A stretch of DNA of 64,000 bases, taken from Halobacillus yeomjeoni (GTDB lineage Bacteria; Bacillota; Bacilli; Bacillales; Halobacillaceae). Within the stretch, counting starts at the first letter, position 1. Each line of letters starts with the position of its first letter. The position numbers were made by a program, and so were the translations under genes. The stretch lies in the NCBI RefSeq assembly GCF_020171525.1, contig NZ_JAIVAI010000003.1, forward strand, positions 1 through 64,000. The letters are read 5' to 3'. Shown here one piece after another: positions 1 through 64,000 of the stretch. The notes under the pieces are model-generated. The model ran no database searches, was not told where the DNA came from, and saw only the letters and a list, made by a program, of their open reading frames with translations.

Positions 1-72
1 CGCGCTCGACTTGCATGTATTAGGCACGCCGCCAGCGTTCGTCCTGAGCCAGGATCAAACTCTCCATAAAAG
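1..72 (-). rRNA. 16S ribosomal RNA, 5' end (partial)
   Basis: The reverse complement contains the universal 16S 5' segment, with GAGTTTGATCCTGGCTCAG followed by GACGAACGCTGGCGGCGTG and ATACATGCAAGTCGAGCG. Transcription runs leftwards out of the window, so only about the first 70 bases are present. Two sigma-A-type promoters lie upstream, as expected of an rrn operon. The exact mature 5' end is approximate. Confidence 0.97.
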
Positions 73-210
73 TTGAAAAAGTTTGTCTTGCTCATTTGCA
101 CACCGAATGTGCTTGTTTCGTTTTCTTCTTAATAGAAGAAATATCTTGACGTACTGGTTGGTTCGTTCAGTTTTCAAAGATCAAATTGCCGCTTGAGCGA
201 CAGTAATCAA

Positions 211-240
211 ATTCTAGCACATGGTGTAATAAACTGTCAA
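211..240 (-). promoter_or_regulatory. rrn promoter P2 (proximal)
   Basis: On the minus strand a -35 TTGACA (240-235) is followed after 18 bp by TAGAAT (216-211), preceded by TG, an extended -10. It lies about 140 bp before the 16S start, a usual position for the proximal rrn promoter in Bacillaceae. Confidence 0.8.
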
Positions 241-316
241 TATGTTTTGCTAGATTTTGTTGAAAAAATAGTTTTTATTTTTCCTGTCTGTTGCTCTCAA
301 ATAAGCAACGTTAATA

Positions 317-345
317 ATATTACAGCATAGTAGTTTAAGAGTCAA
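317..345 (-). promoter_or_regulatory. rrn promoter P1 (distal)
   Basis: On the minus strand TTGACT (345-340), a 17-bp spacer and TAATAT (322-317) form a sigma-A promoter about 105 bp upstream of the proximal one. Tandem P1/P2 promoters are typical of rRNA operons. The rest of 73-615 is AT-rich leader and spacer in which I see no gene. Confidence 0.75.
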
Positions 346-570
346 TACATGGTTTAAAATAAATTTTGAAGAATGTATTTCATTATAAATTCCATCGAAA
401 TGAATGGCTGCTATAAATTTCTTAGATGTGCAGATGAATAATGAAGAGACTACTTCATCACTTTTGAAATGCTTTCCTCCTACAGGCGTATCTCATTTAA
501 TAACATGACAACCTTTCCTTACAAAGTGAATAAGAATGATCTTTCCTTGAAAAGCGGTTTCCAATAAAAA

Positions 571-605
571 AGAACCTTCTCCTATTTAATATAGAAGAAA
601 GTTCT
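571..605 (-). terminator. Intrinsic terminator after the rhodanese pair
   Basis: An imperfect hairpin (AGAAC...GTTCT outer pairs) is followed on the minus strand by a run of six T residues. It closes the minus-strand two-gene rhodanese unit just before the rrn promoter region. Confidence 0.75.
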
Positions 606-615
606 CTAGATCCAA

Positions 616-945
616 TTAAGACTGTACATAGTAAACAGGTTTGTTCTGCTTTTTCTTTATCATTTTTGCAGCTATTTTAGCCCCACGCTTATCATCTGTG
701 ACCAATAGAATTTCTTTTGGGCATTCGAACCGTTCATTCAAAGCTCTGGACAAATAGCTTAAAGGAATATTTTCGGCCCCAGGATATGGAGAGCGGTGAG
801 CGGAGATATAATCTCGAATATCAATAATACAAAAATCATCAGAAACAGCAGATGGGTTGAATGGTTTCAAGAAAGACCTTTTATAAAAGTCATTCAATAA
901 TAAAAGAGAAAGAGTTCCTGTTAATATATATAGAAGTATCATCAT
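616..945 (-). CDS. Membrane-anchored rhodanese-like protein lacking the catalytic cysteine
   Basis: A 109-residue protein with one N-terminal membrane segment (about residues 2-18) and a rhodanese fold: the DIRD motif at ~42-45 is the usual D-[IV]-R-[ED] element, followed by a P-G-A-x-N-I-P-L-S stretch. Where active rhodaneses carry a Cys-centred loop, this one reads VTDDKRGAK, with no cysteine, so sulfur transfer by the normal mechanism is unlikely; a binding or scaffold role is possible. It starts 18 nt after the stop of the catalytic rhodanese upstream, so the two are probably co-transcribed. A GGTAGG Shine-Dalgarno precedes the ATG-ATG start. Function otherwise unknown. Confidence 0.8.
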   Translation of the reverse strand: MMILLYILTGTLSLLLLNDFYKRSFLKPFNPSAVSDDFCIIDIRDYISAHRSPYPGAENIPLSYLSRALNERFECPKEILLVTDDKRGAKIAAKMIKKKQNKPVYYVQS

Positions 946-963
946 TGTTGATTACCTACCTAT

Positions 964-1275
964 TTAGAAAACTAGTTCCCCATTCCAGTTCAGCATACCG
1001 CCGTCCATGTTCTTCACATGGGTAAATCCTTTTTCTTTCATAAACTCGGCAGCTTTCATACTTCTTCTACCGGAACGGCAAATCATAACATATTGTTCAT
1101 CTTTCGATAATTGATCAATTTCATCAGGGATATTTCCTAAAGGAATATGCTTTGCTGTCGGTACCATCCCTTCAGCAACTTCTTCATCTTCACGCACATC
1201 AATCACTGTGAAATTTTCTTCGTTCTCAATCATTTCTTCAACTTTCTCCGGACTGATTTCTTCGATTTGGCTCAT
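964..1275 (-). CDS. Single-domain rhodanese (YtwF-like sulfurtransferase)
   Basis: A 103-residue cytosolic single-domain rhodanese. Visible motifs are VIDVREDEE (~24-32), A-K-H-I-P-L-G-N-I-P, and the active-site loop CRSGRRS (~66-72) with its catalytic cysteine, followed by a G-F-x-x-V-K-N-M-D-G-G-M-x-x-W C-terminus. Such proteins carry persulfide sulfur from a donor to acceptors, for example in thiolation pathways. AGGAGG lies just upstream of the ATG. It sits beside leuS, where B. subtilis has the rhodanese ytwF, and heads a likely operon with the Cys-less paralogue. Confidence 0.9.
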   Translation of the reverse strand: MSQIEEISPEKVEEMIENEENFTVIDVREDEEVAEGMVPTAKHIPLGNIPDEIDQLSKDEQYVMICRSGRRSMKAAEFMKEKGFTHVKNMDGGMLNWNGELVF

Positions 1276-1373
1276 GGTAAATTCCTCCTTTTATATCCCT
1301 TTGCTATGTTAATTTTATTAAATTATATTTCAAAGTCAAGAAATTGGCACCGCATATGTTAGAAGATAAAAAA

Positions 1374-1402
1374 ATCACCTTGAGATGGACTCTCAAGGTG
1401 AT
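1374..1402 (-). terminator. leuS terminator
   Basis: A perfect stem (ATCACCTTGAGA paired with TCTCAAGGTGAT) is followed on the minus strand by seven T residues, 10 nt past the leuS stop codon. Confidence 0.9.
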
Positions 1403-1412
1403 GTTTCTGACA

Positions 1413-3827
1413 CTAGTTAGCCACGATATTGACTAATTTTCCCGGAACTGCTATCACTTTTCTGACTGTTTTTCCTTCCAGCCAAGGTTGTACATTTTCA
1501 TTTTCCAACGCTTGTTTTTCTAAGTCTTCTTTGGAAGCGTCTTTGTTTACCATCATTTTAGCTCGTACTTTCCCCATGACTTGTACAACAATTTCAACTT
1601 CATCTTCAACAAGCTTGGACTCATCATAGCTCGGCCATTGTTGATAGCTGATCGTTTCCGAATGTCCCAATAGCTGCCATAGTTCTTCAGCCAAGTGTGG
1701 AGCAACCGGGGATAGCAGCTTAACGAAACCTTCTACATAATGCTTTGGTATTTCCTCTGCTTTATAACCTTCATTAATGAAGACCATCATTTGAGAGATA
1801 CCAGTGTTGAAACGAAGCTCTTCAAAGTTCTCCGTAACCTTTTTCACGGTTTCGTGGTAAATTTTATCCAGTGAGTCTTCGCTTGATTCTTCTTTCACAT
1901 ATGGAGATAACGTTTCATCCTGGACAAAAAGTCTCCACACGCGGTCCAAGAATCTGCGTGCGCCATCTAAACCGTTTGTAGACCATGCCACTGAAGCATC
2001 CAAAGGTCCCATGAACATTTCATACAATCTCAAAGTGTCCGCTCCATGTGAATAAACGATATCATCTGGATTCACTACATTTCCTTTGGATTTACTCATT
2101 TTTTCATTATTTTCCCCAAGAATCATTCCTTGGTTGAAAAGTTTTTGGAATGGTTCTTTAGTCGGTACTACACCCACATCATAAAGGACTTTGTGCCAAA
2201 ATCGAGCATAAAGCAGGTGAAGGACTGCGTGTTCCGCTCCTCCGATGTAAACATCGACAGGCAGCCATTTCTTCAACAAATCATAGTCAGCAAAGATATC
2301 ATCATTATCGGCATCAATATAACGCAGATAATACCAGCAGCTACCTGCCCATTGAGGCATCGTATTCGTTTCTCTCCGGCCCTTCATACCTGTTTCAGGA
2401 TCCACGACATTGACCCAGTCATCGATGTTCGCTAACGGGGATTCGCCTGTACCAGAAGGTTTGATTTCAGACGTCTTCGGCAGCTCTACAGGGAGTTCTT
2501 CCTCTTTAACAGGAGTTATAGAACCATCTTCCCAGTGAATGACAGGGATAGGCTCTCCCCAATAACGTTGACGGCTGAACAACCAGTCACGCAGACGATA
2601 AGTTGTTTTCTTTTCACCTTTTCCGTTTTCCTCAAGCCATTGGACAGCTTTTTCTATCGCTTCTTCCTTTTCCAAGCCATTCAGGAAATCTGAATTGATG
2701 TGTTTGCCGTCTCCCGTATAAGCTTCCTGCTCTACATCGCCACCTTCAACGACAGGAATGATCGGAAGCTCGAATTTCGTTGCAAATTCATAATCTCTTT
2801 CATCATGGGCAGGTACTGCCATGATTGCTCCACTTCCGTAGCTCATTAATACGTAATCGGCCACCCAGATAGGAAGTTTCTCTCCATTTACTGGATTGAT
2901 TGCATAAGCGCCCGTGAAGACACCGGATTTATCCTTAGCTAAATCTGTACGTTCAAGGTCACTTTTATGCTTCGCTTTTTCGATATACTCATTAACTGAA
3001 GCTTTTTGCTCAGCAGATACCACTTTATCAACGAGTGGATGTTCAGGAGCAAGGACTGCATAGGTCGCGCCGAATAATGTATCTGGGCGGGTGGTGAATA
3101 CATCAAAGGTTTCTTCAAATCCATCGATTTTAAAGGAGACTTCAGCACCTTCAGACTTACCTATCCAATTGCGCTGCATATCTTTGATGCTTTCCGGCCA
3201 ATCCAAGTCTTCAAGGTCCTCAAGCAGACGATCGGCATAGGCGGTAATCTTCAACATCCACTGCTTCATTGGACGTCGCTCGACCGGATGCCCTCCGCGT
3301 TCACTCTTTCCATCAATGACTTCTTCATTCGCAAGTACGGTACCAAGCGCTGGGCACCAGTTTACTGCGACTTCATCAATATAGGCCAATCCTTTTTCAT
3401 ACAGTTTCAAGAAAATCCATTGTGTCCATTTATAATAATCCGGATCCGTCGTGTTCACTTCGCGATCCCAGTCGTAGGAGAAGCCGAGCTCTTGAATTTG
3501 ACGGCGGAATGTATTGATATTTTGTTCAGTAAACTCTTCGGGGTCATTCCCGGTATCTAACGCATATTGCTCAGCAGGAAGTCCGAACGCATCCCACCCG
3601 ATGGGGTGAAGTACTTCGTACCCCTGCATCCGCTTCATCCGAGATAAGATATCTGTAGCTGTATACCCTTCCGGGTGCCCAACGTGCAACCCAGCTCCTG
3701 AAGGGTAAGGGAACATATCCAACGCATAAAATTTCTTTTTGTCAGAATGGCCGTCAGTTTTGAATGTTTTGTTTTCCAGCCAGTAATTCTGCCATTTCTT
3801 TTCGATGTTCTTATGATCAAACGCCAT
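1413..3827 (-). CDS. leuS: Leucyl-tRNA synthetase
   Basis: An 804-residue class I aminoacyl-tRNA synthetase that charges tRNA-Leu in the cytosol. The HIGH-type motif is HVGH (~48-51) and the KMSKS signature is [10 protein letters not shown] (~570-580). The CP1 editing domain carries T-rich [20 protein letters not shown] elements near 245-265 and the GTGIV-like [16 protein letters not shown] near 330-345. Length matches bacterial LeuRS. The start has AGGAGGAAAAGAA upstream. It lies behind a leucine-specific T-box, so uncharged tRNA-Leu should induce it by antitermination, and it ends at a strong terminator. Confidence 0.98.
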
Positions 3828-3861
3828 TTCTTTTCCTCCTCAATTCTTCCATATTAAAATA

Positions 3862-4120
3862 TAAAAAGCCTCTCGTCCCTATATGGGACGAGAGGCTTGA
3901 TTCCCGCGGTACCACCCAAATTAACGTTCACTAAAACGTTCACTCGAAAAGTCAATAACGGTGACTGTACCGGCAAAGGCTACTTGTTGAATTCACCTCT
4001 GCGACATCCAAGGCGAGTTCATAAAGGTCATGAGCAGCTTACACCAACCGCTGCCTCTCTGATAACATGACTCTTTACTACTACTCCTTTTCTACGTCAA
4101 TTCATATCTAATCGTATCTT
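3862..4120 (-). promoter_or_regulatory. T-box leader of leuS, specifier CUC (Leu)
   Basis: The minus strand holds the canonical T-box GGGTGGTACCGCGG (3917-3904) and a downstream factor-independent terminator: a 14-bp hairpin at 3866-3898 ending in T5. Upstream the Stem I region contains AGAG...GAACTCGCC, whose CTC triplet at 4017-4015 is in the specifier position and reads leucine. Uncharged tRNA-Leu would pair with CUC and with the T-box bulge to favour the antiterminator. The rest of the 3828-4233 gap is leader and spacer. Confidence 0.95.
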
Positions 4121-4233
4121 AATGAAACGCATAGCCTTTGTCAAGCATGTCCGGGGTCGCTATCAAATACATAACAGCGAAGAAATCCAGCTGCTATATC
4201 AGATACTTGGGTGATCACCTGGATTTTAAGCAC

Positions 4234-5106
4234 TTATGGTATTGAAACTACCCGAACTGTTTTATCTGCAGAACCGATTGCAAGATAAGAGCCGTCCTGC
4301 GCATAATTCACACTATAATTCCCTTTTGCAGGCAGGGACAATTGTTGAACAGAAAGGTCCGATAAAGTAATTCTTTTCAATTCGTAAGGCATAGTCACTG
4401 CTGCTTCTAATCCATCAGGAGAAACGTCTATGCCATAATAACCTTCATCCCCGAGGTGGAACTTCTCTAATGGTTGATGAGTGACCATGTCCCAAATAAG
4501 CAACTTACCATCGTACCCGACTGAAACCGCATGCCGGTCTTCATCAAAAAATCGGAAGCCCATCACAGCACTTTCATGCGCTTCCATCTGCTCCAGAACT
4601 TCCCCTTCCATAATGGAGATTCGCCGCAGCGTTTTACCCAGCCCTCCTATAATGGCATGGTCATGAAAGCGCGCAACAGACAGGACACCTTGATTCTTTT
4701 GGTCACTTTTAAGTGTGGAAACTTTCTTCCCTTCCTCAAAATCCCAAAGATTCATCAAATGAGATTTTGTGCTAGTCAGGAAAAAACGTTCATCTGCTGT
4801 TACACGGAGATGATTAACACCGGATTTTAAGTCTTGCATCTCGCGTAAAGGCGAGCTTGTGGAAACTTCATGTATCAAAATCTTCCCATCGCCGGAAGCA
4901 GACAAAATTTTCTTCCCATCATCCAGCCAGCAAACCCCATTAACGGTCTGTTGGTGACCTTCATAAACTTGGACACGTTCCTCCCGTTCTACATCCCATA
5001 AGAAAAGTTCACCACTGAAACCGGCTGAGGCTATGTAACGAGCATCTGGACTGACAGCTACTTTGTTTACGTGTGAAGAATGCCCTTTAAGCGGAGTGAT
5101 TTCCAA
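4234..5106 (-). CDS. WD40-repeat protein (cytosolic beta-propeller)
   Basis: A 290-residue protein made almost wholly of WD40-type repeats. Repeat ends such as GELFLWDVE (~29-37), NLWDFEEGK (~120) and KLLIWDMVTH (~205) and repeat beginnings such as LKGHSSHVNKVAVSPDARYI and YEGHQQTVNGVCW are plain, giving about six or seven blades. There is no signal peptide or enzyme domain, so a scaffold or binding role is the most that can be inferred. The start codon is TTG (5106-5104) behind GGGGGA; that choice is the only one fitting the first blade. It is monocistronic between the leuS T-box and divergent ytqB. WD40 proteins are uncommon in Bacillaceae; the partner is unknown. Confidence 0.88.
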   Translation of the reverse strand: MEITPLKGHSSHVNKVAVSPDARYIASAGFSGELFLWDVEREERVQVYEGHQQTVNGVCWLDDGKKILSASGDGKILIHEVSTSSPLREMQDLKSGVNHLRVTADERFFLTSTKSHLMNLWDFEEGKKVSTLKSDQKNQGVLSVARFHDHAIIGGLGKTLRRISIMEGEVLEQMEAHESAVMGFRFFDEDRHAVSVGYDGKLLIWDMVTHQPLEKFHLGDEGYYGIDVSPDGLEAAVTMPYELKRITLSDLSVQQLSLPAKGNYSVNYAQDGSYLAIGSADKTVRVVSIP

Positions 5107-5244
5107 AACGATTCCCCCTTGTTTTTCATATTTTCATTATAAAGGAAGGTTGGAATAGAAACGAATCATTATATAGGTTTTTCTTTTTATTCGTGCTACA
5201 ATATCTCAAGGTTTTTATTAGAGAATATGGAGGTGAAAAAAAGT

Positions 5245-5817
5245 ATGGTATTACAAAGGGTACTTCCATACTCCCATTCACTCATGGAGCAAGCACTAAG
5301 TGAAGGGGATATCGCAATCGACGCTACCTGTGGAAATGGTCATGATACATTATTTTTGACTAATCAAGTAGGTGAAAATGGTCACGTTTATGGGTTTGAT
5401 ATACAGCAAGAGGCTGTGGACAACACGAGGCAGAGGTTAAGGGATAACGACATGGAATCGAGAGCTACGTTGTTTCATGAATCTCACAGCCATGTAAAAG
5501 AGTGTATACCGGAAAAACACCACTCTCAAATTAAAGCAGCGATCTATAACCTTGGGTATCTGCCGGGAAGTGATAAAAGTATTGTTACGACTCCTAAGGA
5601 GACAATAGAATCTGTAGAGAAAATTTTATCAATGATTCAAAAAGGCGGCATACTCGTGCTGGTCGTTTATCACGGACACCCAGGCGGGAAGGAAGAAAAG
5701 AACGCTTTGCTGGAATACGTAAGTAACCTTGACCAAAAGTATTTCAAAGCATTGCAATACGGTTTCATCAATCAGAAGAATGACCCGCCTTTCATTGTAG
5801 CGATCGAAAAACAATAG
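5245..5817 (+). CDS. mnmM: tRNA-modifying SAM-dependent methyltransferase (YtqB/MnmM family)
   Basis: A class I Rossmann methyltransferase of 190 residues. Motif I is DATCGNGHDT (~28-37), followed by VYGFDIQQEA (motif II acidic residue) and an AAIYNLGYLPGSDKS segment typical of the YtqB family. YtqB has been described as MnmM, which completes the mnm5 group at the wobble uridine of certain tRNAs; assignment here is by family. I place the start at 5245 because GGAGGTG (5229-5235) gives ideal spacing; an upstream in-frame ATG at 5227 overlaps that site. It is divergent from the WD40 gene and beside ytpB/ytpA as in B. subtilis. Confidence 0.92.
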   Translation: MVLQRVLPYSHSLMEQALSEGDIAIDATCGNGHDTLFLTNQVGENGHVYGFDIQQEAVDNTRQRLRDNDMESRATLFHESHSHVKECIPEKHHSQIKAAIYNLGYLPGSDKSIVTTPKETIESVEKILSMIQKGGILVLVVYHGHPGGKEEKNALLEYVSNLDQKYFKALQYGFINQKNDPPFIVAIEKQ

Positions 5818-5847
5818 CCTGGCAGACATTAAAGTCGACCAGGCTTT
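5816..5847 (+). terminator. Terminator of ytqB, overlapping the ytpB 3' end
   Basis: A GCCTGG...CCAGGC hairpin followed by TTTATTTT begins at the ytqB stop codon and extends into the last codons of convergent ytpB. Confidence 0.7.
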
Positions 5848-6902
5848 ATTTTGTGATACATTTTCGTATTGTAGTAAAAGAATGTCGCTTTACGACCACT
5901 CACTTTCAACAAATCTTTCACGAAAGTTTCGGCTCCTTTCAGACGATCCACCTTTCTATCCGCAAGATACATCCCGACCAGACCTTTACGAATCATCTGG
6001 TGGAAGTTTGAATCAGGTAATTTTGAGACTTCTTCATTTGTCTGAGTGACAAAGTACTTAAAGCGCTCCTTCATTTGTCCATCATGATTGTAATAAGAGC
6101 AGAAGTTCAAGTCTCCCTCGACCTCATCTTCCTCTTGATCGATATAGTAATCCAAAAGGATGTGCAGCCCCTGCATGAAAGGGAAATAGCTTTTTTCGAT
6201 TTGTTGAGCCAGACGTCCGTCAATCCTATCCCCCAATGTATAAGAAACGAGGCAGAAGATGCCCAGTGTAGAACCAGTGCACGCAGAAAATTCATACCAT
6301 TCTAAGTCCGGCCATTCTTCCTGATGGTTTTCAAACCAGTTCATAAGACGAGGAATCCGCTCCTCTTCCATTACGTGTTTATGTACCTGCAAGTCCACAT
6401 ACAACGCACATAGTTTACCAGTATGGTACCTCACATTTTCATATTGCGGGTATTTCCCGAGGACATTCTGACAGGTTTTAACGAGATCCCCCAAATAACC
6501 ACCATCCTCTTGATCCTCTCTGAATTGGTAGTAATCTTTCAACTCGTTTTCAGGATTCAAGGCATCAAGCATGGATTCATGAAGCATACGAAAATCTTCC
6601 GGGTCCATGGATGTGCTGCGATCGCATAAATTATCCAAATAATCACTGATCGTCTGGTAGGCTACGATGAAACGGACCACATCCGGTGCGTGGTGCCCTG
6701 CCAGAACTGAATAAATGGCTCCGCCTTCACAATGGAATGTCTTCGCTTCTATACTCGCCAGCGCCTGTGTGCGGAGCTCTTCATTCGGTATAGCTTCTGC
6801 TCTATCCACCCAGTACTTCAATTCTCGATGGACACTCGGGAACACTTCCTTATAAACTTTATACATCAAATGAACAGCATTTTGTGGAACTTTAGACGCC
6901 AA
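5829..6902 (-). CDS. ytpB: Tetraprenyl-beta-curcumene synthase family protein (YtpB, DUF2600)
   Basis: A 357-residue all-helical terpene synthase of the YtpB type, which in B. subtilis converts heptaprenyl diphosphate to tetraprenyl-beta-curcumene, a precursor of sesquarterpenes. The segment CEGGAIYSVLAGHH (~57-70) and the aspartate-rich SDYLDNLCDRSTS (~86-98) are the recognisable family elements; the family has no classical DDxxD. The start is TTG (6902-6900) behind GGAGGG at good spacing. It begins 12 nt after the ytpA stop, so ytpA-ytpB form an operon. Its last codons overlap the ytqB terminator. Confidence 0.93.
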   Translation of the reverse strand: MASKVPQNAVHLMYKVYKEVFPSVHRELKYWVDRAEAIPNEELRTQALASIEAKTFHCEGGAIYSVLAGHHAPDVVRFIVAYQTISDYLDNLCDRSTSMDPEDFRMLHESMLDALNPENELKDYYQFREDQEDGGYLGDLVKTCQNVLGKYPQYENVRYHTGKLCALYVDLQVHKHVMEEERIPRLMNWFENHQEEWPDLEWYEFSACTGSTLGIFCLVSYTLGDRIDGRLAQQIEKSYFPFMQGLHILLDYYIDQEEDEVEGDLNFCSYYNHDGQMKERFKYFVTQTNEEVSKLPDSNFHQMIRKGLVGMYLADRKVDRLKGAETFVKDLLKVSGRKATFFYYNTKMYHKIKPGRL

Positions 6903-6914
6903 TGATCCACCCTC

Positions 6915-7703
6915 CTATAATTTCGTCTTTTTCAACTGTAACTGCATGAAGTTCAAGCTGTATTCATAGACCATAGGCCATTCAGGTTCATTAAAGATTT
7001 CATGATATAACCCGGGCCATTGTTTATAGCTTTTCTCTGTGAGATCTATTTTATGAAACCATTCTTTCGTTTTACTTACATCGACGATGCGGTCGTCTCC
7101 GGCCTGCATGACTAACAGAGGAACATCAGGAAACTGATCCGTATGACGGAACGCTTCTTTGATCCCTTGTTTGAATTCACGATACCACCGAATCGATACT
7201 TTATCCAAAATCAAATCATCGTCTTCATCTTTTAAAATGACTTTTTCATTCCGTGTGATTAAATTTGGCTGCAAGGAAGCTTTGACTCTCAATCGTGGTG
7301 ACAACCGGTTGAGGATGTAAGAAGCGATTTCCATCGGTTTCTCTGCCCCATTAAGTATTCCAGCTGCAGGAGATGAGAGAATGACTCCTTCCACTCGCGG
7401 CTTCACCTTTTGCATCGTTCGAATCACCGCAATCCCCCCCATGCTGTGACCTAGAAGAAATACAGGCTTATCGGGGTCCGCTTTTTCAATCCATTTCTGG
7501 ATCGTTTCTATATATTCATGAAAGCTTTTGATATGTCCTTTTTTTCCGGGAGATCTGCCTTGTCCGGGCAAGTCATCATAAATGACATCAAAACCATCTT
7601 TGTGGAATTGGCTTGCCAGATCATCGTAACGACCTGAATGTTCGAATGCTCCGTGGACGATAATTACAGTGGCTGCGCTTTGATCTGAAACAAATGATGT
7701 CAT
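6915..7703 (-). CDS. ytpA: Alpha/beta hydrolase, lysophospholipase-like (YtpA)
   Basis: A 262-residue serine hydrolase. The oxyanion HGAF motif lies at ~17-20, the nucleophile elbow is GHSMGG (~86-91) and the distal acid and histidine fit MQAGDDRIVD (~202-211) and GLYHEIFNEPE (~232-242). B. subtilis YtpA is a lysophospholipase linked to bacilysocin; here the role is inferred from family and synteny. First gene of the ytpA-ytpB unit, divergent from ytoA, with AAGGAG upstream of the ATG. Confidence 0.9.
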   Translation of the reverse strand: MTSFVSDQSAATVIIVHGAFEHSGRYDDLASQFHKDGFDVIYDDLPGQGRSPGKKGHIKSFHEYIETIQKWIEKADPDKPVFLLGHSMGGIAVIRTMQKVKPRVEGVILSSPAAGILNGAEKPMEIASYILNRLSPRLRVKASLQPNLITRNEKVILKDEDDDLILDKVSIRWYREFKQGIKEAFRHTDQFPDVPLLVMQAGDDRIVDVSKTKEWFHKIDLTEKSYKQWPGLYHEIFNEPEWPMVYEYSLNFMQLQLKKTKL

Positions 7704-7762
7704 ACGTCACGACTCCTTACTTTTGATATACTTGATATAGTCATATTATAAGGGGGTTCGAC

Positions 7763-8272
7763 ATGATTTGCGAATATAAAGGAAAACGACCACAAATCGA
7801 TCCCACAGCATTCATTGCAGAAGATACAGTCATCACCGGGGATGTTACGATCGGAAAAAAATCGAGTGTATGGTTCAAAACTGTCATACGGGGTGATGTA
7901 GCTCCAGTTCGTGTAGGGGATGAAGTGAATATCCAGGACCTCAGCCTCCTCCACCAAAGTCCGGACCAGCCGTTAGTCATTGAGGATGGAGTCACTGTAG
8001 GACATCAAGTCACTCTTCACTCCGCACACATTAAAAAGAATGCACTGATCGGAATGGGGTCACTCATTTTAGATGGAGCTGAAATCGGAGAGCAAGCCTT
8101 CATAGGAGCCGGGAGTCTGGTACCTCCAGGCAAAGTCATTCCACCGAACACACTTGCCTTTGGAAGACCTGCCAAAGTGGTAAGAGAATTGGAAGAAAAA
8201 GATATCCAGGAGCTGAATCGTATCCGTGCAAGCTATGTGGAAAAAGGGCAGTATTATAAAAACCTGGATTAA
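7763..8272 (+). CDS. ytoA: Left-handed beta-helix protein, gamma-carbonic-anhydrase family (YtoA)
   Basis: A 169-residue hexapeptide-repeat protein. Repeats such as VITGDVTIGKKSSVW, VRVGDEVNIQD and ALIGMGSLILDGAEIGEQAFIGAGSLV build the left-handed helix. Candidate zinc ligands of the gamma-CA fold are seen in LSLLHQSP, VGHQVTLHSAHI (three histidines). Proteins of the PaaY/YrdA group bind zinc and may have weak hydratase or acyl-CoA activity. AAGGGGG precedes the ATG. Convergent with metK through a shared terminator. Confidence 0.92.
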   Translation: MICEYKGKRPQIDPTAFIAEDTVITGDVTIGKKSSVWFKTVIRGDVAPVRVGDEVNIQDLSLLHQSPDQPLVIEDGVTVGHQVTLHSAHIKKNALIGMGSLILDGAEIGEQAFIGAGSLVPPGKVIPPNTLAFGRPAKVVRELEEKDIQELNRIRASYVEKGQYYKNLD

Positions 8273-8284
8273 GTAAGTATATGA

Positions 8285-8322
8285 AAGAAGCTGCCTCTAT
8301 GATCATAGAGACAGCTTCTTTT
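8285..8322. terminator. Bidirectional terminator between ytoA and metK
   Basis: A long hairpin (AAGAAGCTG...CAGCTTCTT with an inner CTCTATGATCATAGAG palindrome) has T-runs on the plus strand and A-rich sequence on the other side, serving both convergent genes. Confidence 0.85.
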
Positions 8323-9518
8323 TACTTGAATCTGTTTTTAAGTTCTTCTGCTTTATCGGTTTTTTCCCAAGGGAATTCTACATCGGTACGACCGAAGTGT
8401 CCGTAAGCAGCCGTTTGACGATAAATCGGACGGCGGAGATCCAACATCTTGATGATTCCGGCCGGACGCAAATCGAAAAGTTCGCGAACGACTTCAACTA
8501 GATCCTCTTCTGATACTTTCCCTGTTCCATTCGTATTGATGGAGATAGAAACGGGCTGTGCAACACCGATGGCATAAGCGAGCTGCACTTCAACAGAATC
8601 AGCCAAACCTGCAGCTACGATATTTTTGGCTACATATCGAGCGGCATAGGCGGCAGAACGGTCAACTTTCGTTGCATCTTTACCACTGAAAGCTCCACCA
8701 CCGTGACGGGCGTATCCACCGTATGTATCTACGATGATTTTTCGTCCTGTTAAACCTGCATCTCCTTGAGGTCCTCCAATGACAAAACGTCCAGTAGGAT
8801 TAATGAAGTATTTCGTTTTCTCATCAATCCAGTGAGAAGGAACGATAGGATCGATCACTTCCGCTTTCAGGTCTGTTTTGATTTGTTCCAAAGTGATTTC
8901 TTCTGCATGTTGAGTAGAAATGACGATCGTATCCACTCGCTTAGGTACATCATTTTCATCATACTCAATGGTCACTTGGGTTTTACCATCTGGCCGCAAG
9001 TATTCTAATGTACCATCTTTACGTACATCAGATAGTCGTTTAGAGAGCCTGTGGGCTAATGAAATCGGCAGAGGCATCAGCTCCTCGGTTTCATTATTGG
9101 CGAAACCGAACATCAACCCTTGATCACCTGCTCCGATGGATTCAATCTCATCTTCACTCATCTGACCTTCGCGAGATTCATAGGCCACGTCTACGCCGCC
9201 CGCAATATCAGGGGATTGCTCATCAATTGCTGTCAGAACCGCGCATGTATCTGCATCAAAGCCGTATTTGGCTCTAGTATATCCGATATCTTTTACGGTT
9301 TGGCGGACAATGGAAGGAATGTCTACATAAGTATTCGTGCTGATTTCTCCTGAAACTAGCACAAGTCCCGTTGTTACTGTTGTTTCACATGCGACCCTTG
9401 CGTTCGGGTCATTTTTTAAAATTTCGTCTAAAATCGCATCAGAAATCTGGTCGCAGATCTTATCCGGATGGCCTTCTGTGACAGACTCTGATGTGAATAA
9501 CCGGCGATTGGCTGGCAT
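8322..9518 (-). CDS. metK: S-adenosylmethionine synthetase
   Basis: A 398-residue MetK, which makes SAM from ATP and methionine. Signatures are [17 protein letters not shown] (~11-27), the hexapeptide [10 protein letters not shown] (~119-128) and the P-loop-like [19 protein letters not shown] (~272-290). Length is standard. AAGGAGGAG precedes the ATG. A SAM riboswitch lies upstream in a ~690-bp gap shared with divergent pckA, so expression should fall when SAM is plentiful. Confidence 0.98.
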
Positions 9519-9700
9519 TCTGAAAAACTCCTCCTTCTAAAGTACAAAGTATTAGACGGAACTCTTTACCAGTATGTGCAAAAACTTTTAAGTTAAGTTT
9601 CATTATATGTTCGTTTCGCACCCTTGACACAACCTCTGAGTTTTTAATAAGTATCTTGAGTATATGTGATACCTACTATGGATTTTTTCTCCTTTGAAAA

Positions 9701-9860
9701 AGAAAAAACCCTTCCTGACTCGAGGAAAGGGGTTGCTTCCTTTCGCTCTTATCGTCCAAGGAGCATCGATCTCCTTGCTTCAGGTTAGCACCATGTCATA
9801 TGCATGACGGTTGCCGGGCTTCAAAGGGCCTGTCCCTCCACCGACTCTGGATAAGAGAGT
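9701..9860 (-). promoter_or_regulatory. SAM-I riboswitch (S-box) of metK
   Basis: The minus strand reads CTTATCCAGAG, GGTGGAGGGACAGGCCC, GAAGCCCGGCAACC, then GGTGCTAACCTG and GATAAGAG, the ordered core of an S-box, with P1 formed by CTCTTATC and GATAAGAG. A terminator (9735-9706 hairpin, then T6) follows directly. The remaining stretch to pckA (9861-10208) is AT-rich; a TATACT near 10146 may be the pckA -10. Confidence 0.96.
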
Positions 9861-10208
9861 TTCCGTTCTAAGATATCGTATCGAAAACACCCCCTCATGT
9901 CAATTGCCGCCCATGTCTTCAATAATTTAGAAAGAACTTCGAAAAGAGTATTTGATAAAGAGATAAACCATACTAACTTAAACATATTGCTTCCATGAGA
10001 CATACCATATTAAAAGTCGATTATGTTTTAATAGTTGTGTGGAAGTGAACATTCATTAAAGACAGTCAAATTCACAGACATAAAAGGTATAAAAAATAAT
10101 GTAAGCATTTTCACGAATAGTATGGACGATATAATCCAATGTGTTATACTAATGAACATAATCATACATCAGCTTACTTAAATCTCTTTATAAAGGCGGG
10201 TAGACACT

Positions 10209-11798
10209 ATGAGTACCATCAATCAAATGTCCGACTTAAAAATATTGTTAGCCCAAGAGAATGTGCACCACCAATTATCCGTTCCCCAGCTCGTTGAAAG
10301 AATCTTGGATCGAAATGAAGGTACTTTGACGGATAAGGGTGCCGTGCAGGCTACCACTGGTACCTATACAGGAAGGTCCCCGAAAGATAAGTTCATCGTT
10401 GAGGATGATGTATCTAAAGGTAAAGTGGACTGGGGAAAAGTGAATGCCCCTATTGAAGAAGAAGTATTTGTGAACCTCTACCACAAAGTACTCGATTATT
10501 TAAAACAGCGCGATGAGCTGTATACATTCAAAGGTTTTGCTGGAGCAGATGAGAAGTACCGTCTGCCTCTTCAAGTCATCAATGAATTCGCCTGGCACAA
10601 CCTATTTGCACGCCAGATGTTCATCCGTCCGACTGAAAAAGAATACAAAGATCACGAACCAGAATTCACGGTCGTATCTGCCCCGACCTTCAAAGCAGAC
10701 CCTGAAACGGATGGAACGAACTCTGAAGCCTTCATCATGATTTCCTTTAAACATCGGATCGTTCTCATTGGAGGAACGGAATATGCAGGAGAGATTAAAA
10801 AATCCATCTTCTCTGTCATGAATTACCTTCTTCCTCAAAAAGATGTTCTGCCTATGCACTGTTCTGCGAATGTAGGGAAAGAAGGAGATGTGGCTTTGTT
10901 CTTCGGGTTGTCCGGAACAGGAAAGACTACATTATCCGCAGACCCGCTCAGACGTTTAATCGGTGATGATGAACACGCATGGTCCAACCACGGTGTATTC
11001 AATATCGAGGGTGGATGCTATGCCAAGTGTATCAACTTGTCCAAGGAAAAAGAACCTCAGATCTTTGATGCGATTCATTTTGGTTCTGTTTTAGAAAATG
11101 TCGTACTCGATGATTTGTCGCACCAACCTGACTATGATGATACAAGTTTGACTGAAAACACAAGAGCAGCTTATCCAATCCAACACATCGATAATATCGT
11201 ACAGCCGAGCAGAGCTGGTCACCCTAACGCGATCATCTTTTTGACCGCAGATGCAACAGGGGTTTTACCACCCATCAGTAAATTGACAAAAGAACAAGCC
11301 ATGTACCACTTCTTAAGTGGCTATACAAGCAAACTGGCCGGTACAGAAAGAGGGATCACCGAACCACAAGCTACTTTTTCCGCTTGTTTCGGATCACCAT
11401 TCTTACCACTAGCTCCTTCTACTTACGCAGAGATGCTGGGTGAAAAGATCGATCAGTTCAATACGGACGTTTACCTTGTCAATACAGGTTGGACAGGTGG
11501 AGCCTACGGGCAGGGCAGCCGGATGAAATTATCCTATACCCGTTCCATGATTCAAGCTGCCTTGGAAGGTGAATTGAATTCCGTAGAAACTTATACCGAT
11601 CCTTTCTTCGGCCTCAACATTCCTATGCATGTTCCCGGGGTGCCAGATGAAGTTCTGATTCCTAGAAAAACATGGGAAAATCCTGAAGAATATGATCAGG
11701 AAGCTAAACAACTAGCAGATAAGTTTCATGAGAATTTTAAGAAATTCTCTTATGCAAGCGATGAAGTTAAGCAGGCTGGACCTGTTTATCACAAGTAA
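10209..11798 (+). CDS. pckA: Phosphoenolpyruvate carboxykinase (ATP)
   Basis: A 529-residue ATP-dependent PEPCK that converts oxaloacetate to PEP for gluconeogenesis. The kinase-1a P-loop [13 protein letters not shown] (~236-248), the metal and substrate segment LIGDDEHAW (~254-262) and the early [13 protein letters not shown] (~53-65) are all present. Length is standard. The gene is divergent from metK as in B. subtilis and ends at a strong terminator. Confidence 0.98.
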
Positions 11799-11834
11799 CA
11801 CTGAAAATTGTTTCCTCATCTCCTCATATAAAAT

Positions 11835-11875
11835 GAGAGCGTCGGACTTATCGGTCCGACGCTCTCTCTTTTTTA
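11835..11875 (+). terminator. pckA terminator
   Basis: A perfect 12-bp GC-rich stem, GAGAGCGTCGGA paired with TCCGACGCTCTC, with TCTTTTTT after it. Confidence 0.92.
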
Positions 11876-11984
11876 ACTGGTATCAGCTTTTGATTGTACC
11901 CTTTGCTTTTGCGATCCCGGCCATGAATGCACGAGTCAGCAGTGTGTGAGTAGCAATAACACTTCTCACCCAGGAAGAGTTACT

Positions 11985-12452
11985 TTAGTTATGTTGTTCA
12001 ATTCTCTCCATACATAAGGGAAGGACTTCATCTTTCATCATGAAACTGAAACGGTTGTTGTTTGCCAGGCCTTTCGGAAGGTGGCTGAATAAGACAGGAC
12101 CATCGGTTTCAAAATAATGGTCTTGTTCCACCAATTCAGCTATCTCAGCGAAATAAACGTTTTTAATGACGGTACCACCTTTTCCTTCTACGTGGTATTG
12201 CCCTATATAGCGCAGCTCCTCTACGTCAGCACCTGTTTCTTCTTTCACTTCCCTGATTGCAGCCTCTTCCGCTGTCTCTCCGCTCTCGACCTTTCCTCCT
12301 GGAAATTCCAAACCACGATCTTTATGTTTCGTCAGCAGCCATTGGCCTTTATAACGGCAAATGATCCATACATGTTTGGGATCTTTGGAGAAAGGGTGAT
12401 CATCAAAAGATAATTGAACTGGATTTTGGTAGAAATCGTAAAAAGTTTTCAT
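11985..12452 (-). CDS. ytkD: NUDIX nucleotide pyrophosphohydrolase (YtkD)
   Basis: A 155-residue NUDIX enzyme. The Nudix box is intact from FPGGKVESGETAEEAA into REVKEETGAD (~49-74). YtkD proteins hydrolyse nucleoside triphosphates including 8-oxo-dGTP, giving an antimutator role; the exact substrate here is inferred. It lies next to pckA as in Bacillus. The Shine-Dalgarno is weak (AAAGGCAG). The ~240 bp to the next gene hold no further ORF. Confidence 0.92.
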   Translation of the reverse strand: MKTFYDFYQNPVQLSFDDHPFSKDPKHVWIICRYKGQWLLTKHKDRGLEFPGGKVESGETAEEAAIREVKEETGADVEELRYIGQYHVEGKGGTVIKNVYFAEIAELVEQDHYFETDGPVLFSHLPKGLANNNRFSFMMKDEVLPLCMERIEQHN

Positions 12453-12696
12453 GTTTGATCAGCTGCCTTTAATTCTGGATATGTTCATTTTAACTTCCTG
12501 TTCGATACTAACTTCACCTGTATAAATCGTACCACAAGCAGAAGTAAATACAAACCGCGCGTTGGTTAGTTTCTATTTTTTATTATTCCTTTCTTACACT
12601 TTACGTAAACGGAAGAGGAAATGACGTTAGAGTGAAACCATTTTATTTCCATATCGTATATTCAAATAGAAGAAAAATTATTAGGAGGGTCATTCT

Positions 12697-13536
12697 ATGA
12701 AGAAGCTGATCATCTCTACCCTGAGCATCATGACTATACTTATATTCACTACAGCATGTTCCAGTTCAGAAGGGGCGAAGATCGAGGACATTTATCAAAA
12801 GTCTTCAGAAGCAAGCAAAAAATTGGATAACTTTTTGTTGAAAATGGAGTCTACCCATACGCTTGAAATGGACGATAGTCAATCAAGCCAAGCGGATTCA
12901 CCTGCTCTTCCTTTAGGAGAACCGATCACGTCCAAAATTGAATCAAAAGTCCAAACGGAGCCAATGGCTTACCATCAAAAAGTAGAAACAATGGGACAGG
13001 TGATGAAACAATACTACACACCCGATGGTTTATATATGACTCTTCCTACGAAGAATGGATGGTATAAAGCTCCTAAGGAAGTGGCTGAACAACTGAATGC
13101 CATAGATGCAGAGAAACAAACGCCTGTGTCTCAGCTGGATAGCTTGAAAGAGTTTATCGATGAATTCGACTTGGAGGAAAAAGATAATTATTACATCCTT
13201 TCTTTACGTTCAGAAGGGGAGAAGGTTAAAAACCTTGTTGATCAGGCAATGAAAGAATCCCTCACAGGAGGTCAAATTCCCGAAAACCTTATGGATGGTG
13301 TCGATTTCAAAAAATTGAGTTACTCTTTCTCTATAGATAAAGAAACGTACTATCCTCACAAAATGAAAGTAGATATGACGTTCACTATTGACCAGAACGG
13401 GGAAAAGGTAACGATGAACCAGACGATTGACGGAAATTACAGTCAGTTCAATGAAATAGGGGAAATTTCAATCCCTGAAGACGTGAAACAAAAGGCAAAA
13501 GAGATTGAAAATATCGAGAGTTTATTTCAGCAATAA
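12697..13536 (+). CDS. Secreted lipoprotein, DUF6612-like
   Basis: A 279-residue lipoprotein with a K-K signal peptide and lipobox TTAC at ~18-21, followed by a Ser-rich linker. The mature part has alternating beta strands with phrases such as MKQYYTPDGLYMTLPTKNGW and KMKVDMTFTIDQNGEKVTM, resembling the DUF6612 and LolA/LppX-like lipid-binding folds of Firmicutes lipoproteins. Function unknown. AGGAGG is 8 nt before the ATG. Monocistronic, convergent with the next gene over a shared terminator. Confidence 0.85.
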   Translation: MKKLIISTLSIMTILIFTTACSSSEGAKIEDIYQKSSEASKKLDNFLLKMESTHTLEMDDSQSSQADSPALPLGEPITSKIESKVQTEPMAYHQKVETMGQVMKQYYTPDGLYMTLPTKNGWYKAPKEVAEQLNAIDAEKQTPVSQLDSLKEFIDEFDLEEKDNYYILSLRSEGEKVKNLVDQAMKESLTGGQIPENLMDGVDFKKLSYSFSIDKETYYPHKMKVDMTFTIDQNGEKVTMNQTIDGNYSQFNEIGEISIPEDVKQKAKEIENIESLFQQ

Positions 13537-13613
13537 CTGACAACTCAAACAACGGACACCTGCAATTCAAGAGGAAGCATAGATCAAAGCATGCAGCTTC
13601 AGTACAAGTAGAA

Positions 13614-13647
13614 AAGACGGCGGTTCATATAATGAACCGCCGTCTTT
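13614..13647. terminator. Bidirectional terminator
   Basis: A 15-bp perfect GC-rich stem around CATATAATG with T6 on the plus strand and an A4 run on the other side, between convergent genes. Confidence 0.88.
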
Positions 13648-13648
13648 T

Positions 13649-13960
13649 TTATTCGTCTAAAATACCCATTTGTTGAATATGCTTTTTTGTCTGTTCATCA
13701 CCGAGCTCATATATTTTCCGAAACGCCGTCACCATACCGAGATCATAATCGTCATTACTTTGGTCTTGGTGGTAGGGCTGGGCTGGAATGTGAGCTCTAA
13801 AAAATGAACGGATATCTGCATTATACATCTGATCGAAAATTTCCCTGAGCTCGATGATTTCATCTTCTGTCGCACTTACAATGAAATCATCGTTATTGGC
13901 ATCATGGTTTAACGAAATCTCTCTCGTTCCTATATTGATGAAGTAGTTATTCTTTTCCAT
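13649..13960 (-). CDS. Conserved hypothetical protein
   Basis: A 103-residue acidic protein with a strong AAGGAGGT site before its ATG. It begins with a short beta-rich part (NYFINIGTREISL) and then a helical region containing EDEIIELREIFDQMYNAD. No catalytic motif, signal or membrane segment is visible. It lies downstream of menC by about 40 nt on the same strand with no terminator between, so it may be the last gene of the men transcript. I do not recognise a family. Confidence 0.75.
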   Translation of the reverse strand: MEKNNYFINIGTREISLNHDANNDDFIVSATEDEIIELREIFDQMYNADIRSFFRAHIPAQPYHQDQSNDDYDLGMVTAFRKIYELGDEQTKKHIQQMGILDE

Positions 13961-14003
13961 ACACCGACCTCCTTGCCCTTATTGTGAGCAAGACGAGGCC
14001 AAG

Positions 14004-15125
14004 TTATGAAAATCTTTCTTGAATTCGTTTCGATACTTTTTCAATAGTAACATCCTCCAGATAGCTTGTATCCACTTCCACACCGATTCCCGGACCTTCC
14101 GGGACCTCGATTTGACCTTTCACAACTTCAATCCCCGGTTTGATGATGTCTCTTTCAAAGTACCGCGTTGAACCGGACAAGTCCCCTGGGATCGTAAAGT
14201 TTTCCAATGACGCTAATGCTAAATTGTGCGCTTTTGATATTCCTGATTCGACCATTCCACCGCACCACACCTCCACTCCATGGGAGGTACAATAATCGTG
14301 AATCTGTTTGGCAGCAGAAAGACCGCCTACACGACTGATTTTTATATTGATGATTTTACAACTGTTGAACTGAATGGCCTGTACGGCGTCATGGTAGCTC
14401 ATGATAGACTCATCCAGACAAACCGGGGTCTTTGACTGTTTCTGCAATAGGCTGTGTAAATAAAAATCACCTGATGAGAAGGGCTGCTCAATCATCATCA
14501 GCCCATATCGATCTAAGCTTAATAAATGAGGGATGTCGACTGATGTATATTGACCATTTGCGTCAATCATAATTGGGAGGTCAGGTGCTGTCTTTTGGAC
14601 TTCTTCAATTACCTGATTTTCTTTTCCTCTCTCCACTTTCAGCTTGAATCGCTGGTATCCTGATTTTTGAAGCGACTTGATATCTTCTTCCAAGTGGTCC
14701 GATAAGCTCAGGACCGCTCCCGCTTTCACATAACCGCGTGTACCGCCAAGGACTTCACGCAGGCTTATATTCTGCTGCTTGCTGTATAAGTCCCATAAGG
14801 CTCCTTCAAGTCCCGCCTTCGCCATAGGGTTCCCCTGCACCCAGCGGACGTTTTTTTCAAAATCACTCGGATGATGGATGCTCATCTCTTTCATCTGTGG
14901 AATCAGGACATCCACTAACATATGCCAGGCTGTAGAGATCGTTTCGGATGTATAAAAAGGAGCTGAGAAAGCCGTCACTTCTCCATAACCTTTTAAGCCA
15001 TCGTCATCTTCCGCTTCCACGATGATCAATTCCCGGACGGTCACAGATCCCTGATGAGTCTGAAAAGGAGCCCGCAGTGGCAGGATTATTTTTCTTAAAT
15101 GGACATGGCTAATTCTCATACTCAT
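14004..15125 (-). CDS. menC: o-Succinylbenzoate synthase
   Basis: A 373-residue enolase-superfamily enzyme that dehydrates SHCHC to o-succinylbenzoate. The catalytic lysine motif is FKLKVERG (~160-167), the metal ligands fit IDANGQY (~187), MIEQPF (~213) and CLDESI (~237), and the second acid/base lysine lies in INIKISRVGG (~260-269), followed by WCGGMVESG. It overlaps the end of menE by 17 nt; an ATG two codons in (15119) is an alternative start. Translational coupling to menE is likely. Confidence 0.96.
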   Translation of the reverse strand: MSMRISHVHLRKIILPLRAPFQTHQGSVTVRELIIVEAEDDDGLKGYGEVTAFSAPFYTSETISTAWHMLVDVLIPQMKEMSIHHPSDFEKNVRWVQGNPMAKAGLEGALWDLYSKQQNISLREVLGGTRGYVKAGAVLSLSDHLEEDIKSLQKSGYQRFKLKVERGKENQVIEEVQKTAPDLPIMIDANGQYTSVDIPHLLSLDRYGLMMIEQPFSSGDFYLHSLLQKQSKTPVCLDESIMSYHDAVQAIQFNSCKIINIKISRVGGLSAAKQIHDYCTSHGVEVWCGGMVESGISKAHNLALASLENFTIPGDLSGSTRYFERDIIKPGIEVVKGQIEVPEGPGIGVEVDTSYLEDVTIEKVSKRIQERFS

Positions 15126-16584
15126 CCCTCTCCTTTTGAAGAGCGGAAAACAGTTTTCTTCTCAAAATTTTATTTGAAGCATTCCTTGGGATCTCCCTTA
15201 CAAAATAGAGCCGTTTCGGCACCTTATATTTCGCAAGCCTTTCCCGGCAAAACTCCTGCAGGGATGCCAAATCAAGTTTTTCCCCTTCTTTGACAACAAC
15301 AAAAGCAACAGGAATTTCTCCCCATTCAGGATCCTCTTCTCCGGTAACTCCTATCTCTGCAATTTCCTTCATCTCAGATAATATTTTTTCAATTTCTGCA
15401 GGATAGACGTTTTCACCACCTGAGATGATCATATCATTGGCGCGGTCCACTACATATAAAAAGCCTTCTTCATCTTCATAGCCTAAGTCACCAGTTCTAA
15501 AGTATTCCTCTGTTAGCGGAGGACGATTAAAGTAACCACCTGTGACCATCGGACCTTTGACCATGATTTCACCGACTTCACCTTTTCCTGAAGCATCAAC
15601 CTTTAATTCTGCAGACGTCAGCGCCTTGCCTGCTGATCCAATTTTTCTGGAAGCATCTCTAGGGCTTAGTGTTGAAATTTGGGATGAGGTTTCTGTCATG
15701 CCATAGGTCTGGTAAACAGGGATGTTTCGGTCCGTCGCTTGACGAAGCAACTGCTCAGGAACAGGGCCTCCACCTAGCAGCATACAGCGAAAATGAGAAG
15801 GATAGTCGTCACTCCCTAATTGATCGATCATCTTTTGCAGCATGATGGAGACCGCAGATATGTGGGTCACTTCTGACTGAAAAACTTGTCGGTTGACGAC
15901 TTCTGCATCGAACTTATTAACTAAATGGACCGGCATCCCATAGATGACGCTTTTCATTAATATTGAAAAGCCACCCACATGGAACATAGGCAGACAAAGC
16001 AGCCATTTATCTTCTGTATGAATACCTAGATTCAGACCAGAAGCGACAGCACTGTGCCAATGGTTTCCATAGGTGTGCATGACTGCTTTCGGGCTGCCTG
16101 TCGTCCCTGAGGTATACATCATCGTATAGACATCATCTAAAGAGATCACTTCTTTCAAATCCTGACGGTCGAAAGATTCATGATAAGACTCGAGACAATG
16201 TATCTCAATATTACGATCCGCTCCCTTTGCAGCTTCTACTGCTTTCTCACAAAGAGTAGAACCTGCAAACAGGCGAGAAACTTGAGCATCATTCAATTGA
16301 AAAGTAATCTCTTCCGGAGAAAGTCTTGTATTCAATAAAACAGCTACAGCTCCAACATAACTGATGGCATGAAGAAATGCAGGCAAATCCACATCATTTT
16401 CAGCTAAAAAAGCGATATGATCACCAGACCGAATCCCATCATTAAGCATGGAGGATGCTATAGATCTGCTCTTGTTGCGGAGATCCTTGAAAGTAACAGA
16501 AACTCCCTCCGGATCTTCCAAGGCTATCTGGCCGCCTTTCAACTCATACTGCTTTTCTAACCAATGAGGAATAGTTGTACTCAT
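15109..16584 (-). CDS. menE: o-Succinylbenzoate--CoA ligase
   Basis: A 491-residue ANL-superfamily adenylate-forming enzyme activating o-succinylbenzoate to its CoA thioester. Motifs: MYTSGTTGSPKAVMHTYGNH (P-loop), YQTYGMTETSSQ, and TGDLGYEDEEGFLYVVDRAND, with the catalytic lysine in RNASNKILRRKL near the C-terminus. The start at 16584 sits 6 nt after GGAGG; longer in-frame extensions run into the upstream terminator and are unlikely. An intrinsic terminator separates it from menB. Confidence 0.96.
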   Translation of the reverse strand: MSTTIPHWLEKQYELKGGQIALEDPEGVSVTFKDLRNKSRSIASSMLNDGIRSGDHIAFLAENDVDLPAFLHAISYVGAVAVLLNTRLSPEEITFQLNDAQVSRLFAGSTLCEKAVEAAKGADRNIEIHCLESYHESFDRQDLKEVISLDDVYTMMYTSGTTGSPKAVMHTYGNHWHSAVASGLNLGIHTEDKWLLCLPMFHVGGFSILMKSVIYGMPVHLVNKFDAEVVNRQVFQSEVTHISAVSIMLQKMIDQLGSDDYPSHFRCMLLGGGPVPEQLLRQATDRNIPVYQTYGMTETSSQISTLSPRDASRKIGSAGKALTSAELKVDASGKGEVGEIMVKGPMVTGGYFNRPPLTEEYFRTGDLGYEDEEGFLYVVDRANDMIISGGENVYPAEIEKILSEMKEIAEIGVTGEEDPEWGEIPVAFVVVKEGEKLDLASLQEFCRERLAKYKVPKRLYFVREIPRNASNKILRRKLFSALQKERDEYEN

Positions 16585-16612
16585 CATCTTCCTCCTTATC
16601 CTTCTGACATGT

Positions 16613-16650
16613 AAAAAAAGGGGACATTCCCTATTTAGGAATGCCCCTTT
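16613..16650 (-). terminator. Intrinsic terminator between menB and menE
   Basis: On the minus strand GGGGCATTCC, a short A/T loop and GGGAATGTCCCC form the hairpin, followed by seven T residues. It stands 13 nt after the menB stop and about 30 nt before the menE start, within an otherwise continuous men cluster, so it probably acts as a leaky attenuator. Confidence 0.88.
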
Positions 16651-16662
16651 CATGAAGACGTA

Positions 16663-17481
16663 TTAAGGGAAACGAGGGAACTGATCGAAATCAGGCTTCC
16701 TTTTCTCCTTGAATGCGTCACGGCCTTCTTTTGCTTCATCTGTTGTGTAATAAAGCAATGTCGCGTCTCCACCCATTTGTTGAAGACCAGCTAAACCGTC
16801 CGTATCTGCGTTGAAAGAAGCTTTCAAGAAACGAATAGCTGTCGGAGATTTTTCAAGCATCTCTCTACACCACTGTACAGTTTCCGCTTCCAGCTCCTCT
16901 AGAGGAACGACAGTGTTGACAAGTCCCATTTCTTTCGCTTCTTCAGCACTGTATTGACGGCACAAGAACCAAATTTCGCGGGCTTTTTTGTGACCGACGA
17001 TACGTGCAAGCAAGCCTGCACCATATCCAGCGTCAAAGCTTCCCACTTTTGGTCCTGTTTGACCGAAGATCGCGTTATCCGCAGCAATTGTAAGGTCACA
17101 AACTACATGTAAAACGTGCCCTCCACCAATTGCATAACCAGAAACCATAGCAACGACAGGCTTTGGAATTACGCGGATCAAACGTTGTAGATCCAACACA
17201 TTCAAGCGTGGAATGTGATCATCACCTACGTACCCTCCGTGACCACGCACCTTCTGGTCACCACCTGCGCAGAATGCATCATCACCGACGCCTGCAAGTA
17301 CGATGACACCGATTTTAGAATCATCACGCGCATAGGCGAAGGCATCAATCAATTCGTGTACGGTTTGAGGGCGGAATGCATTCCTTACCTCAGGACGATT
17401 GATGGAAATTTTCGCAATTCCTTCTAATGTTTCATACGTAATGTCTTCATATTCGCGTTCGCGAACCCATTCAAAAGACAT
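16663..17481 (-). CDS. menB: 1,4-Dihydroxy-2-naphthoyl-CoA synthase
   Basis: A 272-residue crotonase-fold enzyme closing the naphthoquinone ring from OSB-CoA. Characteristic segments are [15 protein letters not shown] (~27-41), [13 protein letters not shown] (~75-87), the oxyanion [15 protein letters not shown] (~111-125) and [20 protein letters not shown] (~145-164, with the catalytic Asp/Ser region). The ATG at 17481 lies 8 nt after GGAGG and gives the usual family N-terminus. It follows menH by about 65 nt. Confidence 0.97.
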
Positions 17482-17546
17482 AGCAACTTCCTCCTTCAAA
17501 CGAAATAAATCTAAGTATTATCATGAATACCGCTTTCATGCATCCT

Positions 17547-18344
17547 CTATTGTATCATGAAGTCTTCTACAATTTTAGCAAAAATTCTTGTTTGCTCTAA
17601 ATGAACAGTATGACCTGCTTGATCGACGACTTCCCAGCAGGAGTTCGGCAGAATTTCTTCCATCCTTGAATTGATTTGATGGAATTTCGTATCCTGTTTA
17701 CCCGTAATCAATAGAACTGGACAGCGGAGTTCAGCTAAACGCTCCCACCACGAGGGCTGCTTCCCTGTCCCCATTCCTAAAAGGGATTCAGCCAATCCGG
17801 TGGCCTTATGACTCATTCTCTCCTCACGCAGAGCAGCTTTCTTTTGTACCGGAAGGGTCTGATGGGAGTCGAACAAGGGAATCGTTTCCCAAAAATCTAC
17901 GAAAGCCTCTAAACCTTCATTCTCTAATTTTTCAGCCAGACCCGCATCTTTAGCTTGACGGGAAAGTTGATCCTCTGAAGATTCCAACCCTGGTGAAGCA
18001 CTTTCCAACACGACTTTTTCAACCATGGCCGGGTAGAGAACGGCAAAAGAAAGAGCGGTTCTCCCACCTAAGGAGTACCCTAATAAATTTACAGGCCCGG
18101 TGCCTAAATGGATGAACAGCTGATAGAGGTCCCTGCAGAATTGCTCCATTGAGAGGACCCCGACAGGTCCTGTTCGTGCATGGCCCGGCAGATCGATCCG
18201 GATGATCCGGTACGAACCGGAGAATTGATCCACCACTTCATCGAAAGTATTTGTACTCCCCGTAAAGCCATGCAAAAGAACTAAAACACTGCCTTCTCCC
18301 TCATCCTCTATCCAGTATTTGCGACCGCTCACCGATACATACAT
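17547..18344 (-). CDS. menH: SHCHC synthase (MenH)
   Basis: A 265-residue alpha/beta hydrolase-fold lyase that releases pyruvate from SEPHCHC. The HGFTGS oxyanion motif (~25-30), nucleophile GYSLGG (~90-95), GKQDTKFHQI acid loop and DQAGHTVHLEQ histidine are present. The start ATG overlaps the menD stop (TGATG), with GAGGTG upstream, so translation is coupled. B. subtilis calls this gene ytxM. Confidence 0.96.
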   Translation of the reverse strand: MYVSVSGRKYWIEDEGEGSVLVLLHGFTGSTNTFDEVVDQFSGSYRIIRIDLPGHARTGPVGVLSMEQFCRDLYQLFIHLGTGPVNLLGYSLGGRTALSFAVLYPAMVEKVVLESASPGLESSEDQLSRQAKDAGLAEKLENEGLEAFVDFWETIPLFDSHQTLPVQKKAALREERMSHKATGLAESLLGMGTGKQPSWWERLAELRCPVLLITGKQDTKFHQINSRMEEILPNSCWEVVDQAGHTVHLEQTRIFAKIVEDFMIQ

Positions 18345-20080
18345 CAATCTACACCTCGGTTACTAATCGCTTCTTCTACACTTTTCCACTTCTGCTTGTG
18401 AAATGCGACATGATCTTCCCGGTTCGTCACAACTTCAATGACAGAAAGTCCCTCGTCTGTATAACTCTCCATTAAAGCTTTTCGATAAGCGTCCCATGAA
18501 TCGACTTTGGTGTGGATTCCCCCATACATACCAACTGTTTGTGCGAAGTCGATATTTACAGGCGTTCCAAATAATTCTTCAAAGTGATCCGGATGATTTA
18601 CTTGTGGCAGGTAAGAAAAAATACCGCCACCATTATTATTGATGACGACAATGGTAAGAGGGATGTTCTTACTTTTAGCCATCCAAAGCCCGTTCAAGTC
18701 ATGGAAGAAAGAAACATCTCCTAATAACAAAGTCGTCCTCCGACCTGAAATGGCAGATCCGAGGGCTGTCGAAACCACGCCGTCTATTCCGTTGGCTCCC
18801 CGGTTCGCCATTACCCGGACATCTTTAGGGGTGGCCATGAAGAAACTGTCTACATCACGGATCGGCATACTGTTTCCGACAAACAAGTTCGACCTTTCAG
18901 GGAGTGCGTCCGCCAAAAAAACAACAGCATGTCCTTCATTCAAAGGCTCTTCAGGTTCCTTGAGCATTTCGTCTTTCGCTGTTTTATTCATCCCCTGCCA
19001 TAAGGAGAGCCATTCATTTCTATCATCCCCTTCAGGGAGTTGAGAAGAAAGCTGCCGGCAAAACTCGACCGGATCAGTCTCTATGAATTGAGCAGCTATT
19101 CCGGCTGGTTCTCGGTAACTTTGATGCGAATCAACGATATAATGATCGACCGTATCTTCATTTCTTTGTACCCATTTCAAATAGGCTTTCGAAATCGGCA
19201 TGGCACCGAACCTGAGAATATAATCTGGAACGGCTTGCTCCTGTATCGTTTCAGATTTTAAAAGTGCATCATAATTTTCTATGATGTTCCGTTTGTCGTG
19301 ATCGCCTGTCCGCAGTTGTGATAAAGGATCTGCCAAAACAGGCACCCCCAGCCTGGAGGCCAGTCGGGTCAATTCGTCAGCTAAGTTTTCATCCATTTGA
19401 GGACCCACGACAATCAGACCTCTCTTAAGCGGCTTGCATCGTTCGATGAATGATTCAGCTTGTTCAGCAGATAAAGAATTTATGCCTTTTGATGAACGTG
19501 GAATGACCTTCCCTTCCTCTCTCCATAATCCAGGCAGGCTAAAATCCGGAACCAAAGGTTCTCTGAAAGGTAAATTCAAGTGAACAGGAGCCGGATGAGG
19601 AGCTAACGATTCATCCACTGCTCTTGCAGCCTGACGTCTGGCATACATATGTAGACCGGGCTCTGGTAAAGCCAGGTCTTGATACCAGTTCACGTAGTTT
19701 CCGAACATCTGAATTTGATTAATCGCCTGAGGCGCACCGACACCACGCAATTCATGAGGACGATCAGCTGTCAAAACGAGCAATGGAACTCTGCTGTAGT
19801 AGGCTTCGACCACTGCTGGGTAGTAATTTGCAGCTGCCGTTCCGGATGTACAGACGAGAGCGACAGGCTTTTGCTGTTCTTTCGCCATCCCTAAAGCGAA
19901 AAAAGCTGCAGACCTTTCATCGAGATGTACCCAATGTTCGATCCCATTATGTTCTGCAAACGTCATGGCAAGGGGAGTGGATCTTGAGCCCGGGGAAATG
20001 ACCACGTGTTCCACTCCTGAATAGACCAGTTGATCTACGAAATGCGTGACGTATCTTGTCAGTGTCTCCACATGTTCCAT
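18344..20080 (-). CDS. menD: SEPHCHC synthase (MenD)
   Basis: A 578-residue thiamin-diphosphate enzyme joining isochorismate and 2-oxoglutarate. The N-terminal PYR domain has VISPGSRSTPLAMTFAEH (~25-42) and the ThDP-activating glutamate in LDERSAAFFALGMAKE; the C-terminal domain has GDVSFFHDLNGLW with the NNNGGGIFSYLP Mg/ThDP motif. Its ATG overlaps the menF stop (TAATG). Confidence 0.97.
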   Translation of the reverse strand: MEHVETLTRYVTHFVDQLVYSGVEHVVISPGSRSTPLAMTFAEHNGIEHWVHLDERSAAFFALGMAKEQQKPVALVCTSGTAAANYYPAVVEAYYSRVPLLVLTADRPHELRGVGAPQAINQIQMFGNYVNWYQDLALPEPGLHMYARRQAARAVDESLAPHPAPVHLNLPFREPLVPDFSLPGLWREEGKVIPRSSKGINSLSAEQAESFIERCKPLKRGLIVVGPQMDENLADELTRLASRLGVPVLADPLSQLRTGDHDKRNIIENYDALLKSETIQEQAVPDYILRFGAMPISKAYLKWVQRNEDTVDHYIVDSHQSYREPAGIAAQFIETDPVEFCRQLSSQLPEGDDRNEWLSLWQGMNKTAKDEMLKEPEEPLNEGHAVVFLADALPERSNLFVGNSMPIRDVDSFFMATPKDVRVMANRGANGIDGVVSTALGSAISGRRTTLLLGDVSFFHDLNGLWMAKSKNIPLTIVVINNNGGGIFSYLPQVNHPDHFEELFGTPVNIDFAQTVGMYGGIHTKVDSWDAYRKALMESYTDEGLSVIEVVTNREDHVAFHKQKWKSVEEAISNRGVD

Positions 20081-21471
20081 TATGATCCTCCTAAAACAGA
20101 TAACATCGGCTTTAATTTCACAGCTGTTTCTTCATATTCTGCTTCCGGTTCACTATCTTCTACGACTCCACATCCCGCAAACAATGAAGCTGAATCGTTC
20201 TTAATAAGTGCAGAACGGATAGCTACTGCAAATTCACCATTATTGGAAGAGTCAAACCAGCCGATCGGGCCTGCATACCATCCTCTGTTCATCGTTTCAT
20301 TTTCCCTTATATAATCCACAGAGGCTTTTTGTGGGAGTCCACCAAGAGCAGGTGTTGGATGCAGCCGTTCGATCACGTCCAGTAAGGAATAACCTTCGTC
20401 CAACGTAGCCGTGACTGGTGTGTACAAGTGTTGTAAGTTCCGCAGTGGATATAACACCGGTGAAGCAGGGATATCGACATTGGTACAGCAGGCTTCCACC
20501 GCTCCACGAATCATATCTACGACGAATTGGTGCTCTTGTAGGTTTTTTGGATCTTCGAGCAGTTCTTGACCTAATTCAGCATCTTCTTCTTTCGTTTTAC
20601 CTCGAGGAATAGTACCTGCAAGGCAGGTCGATACGAGTTGGTCTTGTTCCAGCTTTGCTAATCGTTCTGGAGTTGCACCGACAAAATAATCTCCATCACT
20701 CTCAAATGCGAAGATATAACTGTTATTCTGAGTTTCCGCCAAGTCCTTGATCACCTCTGCAAGCTGAACAGGTGCTTGGAATTTCACTCGTAATTCACGT
20801 GCCAGGACGACTTTTTCTAATAATCCTTTTTTAATATCGTCCGTCGCCCGCTCCACCGTCTTCTTCCATTCTTCGGGAAGGACTTCTTCCATTCCACTTC
20901 TCACAATCGGTTCATAAGGGAGTGGTTTTGGAGAAAAGAGAATTTCTTGGTGTTCTTTGATCTGCCGGATGATTTGCTGTGGATGATCTTCCGGATAAAG
21001 AAAAACATTGGTTGTCAAAAAGCACTGATCATCCTTGATAGTAAGCATGTATGCCGGAATCGTCATCTGAGAATCAGAAAAGTTTTCCCAAGGAACTCCA
21101 TTCCTTTGTTCAGGGTCAAAGCTGAACCCTCCCAGAGCCACGATGCCTGTACCCTTTACGTTAAAGTCATCGTAAAGAACAGCTTGATCATTCAAATCAT
21201 TCCACATCGATTGAATCTCATTAAAACGCGCTCTCGTCTTCGCATACAATTTGCTGGCAGTTCCGATTCCTACCAAGGTGAATTCTTCTTCAGCACTTTG
21301 CCAAAAGGATCGATGCTGATCGATGATTTGTCCTGTATGCAAAAACTGAAACGGATCTATATTATCAATCCGGTCCACTATGCTGATCAACTGAGGCTTT
21401 TGGTGTTGACGAGCGGTTTGGATCGCACCTTCAATGATTTCTTCTATTTGTGAAACTTTAGTGTGAAGCAT
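20080..21471 (-). CDS. menF: Isochorismate synthase (MenF)
   Basis: A 463-residue chorismate-binding enzyme converting chorismate to isochorismate, the entry step of menaquinone synthesis. C-terminal motifs include KKGLLEKVVLARELRVKF, FVGATPERLAKLE, CLAGTIPRGKTKEED, HQFVVDMIRGAVE, HPTPALGGLPQKAS and the Mg-binding E-rich RGWYAGPIGWFDS. The ATG at 21471 has GGGAGG 8 nt upstream. First gene of the minus-strand men operon, divergent from menA. Confidence 0.96.
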   Translation of the reverse strand: MLHTKVSQIEEIIEGAIQTARQHQKPQLISIVDRIDNIDPFQFLHTGQIIDQHRSFWQSAEEEFTLVGIGTASKLYAKTRARFNEIQSMWNDLNDQAVLYDDFNVKGTGIVALGGFSFDPEQRNGVPWENFSDSQMTIPAYMLTIKDDQCFLTTNVFLYPEDHPQQIIRQIKEHQEILFSPKPLPYEPIVRSGMEEVLPEEWKKTVERATDDIKKGLLEKVVLARELRVKFQAPVQLAEVIKDLAETQNNSYIFAFESDGDYFVGATPERLAKLEQDQLVSTCLAGTIPRGKTKEEDAELGQELLEDPKNLQEHQFVVDMIRGAVEACCTNVDIPASPVLYPLRNLQHLYTPVTATLDEGYSLLDVIERLHPTPALGGLPQKASVDYIRENETMNRGWYAGPIGWFDSSNNGEFAVAIRSALIKNDSASLFAGCGVVEDSEPEAEYEETAVKLKPMLSVLGGS

Positions 21472-21553
21472 TATAATTCCTCCCATTCTTAAGGGACGCT
21501 AAATATATATCAATGATTTCTGAAACTACTTGTACTTACTCGCACCTTCTTCT

Positions 21554-21582
21554 ATTTTATTCTCTTTTTCCCCTTGACTCAA
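21554..21582 (-). promoter_or_regulatory. Candidate men operon promoter
   Basis: On the minus strand TTGAGT (21582-21577), a 17-bp spacer and TAAAAT (21559-21554) stand about 80 nt before the menF start. Confidence 0.55.
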
Positions 21583-21618
21583 GGAATCCCCACTTTAAAT
21601 TGCATATTCTTACATAGA

Positions 21619-21647
21619 TTGACACTCATGGGGTGTTTCCCTAAACT
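21619..21647 (+). promoter_or_regulatory. Candidate menA promoter
   Basis: TTGACA (21619-21624), a 17-bp spacer and TAAACT (21642-21647) lie about 47 nt before the menA ATG. Confidence 0.55.
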
Positions 21648-21694
21648 TATATTGATAGAATAGAGTATAGTTATTAACAAGGGAGAGAACACCA

Positions 21695-22639
21695 ATGAGT
21701 TCGATTTCAAAACAAAACATGAGAGCTTCCTTGAATGAACGAGAAGGATTTCAAGTATGGTGGCGTCTGCTTCGCCCCCACACACTGACAGCAGCATTCG
21801 TTCCTGTTTTCATCGGTACTATGCTGGCAGCGACGGAACAATCGATCGATGGCTGGTTATTCGCAGCTATGCTGATCGCTTCCATCCTCATTCAAGCGGC
21901 TACCAACATGTTCAATGAATATTATGATTATGTCCGAGGGTTGGATAATGAAAATTCTGTAGGGATAGGCGGCACGATCGTCCGTGATGGTGTAAAACCC
22001 AAAACCGTACGCCTTCTAGCCCTCACTTTCTTCGGAGCAGCTGCTCTATTAGGCGTTTTTATCTGCATTGCTTCAAGCTGGTGGATTGCTGTAATCGGAT
22101 TGATTTCAATGCTTTTCGGATATCTTTACACAGGCGGCCCTCTACCCATCGCCTACACGCCATTCGGTGAAGTTACGGCAGGCTTTTTCATGGGAACCGT
22201 CATCATCGGAATCAGCTATTATATACAAACGTTGATCATTACATGGGAAGTGGTGCTCGTTTCTCTTCCAGCAGCCATTTTCATCGGAGCGATACTACTT
22301 GCCAACAACATCCGTGACCGTGTCGGCGATGCTGAAAATGGAAGAAGAACGCTTGCCATTTTATTCGGTCATGTGGGGTCTATAAGGTTCTTGTCCATCT
22401 TGTTTATCAGTGCCTATGCAATTACAATCGGTCTTATTATATTTGATGTCTTACCTTTCTGGTCCTTGATCACCTTGCTTAGTGTAAAAAAAGCTTGGCA
22501 GGCTGTCCAGGGGTTCATAAATAAGAAGGAACCGTTGGAAATGATGCCCGCCATGAAAGCAACAGCACAAACCAATACGTTTTATGGACTTCTGTTGGGA
22601 TTATCACTTGTCCTGCATTTACTATTCCCAATAGGATAA
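21695..22639 (+). CDS. menA: 1,4-Dihydroxy-2-naphthoate polyprenyltransferase
   Basis: A 314-residue UbiA-family membrane enzyme that prenylates DHNA to demethylmenaquinone. The first aspartate motif is NMFNEYYDYVRGLDNE (~72-87) and the second is NNIRDRVGDAENGRRT (~205-220). About eight or nine hydrophobic helices. AAGGGAGAG precedes the ATG. Divergent from menF and followed by a terminator. Confidence 0.97.
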   Translation: MSSISKQNMRASLNEREGFQVWWRLLRPHTLTAAFVPVFIGTMLAATEQSIDGWLFAAMLIASILIQAATNMFNEYYDYVRGLDNENSVGIGGTIVRDGVKPKTVRLLALTFFGAAALLGVFICIASSWWIAVIGLISMLFGYLYTGGPLPIAYTPFGEVTAGFFMGTVIIGISYYIQTLIITWEVVLVSLPAAIFIGAILLANNIRDRVGDAENGRRTLAILFGHVGSIRFLSILFISAYAITIGLIIFDVLPFWSLITLLSVKKAWQAVQGFINKKEPLEMMPAMKATAQTNTFYGLLLGLSLVLHLLFPIG

Positions 22640-22655
22640 AAATTCACTTATGAAG

Positions 22656-22683
22656 AAGGATGGTCATATGCCATCCTTTTTTT
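22656..22683 (+). terminator. menA terminator
   Basis: AAGGATGG and CCATCCTT flank a TCATATG loop, followed by a run of T. Confidence 0.88.
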
Positions 22684-22737
22684 CTATAGGTTTGAGGCTG
22701 GAATATGCGGGAAATAAACTAAAAGGATGGATGACTT

Positions 22738-23136
22738 ATGGAATCATTTTTAAAAAATACTTTATTGGAAACTCTAGGGATGGAGGTTTTAGAAGCTCGC
22801 CAGGACTTTGTCCAAATCCGTATGCCTGTTGATGAGCGTACGAGACAGCCTATGGGCTTCCTTCATGGAGGAGCGAGTGTGGCTCTTGCAGAGAGCGCTG
22901 CCAGCATAGGAGCATACTTGAACGCTGATGCAGAGAACCAACAGATTTTCGGCATTGAAATCAATGCCAATCACATTAAAAGCATCCGTGAAGGGTATGT
23001 CACAGCACACGCCTCCCCTATTCATCTGGGAAGAAAAACGATGGTTTGGGAAATAAAAATTGAAAACGAAAGTAAAGACCTCATATCCATCTCCAGATGC
23101 ACCATCGGTGTTGTCCCGAAGAAAGATCAAGGGTAA
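22738..23136 (+). CDS. Hotdog-fold thioesterase, probable DHNA-CoA thioesterase (MenI type)
   Basis: A 132-residue PaaI/YbgC-like hotdog protein. MGFLHGGASVALAESAASIG (~38-57) contains the HGG and catalytic-acid positions of the DHNA-CoA thioesterase group, and EINANHIKS and GRKTMVWEI follow the family pattern. MenI-type enzymes hydrolyse DHNA-CoA before prenylation; placement directly after menA supports that role, though a general acyl-CoA thioesterase cannot be excluded. AAAGGATGG precedes the ATG. It ends 41 nt before the yteA start on the same strand. Confidence 0.85.
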   Translation: MESFLKNTLLETLGMEVLEARQDFVQIRMPVDERTRQPMGFLHGGASVALAESAASIGAYLNADAENQQIFGIEINANHIKSIREGYVTAHASPIHLGRKTMVWEIKIENESKDLISISRCTIGVVPKKDQG

Positions 23137-23177
23137 CAACAACCCACGCAGTTTCTAAACAGAAAGGAGCTTATGAT

Positions 23178-23552
23178 ATGTTGACCGAAGAGAAAAAAGC
23201 ATCCTTAAAAAAACAGCTGTTAAAAATGAAAGAGGAAGCAGAGAACGATTTAGAACAATACAGGGATGATCGGGCTAAAGAAGACTATCCCAATGATAAA
23301 ACCGGCGAAATCTCCAGTGTAGCCGATCACCCCGGCAATCAGGGAACCGATCAATTTGAGCGGGAAAAAGAGATGACCCTTTATGAACAAGCAAGAGAAA
23401 AGCTCATGGAGGTCAATGATGCCTTAAGAAGAATGGAAAAAGGCACATACGGATTAAGTGAAAAATCAGGTGAACCGATTCCTGAAGAACGTTTAGAAGC
23501 AATGCCGACAGCAAGATTCAACGTTGGGGAACTTGAAAACAATAAAAAATAA
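23178..23552 (+). CDS. yteA: YteA-family DksA/TraR-like protein, cysteine-free
   Basis: A 124-residue protein with an N-terminal coiled coil (LTEEKKASLKKQLLKMKEEA) and the family phrase GEISSVADHPGNQGTDQFER (~44-63), then a degenerate DksA-type C-terminus, YGLSEKSGEPIPEERLEAMP. Zinc-finger relatives have cysteines in this part; here there is no cysteine in the whole protein and it ends soon after. The start at 23178 follows AAAGGAG; an in-frame extension into the preceding gene is an artefact. In B. subtilis yteA is next to menF and is linked to sporulation. Confidence 0.88.
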   Translation: MLTEEKKASLKKQLLKMKEEAENDLEQYRDDRAKEDYPNDKTGEISSVADHPGNQGTDQFEREKEMTLYEQAREKLMEVNDALRRMEKGTYGLSEKSGEPIPEERLEAMPTARFNVGELENNKK

Positions 23553-23556
23553 AAAA

Positions 23557-23592
23557 AGATGGCCGCTTTGATACGTGGCCATCTTTTTTATA
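23557..23592. terminator. Bidirectional terminator between yteA and ribU
   Basis: AAGATGGCC and GGCCATCTT form the stem; T6 follows on the plus strand and A-rich sequence precedes, giving T7 on the minus strand. Confidence 0.88.
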
Positions 23593-23608
23593 TCCGTTTT
23601 TCATTCAG

Positions 23609-24208
23609 CTATGCAGCATTCGAAGACGACATCCGCTTTTGTTTGATCCATGGCTGTAACTTATTGAATAAAGCGATGAACATGAGGCTGACAATCAAAC
23701 CTTTGACTAAATTAAACGGAAGGATACCGGCAGCAATCGTCCCAAGCTTCAAGTTCGCACTCATCGTTTCCCATCCCATAAACCAGGTATAGGCAGGAAG
23801 AATGATAAAGAAGTTCAACACACTCATACCGATTGTCATGATCACTGAACTTCCAATCAGACCGGAAATCAGTGACTTTTTCGTTTTAAATTTATGGTAA
23901 ATCATAGCTGCGGGAACTACGAATAAGGTTCCAGCTGTGAAATTAGCAAGAACCCCAATCGGGTCTGCAGCACCTGTGTAAATCATATACATTAAATTTT
24001 TCAATCCCTCGACCGCTACTCCAGCCATCGGCGTGAATAAAATAGCTGCAACTAATGCCGGCACTTCACTGAAATCGATTTTCAAATAGGGTGGAAGCAT
24101 CGGTAAAGGAAAATTCAACAGCATCAACACCATCGATATACTTCCCAGCAATGCTATAATAATCAGTTTCATTAATTTTGATGATTGACCTTTGTATGGA
24201 TTCATCAT
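23609..24208 (-). CDS. ribU: Riboflavin ECF-transporter substrate-binding subunit
   Basis: A 199-residue membrane S-component with about six helices. LPPYLKIDFSEVPALVAAIL (~38-57) and GAADPIGVLANFTAG (~80-94) are hallmark RibU/YpaA segments. It would bind riboflavin and work with the shared EcfAAT module encoded elsewhere. The FMN riboswitch upstream supports the substrate. AGGAGG stands 6 nt before the chosen ATG; a TTG one codon earlier and an ATG one codon later are alternatives. Confidence 0.95.
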   Translation of the reverse strand: MMNPYKGQSSKLMKLIIIALLGSISMVLMLLNFPLPMLPPYLKIDFSEVPALVAAILFTPMAGVAVEGLKNLMYMIYTGAADPIGVLANFTAGTLFVVPAAMIYHKFKTKKSLISGLIGSSVIMTIGMSVLNFFIILPAYTWFMGWETMSANLKLGTIAAGILPFNLVKGLIVSLMFIALFNKLQPWIKQKRMSSSNAA

Positions 24209-24276
24209 CAATCTCCTCCTTCATCTTTATTATCGATTCACATCCCAGATGAAGGTTGAACGTCCCTTGGAAACAT

Positions 24277-24515
24277 AAAACCCTAAAGCTGAATAAGGGC
24301 TTTAGGGTGGGAATTAGATCCATAGGAAACTAGAGGCAGAGAAAACACACTTCACCTACCTGCTTCGTTCGACATCTTCTCCCATCCAGACTTTCACTGT
24401 CGGTCCCGGATTTTCACCAGGTCCACCGTTTGGATAAACCTCACGGGTCACGGACTTAGAATGATTTCTCATTCATTACCGTCGGTCGGGAATTTCACCC
24501 TGCCCCGAAGATGGA
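24277..24515 (-). promoter_or_regulatory. FMN riboswitch (RFN element) with terminator
   Basis: The minus strand shows CTTCGGGGCAGGGTGAAATT, CCCGACCGACGGTAAT, AGTCCGTGACCC, GGTGGACCTGGTGAAAATCC, GGGACCGACAGT and AGTCTGGATGGGAGAAGA in canonical order (24512-24367). A terminator hairpin, ACCCTAAAGC...GCTTTAGGGT plus T-run, follows at 24308-24277. FMN should shut off ribU. The rest of the gap to 24664 is AT-rich with nothing I recognise. Confidence 0.97.
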
Positions 24516-24648
24516 ATCGATATGTATTTGTATTCTTATTTTATATTCAGGGAACACGTTTGGCAATAAAAATGTTTGAACCATTAGATGTACCAAAGGT
24601 ATATGCTCCACCCAAAAAGTATAAAATCGAAAAAAACCAAAATAAAAA

Positions 24649-24667
24649 AGCACCCTGAGAGTGCTTA
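24649..24667 (-). terminator. Terminator of the 65-residue gene
   Basis: AAGCACTCTCAGGGTGCTT hairpin with T6 on the minus strand; the gene's stop codon is inside the first arm. Confidence 0.75.
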
Positions 24668-24862
24668 TGGCCTGTTCACTGAATCCAGTAGAATACGAAG
24701 TGTCTGGGAGATTGTACTTTCATCTACAATCCCATCTTCCTTCAATTTCACGGCATCTAAATGAGGAGTCAGATGATCTTCAAATTGATTATATTGTATT
24801 TGGCCGGAACATATTTTCCCTTTTAATGTAAGAATGTTTTGATGCAACGTTTCCCTATCCAT
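24665..24862 (-). CDS. Small conserved-looking hypothetical protein
   Basis: A 65-residue, mostly helical acidic protein beginning MDRETLHQNILTLKGK. GGGAGGG stands 8 nt before its ATG and a terminator overlaps its stop, so it looks like a real small gene. No cysteine, signal or membrane segment. Family not recognised. Confidence 0.65.
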   Translation of the reverse strand: MDRETLHQNILTLKGKICSGQIQYNQFEDHLTPHLDAVKLKEDGIVDESTISQTLRILLDSVNRP

Positions 24863-24947
24863 AAAGATCCCTCCCTAAAATCAAATATATTCTTCCCTAG
24901 GCTTTCCTATGATAAGAATTTTTAAACGAGAGAGATCCAACAAAAAA

Positions 24948-24978
24948 CCCCGGAAACTTCTTCATAAGTTCCGGGGAC
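24948..24978 (-). terminator. Terminator of the M42 peptidase gene
   Basis: CCCCGGAACTT / AAGTTTCCGGGG hairpin followed by T6 on the minus strand. Confidence 0.9.
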
Positions 24979-24983
24979 TTGTG

Positions 24984-26042
24984 TTAATCGTCAAGCGGAT
25001 TCAAGCTTTCATTACCAGTCATAGTCGCAATCATTTCAACTAATAGATCGATTTCTTCTTCCATGTCTTTGATACTGACGGTTTCTGCAGGTGAATGCAT
25101 ATAGCGAAGAGGGAGGGAAACTAAGCTTACAGGAACCCCTCTACCGGTCAATCGCATTTTATCAGCATCTGTACCAGTCACTCTTGGAGTCAGTTCATAC
25201 TGAACATCCATCTCCAAAGTTTTTGCGGCTTTCTCTAATAGTTGGTTGATTTTTCGATTGATCGGTGCGCCTTTTGCTAATACTGGACCGCCATCTAAGC
25301 GGATATCTCCATACTTATTCTTATTTACTCCAGGATAATCTGTCGCAAAAGTAACGTCACATGCAATCGCCATCGTCGGTTCGATTCCCGCTGCAGCGAA
25401 ATAAGCGCCGCCCATATTGGTTTCTTCATTCACTGTGCTGGCTGCATAGACACCCACGTTCAATTGTTTTTCAGATAGTCTACGCAGCACTTCTCCGACA
25501 ATAAACTGACCGGTGCGGTTATCCAATCCTCTGCCTGCTATGTAGCGATCCATCATGATTTCTGGTTCACGTTTATAAACAGCAAGGTCTCCGATTTGAA
25601 CGAACTTTTCCATTTCTTCTCTAGACTTTGCACCGCAATCGATGAACAAATCATCAAGACCAAAGTCTCCTTTCAACCCCCCATGGTGTTGAGCGTTCAC
25701 TCCGACGACTCCTGTCATCGTCTTTTCGTAACCAAGCACTGTCACCTTCATTCCAACAGCCGCTTTCGGATTGATTCCTCCCATCTTGTCAAAATGTAAA
25801 AACCCATGGTCATCGATCCGATTGATAACGAGTGCAATTTCGTCACAATGCCCGGCCAGCAATACCTTCACTTCAGCTTCAGGGTTAAGTACAGCAATGG
25901 CATTCCCGGCATGATCCGTGCGAATCTCATCCGCATATGGTGTCATTTCTTTGATCCATCGTTTTTGAATCTGCATCTCCATACTGGATGGCGATGGTGT
26001 TTGTAGAAGCTCCATTAAAAAATCCATACGTTCTTGTTCCAT
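24984..26042 (-). CDS. M42 family metallo-aminopeptidase (FrvX/YsdC-like)
   Basis: A 352-residue cobalt/zinc aminopeptidase of tetrahedral TET type. Metal ligands fit AGHCDEIALV (~62), RGLDNRTGQF (~170, bridging Asp), NEETNMGGAYFAA (~205, general base Glu), IACDVTFATD (~228) and YMHSPAETVS (~308). It would trim N-terminal residues from peptides. The ATG at 26042 follows AGAGGAGG; a longer frame to 26117 lacks that site. The 26043-26351 gap upstream holds no feature I can identify. Confidence 0.93.
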   Translation of the reverse strand: MEQERMDFLMELLQTPSPSSMEMQIQKRWIKEMTPYADEIRTDHAGNAIAVLNPEAEVKVLLAGHCDEIALVINRIDDHGFLHFDKMGGINPKAAVGMKVTVLGYEKTMTGVVGVNAQHHGGLKGDFGLDDLFIDCGAKSREEMEKFVQIGDLAVYKREPEIMMDRYIAGRGLDNRTGQFIVGEVLRRLSEKQLNVGVYAASTVNEETNMGGAYFAAAGIEPTMAIACDVTFATDYPGVNKNKYGDIRLDGGPVLAKGAPINRKINQLLEKAAKTLEMDVQYELTPRVTGTDADKMRLTGRGVPVSLVSLPLRYMHSPAETVSIKDMEEEIDLLVEMIATMTGNESLNPLDD

Positions 26043-26351
26043 AATCAATTCCTCCTCTTCAGTCTCTTTCATCATAACAAATATGGATTCTAAACGTCTG
26101 TTTATTCGGTGTTTCATTCGATTTGGTTTTTTATTCCTTATAAAGGCTTATTGTTTCCCAATCACCAGTAATTTAAAAACTCATTCTCAACTATAAACCA
26201 TATTCTATAAGACTGTACTTTGAGATAGAGATGAAAGTAGAAGTGGGCTTAGAAGGCAGCTTTATTAATATTAAGCCTTAGGATGTAAAACGATTTCCAT
26301 CGTTTGAATTTCTTATTTTTGATACATACTGAAGAATAAAAAGGGGCATTC

Positions 26352-27353
26352 ATGATGCAGCACTGGATCCGCTTATACTTCCAAGTCCCGCTCGTAATCC
26401 GTTTATTAGGTACGGTAATGGTCATGATGACTCTTTTCGGAATCATCATCCACCTCCTTGAACCGAATAGTTTCCCTACCTTGTTTGATGGCATTTGGTG
26501 GGCTTTTGTAACAGGTTCCACCGTGGGTTATGGAGATTATGTACCACTCAGCCTCCCTGGAAAAATAACTTCAATTCTGCTGATCTTAGCAGGCGGTGGA
26601 TTGGTAACTTTTTATATGGCTATGCTCTCTTCTACCACTGTAAGGCATGAAAAAGCACTGACCAGCGGGGAAGTGGACTATCGAGGATCATCCCACCTTG
26701 TATTAGTAGGCTGGAATGAAAGAACTAGACAGTTGATTGATAGAATTGATGGCGAGAACCTGCAGGAAAAAATCGTTTTGATCGATCGCAGTATGAATCA
26801 TTTTTATGAAAGATTGTCCTATGTCCACTTCATACATGGAGATGCTACTGAAGAAACTACACTGGAAAAAGCGAATGTAAAACAGGCAGGCATGGCGGTC
26901 ATTACTGCCGATCCATCTAAAAAAGAGCAGCAATCCGATCAGTCCGTCATCCATCAAATCGTCGCGATGAAAGGGCACAACCCCGACCTGTTCATCATCG
27001 CGGAAGTTTTAACGGATAGACAGAGGATCAATGCCGAACGCGCTGGTGCAGATACCGTCATACGCTCCAATGACTTCATGAGTAGTCTTTTTTATCAGGA
27101 ATTATACAAAAAAGATCCTGTACAGCCATTTGACCTTTTATTGAAATTGCTGACTTCCAGACAGTTTCATGAAACAGAAATACCAAAAGAGCTTGAAGAA
27201 AAGCCACTTCTACAAGCTCTCGAATATTATCTTAAAGATGGTTGCCAGGTCATTGGGGTACGAAAAGAGGACAAGGTGACATTTGATCTTCGTCCTGAGA
27301 TGGTTCTCCAAAAAGGAGAAGCCCTCGTGTTATTCACTCCGTTTCGGCATTAG
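26352..27353 (+). CDS. yugO: Potassium channel with RCK domain (YugO)
   Basis: A 333-residue K+ channel: two membrane helices (~14-34, ~70-95) around the selectivity filter TVGYGDY (~56-62), then a TrkA-N/RCK Rossmann domain (LVLVGWNERTRQLIDRI; FIHGDATEET) and a C-terminal TrkA-C part. In B. subtilis YugO mediates K+ release in biofilm electrical signalling. The Shine-Dalgarno is poor. Its 3' end overlaps convergent yugN by 24 bp. Confidence 0.95.
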   Translation: MMQHWIRLYFQVPLVIRLLGTVMVMMTLFGIIIHLLEPNSFPTLFDGIWWAFVTGSTVGYGDYVPLSLPGKITSILLILAGGGLVTFYMAMLSSTTVRHEKALTSGEVDYRGSSHLVLVGWNERTRQLIDRIDGENLQEKIVLIDRSMNHFYERLSYVHFIHGDATEETTLEKANVKQAGMAVITADPSKKEQQSDQSVIHQIVAMKGHNPDLFIIAEVLTDRQRINAERAGADTVIRSNDFMSSLFYQELYKKDPVQPFDLLLKLLTSRQFHETEIPKELEEKPLLQALEYYLKDGCQVIGVRKEDKVTFDLRPEMVLQKGEALVLFTPFRH

Positions 27354-27752
27354 TACCTGCTCTACTTGAGCTAAAACTTCCCGTCCCGTACTGATATACT
27401 TTTCCGGGAACGTAGCATCTTTGTCGACCGGTTCCTGGAATTGATCAAAGATTGCACGTATATTTCCTTCTCTGACGTTGTCATCAAGTCCTGGATTATA
27501 TTTATGTGAAAGTAAAAACGGTTCCTTCATTTCAATCGTTGCATAATCAGCAGGGGCATCGAGTGAACCTGATTTGATGACGAACGGCAGCCTTAAAAAT
27601 TGATACCCGACTTCGTCTGCAATTTTGTAATCAAAGTATCCGTGCTCATAATCCCAGTTATCAGAAAGTTTGAAACCTATAGGCTTCAATTCCTGCTCTA
27701 CATCATTAAAAGTATAAACACCGCCAGTGATTGAGGACGATAAAGAAATCAT
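27330..27752 (-). CDS. yugN: YugN-like protein
   Basis: A 140-residue protein beginning MISLSSSITGGVYTFNDVE, with the YugN-family run DNWDYEHGYFDYKI (~35-48). Function unknown; in B. subtilis it lies between yugO and pgi, as here. The ATG at 27752 has AAGGAGT 8 nt upstream; a longer frame would start inside the pgi terminator. It overlaps the end of yugO. Confidence 0.9.
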   Translation of the reverse strand: MISLSSSITGGVYTFNDVEQELKPIGFKLSDNWDYEHGYFDYKIADEVGYQFLRLPFVIKSGSLDAPADYATIEMKEPFLLSHKYNPGLDDNVREGNIRAIFDQFQEPVDKDATFPEKYISTGREVLAQVEQVLMPKRSE

Positions 27753-27789
27753 ACTACCACACTCCTTTTCGTCTAGTCTGCCCAAATAA

Positions 27790-27832
27790 AAGCACCTCAG
27801 TTCATCCATTTTCTGGATGAACTGAGGTGCTT
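27790..27832. terminator. pgi terminator
   Basis: A long perfect stem (AAGCACCTCAGTTCATCCA with its complement) around a TTTTC loop; T4ATTT follows on the minus strand. Confidence 0.9.
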
Positions 27833-27843
27833 ATTCTTACCAA

Positions 27844-29196
27844 TTATTGATTTAGGCGTTTTTCGAGCTCTGCTTTTTCTTCTTCAAAGCCGGGCTTACC
27901 GAGCAGTGCAAACATATTTTTCTTGTACGCTTCGACACCTGGCTGGTCAAATGGATTGACTCCTAGAAGATACCCACTGATGGCACATGCTTTTTCGAAG
28001 AAATACACAAGGTAACCAAATGTGTATGCATCACGCTTCGGAAGGTGGATCGTCAAGTTAGGAACACCGCCATCCGTATGAGCAAGCATGGTCCCTAAAT
28101 ATGCTTTTTCATTGACTTGATCGACTGTCTTACCAGCTAGATAATTCAAGCCATCCAAGTTCTGATCATCTTCTTCAATTGTAATGTCAGAATCTGGAGT
28201 TTCAACATTCAACACTGTCTCAAATAAGTCTCTACGTCCTTCCTGTACATACTGACCAAGAGAGTGAAGGTCCGTAGAGAAGTTGGCAGATGATGGGAAA
28301 ATCCCTTTTTGATCTTTTCCTTCACTTTCTCCAAATAGCTGCTTCCACCATTCAGAGAAGTATTGCAGAGAAGGTTCATAGTTGATCAACATCTCAATCG
28401 TCTTACCTTTGTTATAAAGAACATTTCTGACCGCTGCATATTGATAGGCAGGGTTTTCAGATAGGTTATCTGAGCTCAATTCTGTACGAGCAGCTTGAGC
28501 ACCTTTCATCATCTCATCAATATCGATTCCGCTTGCTGCAATTGGCAGAAGGCCGACAGCAGTCAACACAGAATAACGTCCGCCGACATCATCAGGAACG
28601 ACAAAGCTTTCATAACCTTGCTCAGAAGCTAATGTTTTCAACGCCCCTTTTTCTTTATCAGTGGTTGCATAAATACGCTTACGCGCTTCATCTTGTCCGT
28701 ACTTCTCTTCTAAGAACTTACGGAAAATACGGAATGCGATCGCTGGTTCCGTTGTTGTACCACTTTTAGAGATGACATTGATAGATACGTCTTTATCTTT
28801 CAAAAGGTCGAATAGTTCATTCATATACGGCGCACTGATGCTGTTTCCTACGAAGAAAACCTGAGGTGTGCTGCGGTCATCAGAAGATAATTCATTGTAG
28901 AAACTGTGGTTCAACATCTCTAAAGCTGCACGGGCACCTAAGTATGAACCTCCGATACCGATCACTAATAGAACATCAGAGTCAGATTTGATTTTTTCAG
29001 CAGATTTTTTAATTCTGGAGAATTCCTCTTGATCGTAATCCTCCGGTAAATCAAGCCACCCAAGGAAATCGCTGCCTGCCCCTTTCTTTTCATGAAGCGC
29101 TTCGTGAGCTAAGGATACAGCTCCCTGCATATAATCCAGCTCATGTTCCCCAAAGAACGGCAATGCTTTTTCATAATCAAAACGAACGTGTGTCAT
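27844..29196 (-). CDS. pgi: Glucose-6-phosphate isomerase
   Basis: A 450-residue Pgi of the short Firmicutes type. [20 protein letters not shown] (~77-96), the SIS-domain phosphate site [18 protein letters not shown] (~139-156), [16 protein letters not shown] (~207) and the C-terminal [15 protein letters not shown] (~420) are all standard. GGAGGTAAATAA precedes the ATG. It interconverts glucose-6-phosphate and fructose-6-phosphate. Confidence 0.98.
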
Positions 29197-29299
29197 TTAT
29201 TTACCTCCATTTTTTCGATAAAATTACTGATCCTTTTTTTACTCTACCGAATCAAAACTCCATAATCAAGTAAACCCCGAATTGCAAACGCATACATAT

Positions 29300-29333
29300 A
29301 AAAAGAGACCCGAAAAAGGTTATTCCGGGTCTC
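29300..29333 (-). terminator. Terminator of the alcohol dehydrogenase gene
   Basis: GAGACCCG...CGGGTCTC stem with T5 following on the minus strand. Confidence 0.88.
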
Positions 29334-29341
29334 CTAGTTCT

Positions 29342-30508
29342 TTATTTGGACATTTCTAAGATCTTTTCTACATCGTCTGCTTCGAGTTTATTGAAGTTTC
29401 CGAATGGCCCACGTTTCATAGCACGATCGACGATGACATCGAACTTCTCGTCACCGATTTCATAATGTTCAAGGGTTTCTGGCGCTCCAATGGAAGTCCA
29501 GAAGGAACGTAGAGCTTCAATCCCCTCTTCTGCTACCTGACGGTCAGACTTCCCTTCTGTTTCTACCCCGAATACGTTGGTCGCTAATTGAGCGAAACGC
29601 TTTTCGTCAACGGATAAATTATGCTTCATCCAGTTCGGGAATAGAATCGCAAGACCACCTGCATGAGGGATGTCATACACGGCGGAAACAGCATGCTCGA
29701 TGTTATGGCTTGCCCAGTCCCCGCGGTATCCCATTTGCAGCATGCCATTCAAAGCGATGGTTCCTGCATATAGAATCGTTTCTCTATGCTCATAAGATTC
29801 CAGGTCATCTAACAATTTAGGAGCTGTATCAATGACTGTCCGTAATACTCCCTCAATCATTTCATCCTGTACAGGAGATTGTGTCGGAGTATGGAAATAC
29901 TGCTCAAACATGTGAGTCATCATATCCACAATTCCATAAATGGTTTGATCCTTAGGAACACTTACGGTGTTCTGTGGATCCAATATGGAGAATTTAGGGT
30001 TGGTGAATGGAGGTGCCCCCCATCCATACTTCTCATTGGTTTCCCAGTTAGTGATGACTGACCCTGCATTCATCTCTGAACCAGTAGCTGCCAGAGTCAA
30101 AACGGTACCAAAAGGAAGCGCATCTTTAGGTGTCGCTTTTTTCGTTACAAGATCCCAGGCATCTCCGTCATATTTAGCACCTGTCGCGATGGTTTTCGTG
30201 CAGTCGATGACACTTCCTCCTCCCACAGCTAGTAGGAAGTGGATGCCCTCTTCTTTACAAATTTTCACCCCTTCATGAACCGTCGTCAGTTTAGGGTTCG
30301 GTTCAACGCCGGAAAGTTCATGGACTTCAACACCTGCTTCATTCAACTGTTCCATGACTTGATCATAAACGCCATTTTTCTTAATGCTTCCTCCACCGTA
30401 AACAAGAAGCACTTTCTTCGTGCCTTCAGGGATTTGGTTTGGAAGCTGCTGAACTTGATCTTTACCGAATATTAACTTTGTCGGATTATAAAAAGTGAAT
30501 TTTTCCAT
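29342..30508 (-). CDS. yugJ: Iron-containing alcohol dehydrogenase (YugJ/BdhA-like)
   Basis: A 388-residue group III alcohol dehydrogenase. The nucleotide-binding [16 protein letters not shown] (~94-109), [17 protein letters not shown], and metal ligands in [18 protein letters not shown] (~190-207), [20 protein letters not shown] are visible. Likely NAD(P)H-dependent reduction of aldehydes such as butyraldehyde; substrate not determined. I start at 30508 for Shine-Dalgarno spacing; an ATG two codons earlier is possible. Confidence 0.94.
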
Positions 30509-30654
30509 TTTCATTCTCCTCTCATCTAAACTCTCGAGTTATATTATCCATGATTGACTTTTAATACTCAAAGAATCTGCTGTAGGAATATTTTCGAGCA
30601 AGGTTGTGGAAGCTAAAATTGCAGTTTTCATTTTTTAAAAAAGGAGGGGTTAGA

Positions 30655-30891
30655 ATGAGTTGGTTTCAACGCGTAGCCTTGTTGTTAGTCATTGTCGGTG
30701 CGGTCAACTGGGGGTTGATTGGATTATTCCAATACGATCTCGTCGCTGGTTTGTTTGGCGGTGGTGAACAAAGCGGAGCACTCGCACGAGTGATTTATAC
30801 ACTAGTCGGTATCAGTGGACTCATTGCCATTTCCCTATATTTCAACCCAGCAGCCGAATATAGTGATCGAACTGCAGAATCTGTAGAATAA
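30655..30891 (+). CDS. yuzA: DUF378 membrane protein (YuzA)
   Basis: A 78-residue protein with two membrane helices. VALLLVIVGAVNWGLIGLFQ (~6-25) is the DUF378 signature, followed by YDLVAGLFGG and ARVIYTLVGISGLIAISLY. AAAGGAGGGG precedes the ATG at 30655. Function unknown; it neighbours yugJ and yugI as in B. subtilis. Confidence 0.92.
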   Translation: MSWFQRVALLLVIVGAVNWGLIGLFQYDLVAGLFGGGEQSGALARVIYTLVGISGLIAISLYFNPAAEYSDRTAESVE

Positions 30892-30893
30892 AA

Positions 30894-30927
30894 AAACGGA
30901 CCCGTCCATAGACAGGGTCCGTTAAAA
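30894..30927. terminator. Bidirectional terminator between yuzA and yugI
   Basis: AACGGACCC...GGGTCCGTT stem, A6 on one side and T/A-rich on the other. Confidence 0.8.
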
Positions 30928-30938
30928 ATTCATTCGCT

Positions 30939-31319
30939 TTATTTGCGGAATTTTTCACGATCGTCAGACTGTTTGATCCAGTCTTCCAATTTATCTTTAA
31001 GTGTGTTAAATCCTGCAGTATCTTCTTGCTGCTGTTGTTTAGGTGCAGCTGCTTGTTTGCGAGGACGTTTTGGTGCTTCCTGCGTTGCACGGATGGATAG
31101 AGAGTATTTGTTGCTCTCTTCATCGATATTCAAGATCTTAACTTGAACTTCATCACCTTCGGACAGGTGCTCGTTGATGTCTTTTACAAAACCGTGAGTC
31201 ACTTCTGAAATGTGCACAAGACCTTGTACTTGATCGTCTAGTGCAACGAATGCACCGTATGGCTGAATTCCTGTAACTTTACCTTCTAATACTTGTCCTT
31301 CTTGAAACTTCTCTGACAT
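30939..31319 (-). CDS. yugI: S1 RNA-binding general stress protein 13 (YugI)
   Basis: A 126-residue protein with one S1 domain (~5-75: GQVLEGKVTGIQPYGAFVAL, GLVHISEVTHGFVKD, GDEVQVKILNID) and a Lys/Gln-rich low-complexity tail ending in an acidic helix. It is expected to associate with ribosomes or RNA. ATG at 31319 is 10 nt after AGGAG; a TTG three codons earlier is too close to that site. Confidence 0.93.
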   Translation of the reverse strand: MSEKFQEGQVLEGKVTGIQPYGAFVALDDQVQGLVHISEVTHGFVKDINEHLSEGDEVQVKILNIDEESNKYSLSIRATQEAPKRPRKQAAAPKQQQQEDTAGFNTLKDKLEDWIKQSDDREKFRK

Positions 31320-31533
31320 GCTATACAACTCCTGATAATTATATTATTCGCTTCTTTTCACGCAATTAATGATTTTATCATAGTTTCACTCATTTAGCAA
31401 AGTCCTTACAGAATCCAGATGACATATTCGGTCGTACTTCATCAAAAACTCCTATTGGATAGTTGGTGATAAAAACTCTCTCCCATAAAAAACCGTGATA
31501 TAATGAAGAAAAGTCATTTGAGGAGGAACCGGA

Positions 31534-31887
31534 GTGACGATCGGAGATAACATCAGAAAAAATAGAGAAAATAAAAACTTTACGAAAGAAGAACTTGCAT
31601 TGAAAGCGAGGCTGGGAGTTCAAACCCTTGAAAGCTATGAAAATAACGAACGTTCTCCTGAACTGGATACCATATTGAAAATATCAACAGTACTTGATAT
31701 TCCTGCATCTGAATTAATGGAATTCCAGGAGGATGATACCACCATAGACGACGAACTGAAGAATTTGATTGAAGAGATCGGTGTGAAAAGTTCTAAACTG
31801 ATCTTGAAAAAAGCCCGGGATTTCTCCGAAAAAGACGTTTTACAAGCCATGAATCTACTTTATGAATTAAATCAACAAAAAAAATAA
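31534..31887 (+). CDS. XRE-family transcriptional regulator
   Basis: A 117-residue protein with an N-terminal Cro/CI helix-turn-helix (~4-58: IGDNIRKNRENKNFTKEELA, VQTLESYENNERSPELDTIL) and a helical C-terminal part. The start is GTG (31534), 7 nt after AGGAGG. Targets unknown. A strong terminator follows at 31961; element A inserts just after it. Confidence 0.9.
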   Translation: MTIGDNIRKNRENKNFTKEELALKARLGVQTLESYENNERSPELDTILKISTVLDIPASELMEFQEDDTTIDDELKNLIEEIGVKSSKLILKKARDFSEKDVLQAMNLLYELNQQKK

Positions 31888-31960
31888 AATTTATAGGTTT
31901 AAAATCTATGAAAGTCGGTAATAAGTAATAACGTAAGACTTTCTCGTATTCCCCCTGTTG

Positions 31961-31993
31961 AAGCAGAGCGAACGTTCGCTTTGCTTTTTTTTT
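31961..31993 (+). terminator. Terminator of the XRE gene
   Basis: AAGCAGAGCGAAC/GTTCGCTTTGCTT self-complementary hairpin followed by nine T residues. Confidence 0.85.
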
Positions 31994-32005
31994 GCCTTTT
32001 TTAAA

Positions 32006-32270
32006 GGATCTGTTAAAGTCTGTTGTTGATATTTGAAACGATTACTAAATAGTCTCCTTCTGGGTATAGGTGGTCCGATCCGTTATTTACTCAGAGCATG
32101 GGATGGCAGGGAAAACAGTCCGCTCGTAGTTGGTGTACCGACTTCGGTAACGGCCATTACGACCCTGGCACTTTGAAGAGAAGGCTCACGGTACCCCACG
32201 GAAAGCGAGTCATTCTAAAAGGCCGCCTCACACAAGATCTAGGACAGAAAGACCAAGCAATAACAGAGTT
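32006..32270 (+). mobile_element. MITE-like element, copy A (265 bp, internally deleted)
   Basis: Begins GGATCTGTTAAAGT and ends with the degraded complement ...ACAGAGTT. Flanking 8-mers are TTTTTAAA (31998-32005) and TTTATAAA (32271-32278), 7/8 identical. It shares long near-identical stretches with copy D but lacks the left arm and top of D's internal hairpin, as if about 75 bp had been deleted. No ORF. It accounts for most of the 31888-32439 gap. Confidence 0.8.
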
Positions 32271-32301
32271 TTTATAAAGGATACCCTTTTTCATACTTGA
32301 A

Positions 32302-32326
32302 GTTTAGTGTAGATGCATCACTAAAC
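32302..32326. repeat. 8-bp inverted repeat upstream of patB
   Basis: GTTTAGTG and CACTAAAC flank TAGATGCAT, about 115 nt before patB. It could be an operator or a decayed element end (the elements' termini also contain TTAGTGT). Confidence 0.35.
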
Positions 32327-32439
32327 TGCTCCTTTACATAACCGTCGTTGAATCAGAATTACCAAAGCAGAAAAATTCATCAAAAGATTCCTTTCGGTTA
32401 TTATAAAAAAATACAGCAGCACCTTGAGGAGGGATAAGG

Positions 32440-33615
32440 ATGGGACGCTTTGATGAGGTTATAGAACGTAAAGGAACGAAGTCAGTAAAATGGGATATGG
32501 TGGATCACTTCTATCAAGATCCGGAAGTTTTACCGATGTGGGTGGCGGATATGGACTTCAAAACTCCAGCCCCCGTTACAGAAGCTTTGACAGAGAGGGT
32601 CCGACATGGAATATTCGGCTACACTGTGCCTGATGACAATACGAAACGAATCATTACCGACTGGCTTTCAAAAAGACACGGTTGGGATGTAGAACAGGAT
32701 TGGATCCGATATAGTCCAGGGGTCATACCTTCATTACACATGATCATTCAAAGTCTCACGGAAGTCGGAGATCACATCTTGATTCAAACACCGGTATATC
32801 CTCCGTTTTATACAGTTATAAAAGATCATGGACGGCATGTGGTCAAAAACTCTTTGATTTTTAATGAAGAACGATATCACATCGATTTCGATGATTTCGA
32901 AGAAAAAATAAAGGAAAATGACGTGAAGATGTTTATTCTTTGTAACCCGCACAATCCTGTAGGACGGGTTTGGACGAAGGAAGAATTGAACAAGATTGCG
33001 GACATTTGTAACCGACATGAAGTTCTGATCGTCTCGGATGAAATTCATGCGGATCTGGTTTTTAAAGACCACACTCACGTCCCCATAGCAAGCCTGGATC
33101 ATCATACGAGTCAAAACACTATTACTTGTATGTCTCCGACGAAAACATTCAATTTAGCCGGTATGCAGGTTTCTTATGTGGTGACAGCGGATAAAAAAGT
33201 GAGGGAAGTATTAGATAAGCAGTTCAACAACCAAGGAATGTTCCTTCTTAATACTCTTGGAATCACTGCATTAGAAGCTGCTTATCAACACGGGGAAGAG
33301 TGGCTTGAGGATCTGACAGATTTGTTGGAATCCCATTATTACTACGTTTCAGATCGCCTGCACAAAGAAACAGACAAAATCAAAGTCATTCCTCCTGAAG
33401 GGACCTACCTTCTTTGGCTGGATTGCCGGGAGCTGAATTTCGAACAAAAAGAACTGAAAAGGTTCATGCAGAAAGAGGCCAAAGTCGGTCTTAATGACGG
33501 CGCATCATTCGGAGAAGAAGGAAATGGTTTTATGCGATTGAATATAGCAGCTCCGAAGCCAATTATAGAAGATGGAGTGGATCGAATTGTGAGAGCAGTC
33601 AATCGACTTCAATAA
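32440..33615 (+). CDS. patB: Cystathionine beta-lyase / aminotransferase class I-II (PatB)
   Basis: A 391-residue PLP enzyme of the MalY/PatB group that cleaves C-S bonds. LPMWVADMDFKTP (~30-42), ILCNPHNPVGRVWTKEE (~166-182), SDEIHADLVF (~197) and the PLP-lysine motif SPTKTFNLAG (~230-239) are clear. GAGGAGGGATAAGG precedes the ATG. It opens the patB-kinB-kapB neighbourhood of B. subtilis, but kinB is not present here. Confidence 0.95.
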   Translation: MGRFDEVIERKGTKSVKWDMVDHFYQDPEVLPMWVADMDFKTPAPVTEALTERVRHGIFGYTVPDDNTKRIITDWLSKRHGWDVEQDWIRYSPGVIPSLHMIIQSLTEVGDHILIQTPVYPPFYTVIKDHGRHVVKNSLIFNEERYHIDFDDFEEKIKENDVKMFILCNPHNPVGRVWTKEELNKIADICNRHEVLIVSDEIHADLVFKDHTHVPIASLDHHTSQNTITCMSPTKTFNLAGMQVSYVVTADKKVREVLDKQFNNQGMFLLNTLGITALEAAYQHGEEWLEDLTDLLESHYYYVSDRLHKETDKIKVIPPEGTYLLWLDCRELNFEQKELKRFMQKEAKVGLNDGASFGEEGNGFMRLNIAAPKPIIEDGVDRIVRAVNRLQ

Positions 33616-33705
33616 AAAAGCCTCCCTATAAAGGGTGGTGACCCCTAAAAGTTAGAATTTCAACTCTAACTTCTGAGGTCACCACCGAAGGGGAGACTTT
33701 TTTTA
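33614..33705. terminator. Bidirectional terminator made of an IS-end-like palindrome
   Basis: Between convergent patB and sodC-like genes lies a long imperfect palindrome: GGTGGTGACC (33634-33643) pairs with GGTCACCACC (33677-33686), and AAGTTAGA with TCTAACTT, with A6 and T7 outside. Each half resembles the terminal repeat of an IS3/IS150-type element (TGACCCCTAAAAGTTAGA), so it may be two abutted IS ends now used as a terminator. Confidence 0.65.
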
Positions 33706-34278
33706 TTCTTCTTTCTGCTTTTTATCCGGTTCTGTTGGATCGCTGGTCTCATCTTCATCTGCCTTGATGGTGATTTTGCCACAGGCGACTCGTTCACCCG
33801 AATCACCCGCTGGTTGAGTCATCCCATCATCAGGTCCGCTTGTAATGATGATCGATGTGCCCTCTTTTCTTAACAAAGATGTTTGGGCTTCTTTTAATTT
33901 CGCTTCTGGAAGCATCAGTTTCGTATCGACCATCCCACTAGGGTCAGCTTCTATATTAGCCATGTCTCCAGCATGGGCTCCATCTGCATTCATCAGGCCA
34001 TGATCTTTTGACTTCGGATTAAAATGATTGCCTGCACTCTTGAAATCAGGAGCTTCACACTTTGGAAACTCATGAATATGGATTCCGTGAACCCCCGGTT
34101 CCAATCCTTCTACCTTGACCGCCACTTCCACTCCTTCAGGACGCTCGGTGAAAGTAGCCGTGCCGATTTTGTCATTTTCACTATTGTAGATGGAAGTTTC
34201 CAATGGAGACCTCTGATCATTCGAACAACCGCTTAAAACAATGAACAGCAGGAGTAAACTGCCACAACATAATTTCAT
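33703..34278 (-). CDS. Cu/Zn superoxide dismutase-like lipoprotein, one copper ligand missing
   Basis: A 191-residue lipoprotein: signal peptide, lipobox LSGC (~14-17), a SodC domain and a charged tail. HGIHIHEFPKC supplies the first two copper histidines, AGNHFNP the bridging one, and DGAHAGD the zinc site; SGPDDGMTQPAGDSGERVAC is the conserved C-terminal loop, but the residue expected to be the fourth copper histidine reads threonine (IIITSGPDD). B. subtilis YojM is a known SodC relative lacking copper ligands, so activity may be poor or absent. The ATG at 34278 follows GGAGGG. Confidence 0.9.
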   Translation of the reverse strand: MKLCCGSLLLLFIVLSGCSNDQRSPLETSIYNSENDKIGTATFTERPEGVEVAVKVEGLEPGVHGIHIHEFPKCEAPDFKSAGNHFNPKSKDHGLMNADGAHAGDMANIEADPSGMVDTKLMLPEAKLKEAQTSLLRKEGTSIIITSGPDDGMTQPAGDSGERVACGKITIKADEDETSDPTEPDKKQKEE

Positions 34279-34341
34279 TTTTTCCCTCCGCTCTACCATG
34301 TTCTAAGCGTATTATCCCCCATAACCATTAAATGTATGACA

Positions 34342-34373
34342 AAACCACGCCAGAATACTCTCCAGCGTGGTTC
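34342..34373 (-). terminator. Terminator of the small membrane gene
   Basis: AACCACGC...GCGTGGTT stem with TTTT after it on the minus strand. Confidence 0.75.
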
Positions 34374-34375
34374 AT

Positions 34376-34555
34376 TCACTCTTCCTGCTCTTTCCTCTCA
34401 TCATTCGATCGATCTTCCGTCTTTTTTTCTTCTTTCTGCGAAGCTTTTATAATTAAAATCATCGTAATGGCTGCACCGACGACGAATAGCAATAATGTAA
34501 GAACAGCAGGAATATATTCTGACTTATCTTCAGGGAAATATAAAAATTCCATCAT
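34376..34555 (-). CDS. Small single-pass membrane protein
   Basis: About 59 residues: MMEFLYFPEDKSEYIPAVL, one hydrophobic helix (LLLFVVGAAITMILIIKA) and a strongly charged E/K/R tail. Start is uncertain: an ATG at 34579 is in frame, but a TATACT overlaps its upstream region, while AAGGATG lies before the ATG pair at 34555. A terminator follows directly. No family recognised. Confidence 0.6.
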   Translation of the reverse strand: MMEFLYFPEDKSEYIPAVLTLLLFVVGAAITMILIIKASQKEEKKTEDRSNDERKEQEE

Positions 34556-34670
34556 AAGAGCATCACATCCTTCAGGCATAGTATAGCAGATTTAAATAGA
34601 CCATATAATGATTTCAAAATTTCTTCACAAATTGAATTTTTGTTATAATTCAGCCATAGGAGGGATCGTC

Positions 34671-35054
34671 ATGACTGAACTTGAAAAAGGTACGATTGTA
34701 AAAGCTCATTACAAATCCGGAATCTATATCGGTGAAATCGTAGAGGACCGCAATCGATTTTATCTCGTCAAAATATTAGCTGTAGACAAGCATCCAATGC
34801 AGGGTGACTTACATAACCCGGGAAAAACAGAGAATGTGTTTTTCCACCAAAGGAAAGCCCTGAGTTACAACGAAAAAGCCAACATCCAAAAAGAGGCCGT
34901 TCATTTATATGAAGAATCGTCTGTACCTGATTATAAAAACTCTTTACAAAAGTCCGTCGATCGTTTAAAAGAGAAGCTGCAGCGAAGAGATACAGAGTTC
35001 AATGCACACGCATTAGAACGATTGGAGGAACTAGAGAAGCAATATTTCAAGTAA
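34671..35054 (+). CDS. kapB: Kinase-associated protein B (KapB)
   Basis: A 127-residue protein starting MTELEKGTIVKAHYKSGIYI, matching B. subtilis KapB, which is needed for KinB signalling into the sporulation phosphorelay. FLVKILAVDKHPMQGDLHNP-like and FFHQRKALSYNEKA segments are family features. AGGAGGG precedes the ATG at 34671. KinB itself is not adjacent. Confidence 0.9.
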   Translation: MTELEKGTIVKAHYKSGIYIGEIVEDRNRFYLVKILAVDKHPMQGDLHNPGKTENVFFHQRKALSYNEKANIQKEAVHLYEESSVPDYKNSLQKSVDRLKEKLQRRDTEFNAHALERLEELEKQYFK

Positions 35055-35079
35055 AAAAGGAGGCTTGCGCCTCCTTTTT
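35053..35079. terminator. Bidirectional terminator between kapB and khtU
   Basis: GGAGGC-TTGC-GCCTCC hairpin with A6 before and T5 after, ending at the khtU stop. Confidence 0.9.
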
Positions 35080-36260
35080 CAGCTTCCTGGCAGCTTGATT
35101 TTCTTCTTTTTCTTTACAGGTTTCCCGTAAACCTTGTTGGTAATGTTTGTGGCTTGTTCAAAAAGCAGCATTCCAACGAATGCAGCAACCAGAATATATA
35201 GACCACTGAACACCTTCAACACCCCTGTCGCCACACTCGCAATGACAACAGAGAATTCGCCGCGGGAGCACAAGGATAAACCCGCTCTGAGAGAGGCTCG
35301 CTTTGAAATCCCGTACATGGGACCACCCAATATTCCAAGAAGAAGCTTTGCTATGACTGACCAAATGATGATGATGACTAACAGCCCGATCATCGGCACT
35401 CCGTCTCCCAATTGAATGGTTGTCCCAAAATATATGAAAAAAGTAGGCAGCATCAAATCTTTTACAGGGAACACCGTCTGCTCCACTTTTTCAATTCTTC
35501 CAATTTCCGCAAGCATCATTCCAGCGAGGAAAGCACCTAACACTTCAGATAACCCTAAGAAAAGAGCAAGGCCCCCATACGCCAGAGCAATCCCGATCAA
35601 CAATGCGATTTTGAAATCTTCATCGTCGATACGATCAAGGAAGGATTCAAATCTTTTGAATAAAGTCTTCCCTAAAATGATCGCAAGTAAAGTAAGGCCC
35701 AATATCTTCCCTACCAGAATGACGAAGGTGAAAGTATTGAAATGATCTCCTGCACTCACTCCGAAGAGGATGGCGACGATAATCGGTGCGACCAAGTCTT
35801 CGAAAATCAGAATGGCTAAAATAAACTCTGTTTCGGTATTCGCCATACGACCGCGATCATCCAACAACTTCGCTGTTATGGAAGAGCTTGTCGCATATGC
35901 TATTCCTCCGATTAAGAAACTGGAGAACAAATCGAGGTTAAACAATAATGCAATCCCAGTGGTGACGCCTAAACTTAAAAACACATCCAATAAACCTGAA
36001 GGCCATATTTTTTTTGCAATTCCCCCAAGTCTTTTTACATTAAATTCCAACCCTAATAGGAAAAATAAAAGGACGATTCCGATTTCACTGGCAAAAGCCA
36101 GCAGTTCGCTTTCATGTATGACGTCCGCTACTACTATTCCTAAGAGGATATATAATATGACACTGGGGATTTTGATCTTTAAACTTAAAAAGCCTAAATA
36201 AAAGATAAATATTAGAATAAGTCCTGCTCCCAGCAGAGCTGGAAATCCTTCAGCATGCAC
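35079..36260 (-). CDS. khtU: K+/H+ antiporter membrane subunit (KhtU, CPA2 family)
   Basis: A 393-residue CPA2 (KefB-like) antiporter with about 12 hydrophobic helices. GIVLLFFLLGLEFNVKRL (~60-77), ATSSSITAKLLDD (~122-134) and LAILIFEDLVAPIIVAIL (~147-164) carry the transport-site residues. It starts with GTG 6 nt after the khtT stop, so the pair are coupled. It would expel K+ in exchange for protons. Confidence 0.93.
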   Translation of the reverse strand: MHAEGFPALLGAGLILIFIFYLGFLSLKIKIPSVILYILLGIVVADVIHESELLAFASEIGIVLLFFLLGLEFNVKRLGGIAKKIWPSGLLDVFLSLGVTTGIALLFNLDLFSSFLIGGIAYATSSSITAKLLDDRGRMANTETEFILAILIFEDLVAPIIVAILFGVSAGDHFNTFTFVILVGKILGLTLLAIILGKTLFKRFESFLDRIDDEDFKIALLIGIALAYGGLALFLGLSEVLGAFLAGMMLAEIGRIEKVEQTVFPVKDLMLPTFFIYFGTTIQLGDGVPMIGLLVIIIIWSVIAKLLLGILGGPMYGISKRASLRAGLSLCSRGEFSVVIASVATGVLKVFSGLYILVAAFVGMLLFEQATNITNKVYGKPVKKKKKIKLPGS

Positions 36261-36266
36261 CGGCCA

Positions 36267-36755
36267 TCATTCCTCTCCTTTGCACAAGTCGGATAAGGTA
36301 TCGATTTGATCCTGCTTTCCGATCGTCATGATGACATCTCCTGGTTGTAATCTCGTATCTGCCTCGGGAATTGCGATCGTTTCATCCCCTTTGACGATCC
36401 CGATGATCGTCGCTCCGGTCCGATTCCTTATTTCAGACTCTTCAATAGTTTTAAAAGCTAAACTTGATTTTTCTTTCAACTCCACCCAGTCGATCACAAT
36501 TTGATTCTGGAATATCTTCAATTGATCTGCATCCACCGGCTGGTAAGTAGCGCCCAGTAACTGGGCCCCAAGCTCTCGTGTTTCATCTGAGGTAAGGTCC
36601 ATAGAAAAGTCAGCCTCTTCACTGTCTGCATCTTCAAAGAAATATAATTCACGTTTTCCGGTATGATGAACAATGAGTACGAGCATACTATCCTCGCCGG
36701 TTTTCAAACAAATTTTTTGTCCGATTCCTGGAAGTTTGGATATAGAGATATTCAT
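36267..36755 (-). CDS. khtT: K+/H+ antiporter regulatory subunit (KhtT, TrkA-C domain)
   Basis: A 162-residue soluble protein. The C-terminal TrkA-C/RCK-C domain (~80-160) shows TGATIIGIVKGDETIAIPEA and LQPGDVIMTIGKQDQI. KhtT regulates KhtU through nucleotide binding. ATG at 36755 is 10 nt after AGGAG and yields the usual KhtT N-terminus; the frame extends further upstream without a better site. Confidence 0.92.
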   Translation of the reverse strand: MNISISKLPGIGQKICLKTGEDSMLVLIVHHTGKRELYFFEDADSEEADFSMDLTSDETRELGAQLLGATYQPVDADQLKIFQNQIVIDWVELKEKSSLAFKTIEESEIRNRTGATIIGIVKGDETIAIPEADTRLQPGDVIMTIGKQDQIDTLSDLCKGEE

Positions 36756-37006
36756 TCCATTTGCACTCCTTAAAATCCTGATCTTCGATTCGATTTTTAA
36801 TAAATTGGGTTCCATCGTGTTCGTGAATTATTTTTTCACCTTTTTTCCATTATAACCATATTCCTCTTTGTTCACATAATATCCGAATTGTCATTAAGTT
36901 CTTTCCCTCATTTTACCAACCACCAAACAGAAAACAACTGTATTTGTCAACAACTGCGGCGTGTGGTAATTTTAAATAGTCCAAAGATATATAGGAGGTA
37001 ATTCCA

Positions 37007-37717
37007 TTGACAACACATATTGGTGCAAATCCTGGAGATATTGCAGAAAAGATACTATTACCCGGCGATCCACTACGTGCAAAATACATCGCTGAGAACT
37101 TTTTGGAAGATGCGACTTGCTATAATGAAGTCCGCGGCATGTATGGATATACCGGCACATACAAAGGAGAACGCATTTCTGTCCAAGGTACAGGGATGGG
37201 AGTCCCTTCCATTTCCATCTATATCAATGAATTGATGGAAAGCTATGGTGTGCAGAAATTGATTCGTGTCGGATCTTGTGGCGCACTACAAAAGGATGTT
37301 AAAGTCCGTGATGTCATCTTAGCATCCACTTCCACAACTGATTCTCAAATGAACCGTATGGTATTCGGCGGCATCGACTTCGCTCCGACAGCTGATTTCG
37401 GTCTTTTAAAAAATGCGTATGAAGCAGGAGAAAAGAAAGGTTTGAATTTACGTGTAGGTAACGTCTTTACAAGTGACAGCTTCTACCGTGACCAGGCAAT
37501 GGATCTGTTCAACCTGCTCGCTAAATACAATGTATTGGCCGTAGAAATGGAAACTACTGCCCTTTACACCTTGGCTGCTAAATACAACCGTGAAGCTCTA
37601 TCTGTACTTACAGTCAGTGACCATATCCTGACAGGTGAAGAAACGACTGCTGAAGAGCGTCAAAACACTTTCAACGATATGATCGAGGTCGCTCTTGAGG
37701 CGGCTATTCAAGACTGA
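37007..37717 (+). CDS. deoD: Purine nucleoside phosphorylase (DeoD)
   Basis: A 236-residue hexameric [17 protein letters not shown] (~18-31), [16 protein letters not shown] (~64-79), GSCGAL (~91-96), [12 protein letters not shown] (~177-188) and [14 protein letters not shown] (~200-213, with the catalytic Asp) are diagnostic. The start is TTG (37007), 8 nt after AGGAGG. Confidence 0.97.
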
Positions 37718-37722
37718 ACAAG

Positions 37723-37753
37723 AAAGACACCCTATTTCGGGGTGTCTTTTTTA
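37723..37753. terminator. deoD terminator
   Basis: AAGACACC...GGTGTCTT stem with T6 following on the plus strand; it overlaps the 3' end of the convergent small gene. Confidence 0.9.
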
Positions 37754-37965
37754 TCTTCCACTCTTTCTATTAAAGAGAAGTCAATAGAAATCAATCTCTC
37801 TCCGACACTCATGATTGCATGTTCACTTGTAAGTATTTCCAGTTTCCCTCTATACACATGGCACCTCGAATACACATCAACCACTTTTCCGATATGGCGC
37901 TGCCAGCTTCTAAGCTTTTCTTCTGATCGGTCGCAAGCCTCATTTTCCTCTGTATACAAGACCAC
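37732..37965 (-). CDS. Small hypothetical protein (SH3-barrel-like)
   Basis: Up to 77 residues, with a predicted small beta-barrel (IGKVVDVYSRCHVYRGKLEI; MSVGERLISIDFSLIERVE) reminiscent of YolD-type proteins. GGGAGG lies upstream; GTG at 37965 or TTG at 37959 could be the start, the latter better spaced. The stop lies inside the deoD terminator. Function unknown. Confidence 0.6.
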   Translation of the reverse strand: MVLYTEENEACDRSEEKLRSWQRHIGKVVDVYSRCHVYRGKLEILTSEHAIMSVGERLISIDFSLIERVEDKKDTPK

Positions 37966-38059
37966 TGCCTCCCGATATCTGTTTACATGTATTGTATACA
38001 GGTCATGTTGTTATGACAGGGTATCTACCTAGTGAGAATACAAAAAAGGCTAATATGAA

Positions 38060-38326
38060 GTATCTGTTAATGCTTAGTGTAATCAAAATCCGTTACACTA
38101 ACTATGAATGGGAGGAAGGGAAAACAGGTAGACTCTTGCGGGAATAAGGAACAAGGTCAGACTCCGGGGAACGAAAAGTTCGAGGAGGCTTAAGCGTTCC
38201 CCCCGGAAAACGGACAGTTTTCCCTTCCCTCCCACACTCCGATAACAAAACGGACCGACACAATCCCCCGGAGAGTAGTCTGGTATGAAATCATTTAAAA
38301 TATCAACGACAGACTTTAACAAAGAC
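38060..38326. mobile_element. MITE-like element, copy B (267 bp)
   Basis: Ends GTATCTGTTAATGC and the complement of GTCTTTGTTAAAGT; flanking 8-mers AATATGAA (38052-38059) and AAAATGAA (38327-38334), 7/8. Inside, GGGAGGAAGGGAAAAC (38110-38125) is nearly complementary to 38209-38225, enclosing a GC-rich core with GACTCTTGCGGGA, a GAACGAAAAGTTC minihairpin and GAGGAGGCTTA. Its right end abuts the pepA terminator. No credible ORF; it fills most of 37966-38370. Confidence 0.78.
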
Positions 38327-38333
38327 AAAATGA

Positions 38334-38367
38334 AAAACACTCAAGCATTCATCTGCTTGAGTGTTTT
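38334..38367 (-). terminator. pepA terminator
   Basis: AAAACACTCAAGCA stem and complement around TTCATC, T-rich beyond on the minus strand; the right duplication of element B overlaps its tail. Confidence 0.9.
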
Positions 38368-38370
38368 CCT

Positions 38371-39849
38371 CTATTTCATCACATAAGAGGCTAATGTTTT
38401 TGCCATAACCCCCGTCGGGCCTTTAGGGCCCAGGTCATGTGCTCCATCTGCAATGGAAGTTCCTGCAATATCCAAGTGAATCCAAGGAGTGTCTCCAACA
38501 AATTCACCTACAAAAGCCCCTCCCATTATAGCGTGCGCTTTGCGAGTAGGAGAATTGTTCAAGTCCGCGATATCACTTTTTCGTACTTGAGCTTTGTAGT
38601 CGTCATTGTATGGTAGCAGCCAAATCGGCTCTCCCACTTCCTCTCCTATTTTTTGAACATCGGTGAAAAACTGTTGGTCATTTGTCATCGCACCAGTCAT
38701 CCACGAACCAAGAGCAGTCACCACTCCTCCGGTGAGGGTAGCCACATTCAATACACGATCGATTTTTTGACTTTTGGCATAAGTAATACCGTCACCCAGT
38801 GCCAGTCGACCTTCTGCGTCAGTATTCAATACCTCGATCGTCTTCCCACACATGGAAGTGATGACATCATCCGGTTTGAAAGCATCTCCTGAAATCATAT
38901 TATCTGTGGATGGAATGACAGCTATGACGTTCTTTTTGGGTTGAAGCTGACCAATCGTATCCATTGCTCCCAAAACGGCGGCAGCACCTCCCATGTCTCC
39001 TTTCATCCCAGGCATCCCTGTCTTCGGCTTGATGGAGTATCCCCCTGTATCATAGGTGATTCCTTTACCTACTAACGCCGTGACATCTTCCCATTTCTCT
39101 AAACCTTGATATTTTAAGACAATCAATTTAGGGGGCTCAGTGGAACCTTGATTGACAGCCAGTAAAGCGCCCATTCCTAAACGCTCCATATCTTCTTTTT
39201 CCAGAATGTCGATTTCAAAACCATAATCCTCCGCCAGCGTCTTTGCAAATTCGGCCATCTCAGTTGAAGTCAGAACATTCGCAGGCAGGTGAGTAAGGTA
39301 TCTCGCAGTATTGACTCCGTTTCCCAAGCTCAACCCTTTATTCAAAGAGTACTCCAAAGATTCTTCATCCTGATCCGTAGCCAGAGTGACCTTTTCAAAT
39401 TCCACTGGATCCTTCTGGTCTGTCTTAAATGTAGGGAGTTGATAAGTGGAAGAAACCAGGGCTTCGGCAAGAATTTCAGCTGCTGTTTCATAAGCGACCT
39501 CGTCACTCACCATACTTTCAAAAGCCACTGTCAAAAGGTCTACTTTATCAGATAAGATTTTTTTGAAGGCATAACCTAATGCCTTGCGGTACTTATCCTT
39601 TGTAATTTCGGCTTTAGCTCCTAACCCGAGCACATAAATCCTTTTCGGCCCATCTTCCTTTAATGGGAGAAATTTTGACACTACTTTATATCCGCTTGAG
39701 ATATCTCCTTCGTCTATGTACACCTTCAATTGACCATCCATTTGATTGTTCAATCGATAAAAATCTTTTTGATTTTCTACATCTTCATTAAAGAGACCTA
39801 TCAGCACCGTCTCTCCTTTATGAATAACATTTTCTCGTATTTCAAACAT
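38371..39849 (-). CDS. pepA: Leucyl aminopeptidase (M17, PepA; B. subtilis YuiE)
   Basis: A 492-residue two-metal aminopeptidase. VGKGITYDTGGYSIKPKTGM (~251-270), GDMGGAAAVLGAM and the signature NTDAEGRLALGDG (~342-354) contain the catalytic Lys, Asp and Glu ligands. ATG at 39849 is 9 nt after GGAGGTGG. Divergent from yuiD as in B. subtilis. Confidence 0.96.
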   Translation of the reverse strand: MFEIRENVIHKGETVLIGLFNEDVENQKDFYRLNNQMDGQLKVYIDEGDISSGYKVVSKFLPLKEDGPKRIYVLGLGAKAEITKDKYRKALGYAFKKILSDKVDLLTVAFESMVSDEVAYETAAEILAEALVSSTYQLPTFKTDQKDPVEFEKVTLATDQDEESLEYSLNKGLSLGNGVNTARYLTHLPANVLTSTEMAEFAKTLAEDYGFEIDILEKEDMERLGMGALLAVNQGSTEPPKLIVLKYQGLEKWEDVTALVGKGITYDTGGYSIKPKTGMPGMKGDMGGAAAVLGAMDTIGQLQPKKNVIAVIPSTDNMISGDAFKPDDVITSMCGKTIEVLNTDAEGRLALGDGITYAKSQKIDRVLNVATLTGGVVTALGSWMTGAMTNDQQFFTDVQKIGEEVGEPIWLLPYNDDYKAQVRKSDIADLNNSPTRKAHAIMGGAFVGEFVGDTPWIHLDIAGTSIADGAHDLGPKGPTGVMAKTLASYVMK

Positions 39850-40000
39850 ATACAATCCACCTCCATCCAACAGTATACAGAAATATGATGTGTTTTTCTT
39901 TCCTTACCACTAAGCAATATGGAATGTGTTATAATGACGGTACTTTGAAGAAATAATCAACTCTAATACTACCGCCACCCTTAACGGAAAGGATGTCACC

Positions 40001-40483
40001 ATGTTGCTAGATTTACTACATAACTTCCCATTATGGGCGTCTATCGCCTCCATCGTCTTTGCACAAGTCGTAAAAATCCCGATCAATTTCATCGCTTCAA
40101 GGCACTTCAACCCAAGTCTCGCGTTCAGTACAGGTGGTATGCCCTCAAGCCACTCCGCAGCCGTAACCGCTCTTGCTACTGGTGTAGGGATTGAACAAGG
40201 GTTCGATTCTCCTATTTTTGCCGTTGCCTGTGTTTTCTCGATCATCGTCATGTTTGATTCTACCGGGGTGAGAAGGCAGACCGGTGAACAAGCAATCATG
40301 CTTAACTTGTTACTGAAAGACTTCAACCGTTTCGTTCATGAAGCAAAAGATTGGGGAAACAAAGAACAATACCAAAAGAAAGAAGAATTGAAAGAACTTC
40401 TCGGCCATCAGCCCATTGAAGTTTTCTTCGGCGGACTGACCGGAATTTTACTTACTTTTTTACTTCACACTTGGATTTATTAA
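40001..40483 (+). CDS. yuiD: Acid phosphatase/vanadium haloperoxidase-related membrane protein (YuiD, DUF212)
   Basis: A 160-residue membrane protein with about four helices. FSTGGMPSSHSAAVTALATG (~46-65) and IIVMFDSTGVRRQTGEQA (~86-103) are the DUF212 signatures and resemble PAP2 active-site motifs. Substrate unknown. AAAGGATG precedes the ATG. Confidence 0.93.
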   Translation: MLLDLLHNFPLWASIASIVFAQVVKIPINFIASRHFNPSLAFSTGGMPSSHSAAVTALATGVGIEQGFDSPIFAVACVFSIIVMFDSTGVRRQTGEQAIMLNLLLKDFNRFVHEAKDWGNKEQYQKKEELKELLGHQPIEVFFGGLTGILLTFLLHTWIY

Positions 40484-40502
40484 GATTAATTACTTAAATA
40501 TA

Positions 40503-40682
40503 GGCTCTGTTAATGTTTAGTGTTGATTTATTCGTTTAAAGCCTTTTGTGAGTGAATAGGTGGAAGCTTGCCGGTTCCACCGCAGGAAAGCGGACCCTTC
40601 CCCGAAGGCCCTGCACCAAATCCATTTCTGTCAAACAAGTTTTATAAAACCGAGAGTATCAACCCCACCCTTTAACAGAACC
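40503..40682. mobile_element. MITE-like element, copy C (180 bp, reduced)
   Basis: Begins GGCTCTGTTAATGT and ends with the complement of GGTTCTGTTAAAGG; flanking 8-mers TAAATATA (40495-40502) and TGAATATA (40683-40690), 7/8. Only a short GC-rich remnant (CCGCAGGAAAGCGGAC) of the core remains. Its right end is 4 nt from the T-tract of the yuiC terminator. Confidence 0.78.
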
Positions 40683-40694
40683 TGAATATAAATC

Positions 40695-40722
40695 AAAAAG
40701 ACCTCCATAAAGGAGGTCTTTT
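40695..40722 (-). terminator. yuiC terminator
   Basis: AAAAGACCTCC/GGAGGTCTTTT stem, T5 on the minus strand. Confidence 0.9.
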
Positions 40723-40723
40723 G

Positions 40724-41401
40724 TTAGTTTGGAATCATTTGAGAGCGGAATACCTGCAACGATTCGTTCTCATTCAGTTTAATAAGTTCGTTTTCTGTCA
40801 AGCTTCCGTCTCCTTTTTCAATCACATAAACATCCAACGTTTTCTTCCCCCACTGTTCAAAAACATCAGTAACTGTAGGAAAATATAAATCAAGCTTATC
40901 CCCCTTGATTGCTCCGCCTATGTCTGCAACAACACCATATCCATAATCAGGAATGAACAACACAGTACCAATCGGAAAAACACTTAGGTCAGCTGCAATT
41001 GTAGAGTATAAATCTCTCTTAACGTTGACACCCGAATAGGTAATTCCGTATTGCGGATGACCAGGGTTTTTACCGGTCGATTCAAACCCTGCTGTATATC
41101 CCGTTGCTGTCACCGTATGTTTAGGATATGAGGATAAGTCCAACGTTTCAGCGAGCGTTTGTACAGCTTCAACTGTAGAGCTCGACACATATGTCTGTTG
41201 AGCATTTTTGATGTTCAATGACTTAGTGTCCAAGTCTACACCTTTCCCATTCATCTCCGCTCCGTCTAATGATTCCTTATGAAATTTAGCAGCAATCCAT
41301 TCGTCCCAGTCTGTCAGCGATAGATTCGATATGTTAGAGAAAGTACTGTAAAAAGCCAGAACAAAAAGGATCAAGAAAACTATTTTCGTATGCTTTTTCA
41401 T
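40724..41401 (-). CDS. yuiC: 3D/RlpA-like double-psi beta-barrel protein (YuiC)
   Basis: A 225-residue exported protein: N-terminal hydrophobic anchor (~5-22) and a C-terminal 3D domain (~115-205) with [40 protein letters not shown] and the [15 protein letters not shown] motif with its three aspartates. This fold is shared with MltA-type glycan lyases and stationary-phase survival proteins. ATG at 41401 follows AGAGGTG. Confidence 0.92.
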
Positions 41402-41477
41402 GAAAATCACCTCTAGGTGTAATCATGTCCAAGCTCGTTCCTTTTATACCTTTTTATGTTTCCCGGACTTTAAAAAA

Positions 41478-41846
41478 GGTTCTGTTAAAGTCTGTTGTTG
41501 ATATTTTAAACGATTACTAAATAGTCTCCGTCTGGAATTAGGGGTCCGGTCTGTTAATCACTCAGAGCATGGGATGGCAGGGAAAACAGTCCGTTCGTAG
41601 TTGGAGTACCGAACTTCGTTAATGGCCTTTCCGCCCTTTCTACTTTGAAGAGGCGGCCTTTTAGAATGACGAGACTCCTGTGGGATAAAGGTACATCGTG
41701 AGACCCTGGAAGGCGCAGCCTGAGGAGGCTCACGGTACCCCACGGAAAGGGAGTCATTCTAAAAGGCCGCCTCACACAAATTCCAGGACAGAAAGAGCTG
41801 ATATGAGCCCACATGTGAAATAACAACACCAAGCAATATCAGAGCC
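41478..41846. mobile_element. MITE-like element, copy D (369 bp, best preserved)
   Basis: Begins GGTTCTGTTAAAGT and ends ...AGAGCC (complement GGCTCTG); flanking 8-mers TTAAAAAA (41470-41477) and TTAAACAA (41847-41854), 7/8. A perfect 21-bp inverted repeat (41650-41670 with 41753-41773) encloses a nested hairpin: GGTAC-CGTGAG pairs with CTCACG-GTACC around AGGC-GCA-GCCT. ORFs across it read repeat sequence and are not genes. It fills most of 41411-41900. Confidence 0.82.
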
Positions 41847-41856
41847 TTAAACAAAC

Positions 41857-41898
41857 AAAAAAACGCTGCATGACGTAGACCGTCTTTTGCAGCGTTTG
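41857..41898 (-). terminator. yuiB terminator
   Basis: AACGCTGCA...TGCAGCGTT stem with seven T residues after it on the minus strand. Confidence 0.9.
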
Positions 41899-41900
41899 AC

Positions 41901-42218
41901 TCAGAACATTTGATATCCACTTTTTCTCAAGAACCGAATAACGATTCCAGCCACGATCGTACCCGCAAAACCACTTGCCAAAATGAAAATATCTACAATC
42001 TGCAAATTGATCAATTGGTTATAAACTGTAGGAAAGGCTTCTCCAGGACTTGAAAAGTATGTCGTGAATGGAAAGTTATCCACGATCAGCAATATGATCG
42101 CCGGATATACGAAAGACATAATCCATGAAGAGCGCAGAATCATATTCAATAGAAAAGAAATGCCAAAGAATAAGACAAAAAATAACAACATGGAAACAAT
42201 AAACTGTACAATATTCAA
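41901..42218 (-). CDS. yuiB: Membrane protein YuiB
   Basis: A 105-residue protein with three hydrophobic helices (~5-27, ~33-50, ~75-95). Sequence and position between yuiC and yumB match B. subtilis YuiB, function unknown. TAGGAGGAA precedes the ATG. A candidate promoter TTGCGA-17-TAGAAT lies just upstream. Confidence 0.9.
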   Translation of the reverse strand: MNIVQFIVSMLLFFVLFFGISFLLNMILRSSWIMSFVYPAIILLIVDNFPFTTYFSSPGEAFPTVYNQLINLQIVDIFILASGFAGTIVAGIVIRFLRKSGYQMF

Positions 42219-42429
42219 AAATGTTCCTCCTAAAACTGCCTTACAAAAAATTATCCAAATTTCATTCTATAATTGATCTTTCAAAATCGCAAGCTGATTA
42301 GGTTGGAGACTCTGGGTGACTGTATGCTTTAGAAGCTGTCCCGGCAGAGTGAGTCGTTTTTTAAAACTACCAACCTCTTATCAAAAGCTATCGTTCAACA
42401 GTTGCATTAAGAAAGAGAAAGCCAAATAA

Positions 42430-42461
42430 AAAAGCAAAGACAGCGAGACTGCCTTTGCTTA
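42430..42461 (-). terminator. yumB terminator
   Basis: AAGCAAAGGCAG...CTGTCTTTGCTT stem followed by T6 on the minus strand. Confidence 0.88.
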
Positions 42462-42470
42462 AAATCAGAA

Positions 42471-43691
42471 TTAATGGAAGAAATTCAATTTACCTTTTTT
42501 CATGACTAAACCAGGTCCACCCAATTTCATAAGGTAGCGGTTGTCAATGACTTTCTTCATTGCAGAAGCAGACCATCCGAACAGCTTCTTATCATCAAAT
42601 ACGACACCGATCGCATCGTCATGACCTAGAGAAGCGACTGTACCTTTCAAATCAGGCTTGAATGGTTCCAAGTGGTTGTCCCCTCTCACCAATTTAGTCA
42701 AGTTTGCAGCTGTATGCTCTGCTTGCTGGATAGCAATTTGTGCTGTCGGCGGATAAGGGCGTTCTGTTTCCTCATTGAATAGAAGTGCGCAGTCTCCGAC
42801 GATGAACACATCATCATACCCCTTAGGACGGAGTTCATCACTTACAGGAGTACGGCCACGGTTGGATTCAAAACCGGCATTTTCTACGATAGAGTTACCG
42901 CGGACACCAGCTGCCCACACCACTGTATTCGTAGGGATTTCTTCACGCTGCTCGTCCTTTTCAAATACCAGCTTGTTTTCAGTGACTTCTTTGATCATCG
43001 CACCGATCTTGAATTCCACTCCACGAGCTTCTAGAGAATTCATCGCATACTCTACCAGCTCAGGATCGAAACCTGGTAGAGCCGTAGGAGCTGCTTCGAC
43101 ATTGATGATGCGGACATTTTCACGCGGTACATCATACTCTTTACATAGTTCAGGAACGCGATTCGCAAGCTCACCTACAAATTCGATACCTGTAAATCCA
43201 GCACCACCTACAACAATGTTCAAACGCTCTTGCTTTTTGTCTGCTTCATTGTTGTATTTAGCGAAATTGTATTCGATGTGCTGACGGATCAAGCGTGCCT
43301 GGTTGATGCTTCCGATAGTGAACGCATGCTCTTTAAGTCCAGGAATACCGAATGTAGCAGCTTCAAAGCCTAGTCCGATAACTAGATAGTCATAAGATAA
43401 ATCTCCATTTTCAAGGATGACTTTCTTTTCATCCGGTTTGATTTCAGTTACAGAATCCTGGATGAAATTAATTTTGCTTGTGTTGATCACATCTTTGATC
43501 TGAATGCGTGTACGGTCGTGATGCAGCGTCCCTGCAGCATTCTCATGCAGCCAAGTGGTTTGATAGTGATAGCTATGCTTATTCACTAATGTTACATTAG
43601 CTTCATTTACACCAAGACTTTTCTGCAGCTTGACAGCTGTCATAATTCCTCCATACCCTGCGCCTAAGATGACAATGTTAGGGTTCTTCAT
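42471..43691 (-). CDS. yumB: NADH dehydrogenase type II (NDH-2; YumB)
   Basis: A 406-residue membrane-associated flavoprotein passing electrons from NADH to menaquinone. FAD site [16 protein letters not shown] (~6-21), NADH site [20 protein letters not shown] (~157-176) and [14 protein letters not shown] (~290-303), plus the [15 protein letters not shown] quinone-side motif. Of the B. subtilis paralogues (yjlD, yumB, yutJ), position beside yuiB and yumC points to yumB. It complements the menaquinone genes in this window. Confidence 0.94.
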
Positions 43692-43992
43692 GATTAATCA
43701 CTTCCATCTCGTAGTTTTTTATAATACGATAACGAACCTTTGTGACTGGTTTCACACAAAAACACATAAAAAAAAGCCTGTCGAATACTATTTGAAATTG
43801 TCACAAATACGTAATATATTGTCTAACTTCATCTTAGACTTTTTTACCGCCATTTTCAACCCATAATATATTATCGAAATAATGGAAAAATTGCCGTCTC
43901 TTTTAGAGGATTTACCACATCCGTAGCATTCCCATCTGTAAAAAAATTATGATAGAATGGACGATAGTGACAATTTGAACAGGAGGAAAACT

Positions 43993-44979
43993 ATGAGTGA
44001 TAAAATATATGATATAACAGTCATCGGCGCAGGCCCTGTCGGTTTGTTCACCGCTTTTTATGGTGGAATGAGAGATGCAAGTGTGAAGATTATCGAAAGC
44101 CTTCCTCACCTTGGCGGCCAACTTTCTGCACTTTATCCTGAAAAATACATTTTTGATGTAGCCGGGTTCCCACGTGTAAGAGCACAGGAGCTTGTCGACA
44201 ACTTGGAGGAGCAGGCAATGGCATTCGATCCTACTGTAGCCCTTGAACAAGAAGTAGTGAGTGTGGAGCGCCTCGAAGATGAAACCTTCAAGTTGACGAC
44301 CAATAAAGAAATACATTATACAAGAACCATCATCATCACTGCCGGTAATGGTGCTTTCCAGCCAAGAAAGCTTAAGATTGAAGGGACAGAAAAATATGAA
44401 GATACCAACCTTCATTATCATGTCAGTGATATGGACCGCTTCAGAGATAAAAACGTTATGATTTGCGGCGGAGGCGATTCAGCTGTGGATTGGTCCCTAA
44501 TGCTCGAACCCATTGCTAAACAGGTGACTCTTGTCCATAGACGTGATAAATTCCGAGCACATGAACATAGTGTCACTCAGTTGAGAAATTCCAACGTCAA
44601 TATTTTGACACCATTCACACCGGATCAGCTCATCGGTGAAGATCGTGTTGAAAAAGTGGAATTGAAAGAAGTCAAAGGAGATCGCACGGAAACTGTCGAA
44701 GTGGACGACCTGATCGTCAACTACGGTTTCATATCTTCTCTTGGACCAATCAAAGATTGGGAACTGGAAATCGAGAAGAACAGCATCGTTGTCAACTCTA
44801 AGATGGAAACGAACATCAAGGGAATTTATGCTGCTGGAGACATCTGTACGTATCCAGGTAAAGTCAAATTGATCGCTTCTGGATTTGGTGAAGGTCCTAC
44901 AGCCGTCAACAATGCAAAGAACTACATCGACCCGGATGCCAGAGTTCAGCCGAAACACTCTACAAGCATGTTTTCTTAA
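43993..44979 (+). CDS. yumC: Ferredoxin--NADP+ reductase, thioredoxin-reductase type (YumC)
   Basis: A 328-residue FNR2. FAD site [16 protein letters not shown] (~9-24), [18 protein letters not shown] (~39-56), NADP site [14 protein letters not shown] (~157-170) and [20 protein letters not shown] (~287-306). The CxxC of thioredoxin reductases is absent, as expected. It reduces ferredoxin or flavodoxin with NADPH. ATG at 43993 follows AGGAGGAAAA. Confidence 0.96.
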
Positions 44980-45007
44980 TGGAAATCTTCAGACATAATC
45001 TTATTTT

Positions 45008-45040
45008 AAAAACGCTCAGATTAATTTCTGAGCGTTTTTA
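45008..45040 (+). terminator. yumC terminator
   Basis: AAAAACGCTCAGA stem and complement with T5 after it. Confidence 0.9.
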
Positions 45041-45139
45041 TTATGCACATTTATTGTACATTACATATTTTGTAAAAACTTACTGCCTGGTTGCTTCGTA
45101 TACTGCAAAAATCCGCTTATTAAACAAAAGTACTTGTTC

Positions 45140-45400
45140 CTAATCCTTTTGAGGAGAGTCTTCTCTTCTTTGAAGATGAGCTGTATTCTTAAACACAGCA
45201 TATTCTTTCACGTGGTTCGTCACTTGTATTGCGGCAATGATGTAGATAAACGTCAGCAATAAATTGCTTACCGTTTCATCAATGATTCCTGTTACGGCAT
45301 ATTTATACATGGTTACACCCAACGTGATAAAAAAACCGACAATAATTGCACTTATTCTGTATTCATCCATGGATAAACATTGTCTCAACATCTGCTTCAT
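45140..45400 (-). CDS. Small two-pass membrane protein
   Basis: An 86-residue protein with two hydrophobic helices (ISAIIVGFFITLGVTMYKYA and NLLLTFIYIIAAIQVTNHV) and a charged C-terminus. ATG at 45400 is 6 nt after GGAGGG. No family recognised; monocistronic, beside yutM. Confidence 0.75.
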   Translation of the reverse strand: MKQMLRQCLSMDEYRISAIIVGFFITLGVTMYKYAVTGIIDETVSNLLLTFIYIIAAIQVTNHVKEYAVFKNTAHLQRREDSPQKD

Positions 45401-45470
45401 GGTGTCCCTCCATTCCATCTTCCCTTAATTATATGGAAAAAAAGGTTGTCCTCATGTTAAAACCAAAATA

Positions 45471-45496
45471 AAAAACCTTCCTTTGACAGGAAGGTT
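45471..45496 (-). terminator. yutM terminator
   Basis: AACCTTCC...GGAAGGTT stem with T6 following on the minus strand. Confidence 0.88.
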
Positions 45497-45509
45497 GAAA
45501 ATTATGCGA

Positions 45510-45872
45510 TTAGCAGTTCGGATCGGGTGCACCAGCATTCGTCGCTGTTTTGAAAGAAGATCCACAGCCGCAGGACACGATGGCATTCGGATTATCGATT
45601 GTGAATCCGCCACCCATCATATTCTGTTTGAAATCAATTGTCGTTCCTTCAATGATTGCTGCATCTTGTCTATTTACAACTACAGGAATGCCATTGGATT
45701 CCTCTAGAAGGTCCAATTCTTCGTTTATTTCATCTTCGAAGCCCATCGCATAAGATAATCCACTGCAGCCCCCACCTTTCACACCAAAACGAAGGCGAAT
45801 GTTTTCATTATCCTCTTCTTTCATCATCTCAGTAATTTGGTGTTTAGCTGCGTCCGTTATATTAAGAATCAT
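45510..45872 (-). CDS. yutM: A-type iron-sulfur carrier (HesB/IscA/ErpA family, YutM)
   Basis: A 120-residue A-type carrier that delivers Fe-S clusters to apo-enzymes. FGVKGGGCSGLSYAMGF (~29-45) and the C-terminal SCGCGSSF (~100) provide the three conserved cysteines. ATG at 45872 is well spaced from AAGGAGAGG; the frame runs further upstream without a signal. Fits with YutI and SufB in the same window. Confidence 0.95.
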   Translation of the reverse strand: MILNITDAAKHQITEMMKEEDNENIRLRFGVKGGGCSGLSYAMGFEDEINEELDLLEESNGIPVVVNRQDAAIIEGTTIDFKQNMMGGGFTIDNPNAIVSCGCGSSFKTATNAGAPDPNC

Positions 45873-46022
45873 CCTGAGCCTCTCCTTTCCATTCATTAAT
45901 TCCAGTATACTAACCCAATCCACCTTTATCAAATAGTATGATGAAACGTATACACAAAATTCCAGTCGTAAACATTGTGAAGTAAAGCTCTTTATAGGAT
46001 AATAGGATTAGTTCGAAAGGAT

Positions 46023-46730
46023 GTGTCTGAGATTTCGCCCCCCTCCATTAATCCCATTTATAAAAAAACAGTCCAATGCCCTCTTTGTAACTATGAATAT
46101 ACGACATCCAAGATTCGATCGCGATACATAATTCCTACTACTATAGATACGGATTTTTTCACCCTTTATAAACAAGAACGATACAACCCGACGTTGTATC
46201 ATGTACATGTTTGTTCAAAGTGTGGTTACTCACATACTGAAAACTTTTCGTTGTCATTTAGTCCTCAAGAGAGAAAAGATTTTAATAAACACTTAGTAAG
46301 TCGTTGGAATTATAAAGATTTTGGCGGGGTACGTACTCATGAAGATGCTTTGAAGACATTGAAACTCGCCGTCTACAGTGCCCGTTTAAAGAATGAAGAA
46401 GCGAGTGTTTTAGCTGGTCTTTATATGAGAATCATGTGGATCCACCGATATTTGAATAATGAAGATCAAGTGCTTCGATTTTCATCTCTAGCTAGAGATG
46501 CATATAGAGAAGCTTACCTTGTCGAACCCCTCGACCGCCCGGAATGGCCTTCGTACAAAGTCCTTTATATCATCGGCGAATTGGAAAGGCGTATCGGTAA
46601 TTATCGTGAAGCGGTAAAAAATTTCTCTTTAGTATTAAACTCTAGAAAAACAAAAGCGGACCCTCACATCAGAAGTTTAGCCGAAAAGCAATGGCAGGTG
46701 ACTCGTGAAGAATCGAAAAGCAGGCGGTGA
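46023..46730 (+). CDS. DUF2225 zinc-ribbon/TPR protein
   Basis: A 235-residue soluble protein. Paired CPLC (~19-22) and CSKC (~64-67) motifs form a probable zinc ribbon, followed by helical repeats (AVYSARLKNEEASVLAGLYM; ELERRIGNYREAVKNFSLVL) like TPRs, the usual DUF2225 layout. The start is taken as GTG (46023) although GAAAGG is close to it. A 39-codon ORF follows 5 nt after the stop. Confidence 0.85.
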   Translation: MSEISPPSINPIYKKTVQCPLCNYEYTTSKIRSRYIIPTTIDTDFFTLYKQERYNPTLYHVHVCSKCGYSHTENFSLSFSPQERKDFNKHLVSRWNYKDFGGVRTHEDALKTLKLAVYSARLKNEEASVLAGLYMRIMWIHRYLNNEDQVLRFSSLARDAYREAYLVEPLDRPEWPSYKVLYIIGELERRIGNYREAVKNFSLVLNSRKTKADPHIRSLAEKQWQVTREESKSRR

Positions 46731-46735
46731 TAATT

Positions 46736-46855
46736 ATGGCAATTATCCCTAAGGATCATCCGCTTGATACTAATGTCTATTTAGGAGGTAAGGGGAAACA
46801 GTCCGCTAACCTTTCAATAATGCGGGGTCATTTGAATTTTTCAAGCCCTAATTAA
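46736..46855 (+). CDS. Possible short ORF, perhaps truncated
   Basis: A 39-codon ORF beginning MAIIPKDHPLDTN, with GGCGGTGA just upstream and overlapping the preceding gene's end. Its TAA is formed in the A/T-rich flanking duplication of element E (46849-46856), so the insertion may have shortened a longer coupled gene. Weak evidence. Confidence 0.3.
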   Translation: MAIIPKDHPLDTNVYLGGKGKQSANLSIMRGHLNFSSPN

Positions 46856-46856
46856 A

Positions 46857-47423
46857 GGCTCTGTTAAAGTTGATTGTTGATAATTAGTCTTCAAAATAAG
46901 GACATAAAAGTTCAATAGTTTATATCGATATGTGCGGAGGGGCTGCGGGGAATCACTCGCTTTCCGCGGGAGCGCGGTGAGCCTCCTCGGACTTTTCGTC
47001 CTGTGGGGTCTCACCAAGCACTCTCTTCCCGCAGGAGTCTCCCGATTCCCCTCCGCCCTTTGCATTTTCATCTTGATGGGAGGAAGTATAAAATCTTAAA
47101 ACCTAATGCTATATTTAATACTCTTAGGAGTGGCATAAGTATCAGACGATCTTGATAATAGGTCTTTTTTTTACGTAGTCACGGATTTTATACTTTTAAA
47201 AGATCTTGTTTCGAGACACTCTGATGAAGCAAAGGGCGGAGGGAAACGGTGAGACTCCTATGGGACGTGTGGGACAGGTGAGGCCCCGGAAGGCATAGCC
47301 TGAGGAGACTCAGCGCCCGCCCCATGGAAAGCGAACCTTTTCCCGGAGCCATACACGCATACAAACATTTCGTAATGAATTCTTTTTTTGATGGATATAT
47401 CAACACTAAACTTTAACAGACCC
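46857..47423. mobile_element. MITE-like element, copy E (567 bp, two opposed cores)
   Basis: Begins GGCTCTGTTAAAGT and ends with the complement of GGGTCTGTTAAAGT; flanking 8-mers TAATTAAA (46849-46856) and AAATTAAT (47424-47431), 6/8. It contains two GC-rich hairpin cores, ~46936-47060 (inverted) and ~47232-47350 (direct), each with the GAGACTCCT, GGTGAG and GGAAAGCGA elements of copy D. Long open frames across it are repeat-derived. Its right end abuts the yuzB terminator. Confidence 0.75.
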
Positions 47424-47431
47424 AAATTAAT

Positions 47432-47466
47432 AAAAGCGTGCTCCTTTTAAGAGGGAACACGCTTTT
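47432..47466 (-). terminator. yuzB terminator
   Basis: AAAAGCGTG...CACGCTTTT stem with TATTAATTT after it on the minus strand. Confidence 0.8.
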
Positions 47467-47478
47467 ATACATCTCATT

Positions 47479-47709
47479 TTATAGGGTCTCGTCCAGATGC
47501 TTATATATATTGTCTACTAACTCCTGCGGGGTGTCGGCCATTACTCTTTCCCCATCGACAAGAGCATATATGAATTGGGAGCAAATTCCACAGTTACTTA
47601 AACAACCGTATTCTACAACATCGAGATCTGGATCTTTTTCAAGCTTTTCAAATGCTTCTTGAGCACCGTTGACTAAATTATTTACACAGAATTCAATTAA
47701 TGGATTCAT
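47479..47709 (-). CDS. yuzB: YuzB, DUF1450 protein
   Basis: A 76-residue protein beginning [12 protein letters not shown] with [14 protein letters not shown] (~35-48), three clustered cysteines typical of DUF1450. A metal or redox role is plausible but unproven. ATG at 47709 follows GAGGTGAG. Confidence 0.92.
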
Positions 47710-47789
47710 CCTTCTCACCTCGTCTTTTCTGGATGAAACCCTATTCTTTCAATAGTTTACCACAGGGAATACAGAAAACATACCACCAT

Positions 47790-48119
47790 TCAGGAATTCG
47801 TAACTGCTTGAATCCCATGACTTTCCAAAGCTTTATATATATCCTTTAACCTGGGATTACCTTCTCCCACTATTTCTCCATTGACCAGTACAAGTGGATA
47901 AAATAACTCTTCATCGAACAATTGACTGAGAATCTCTTCGTCTGCTCCAGGCTGGTTTTCCGTATGAATATCATAATACGTGTAAGATATCCCCTCAGTA
48001 CCATACTTCCGGGCCACAGCTGCCTGGATCCACTCAAAGGTTTCTTTCGACCCAGGAGCATTCACGCAACTAGCACACTTCACTTCTGCCCCATAAACGC
48101 TCACATTGACTTCCCCCAT
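47790..48119 (-). CDS. yuzD: YuzD, DUF1462 disulfide/thioredoxin-like protein
   Basis: A 109-residue protein. VYGAEVKCASCVNAPGSKET (~8-27) holds a CxxC, and YPLVLVNGEIVGEGNPRLKD (~74-93) resembles a glutaredoxin-type cis-proline and binding loop. Likely a small redox protein; in B. subtilis it also neighbours yutI. GGGGGA precedes the ATG. Confidence 0.9.
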   Translation of the reverse strand: MGEVNVSVYGAEVKCASCVNAPGSKETFEWIQAAVARKYGTEGISYTYYDIHTENQPGADEEILSQLFDEELFYPLVLVNGEIVGEGNPRLKDIYKALESHGIQAVTNS

Positions 48120-48289
48120 GTTTCATCGTCCCCCTTAATATATATCGAAAAATAGATCTATTTCCATTTTACAAAAGGAATAAAAAAAGATAAAATGAAA
48201 ATGGTTCTCAATAACATAACAATTGAACAACAATAGATTTTTCTGATTATTCGTTTTATAATGGTGTTACAGAAAGGGGAAGATTGAAC

Positions 48290-48511
48290 ATGCATGAACA
48301 AGTTCAAGAAGTTTTGAACAAGCTTCGCCCATTTTTACTTCGTGACGGGGGAGACGTTGAATTAGTGGATGTGGAAGATGGAATCGTACGTCTACGTTTG
48401 ATGGGGGCTTGCGGCAACTGCCCAAGTTCAACCATTACACTGAAAGCAGGAATCGAGCGTGCACTGGCACAGGAAGTTCCTGGTATATATGAAGTAGAAC
48501 AAGTGTTTTAA
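48290..48511 (+). CDS. yutI: NifU C-terminal-domain Fe-S scaffold (YutI)
   Basis: A 73-residue NFU domain: [20 protein letters not shown] (~10-29) and [20 protein letters not shown] (~36-55) with the cluster-binding CxxC. Serves in Fe-S assembly or delivery. ATG at 48290 is 9 nt after AAGGGGA; an in-frame TTG two codons earlier is less likely. Confidence 0.95.
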
Positions 48512-48520
48512 TACATGATT

Positions 48521-48556
48521 AAAGCAGCCTTTCGAGTGAAAGGCTGCTTTTTTTAT
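48521..48556. terminator. Bidirectional terminator
   Basis: AAAGCAGCCTTTC stem and complement around GAGT with T7 on the plus strand, between convergent genes. Confidence 0.9.
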
Positions 48557-49518
48557 TGTACAGGGGTCAAGAGCTTCTTTCCTTCGAAACAGCGAACAAT
48601 GTTATCCAAACACAACTCCATCATCCGATTACGTGTTTCAATCGATGCTGAGCCGATATGTGGTAGACAAACCACTTGATCTAATCCAAGTAATGGGTGG
48701 GATGGATCAATGGGTTCGTTTTCAAACACATCCAATCCAGCTCCAGCAATTACTCCACTTTTCACTGCATCAAATAATGCTTTTTCATCCATTGTTTTAC
48801 CTCTTGAAGTATTAATGAAAATGGCATCACTCTTCATCTTCTCGAATGCAGCTTTGTTGAATATGTGATATGTATCCTCTGTCAGAGGTGCCATACTTAA
48901 AACAAAATCGGATTGATTCAACAATTCATCAAACGATACATAGGATGCCCCCAGCGTTTCTTCGGCTTCCGTTTTTCGTGAGCGGTTGTGATAGAGGATC
49001 TTCATACCAAAACCTTTTGCCCTTCTGGCCACAGCTTCCCCGATTCTCCCCATCCCGAAGATACCGATCGTTTTATGGTGAACCTCTTTTCCTGCAAGTA
49101 AAAGAGGTGACCAATGCTCCCATTTTCCCTCTTCAATATACTTTTGGGCTTCCACTATTCTTCGGGCTGAGGAAAGCAGTAAACCGAATGTAAGATCTGC
49201 TGTTGTTTCGGTTAGTACATCAGGCGTATTGGTTACAGCCACTCCATGTTTATTGGCCGCACGAACATCAACATTGTCATAACCTACAGCTAGATTGGCT
49301 ACGATCTTCAAATTTTGCGAATTTCGAATTAGGGACTCATCAACAGGATCTGTCAACATGGTCAGCATACCGTCTACTTTCCTGCTCTTCTCCTTCAACA
49401 TCGATTCCGGAATTGGTGTGTGTTCATCTTCCCAGACATCAAACACCAACCGATCGCGATAAGAATCAAGGATTTCACTCGGTAACTGACGTGTGATTAA
49501 AACCTTTGGCTTCTCCAT
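48553..49518 (-). CDS. D-2-hydroxyacid dehydrogenase (glyoxylate/hydroxypyruvate reductase type)
   Basis: A 321-residue NAD(P)-dependent reductase. Cofactor motif GIFGMGRIGEAVARRAKGFG (~153-172) and catalytic Arg/Glu/His positions in NTSRGKTMDEKAL (~233), VFENEPIDPSHPLL (~264) and LPHIGSASIETR (~283). Substrate not fixed by sequence; related to YoaD/YvcT/GyaR. Third of three consecutive ATGs chosen for spacing to GGAGG. Confidence 0.93.
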   Translation of the reverse strand: MEKPKVLITRQLPSEILDSYRDRLVFDVWEDEHTPIPESMLKEKSRKVDGMLTMLTDPVDESLIRNSQNLKIVANLAVGYDNVDVRAANKHGVAVTNTPDVLTETTADLTFGLLLSSARRIVEAQKYIEEGKWEHWSPLLLAGKEVHHKTIGIFGMGRIGEAVARRAKGFGMKILYHNRSRKTEAEETLGASYVSFDELLNQSDFVLSMAPLTEDTYHIFNKAAFEKMKSDAIFINTSRGKTMDEKALFDAVKSGVIAGAGLDVFENEPIDPSHPLLGLDQVVCLPHIGSASIETRNRMMELCLDNIVRCFEGKKLLTPVQ

Positions 49519-49685
49519 CATCATACCTCCGTTTTTTTCTTACAGTTTACCATACCATTCACCTTCAAGATATTTGTCACGGGCAAGCAAAGAATCTGAT
49601 ATACTTATGGTACCCCTCCCGTTTGTCTATAATGGAGGATGGGTAGTGAACACAGAAAGATATGTTGAGTTGGGAGGTTTTCATT

Positions 49686-50201
49686 ATGGCAAAAGAAAAC
49701 AATATAACTGCGCTTGAAACGACTGCTAGAGAATGGATTACAGAACGTGGTGTCACTATTGAAGATATGGCAGAGCTTGTTTATTACCTACAATCGAAAT
49801 ACCACGAAAACCTGACGATGGACGAATGTCGTCACAATGTGAATCGTGTCTTGAAAAAAAGAGAAGTTCAAAATGCTATCTTAACTGGAATACAATTGGA
49901 TAAATTAGCGGAACAGAACAAACTGGAAGAACCATTACAAAAAACAATTGAAACCGATGAAGGTTTATATGGTGTTGATGAAATCATCGCCTTTTCCATA
50001 GTAAATGTTTATGGGTCCATCGGATTCACAAATTACGGTTACATTGATAAACAAAAGCCCGGGGTCTTAAAGCGCCTCAATGATAAATCAACTGGAGAGT
50101 GTCATACGTTTCTAGATGACATCGTCGGAGCTATAGCGGCAGCCGCTTCCAGCCGCCTTGCCCACAGCATTGAAGGAGACACAGACCCTGAAGAAGATTA
50201 A
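49686..50201 (+). CDS. yutG: Phosphatidylglycerophosphatase A-like protein (YutG)
   Basis: A 171-residue PgpA-related protein. Recognisable pieces are ETDEGLYGVDEIIAFSIVNV (~97-116), YGSIGFTNYGYIDKQKPG (~117-134) and HTFLDDIVGAIAAAASSRLA (~146-165). PgpA dephosphorylates phosphatidylglycerol phosphate; YutG-type proteins are soluble relatives of uncertain activity. ATG at 49686 is 8 nt after GGGAGG. Confidence 0.88.
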   Translation: MAKENNITALETTAREWITERGVTIEDMAELVYYLQSKYHENLTMDECRHNVNRVLKKREVQNAILTGIQLDKLAEQNKLEEPLQKTIETDEGLYGVDEIIAFSIVNVYGSIGFTNYGYIDKQKPGVLKRLNDKSTGECHTFLDDIVGAIAAAASSRLAHSIEGDTDPEED

Positions 50202-50209
50202 TATTTAAT

Positions 50210-50240
50210 AAAGCCATGCGAGAGCATGGCTTTTTTTATT
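50210..50240 (+). terminator. yutG terminator
   Basis: AAAGCCATGC-GAGA-GCATGGCTTT stem with T7. Confidence 0.92.
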
Positions 50241-50324
50241 TTCTGAAACCTTTTTGTGGTTCAAGACGTACAAATACTATCTACTCTAAATGCCATATAA
50301 GGAAAATAAAGGGAGGAAGTATAC

Positions 50325-51887
50325 GTGTCACTTTTAAAACGAAGCATTGTCTGGCTTGCCCCACTCATCATCATTTTAACGGGCGTGGGAATTCTATTTG
50401 CAAAAAATTATAACGAAGTAACGGAGCCACCCAGCGAAGAATGGAGCAGACCTTTACAAATAGCCACAACTCCCTCTTCTAAACAACCTTCCGTCACAGA
50501 GACGAAACAAGACCAGCTCTCTGTTTCTTATTTAACTGAAACAGGCGCTGCCCATAAAACTTACAACGAAGACCTTCGTCTAATAGATGAGACCTATTAT
50601 GATATCCCGGTGGATAAATTCACACGCATACATATTGAGGATAACCAAATGGTCTATGCTGATTACTATGGTCTGTACAATGGGAAGACGAACGAAAAAA
50701 TTGTAGACATTACAGGGTTTTATCCTTTAAAGAATCATGTATTTTATAGAGATGAGTCAGCTATTCATAAATTGGATATGGAAACCCTCAAGTCATCCCC
50801 TGTCCTGAAATTAAAAGATGAGAAAGCATCTGTTTATTTTCATGAAATGGAAGACCAGGTTCACCTTATGACGGAACATCGAAAGACAAATGAACATCAC
50901 ATCACTTTTTATTCCTTGGAAAATGCAGAATTTACAAGCATTGATTCGACTACACTGAATTTGGATGCTTCAGAAGAGTTACAAGAGCTGCTCTTTTCCA
51001 TAAATAACGATACTTACTCCCTTCTTATCAGCACTGTACAAAAAACGAATATGGAGGGAAATGTAAGGTATTTTTATTACTTTGATCAAACAGCTATAGG
51101 GAAAAATCCTGAACTTACAGAATTAAATTTTCCAGATCCACATGGTACTGAAAACCTGAAAGAAATCTCAGATATCGAACTGAGAACTGACACTGGGCAG
51201 ACATCAGTGTTGTTCAAAGCCTTCGGTGCTACGAAGACTCAATTCAAAGCGCCCGCTCAGTTCAATATCTACCAAGCCACGTTAAAAAATGATCAAGTCG
51301 GGACAGTAATGAGGTTAAGCAATACACCGAAACATTCAAGCAACCCTGCTTGGTATGATGAGAAAACCATCACATGGCTCGATGTCGAAAGTGGAAGCAA
51401 TCCCTTATATCTTTCTTCAGGAAAGGACCACTTGATACAAAGTGCCCCTTTCTTAACAACGGATTATTTTCTGCAGGCATTAGGAAAGACGATGGGGATG
51501 TTGACGTACGGACTGTTTGGAGTAATGATTTCTGTCCTTTGGTTCATTTGGCCGCTTCTGTTTATTGTGATTCTTTCCTTTACAAACAGTCGGGCGATGG
51601 ACCATGAGCATTCCTGGGTGTTATATGCAGGGGCTGCTATTTATATCGCAGCTGCTGTCATCTTTAAAAATCAGTTGGTTACAGAAGCTGCATTATCAAG
51701 AGCACCAGAGTATTTAAGTTTTACAGGAAGTACACTGACTTACCTTTTCGGATTCGCCTTGCTCTCCTTCGGGATATTAAAAATCGGTGCGAAAGTGAGA
51801 GACTGGTCCATGTTCATCCAGCTCACCTACTTCATAGCCCTTCACGTAGCTTTTATGACCATTTTCTTCGGACCGTATCTCATCTAA
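50325..51887 (+). CDS. Large membrane protein of unknown function
   Basis: A 520-residue protein: an N-terminal membrane helix (~8-26), a ~350-residue extracytoplasmic part rich in beta strands with propeller-like phrases (MVYADYYGLYNGKTNEKIVD; DEKTITWLDVESGSNPLYLS), then four to five C-terminal helices (~385-520). The start is GTG (50325) after GGGAGG. No enzymatic motif seen. It sits between yutG and yutF, where B. subtilis has no such gene that I recall, so it may be lineage-specific; a sensor or envelope-associated role would be a guess. Confidence 0.85.
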   Translation: MSLLKRSIVWLAPLIIILTGVGILFAKNYNEVTEPPSEEWSRPLQIATTPSSKQPSVTETKQDQLSVSYLTETGAAHKTYNEDLRLIDETYYDIPVDKFTRIHIEDNQMVYADYYGLYNGKTNEKIVDITGFYPLKNHVFYRDESAIHKLDMETLKSSPVLKLKDEKASVYFHEMEDQVHLMTEHRKTNEHHITFYSLENAEFTSIDSTTLNLDASEELQELLFSINNDTYSLLISTVQKTNMEGNVRYFYYFDQTAIGKNPELTELNFPDPHGTENLKEISDIELRTDTGQTSVLFKAFGATKTQFKAPAQFNIYQATLKNDQVGTVMRLSNTPKHSSNPAWYDEKTITWLDVESGSNPLYLSSGKDHLIQSAPFLTTDYFLQALGKTMGMLTYGLFGVMISVLWFIWPLLFIVILSFTNSRAMDHEHSWVLYAGAAIYIAAAVIFKNQLVTEAALSRAPEYLSFTGSTLTYLFGFALLSFGILKIGAKVRDWSMFIQLTYFIALHVAFMTIFFGPYLI

Positions 51888-51896
51888 GACGGTAAT

Positions 51897-51930
51897 GTCT
51901 GGTGAGGAGACTCCCGTGGGTAGTACATGG
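51897..51930 (+). repeat. Fragment of the repeat core
   Basis: GAGACTCCCGTGGGTAGTAC (51908-51927) closely follows the 5' half of the core in element D (GAGACTCCTGTGGGATAAAG...TACAT). No terminal repeats are seen, so it is a solo remnant between a stop codon and a terminator. Confidence 0.5.
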
Positions 51931-51949
51931 TTAGTTAGAGCCAACAAAA

Positions 51950-51976
51950 AAGCCACCAGATAGGTGGCTTTTCTTA
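51950..51976. terminator. Bidirectional terminator before yutF
   Basis: AAGCCACC-AGAT-AGGTGGCTT stem with A6 on one side and TTTTCTT on the other. Confidence 0.88.
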
Positions 51977-52741
51977 TGCTTTCAACCAGTCGATTAAGTT
52001 TTTACTTTTGTAGGTCGGCTGTTTATCCATGCCTTTGATCTCTTCAAAGGTGCTGACCCCTGTCTCCAACATAAGAGTATCGATTCCTGCATGAATCCCT
52101 GCAAGAATATCTGTATTGTAATTATCTCCTACTAAGAGTGCCTCTTCTTTTGGAAATCCGAGTTGATTCAATGCCTGATTCATGATGATTGCTTCAGGCT
52201 TGCCGATAAAAGTGGGTTCGACCCCTGTACTGACAGTGATGACAGACGTCATAGCTCCATTCCCAGGTAACATTCCCCTTTCGGTAGGGATAGCGATATC
52301 TCCGTTCGTACTTAAAAGCTCTGCCCCGTTCCTCACGTTCAAACAAGCTTTCACATACTTCTCATAATTAATTTCTCTGTCAATCCCAATAACCACATAA
52401 TCCGCTTTCTCCTCGACAAGCCGATGCCCTTCTTGTCGGATGGCATCCCGCAAGCCTTCCTCTCCAATAACAAAAACGTCTGCACACTTTTTCTGTTCTG
52501 AGATGTAAGAAGCAGTAGCCATGCTGCTTGTAAAGACTTGCTCTGAATCTGCGTGAACACCTAAATTATTGAGCTTTTCAGCAATTTGTTCTGGACGTTT
52601 TGAAGAATTGTTCGTCAAATACAGGAAAGGTTTACCGTTCTTTTTCAGGTGATCCACAAACTCTTTGGCACCCTCTATACGTTCAGTTCCTCTATACATC
52701 GTTCCATCTAAATCAATGATATATGCTTGATATGACTTCAT
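51974..52741 (-). CDS. yutF: HAD-family NagD-like phosphatase (YutF)
   Basis: A 255-residue HAD type IIA phosphatase. Motif I IIDLDGTMYRGTERI (~8-22), motif II FLYLTNNSSKRPEQIA (~40-55), lysine in IGKPEAIIM (~178) and motif IV LLVGDNYNTDILAGIHAGID (~199-218). Acts on small phosphoesters such as p-nitrophenyl phosphate in vitro. ATG at 52741 follows AAGGAG. Follows yutE by about 30 nt on the same strand. Confidence 0.94.
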   Translation of the reverse strand: MKSYQAYIIDLDGTMYRGTERIEGAKEFVDHLKKNGKPFLYLTNNSSKRPEQIAEKLNNLGVHADSEQVFTSSMATASYISEQKKCADVFVIGEEGLRDAIRQEGHRLVEEKADYVVIGIDREINYEKYVKACLNVRNGAELLSTNGDIAIPTERGMLPGNGAMTSVITVSTGVEPTFIGKPEAIIMNQALNQLGFPKEEALLVGDNYNTDILAGIHAGIDTLMLETGVSTFEEIKGMDKQPTYKSKNLIDWLKA

Positions 52742-52774
52742 CCTGATCTCCTTACTAACCTTCATTTCACTTTC

Positions 52775-53209
52775 TTACTTAGAAAAAGCTGAGACTGGCC
52801 CCAGTTCATTCGTTAAATAATCACGGATTCTGTTCGGAAAAGCTTCTATAGAAGGCATTTGCTCGTTCCATACTTTCTTTAGTTCCTCGTGATCAATGGA
52901 ATCGTAATGTTGCACGACACTCTTGCGCAGTCTTATGAATGACTTGTAATTTTCCATTTCCTCTTCGGGCAGGACTTGTTCATCCGTCAGAATGTCGATA
53001 ATGTCTTCATAACTTCCTGGATCTCTCATGATAAAACCGTCGATCATCATATTGCCTACATCAATAATGGCTTCTATATTGATATGCGTCATACGTTCCA
53101 ATGCCAGCAATTCATTAAAGTCATTGAATTTTTGAGAGGAGACGCTATGTAAAACCTTCTCCATATACTGCAATATCTGTTCAATTTTTTCACGATCTAC
53201 AAAGTACAT
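52775..53209 (-). CDS. yutE: HepT-like HEPN-domain protein (YutE, DUF86)
   Basis: A 144-residue helical protein beginning MYFVDREKIEQIL. The HEPN motif RKSVVQHYDS (~103-112) keeps the R-x5-H-Y arrangement of HepT ribonuclease toxins. Those normally pair with an MNT nucleotidyltransferase antitoxin; none is adjacent here, and in Bacillus this is a stable core gene, so a housekeeping role is likely. ATG at 53209 is 7 nt after GAGGAGG. Upstream of yutF on the same strand. Confidence 0.9.
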   Translation of the reverse strand: MYFVDREKIEQILQYMEKVLHSVSSQKFNDFNELLALERMTHINIEAIIDVGNMMIDGFIMRDPGSYEDIIDILTDEQVLPEEEMENYKSFIRLRKSVVQHYDSIDHEELKKVWNEQMPSIEAFPNRIRDYLTNELGPVSAFSK

Positions 53210-53397
53210 TTTCATACCTCCTCTTACTTCTGAACGAATCTTTCTCATCCACATAATAACATAACCCTGATCAACAACTAAAAGCAAACCACCTTAGTAC
53301 GACTATGATATAAGGGTTTGGGCATACTAGTGTCAGCATGTTTTAATCGACCTCAACATACATGAGATATTCTTTTTTAAAAAGGAGTTGAAGATAA

Positions 53398-53664
53398 ATG
53401 GGCGAAAGACCCCTTATTGAAGATATCACACAAAATACAAGCACCCGTTTTGTATCTTTTACTGCTGGAAACCACCGCTTTGAACTTGCACTCATGAAAG
53501 CAGAGTATTTTAAAAATCAAACGATGGTCATCAACCTCCATAAGAACCGACAGGCTTTACTGGATTTGGAAAACATAAAAAGGGATGGTCATTTAGAGCA
53601 CATTTTTCAATTGAGTGCATTAGAAGCTGAAGAACTTAGAAATTACCTCCCTGACTTACTTTAA
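53398..53664 (+). CDS. DUF3055-like small protein
   Basis: An 88-residue protein with a beta-rich middle (STRFVSFTAGNHRFELALMK) and a C-terminal helix HIFQLSALEAEELRNYLPD. It resembles the DUF3055/SAV0927 family from memory. AAAGGAG is 10 nt before the ATG. An 11-C tract follows 30 nt after the stop. Confidence 0.8.
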   Translation: MGERPLIEDITQNTSTRFVSFTAGNHRFELALMKAEYFKNQTMVINLHKNRQALLDLENIKRDGHLEHIFQLSALEAEELRNYLPDLL

Positions 53665-53744
53665 AAGTCACCAGGTCACCTTAAGTAATACTTCCCCCCC
53701 CCCCTTGATGTCAGTTTAGAGTCAAGTGGATAAGAGAATAAAAA

Positions 53745-53780
53745 AACCTCCTCTGTGAAAAATAAAAGAAAGGAGGTTTC
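53745..53780. promoter_or_regulatory. Hairpin that overlaps a Shine-Dalgarno; minus-strand terminator-like
   Basis: AAACCTCCT (53749-53757) is complementary to AGGAGGTTT (53772-53780). On the plus strand the second arm is the Shine-Dalgarno of the gene at 53787, which would be masked by pairing; on the minus strand the stem is followed by T7 like a terminator. Confidence 0.55.
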
Positions 53781-53786
53781 TTACTT

Positions 53787-54077
53787 ATGGGTAAAAATGA
53801 TAAAAAGAAGTATTCTGATTTTGCCAATGTGGAAGCACAAAGAAACTTTTTAACTCCAGAACAATTGCCTGAGGGTCCTTACGGAGCACCACGCAATAAG
53901 TATGAGCCGGTTTCGAATGAAAAAAGCTCCCCGTGGACAGAGTCTCAAAGATATTACAGTGCTTTCAATTATGAATACAAAGCGCTGCATCAGGACCTTC
54001 AACGCCAGGAAGATGGTGCTCATCCTATCCATGATGAGAAGAACAAGGATATCAAACCCTCAGAAGAACATGAGTAA
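53787..54077 (+). CDS. Small hydrophilic cytosolic protein
   Basis: A 96-residue Lys/Glu/Tyr-rich protein. NFLTPEQLPEGPYGAP (~21-36) and SAFNYEYKALHQDL are the most distinctive parts and resemble small 'cytosolic proteins' annotated in Bacillaceae. No fold or function can be named. AAAGGAGG precedes the ATG but lies in the hairpin described at 53745. Confidence 0.75.
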   Translation: MGKNDKKKYSDFANVEAQRNFLTPEQLPEGPYGAPRNKYEPVSNEKSSPWTESQRYYSAFNYEYKALHQDLQRQEDGAHPIHDEKNKDIKPSEEHE

Positions 54078-54082
54078 AATAA

Positions 54083-54113
54083 AAACCGACGCGCTGATAC
54101 CAGCTCGTCGGTT
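54083..54113. terminator. Bidirectional terminator before yutD
   Basis: AAACCGACG...CGTCGGTTT stem between convergent genes, with T-runs on both strands. Confidence 0.8.
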
Positions 54114-54388
54114 TATTGGTTTACTCTTTTCAAAACAAAATAAGGGCAGCCGAAATTGCAGTACTCATATAAATAATCCTCGAGAGTACTGATTTTTGTA
54201 TCGAACGTGGCTTTGGAGTTTTGATCATCATAAAAACCTTTTAAGCGCAGTTGACCATAACCCCAGTCTCCTACGATAAAATCGTATTTATTCAATATTT
54301 CACTGAAACGCCCTTCTACTTCTTCCTGTTGAAAACCTTCACGGTAATCTTCTACAACTTCATACTTTTTCCCGAACAGTTCTAACAC
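54113..54388 (-). CDS. yutD: YutD, DUF1027 protein
   Basis: A 91-residue protein. YDFIVGDWGYGQLRLKGFYD (~33-52), KATFDTKISTLEDYLYEYCN (~58-77) and FGCPYFVLKRV are the family signature. The start is GTG at 54388, 6 nt after AGAGGTG; the open frame continues upstream to 54640 but only across the divergent lipoprotein gene's start, so that extension is spurious. Function unknown. Confidence 0.93.
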   Translation of the reverse strand: MLELFGKKYEVVEDYREGFQQEEVEGRFSEILNKYDFIVGDWGYGQLRLKGFYDDQNSKATFDTKISTLEDYLYEYCNFGCPYFVLKRVNQ

Positions 54389-54515
54389 AAAATCACCTCT
54401 TATTCTCTTTTTAGTGTACCATAATTCAATCCTTGCTAGGAAATCAAAATACATCGGTATGAATACAACAAAATCGTCCAATCTAATGTTATAACCTAAA
54501 TCACCAGGAGGAATC

Positions 54516-55136
54516 ATGATGAAGAACATAATCAATATATGTTTGATACTCGGGCTTATTCTCCTTTTCGCAAGCGGCTGCGCAGAAAATGCAAAAGAAG
54601 AAACGAAAATGCAGGAAGATACGCTCAATGGAAATGCCATGGACAGTTACGAAGATGAATTAATGGACGGCCAAGTCGGTTATGTCCGTTTCAAGAAAGA
54701 CCAATTGGACCAACGTGTAGAAAAGAACCGTGTAATCAAAGTGAATCGTGAACAAGTAGCGGACATGATTTCAAGGATGATTCTTCGTTACGAAGGTTTC
54801 GAAGATGTTGCGACTTTAGTTACAGACAATGAAGTTCTTATTGCATATCAGAAGCCAGAAAACCATAGTCGTGAAGAAGCAGCAGATATGGTGCAAAAAA
54901 CCGCTTATTCGATGGTACCAAGCTTTTACCATGTGTATGTCTCTGACGACCCTGCATCTTTTGGAGACATCCAGAGCGTCAGCACCTCTACCGTTTACGA
55001 TGAAGAATATAAGGAAGTCATTGATAGTATCGTACAAAAACTGAAAAAGTCACCGCAAGGGAAAGTTCCGGAAAATAACATGAACCAGCCGGATGTCGGA
55101 CCCAATATGGATATGACCAACAAGCGTGACCATTAA
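54516..55136 (+). CDS. yutC: YhcN/YlaJ-family sporulation lipoprotein (YutC-like)
   Basis: A 206-residue lipoprotein: signal helix, lipobox ASGC (~20-23) and a YhcN/YlaJ domain (~60-170) with VNREQVADMISRMILRYEGF and DVATLVTDNEVLIAYQKPEN. Members are found in spores and influence germination or outgrowth. AGGAGGAATC precedes a double ATG. Divergent from yutD. Confidence 0.88.
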   Translation: MMKNIINICLILGLILLFASGCAENAKEETKMQEDTLNGNAMDSYEDELMDGQVGYVRFKKDQLDQRVEKNRVIKVNREQVADMISRMILRYEGFEDVATLVTDNEVLIAYQKPENHSREEAADMVQKTAYSMVPSFYHVYVSDDPASFGDIQSVSTSTVYDEEYKEVIDSIVQKLKKSPQGKVPENNMNQPDVGPNMDMTNKRDH

Positions 55137-55214
55137 GGATTTCCTGACTTTAACAATCATAACCAGTGGGGTTTTGTTGAAGCTAAAGGTATCAAACGTT
55201 GTAGGTGAGTAAAA

Positions 55215-56156
55215 ATGAGAAAATTGATTTCAGCCTTCTTCCTCCTTTTCATCATCAGTCACATGTGGGAAACTCCAATATATGCAGATGATGAAAGTGA
55301 TGGACGAATGGCACTTTATAAAAAAACCTCTGCTGTTTCAGGTATTCCGTGGGAATATATTGCGGCCATAGATCAATTCGAAAGACAAATTCACGATGAC
55401 CCAGATGAAGGCCGTGTAACAGCGATTAAAATCGATCCTATGTTTTGGTATGGGCATGATACTGGAAAAAGCATACCCCGCGGGATTTTCCCCAATGGAT
55501 GGGGCACAGATGGCAACGGGGATGGGAAAGCGGATATTGAAAATGATGAAGATATCCTTTGGTCAATTAGTAACTATATCAACTCTTATGGAATAGCGAG
55601 AGAAGATATAAAAATAGCTCTTTGGAATTACTACAAACGGGACCTTACTGTACAGACGATCATGAATACGGCTGAGGTATTCAAAAAGTTCAAAACCGTA
55701 GCTCTTACTGACCGGGATTTTCCGTTACCAACGCATGCGAACTACAGTTACCGAAGCACATGGGGGGACGCGAGAGGATTCGGTGGAAGAAGAATTCATG
55801 AAGGGACAGATATTTTTGCCAACTACGGAGTTCCCGTTAAATCCACGACATATGGTGTTGTAGAAATGAAAGGCTGGAACAGGTATGGTGGATGGCGGAT
55901 AGGTATCCGGGATATTTATAATATCTACCATTACTACGCCCACCTTCACAGCTTTGCTGAAGATGTCAAAGTCGGGGACGTAGTCAAACCCGGTGACGTC
56001 ATAGGTGGTGTAGGCGCATCCGGATACGGCCCTCCAGGTACGTCTGGAAAGTTTCCTCCCCACTTGCATTATGGGATGTATAAAGACAACGGAAAAACCG
56101 AATGGTCCTTTGACCCCTACCCTTATTTAAGAAAATGGGAACGAATGGCTAAATAA
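55215..56156 (+). CDS. yunA: Sporulation M23 endopeptidase (YunA/LytH)
   Basis: A 313-residue exported peptidase: signal peptide (~1-23), a middle domain similar to lytic-transglycosylase helices, and an M23 domain (~185-305) with zinc ligands in RRIHEGTDIFANYG and the HxH PPHLHYGMY. LytH of B. subtilis cuts stem peptides to form single L-Ala side chains in spore cortex. Terminator follows directly. Confidence 0.94.
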   Translation: MRKLISAFFLLFIISHMWETPIYADDESDGRMALYKKTSAVSGIPWEYIAAIDQFERQIHDDPDEGRVTAIKIDPMFWYGHDTGKSIPRGIFPNGWGTDGNGDGKADIENDEDILWSISNYINSYGIAREDIKIALWNYYKRDLTVQTIMNTAEVFKKFKTVALTDRDFPLPTHANYSYRSTWGDARGFGGRRIHEGTDIFANYGVPVKSTTYGVVEMKGWNRYGGWRIGIRDIYNIYHYYAHLHSFAEDVKVGDVVKPGDVIGGVGASGYGPPGTSGKFPPHLHYGMYKDNGKTEWSFDPYPYLRKWERMAK

Positions 56157-56159
56157 AAC

Positions 56160-56193
56160 AAGCGTCGCACTCGATTGAGTGCGACGCTTTTCA
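56160..56193. terminator. Bidirectional terminator after yunA
   Basis: AAGCGTCGCACTC/GAGTGCGACGCTT perfect stem with TTTT on the plus side and TTTT on the minus side. Confidence 0.92.
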
Positions 56194-56201
56194 TTTCAAG
56201 A

Positions 56202-56303
56202 CTATTGTTTGGATTTCTTTACTGCATTTGTAATACTTGCAGCAAGTCCTCCCCAGATCACGACAATACCAATAATCATCATTACAATTGCACCTGCTGT
56301 CAT
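56202..56303 (-). CDS. MetS-like small subunit of the NSS transporter (33 residues)
   Basis: A 33-residue single-helix peptide, MTAGAIVMMIIGIVVIWGGL followed by AASITNAVKKSKQ. AAGGAGG stands 9 nt before its ATG, which is one nucleotide after the transporter's TGA, so the two are translationally coupled. It matches the pattern of MetS, the small subunit of the Corynebacterium MetPS methionine importer. It is too short for usual ORF cut-offs. Confidence 0.85.
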   Translation of the reverse strand: MTAGAIVMMIIGIVVIWGGLAASITNAVKKSKQ

Positions 56304-56304
56304 A

Positions 56305-57831
56305 TCAGCCTACCTCCTTGTGTGAATCCTCAAGAGCCTCAGCACTCCATCGTTTCGTCATCATGATGAATCCTACTACAATGGCGAAAGCAGCTACAAA
56401 CCAGCCGCTATAAAGGATGAAGGCATCTGTATATCCACCGTAGTTTCCTGTTTCAGTTTCAAACTGACGTAACAAGTTTGTTTTGAATAGATCGAACATC
56501 ATGTAACCTAGAACAACTGGTGTAATGACGCCAAGACATATCTTCCACCAGCCACCAAGACGCAAATCAGAAATTCCATTTGCATGGGATTGGAAGCTGT
56601 TCAAGTTACGCAGGAACCAAGCAATTACTACTACTTCCACCAAACCTACGAAAGCTATACCAAACTGGTTGATGAAGTAGTCGGCAGCATCCAGGAAGAA
56701 CAATCCGCCCTGAGTGGCGAACAGGATTGAAAGAACTGCAGATAATCCTCCGCCAAAACCTACTGCGGCTGCTCTGGAAATCCCGAATTTTTCTTTAATC
56801 GCTGCTACGTAAGTCTCTGTAATTGAGATCAAAGAAGACAATCCAGCTAAAACTAAGGATATGAAGAATAAGAACCCAAAGAGTCCATTTAATGCAGGAA
56901 ACTCATTTATGATCTGAGGGAAGACCACAAACGCTAACCCTACTCCACCGCTTACAACATCCTCAACAGGGACGTTGTTCTGCGTTGCCATGAAACCTAA
57001 AGCACCAAAAACTCCGATACCAGCTAATAATTCGAAGCTGGAGTTACTGAAACCTGTAATGAATGCGTTGTTAGTTATATCCGATTTCTTCGGAAGATAA
57101 CTGGAGTAAGTAATCATAATTGCAAACGCTATAGATAAACTGAAGAAAATTTGTCCATATGCAGCGACCCAGACTTTCCCGGAAGTGATGGACTCGAAAT
57201 TCGGTTCGAAAAACGTCTGCAAACCTTCAGCAGCACCCGGAAGAGTGATTGCTCTAAGTACAATGATCAAAAACAAGACAACAAGTGTAGGAATGAAGAT
57301 TTTGTTTGCTCTCTCGATTCCTTTTTTGACACCTGCGAATAGAACGCCGAGTGTGACTAACCAAACAAATATTAAAGGAATAAAGACGCCGGGTACCAGG
57401 CTTCCTGTTTGACCAGGATCTACAGATAAGTTCAGATAATCACTAAATAAGAAGCCTTCTGTGTCTTCTCCCCAGGAAAGGTTGACTGCAAAAACACTGT
57501 ACGACATTGCCCAGGCGATTACGACTGCATAATAAGTCGAGATTACAAAAGCAACAAGTACAGCCCACCATCCAAGCCATTCCGTTTTCTTGTTCATACG
57601 GAAGAAGGATAACGGAGCAGATCCACGAAACTTATGACCCACTGTAAATTCCATAACTAATAGCGGAATACCCGCAGTTAACAGGGCGAATAAATAAGGG
57701 ATGAAGAATGCCCCTCCGCCGTTTTCATAAGCTGTTGCAGGGAATCGCCATATGTTTCCAAGGCCGATTGCTGACCCTACAGCAGCCAGAATAAATCCGG
57801 CTCTCGTTCCCCATTGTGCACGTTTTTCCAT
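56305..57831 (-). CDS. Sodium-dependent NSS-family amino acid transporter (MetP-like)
   Basis: A 508-residue NSS/SNF carrier with about twelve helices. ILAAVGSAIGLGNIWRFPAT (~13-32) is the unwound TM1 substrate and sodium site; SSLISITETYVAAIKEKFGI and FLFFISLVLAGLSS (TM8) are also typical. The substrate is an amino acid, methionine by analogy with MetPS because of the small partner gene. ATG at 57831 follows AAAGGAGG. Confidence 0.93.
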   Translation of the reverse strand: MEKRAQWGTRAGFILAAVGSAIGLGNIWRFPATAYENGGGAFFIPYLFALLTAGIPLLVMEFTVGHKFRGSAPLSFFRMNKKTEWLGWWAVLVAFVISTYYAVVIAWAMSYSVFAVNLSWGEDTEGFLFSDYLNLSVDPGQTGSLVPGVFIPLIFVWLVTLGVLFAGVKKGIERANKIFIPTLVVLFLIIVLRAITLPGAAEGLQTFFEPNFESITSGKVWVAAYGQIFFSLSIAFAIMITYSSYLPKKSDITNNAFITGFSNSSFELLAGIGVFGALGFMATQNNVPVEDVVSGGVGLAFVVFPQIINEFPALNGLFGFLFFISLVLAGLSSLISITETYVAAIKEKFGISRAAAVGFGGGLSAVLSILFATQGGLFFLDAADYFINQFGIAFVGLVEVVVIAWFLRNLNSFQSHANGISDLRLGGWWKICLGVITPVVLGYMMFDLFKTNLLRQFETETGNYGGYTDAFILYSGWFVAAFAIVVGFIMMTKRWSAEALEDSHKEVG

Positions 57832-57995
57832 GTGAAAGACCTCCTTTGTAATAAAACCCCCGCTTTCGCCTACTTGAGGCAAAAACCTTTGTCGAAATTA
57901 TTGATAATTTCTGACTATTTCTGCTTAAATTATAACCATCGTTCACATGCTTGTCAAAATTTATTTTGAATATTCATGATTTCCAAAATAAGCTA

Positions 57996-58031
57996 AAAAA
58001 AAGATAAGCGCAGGGATTTGCGCTTATCTTA
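57996..58031 (-). terminator. Terminator of the NhaC-family gene
   Basis: AAGATAAGCGC...GCGCTTATCTT stem followed by T-rich sequence on the minus strand. Confidence 0.9.
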
Positions 58032-58042
58032 ACTCTAACCAT

Positions 58043-59605
58043 TTAATTTTTTTCCACTTTCAACGAAGGACTAAAGTAATGAATCGCTATTCCTATGACC
58101 ACCACTAAAATCAGGGTGATGAATAACGGAATCCATACTTGACCTGTCATTCCCAATACAATATAACCGACAGATGCAGCTAATGCTGCGATACCGGCAT
58201 ATGGAAGCTGTGTCATTACGTGATCAATATGATTCGATCCTGCACCTGTAGAAGATAAGATCGTAGTATCAGAAATCGGTGAACAGTGATCTCCGAAGAC
58301 AGAACCCGCAAGAACAGCTGATAGAGCAGGCAGAATAAATGCAGGCTCAGTTACAGCAGCAATTTCGCCGGCAATCGGTAACATGATCCCGAATGTACCC
58401 CAGGACGTTCCTGTTGCCAATGCCATAAAGCCGGAGATGATGAATATCAAGAACGGCAGGTAGGCAATGCTGATATCCGCCTGACTGAATACACTCGCCA
58501 AATACTCTCCTGTCTGCAGTTGACTGATGATATCACCGATCATCCATGCAAAAACCAAAATATAAATGGCCGGAAGCATTGCTTTCAATCCTTCGATAAA
58601 TACATGGCCCATGGAAGATTTCGGTTGAGCCTGACCAGTATATAACACTCCTGCTAGGATTACAGCTGACAATCCACCAATGAACAACGAAATATTAACA
58701 TTCGTATTTGCAAAAATCGATAAGATATCGACTTGCTCTCCAGAGTTATTCACTCCTGTTACGATCATAGAAACGACAGTTCCAAGAACAAGTGCGACAA
58801 TTGGAAGAATCAAATGAGAAATCTTCCCGTTATCATGCTCTTTAAACTCATCGTTAAGATCTCCAGGGACATCCCCTTTATCAGGGTTCGTCAATTGTCC
58901 TGTTTCCAATGCACGCTCTTCATGTTTGCGCATCGGTCCAATATCCAACTTCAAGAAAATCGTCAAGAATACCAGCAACAATGCAGCAAAAGCATAAAAG
59001 TTGGCTGGAATCATCAAAATGAATGCCTGTAGTGCTTGGTAATCTGTGATTTCATTCGCCGCCAGAATGCTCCCGATTGTACCAATGATATAAGCGCCCC
59101 AACTTGAAATTGGAGATATGACCGTTACAGGCGCAGATGTTGAATCAATATAATATGCCAGTTTAGCTCTTGATAATTGATATCTGTCAGTTACCGGCCT
59201 GGCAACCTGACCTACTGCGAGCGCATTGAAGTAATCATCAATAAAAATAACGATCCCTAGTATTGCTGGAATTAATTTTGCACCCCGACGGGTACGGATT
59301 CTTTTTACTGCCCATTTTCCAAATGCACGGCTTCCGCCTGAAGCTGTCATAAAGGCAGTCGTCACACCTAATAGGAATAAAAAGCCTAATAGGTATAAGC
59401 TTCCTGTATTCAGTGATCCGTCACTGATGAATATAGATGAAAATAAGGACCAAATTAAAGCAAGTCCTGATCCGATATCCATTTGTGTGAGCATGAAAGC
59501 TCCGACAATGATCCCTACACCCAGGGATAAGATTACTTTTCTTGTGAATAGCACAAGTAAAAGCATAAGTAATGCTGGAATTAAAGAATAAATGGTTCCT
59601 TCCAT
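58043..59605 (-). CDS. NhaC-family transporter, probable lysine transporter (LysW type)
   Basis: A 520-residue membrane protein with about twelve helices in the NhaC/ion-transporter superfamily. FLFLLGVTTAFMTASGGSRA, IFIDDYFNALAVGQVARPVT and VFGDHCSPISDTTILSSTGA are the conserved motifs. The family includes Na+/H+ antiporters, but the lysine riboswitch in front points to lysine uptake, as noted for riboswitch-linked NhaC members in Firmicutes. ATG at 59605 follows GGAGGGG. Confidence 0.9.
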   Translation of the reverse strand: MEGTIYSLIPALLMLLLVLFTRKVILSLGVGIIVGAFMLTQMDIGSGLALIWSLFSSIFISDGSLNTGSLYLLGFLFLLGVTTAFMTASGGSRAFGKWAVKRIRTRRGAKLIPAILGIVIFIDDYFNALAVGQVARPVTDRYQLSRAKLAYYIDSTSAPVTVISPISSWGAYIIGTIGSILAANEITDYQALQAFILMIPANFYAFAALLLVFLTIFLKLDIGPMRKHEERALETGQLTNPDKGDVPGDLNDEFKEHDNGKISHLILPIVALVLGTVVSMIVTGVNNSGEQVDILSIFANTNVNISLFIGGLSAVILAGVLYTGQAQPKSSMGHVFIEGLKAMLPAIYILVFAWMIGDIISQLQTGEYLASVFSQADISIAYLPFLIFIISGFMALATGTSWGTFGIMLPIAGEIAAVTEPAFILPALSAVLAGSVFGDHCSPISDTTILSSTGAGSNHIDHVMTQLPYAGIAALAASVGYIVLGMTGQVWIPLFITLILVVVIGIAIHYFSPSLKVEKN

Positions 59606-59673
59606 AATGTTCCCCTCCGTATATCTTTTGATGTCTACGGGATGGAAGGCTACTGTGGAGTTAAAATGAGGAA

Positions 59674-59930
59674 TAAAAAAAGACAATGATAGACAATAAT
59701 CCATCATTGCACATTAGCGGCAATTCGATTATCCTCCATTTCGATCAGTAGCGCCCCATGCACCTAAAAAGCATGCATGACAGTGTATCCCTTGTTCAGA
59801 AATTACACCAGCTCAGGATAGCCTGACACCACTACCATGAGCTTCGGCAAACATCCCTTTCATCAATGATCAACGTTTGTCAGAACTCCCATTGATTACT
59901 AATGACATTTGCACCTCTACCTCACCGATC
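59674..59930 (-). promoter_or_regulatory. Lysine riboswitch (L-box) with terminator
   Basis: The minus strand reads GAGGTAGAGGTGC (59923-59911), GAAAGGGATGTTTGCCGAAG, TCAGGCTATCCTGAGCTGG, ACACTGTCATGC and GGGGCGCTACTGATC (down to ~59741), the order of an L-box. CAATGAT...ATCATTG and T7 at 59710-59674 form the expression-platform terminator. Lysine should switch off the transporter. Confidence 0.92.
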
Positions 59931-59961
59931 TGATAAGGTCACGCATATTTAATTCTTTGTC

Positions 59962-59990
59962 ATTCTATCAAGCCAAAGCAATTATTGCAA
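59962..59990 (-). promoter_or_regulatory. Promoter of the lysine riboswitch transcript, within the yunB 3' end
   Basis: TTGCAA (59990-59985), 17 bp, TAGAAT (59967-59962) on the minus strand, with the -35 inside the last codons of yunB. Confidence 0.6.
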
Positions 59991-60755
59991 GGGGTCCATT
60001 GGATAGGAAAAAGATGGAGACTCACTATTCTCTCCCATACCCCCATAAAAATTCGGAACTTCCCCTAATATGGTTGACGTATCGATCGGAATATCCGTCA
60101 CTACCGTAGTTGTTTCTGTAGAAAATGGAATCACGATTCGAACGTTTACCTCCACGTGAATAGAGAGCTGAAACAACGCCGCATTTATTCCATATTCAGT
60201 GATTTCACTTTTGAAATTGGATTGCACATCTCCAATGACGCGCAGCTGTACAGGAACCTTAGGCCCTAAGTTAGCGAGAATAGAATTGTTGGTGGCCTGA
60301 CCTATGGGGATTTCAATCAGTGTGGCCGGCTGCTCCCCGACCTCCTCCTGTGTCATATTTGGATCCAGGTCCGGTTCTAAAGCCGTGTCTTCCATAGGAA
60401 GTTCATTTAGTTCCATCCTCTTCAAAAAATTTTGTACTCGATAAGTGGTGTTTCTGAGAACTCGGTTTACAACGACTGAATTCCAGCCCATATATACAAT
60501 GTTTCCATCCGAATCCTTTTCCATTTTAACTAGATCATTGAACTGCAAGTCTTCAGCGATTTGTTTATTTACAGCTTCATTGATTGCATCCCTGGCATAT
60601 TGTTGTGTTTTCGTTTCAGCAATACCGATTAATGCTGGTGTAATTCCACGATTAATCAGCCATAGACTCAAGGCTGTAAATAATAAGAATAATAGGAAGG
60701 TGATTACAATCCGTTTTCCGATCGAACCCCCTTCTGTCACACCCTTCTTTACCAT
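59982..60755 (-). CDS. yunB: Sporulation protein YunB
   Basis: A 257-residue protein with one N-terminal membrane helix (~15-35) and a large outside domain. The run RDAINEAVNKQIAEDLQFND (~54-73) and PVQLRVIGDVQSNFKSEI with AALFQLSIHVEVNVRIVIPF are family features. YunB is needed for sporulation in B. subtilis, mechanism unclear; its fold recalls the GerM/SpoIIR-type secretory sporulation proteins only loosely. AGGAGGGG precedes the ATG. Confidence 0.92.
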   Translation of the reverse strand: MVKKGVTEGGSIGKRIVITFLLFLLFTALSLWLINRGITPALIGIAETKTQQYARDAINEAVNKQIAEDLQFNDLVKMEKDSDGNIVYMGWNSVVVNRVLRNTTYRVQNFLKRMELNELPMEDTALEPDLDPNMTQEEVGEQPATLIEIPIGQATNNSILANLGPKVPVQLRVIGDVQSNFKSEITEYGINAALFQLSIHVEVNVRIVIPFSTETTTVVTDIPIDTSTILGEVPNFYGGMGENSESPSFSYPMDPLQ

Positions 60756-60830
60756 AAAACAACCCCTCCTGACCTATCTATATGTGGTCAAGGAAGGGTT
60801 TAGGCATTCAAAATTGGTTGAGACACTCGT

Positions 60831-62222
60831 TTACCGGAATGTTTTTAGTGCTCTTGTCAATAAATCTCTTAACAGCTCCGGCATATAGTATTTTTTCTTT
60901 TTTGAGTAAGCTATTTCGGGAATCAGCCTGCCGAACGTAAATGTATCGGCTGTCGCAAGGGTATACACTTTATCTAAATCGATCGGTTCGCCATTTTTAG
61001 TTACACGCTTTACATGAATTTCTCCATCTTTTCCTTCATTACTTTCGATTTCCAAACCGGAGAAGACCATTTTACCGATCACTTCCCCCCTGAAGCCGAA
61101 TCCTTTCAACCTTATTTCCGTCAATTTTCTTGTATGAGCAACTCTTATGACTTCTAACAACTCATCCCCTTTTAATTCCACTTTGCAAGGGTTCATTGGA
61201 TGAGGACAAATACGGTGAACATCTTCGAAGGTGATTTCACCTGCTTCTAAATGATCCAATAGCACGCCTGCGTTCAACATCCCGATATCAGCGTCTGTCC
61301 ACTTTTGTAACTCCTCCGTCAATCTTTTCATCAATAGTGTTTCCTGGAACCATCCGACGGACAATGGCTCTTTTAAAGTTGTCACGGGTTCTCTCAAATG
61401 TTGTACAGCTTCGTTACGCATCCCCTTGACTTGATCATTCACTTCTTCATCTTTCTTTAAGTGTTCAGTAGGAATGGCATAAGCTTCTTTTTTGGTGATC
61501 TGCTTTTTCTCCATATCCCATTCGATGAAGACCTCACCCAGATGTGTCCCATGCTTTCCGGCTGCAGTGAGAATTGTATTTTGAATGTATTCACCATTTT
61601 GGAAGAGATGGTGCGTGTGCCCTCCGATCACGATATCTATATCAGAATATCTCCGGGCTATTTCCTCATCATCATTGATACCTAAATGAGATAAGAGCAC
61701 AATAATATCTGCTTCTTCCTTCACTTTTGGAAGGAGCTCATCCAATACATCATATGGAGAATACACCTTCCATCCAATCTGTTTATAAAACGTCTCAAAA
61801 GGTGCCGTAAGTCCAATGATGGCAACTTTAGTTCCTTTTTCAGAGGTCTGGATTCTATAGGGTTTCAACCATTCAGGTTGAGGTTCCTTTCCATAACCGA
61901 GATTCGCACACACCACATCAAAGGTTGCTTGATCATATAAGTGAAATAGATTTTCTTCTGATAAGGTAATTCCTTCGTTGTTGCCTAAGTTCGCAACGTG
62001 ATAGCCTGCTCTGTTAAGAAGTTCTATATTCCCTTTACCCATCAGACCTTCAGCAATCGGATGAAAACGATCTACATGGTCGCCATTATCCAATAACCAA
62101 TAGGTCTCATTTTTTCTTTCATGTTTTATTTTCTGTTCATTGAAGTAACCGACGATTTGAGGCCAATTCTCAAAATGACTATGTAGGTCACTTGTATAAT
62201 AAAGAAATAGTTTCTCCTTCAT
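60831..62222 (-). CDS. yunD: Metallophosphoesterase/5'-nucleotidase-like protein (YunD)
   Basis: A 463-residue two-domain protein: calcineurin-like phosphoesterase (~1-210: YYTSDLHSHFENW, LLDNGDHVDRFHP, VANLGNNEG, LLSHLGINDDEE, VIGGHTHH) and a 5'-nucleotidase C-terminal domain (~280-460). No secretion signal, so it is probably cytosolic. ATG at 62222 is 7 nt after AAGGAG; longer frames run back across yunE. It follows yunE by 11 nt. Confidence 0.93.
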   Translation of the reverse strand: MKEKLFLYYTSDLHSHFENWPQIVGYFNEQKIKHERKNETYWLLDNGDHVDRFHPIAEGLMGKGNIELLNRAGYHVANLGNNEGITLSEENLFHLYDQATFDVVCANLGYGKEPQPEWLKPYRIQTSEKGTKVAIIGLTAPFETFYKQIGWKVYSPYDVLDELLPKVKEEADIIVLLSHLGINDDEEIARRYSDIDIVIGGHTHHLFQNGEYIQNTILTAAGKHGTHLGEVFIEWDMEKKQITKKEAYAIPTEHLKKDEEVNDQVKGMRNEAVQHLREPVTTLKEPLSVGWFQETLLMKRLTEELQKWTDADIGMLNAGVLLDHLEAGEITFEDVHRICPHPMNPCKVELKGDELLEVIRVAHTRKLTEIRLKGFGFRGEVIGKMVFSGLEIESNEGKDGEIHVKRVTKNGEPIDLDKVYTLATADTFTFGRLIPEIAYSKKKKYYMPELLRDLLTRALKTFR

Positions 62223-62233
62223 CATCAGTCTCC

Positions 62234-63040
62234 TTATCCGATCCCCTGCCATATTAAGCGGATCCCGATCAATATCAATAAAATCCTTAAGAACCATTCT
62301 ACAGCTTGTCCATTCATTCGACGATTCATCCTGGCTCCTAACATTCCGCCAATATACGCTCCTGGTATGAAATAAAGTGTATAGGCCCATTCAACATGAC
62401 CTAACAGCACATGAGTTGCCGAACTTGATATGCTCGCAAAGAAAATCATAAACATAGAAGTTGCCGTAGCAATATGCGCTGGAATCTGGAAAAGCAGAAT
62501 CATGGCTGGAACCATCAAAGAACCGCCTCCAATACCAAGCAGCCCCGACAATAAACCGACTACAAACGATAAGATCAAGCCGATGACCAGAGGCATTTGA
62601 TACGTGTAACTCTTCCCATTCACAACTTTTTCCCTTTTCATTCCATGTTGAAATATGGAGATTGGTTTACGTGGGATGAAGAAAAGCAGCGACACAGCAA
62701 TCATGACAACACCGAAAATCAAAGAAAAGCTGTCTGTTTTAAAAAACTGATTCAGCCAGGACCCAAATATTCCACCAGGGATACTTCCGATCAAGAAGAG
62801 CATCCCGATTTTTTTATCGACTCTTTTATGTTTGATATAAGATATAGCAGATGACATTCCTGTAAAGATCATCACAACAAGAGAAATCCCAACAATCGAC
62901 TGAGGATTAACCCAATTGAAAGACTCGAAATGATCGCTGAGGAACAACAAAGCCGGCACTAATATGACACCGCCGCCCAGTCCAGCTATACTGCCGATCC
63001 ACGCTGTAAGTAAACCAATTAAAAATAAGACGACGATCAT
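62234..63040 (-). CDS. yunE: TauE/SafE-family membrane permease (YunE)
   Basis: A 268-residue protein with about eight helices. GSIAGLGGGVILVPALLFLS (~16-35) and LSGLLGIGGGSLMVPAMILL (~160-179) are the two inverted family repeats. Family members export sulfite or sulfonates; substrate unknown here. ATG at 63040 is preferred over GTG at 63052 because of distance from AAAGGG. Operon with yunD. Confidence 0.92.
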   Translation of the reverse strand: MIVVLFLIGLLTAWIGSIAGLGGGVILVPALLFLSDHFESFNWVNPQSIVGISLVVMIFTGMSSAISYIKHKRVDKKIGMLFLIGSIPGGIFGSWLNQFFKTDSFSLIFGVVMIAVSLLFFIPRKPISIFQHGMKREKVVNGKSYTYQMPLVIGLILSFVVGLLSGLLGIGGGSLMVPAMILLFQIPAHIATATSMFMIFFASISSSATHVLLGHVEWAYTLYFIPGAYIGGMLGARMNRRMNGQAVEWFLRILLILIGIRLIWQGIG

Positions 63041-63052
63041 CAATCTAAACAC

Positions 63053-63353
63053 CCTTTATCTCTTAATAGATATTATTATAGTATCATGTTTTCTATTCAT
63101 AAAACATTCGTTGTCCTTTCTTTGTAGACCTTTCCAGTCTCTATGAAAGTTGAGTGAAGGTTAATAAAACTTCATCCAAATCAATATCACATTATCAAGA
63201 GCCATAGACAATATGTTTGAAGGTTTACAAGCCAGCTGACCGTTTGACAACGAAAAGAGTGCGCAGAAGCATAACAGCTATGTCCCAAAACGGATATCTC
63301 TAATTGCTTATCAAGAAGTTAATTATCTACAGATACCAGCGATACACAAACTA
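63053..63353. other. Intergenic stretch with no recognised feature
   Basis: About 300 bp between yunE and the sufB terminator. AT-rich, no ORF above background with a ribosome-binding site and no clear structured element that I can see. Confidence 0.5.
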
Positions 63354-63355
63354 AA

Positions 63356-63391
63356 AAAACCGTACGGATGTATTATCATCCGCACGGTTTT
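63356..63391 (-). terminator. SUF operon terminator
   Basis: AACCGTGCGGATG...CATCCGTACGGTT stem followed by T6 on the minus strand, 15 nt after the sufB stop. Confidence 0.92.
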
Positions 63392-63405
63392 GAATCTTGT
63401 TGTAA

Positions 63406-64000
63406 TTAACCGATGGAACCTTCCATTTCGAATTTGATCAGACGGTTCATTTCTACCGCATATTCCATAGGAAGCTCTTTCGTGAATGGCTCGATGAAGC
63501 CCATTACGATCATTTCTGTCGCTTCTTCTTCAGAAATTCCACGGCTCATCAGATAGAATAGTTGTTCTTCAGACACTTTAGATACTTTTGCTTCGTGCTC
63601 TAAAGAAATGTTTTCGTTCATGATTTCGTTGTATGGAATCGTGTCTGATGTAGACTCGTTATCCATAATCAACGTATCACACTCTACGTTGGAACGTGCA
63701 CCTTCTGCTTTACGTCCGAATTGTACAATTCCACGGTACGTTACTTTACCACCGTGCTTGGAGATGGATTTAGATACGATCGTAGAAGATGTGTTCGGCG
63801 CCAGGTGGTGCATTTTCGCTCCGGCATCCTGGTGCTGACCTTTACCAGCTAGTGCAATAGATAAGGTCATCCCACGAGCTCCTTCTCCTTTAAGGAGAAC
63901 AGCTGGATATTTCATCGTCAGCTTGGACCCAAGGTTACCGTCTACCCATTCCATCGTAGCATTAGACTCAGCTACTGCACGCTTCGTAACCAGGTTGTAA
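63406..64000 (-). CDS. sufB: Fe-S cluster assembly protein SufB (C-terminal part, truncated by window edge)
   Basis: The last ~198 residues of SufB; the frame is open to the window end, beginning [20 protein letters not shown]. SufB, with SufC and SufD, is the scaffold on which iron-sulfur clusters form. [60 protein letters not shown] with the conserved cysteine, and [18 protein letters not shown] are diagnostic. Likely the last gene of sufCDSUB, as a terminator follows. Confidence 0.97.

Follow-up and report, generated by a model that had tools for sequence, protein, structure and literature searches.

The locus

The window, meaning the whole 64,000-nucleotide stretch of Halobacillus yeomjeoni DNA analysed here, contains at 41478-41846 (plus strand) a 369-bp MITE, a kind of non-autonomous transposon. 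Its terminal inverted repeats read GGTTCTGTTAAAGTCTG... on the left and ...AGCAATATCAGAGCC on the right. Directly outside lie TTAAAAAA (41470-41477) and TTAAACAA (41847-41854), the two copies of a target-site duplication, identical in 7 of 8 positions. Within the element is a hairpin, called D below (41650-41773, plus strand), whose outer arms, P1, enclose the nested helices P2 to P5. P2 is CC(T)GTGGG/CCCACGG, P3 is GTAC/GTAC, P4 is CGTGAG-A-CCCT/GAGGAGGCTCACG and P5 is AGGC-GCA-GCCT.

A sequence-only reading of this DNA had described a perfect 21-bp inverted repeat (41650-41670 with 41753-41773), nested CGTGAG/CTCACG and GTAC/GTAC stems and an AGGC-GCA-GCCT minihairpin, and all of these are present. 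Its coordinates are correct for the hairpin, but they cover just the inside of the larger element. The fold was recognised, while its place as a module of MITEs was missed.

The covariance model described below matches in full at four places in the window: 38113-38231 (plus), 41655-41770 (plus), 46939-47057 (minus) and 47235-47352 (plus). The second of these is the D hairpin, with 122.2 bits. The first is copy B (91.5 bits), which has a right terminal repeat ending at 38326 and a left end that is not recognised. The other two, E1 (117.4 bits) and E2 (103.3 bits), stand head-to-head in one MITE (46857-47423) with the same family of terminal repeats and a target duplication with 2 mismatches. 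As had been claimed, the arms and minihairpins of B and E1 are different from those of D; E2 is a further copy. At 32006-32229 (plus strand) lies a decayed copy, consisting of a left terminal repeat, a B arm and the 3' half of a D hairpin, its right end being unrecognised. A short element without a hairpin (40503-40682) has the same terminal repeats and a target duplication that agrees in 7 of 8 positions.

The minus strand of the window also carries T-box (3881-4103), SAM (9746-9857), FMN (24370-24516) and lysine (59741-59927) riboswitches, as well as a terminal part of a 16S rRNA at 1-70.

Of 21 congeners, 19 lack the D copy between the same two genes, which remain neighbours there. Those 19 gaps measure 82-368 bp and have no model match, against 494 bp in the window. 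For one of these congener loci (L290), an alignment shows the D MITE to be absent. As to the remaining two congeners, G006 carries a pair of hairpins in the gap, and G011 a single one on the corresponding side of the 105-aa gene; in G011 the other neighbour gene was not found within the locus.

Sister genomes also have terminal repeats of this family beside genes and without the hairpin (L044-L070), as if bounding gene cassettes. These genes are of the NUDIX, isochorismatase, GNAT, metallo-beta-lactamase fold and RDD kinds; a second end was seen only for short elements.

Structure and covariation

As RNA, the plus strand of the D hairpin (124 nt) has a predicted folding energy of -71.5 kcal/mol (z -9.2, with 0 of 200 shuffles as good), and the minus strand one of -70 (z -9.0). 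As DNA, the plus strand gives -39.8 (z -8.5) and the minus strand -38.5 (z -9.2). The two strands fold almost equally well because the hairpin is an inverted repeat. In copy B (z -3.0, equalled or bettered by 3 of 200 shuffles), the minimum-energy structure does not follow the consensus within the arms, and the same goes for several other single copies, the B type above all. For copy B alone, the consensus inner fold is not predicted, which corrects the earlier account.

The consensus structure was written from 13 diverse copies as a 42-pair covariance model, R1. From the outside inwards it has the outer arms P1, then P2 (CC(T)GYGGG/CCCRCGG), P3, P4 (CCCC versus GAGGAGG) and P5, with a conserved internal loop, AGACT opposite AAAGCGA, between P1 and P2. 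The core had been called branched. R1 has 0 branch points and describes one long, imperfect, unbranched hairpin instead. The motifs that had been put forward as constant and unpaired are not all unpaired, nor all constant. The CC of GACTCC pairs with the GG of GGAAAG, GAGGAGG has four of its G paired to CCCT/CCCC, and GGAAAGCGA reads GGAAAGGGA in D and GGAAAACGGA in B.

Changes on both sides of a pair are found for 29 of the 42 pairs in the 13 seed copies. A larger set of 108 copies came from 80 of the 118 loci that were fetched, the remaining 38 being unused up to that point. In the 108 copies, two-sided changes occur in 35 of the 42 proposed pairs, and 86.3% of cells are paired against 63.5% after shuffling. 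The covariation score is 0.461 against 0.123 shuffled, which 0 of 500 shuffles reach. The 38 unused loci (59 copies) again give 35 of 42 pairs, with a score of 0.485 against 0.130, in alignments that, like all those used here, are fitted to R1 and lean towards it. With the partners shifted by 1-3 columns, the score is 0.085 at most.

Shared descent was modelled in a tree-aware null, computed with a custom script and not with R-scape, in which substitutions are re-placed randomly on a FastTree tree in 12 simulated alignments. There are 18 column pairs above every value from this null, and all 18 are in the structure (10 in P1, 1 in P2, 3 in P3, 2 in P4 and 2 in P5). The hairpin is genuine, with covariation well outside what chance would give. 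The sequence-only reading had suggested a covariance model followed by R-scape as a check; the structure passes this R-scape-like version of it. Its proposal of a covarying, selected RNA or single-stranded DNA structure is supported by the 35 pairs, by the 18 out of 18 and by the G·U excess described below.

The same reading had offered an alternative, in which the arms arise by duplication of one inverted repeat per copy. This does not suffice, given the compensated alternatives and the covarying helices P2-P5. Within one arm type and one genome, compensated alternatives occur at 11 of 42 pairs in 42 D-type copies, and at 8 of 42 pairs in 36 B-type copies, in both cases from H. yeomjeoni. For some of them the one-sided intermediates are present as well. 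Such pair-by-pair compensation within an arm type means that wholesale replacement of arms is not the sole process.

Which strand is folded

A palindrome kept at the DNA level, or maintained by template-switch repair, should contain A·C and G·U mispairs in equal numbers. Counted in well-aligned pairs, with a selection criterion that is symmetric for both mispairs, G·U outnumbers A·C by 64 to 19 over genus-by-pair combinations (p 7e-7). Over locus-by-pair combinations in the previously unused loci, the ratio is 50 to 17 (p 7e-5). This excess indicates that selection sees one strand in single-stranded form, be it RNA or DNA. The plus strand is the more stable fold in 83% (RNA) and 90% (DNA) of 90 copies.

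These counts also bear on the idea that pairing is a form of mutational bookkeeping, where template switching in imperfect palindromes copies changes between arms, so that pairing is kept without selection. Perfect 21-bp arms would be a natural outcome of this, as would compensated changes among young copies, and recombination between arms is suggested by the deleted hairpins and the seemingly inverted interiors. The equal numbers of G·U and A·C that it predicts are not what is observed however, and a model that includes the short inner helices matches 110 of 135 genera. The idea is already disfavoured, and is regarded as very improbable.

Among 78 young copies (two types, all from the H. yeomjeoni genome), one-sided G·U and A·C stand at 46:44 when counted by cells, and at 35:21 when counted by distinct type. 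The contrast between young and deep ratios is suggestive only (Fisher p 0.085).

To weigh RNA against DNA, apical loops were parsed in 62 of the 108 copies. GNA makes up 15 of 20 triloops and GNRA 3 of 31 tetraloops, and in 6 copies there is an apical CTTG between G and C.

The carrier elements

With up to one mismatch allowed, GAGACTCCTGYRGGA occurs 147 times as a motif in the 3.27-Mb H. yeomjeoni genome, against 1 for the same pattern read backwards. In the sampled loci of this genome, terminal inverted repeats of about 28 bp (GGCTCTGTTAAAG...) delimit 57 elements of 157-581 bp. Their 8-bp target duplications are exact in 29 of 57, and have at most one mismatch in 39 of 57, where shuffled partners yield 0.6 and 1.3. 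The duplications are 91% AT. Terminal inverted repeats together with 8-bp target duplications identify these elements as MITEs, which they also resemble in being short, repeated and insertion polymorphic.

The usual element is laid out as end, hairpin (minus), hairpin (plus), end. In loci scanned for hairpins, most of them preselected for the hairpin motif, 31 of 44 elements have two hairpins, 11 have one and 2 have none. The orientation of hairpin pairs no more than 500 bp apart is highly regular: 39 of 42 are head-to-head in the H. yeomjeoni genome, and so are 32 of 37 in the 118 loci from other genomes. Such inverted doublets are a feature of the REPIN type. For the B and D types, the hairpin is some 75-95 bp from the nearest transposon end. 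Because of the head-to-head pairing, the folded strand at both ends runs 5' to 3' towards the nearest transposon end.

Where hairpins were lost among 9 aligned elements, this happened through deletions that left part of the hairpin behind. The D element lost its second hairpin in this way, with one arm left: alignment with the two-hairpin elements L012, L010 and L025 identifies 41571-41593 as the remnant arm of a deleted B-type hairpin. In two single-hairpin derivatives (L364 and L369), the interior seems to be inverted between its own arms, which suggests recombination across the arms.

Distribution and gene context

With filters strict enough to lose weak matches, and with at most nine candidates scored per genome (a limit that many genomes reached), R1 has matches in 311 of the 397 genomes sampled from the order, Bacillales, and in 110 of the 135 genera represented. 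With similarly strict filters it matches 4 of 398 genomes in a sample of the phylum, three of them from the same order (H. yeomjeoni included) and one from the same class.

In the 108 copies from other genera, the core is found between four kinds of inverted end: GGCTGTTTTCG (9 copies), CTGTAGACAAA (9), GGCTCTGTTAAA (7) and GGCTGGGACA (5). Any of these is present in 30 of 108 copies, where at most 0.05 would be expected for each. The other 78 have none of the four within 300 bp, so a MITE context is established for only part of the copies from other genera; systematic counts of target duplications concern the H. yeomjeoni genome. In a de novo search for terminal repeats, 39 of 108 copies scored above the threshold. 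When each copy was shuffled three times and the best shuffle kept, 23 of 108 did so. Because this search is noisy, the named end patterns were used instead. Six loci (L037, L039, L041, L104, L175 and L179) have hairpins of this family between GGCTGGGACA-like ends, which is another MITE type.

With at least four kinds of ends around one core, the hairpin could conceivably be a mobile unit in its own right, separate from the MITEs. Some enzyme would then transfer it in folded form, as single-stranded DNA or RNA, and it would lodge in many MITE families. Its REPIN-like doublets would suit such a unit. Furthermore, 596 of 2094 similar hairpin pairs have no detectable flank similarity, and in part of 13 inspected pairs the similarity stops near the hairpin base (E1 versus Halobacillus loci L116 and L147). 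Some of the 'unrelated' flanks look like diverged homologues however, for which reason independent movement stays a candidate only, and other similar pairs extend well past the hairpin. The losses described above left remnants, not precise excisions, and the core is all but missing from RAYT-like and IS200-like loci (next section). Independent movement is considered rather unlikely.

Gene context was assessed with simple open frames as gene calls; 23 of the 108 copies are at locus edges and 2 are inside long frames. Relative to co-directional flanking genes, 29 hairpins point the same way and 22 the opposite way. Copies are depleted in divergent gene gaps (8 of 83 versus 60 of 252, p 0.005) and enriched in convergent ones (24 of 83 versus 39 of 252, p 0.009). 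Unbiased orientation and avoidance of divergent gaps are as expected for tolerated insertions, not for cis regulators.

These numbers matter for a different possibility, which is that the hairpin is an RNA element useful to or tolerated by the host. In that case a factor such as RNase III would cut or bind the transcribed hairpin, and each copy would be selected for this. The effect might be to insulate neighbouring genes or to make a small RNA. Here the strand-specific G·U excess is as it should be, as is the lean of young copies to G·U by distinct type, and two opposed hairpins provide one sense copy in either direction of transcription. Resident hairpins are moreover less diverged than spacers. 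In 32 H. yeomjeoni copies, chosen by hairpin motif, divergence is 0.03-0.07 in hairpins, 0.14-0.18 in spacers and 0.12-0.14 in terminal repeats; in two copies chosen by their ends the contrast is weaker (26/489 versus 32/332, p 0.026). The lower divergence could reflect selection on resident copies, and would then fit selection at host level. Against this stand the lack of preferred orientation to co-directional genes, the absence of the window insertion from most congeners, and the even count by cells in resident copies. Both the host element itself and the proposed effects on neighbours or small RNAs are judged unlikely.

Neutral decay of resident copies was considered too, and rejected. The even 46:44 fits it, but the lower hairpin divergence and the 35:21 by type do not. 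Region totals that include inverted secondary hits were left out of account.

Known families and candidate movers

In the window and 18 loci, the hairpin has no match in Rfam 15 at gathering score. The best matches below threshold (E up to 5) are MIR820, with 23 of the 196 bits needed and on the minus strand, and tsr24, with 15.2 of 50. One and the same stretch of the S. aureus tsr24 (RF02577) is matched at 15-17 bits, again below threshold, in the window (41665-41759) and in L126 (6690-6793, 16.7 bits). A remote relative, or a resemblance of shape only, are both possible. Bacillaceae-1 RNA (RF01690) is also from Bacillaceae, but its model does not match the core. In L126, from Halobacillus halophilus AcN7-4, a Bacillaceae-1 RNA (71 bits) sits inside a seemingly broken core hairpin at 6980-7300. 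By eye, it lies between a 5' half, with only 14 bits to the model, and a 3' arm.

ISL3-family elements have an 8-bp target duplication and GGCTCT ends. The elements described here similarly have ends that start with GGCTCT, and an AT-rich 8-bp target duplication. The ISL3 and IS1595 families are both absent from the H. yeomjeoni genome, and a GGCTCTGTTAAAG pair flanks not one of the 30 ISL3 loci taken from the order sample. At the few of these 30 loci where ends are clear, they read ...TCTTCGCTATTTAGTGTT or otherwise. Identity as an ISL3-family MITE is not supported, since the ends differ, and ISL3 or IS1595 as the mover is unsupported, as both are missing from the genome and the ISL3 loci have no GGCTCTGTTAAAG pair. 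From 28 congener loci with these ends, the longest inner frame was taken for 14, and Pfam searches on 9 gave no transposase and one reverse transcriptase.

REPINs are inverted hairpin doublets with conserved unpaired bases and single-strand recognition, features in which the present elements resemble them. The H. yeomjeoni genome has two Y1_Tnp genes, both RAYT-like (G000:C6:51501-51836 and 59436-59762), and both adjoin an open frame that we take to resemble part of an Mg-chelatase-like ATPase. The core is present in 0 of 20 RAYT-like loci (18 from other genomes and these two, with about 2.5 kb to the left and right, or a shorter flank where one contig stops), and in 1 of 30 IS200-like loci. 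A RAYT-driven REP or REPIN system is rejected on this count. Neither an Rfam family nor a RAYT gene nor an ISL3 transposase accounts for the hairpin.

Structured bacterial MITEs, such as ERIC, NEMIS, bcr1 and RUP, are able to fold. By analogy, the hairpin element may work like these, with doublets and a strand-specific fold that recall REPINs. PMC3733652 lists all four as bacterial MITEs, and as described there, they are like the present elements in being short and gene-less, with terminal inverted repeats, and adjoining genes. Going by that description, one covarying core with at least four kinds of ends, found in most sampled genera and arranged head-to-head, sets the present elements apart. 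REP/REPIN sequences with RAYT, a subject of PMC3733652 as well, differ in that here the hairpin is about 120 nt, there are 8-bp target duplications and terminal repeats, and no core was found beside the 20 RAYT-like genes. Bhal-1 and Bhal-2 are stem-loop families of 74-76 bp in B. halodurans, according to PMC2267715. They too are repeated stem-loops in a Bacillaceae genome, and differ in length in a comparison made by description only. Integron attC sites, which have R'/R'' boxes and an integrase, offer a parallel only in the logic of a folded strand.

Five core words of 13-14 letters gave no occurrence in the searchable literature, and no paper or database naming the hairpin was found there; this search covers text outside subscription papers and supplements.

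Interpretation

The reading that is favoured here, held as somewhat probable, is that the hairpin is a structured inner module of MITEs, and that its fold is needed in single-stranded form for propagation. Most likely, the fold is conserved through a requirement in cis for propagation as single-stranded DNA or RNA: the plus strand would have to fold as one or the other for the element to spread. Selection would then act on the proliferating lineage, and not on each resident copy.

In DDE transposition, joining involves the 3' end of the strand that runs outward at the cut ends. If a transposase acts at the ends described here, the 3' end joined to the target would belong to the plus strand. 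The likeliest role would be that of a subterminal hairpin, read by the transposase or by a host factor when the plus strand is exposed. Next likeliest would be recognition of the hairpin as RNA, on outward transcription of the element.

The covariance model could be used to annotate or mask such repeats, and what it captures is a conserved structured module, without an Rfam entry, in most sampled genomes of the order. If the fold is needed for movement, very many natural copies would be available for testing theory on the selection of structure. DNA transposons with terminal repeats would then also meet single-strand recognition, two worlds that are usually apart.

A bolder proposal, which is itself unlikely, is that this is an undescribed type of transposon end, with subterminal hairpins on the outward strand, a required single-strand fold, and use in common by different end families in most Bacillales sampled. 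If true, the hairpin would be an exchangeable licence for propagation, and perhaps a mobile unit by itself.
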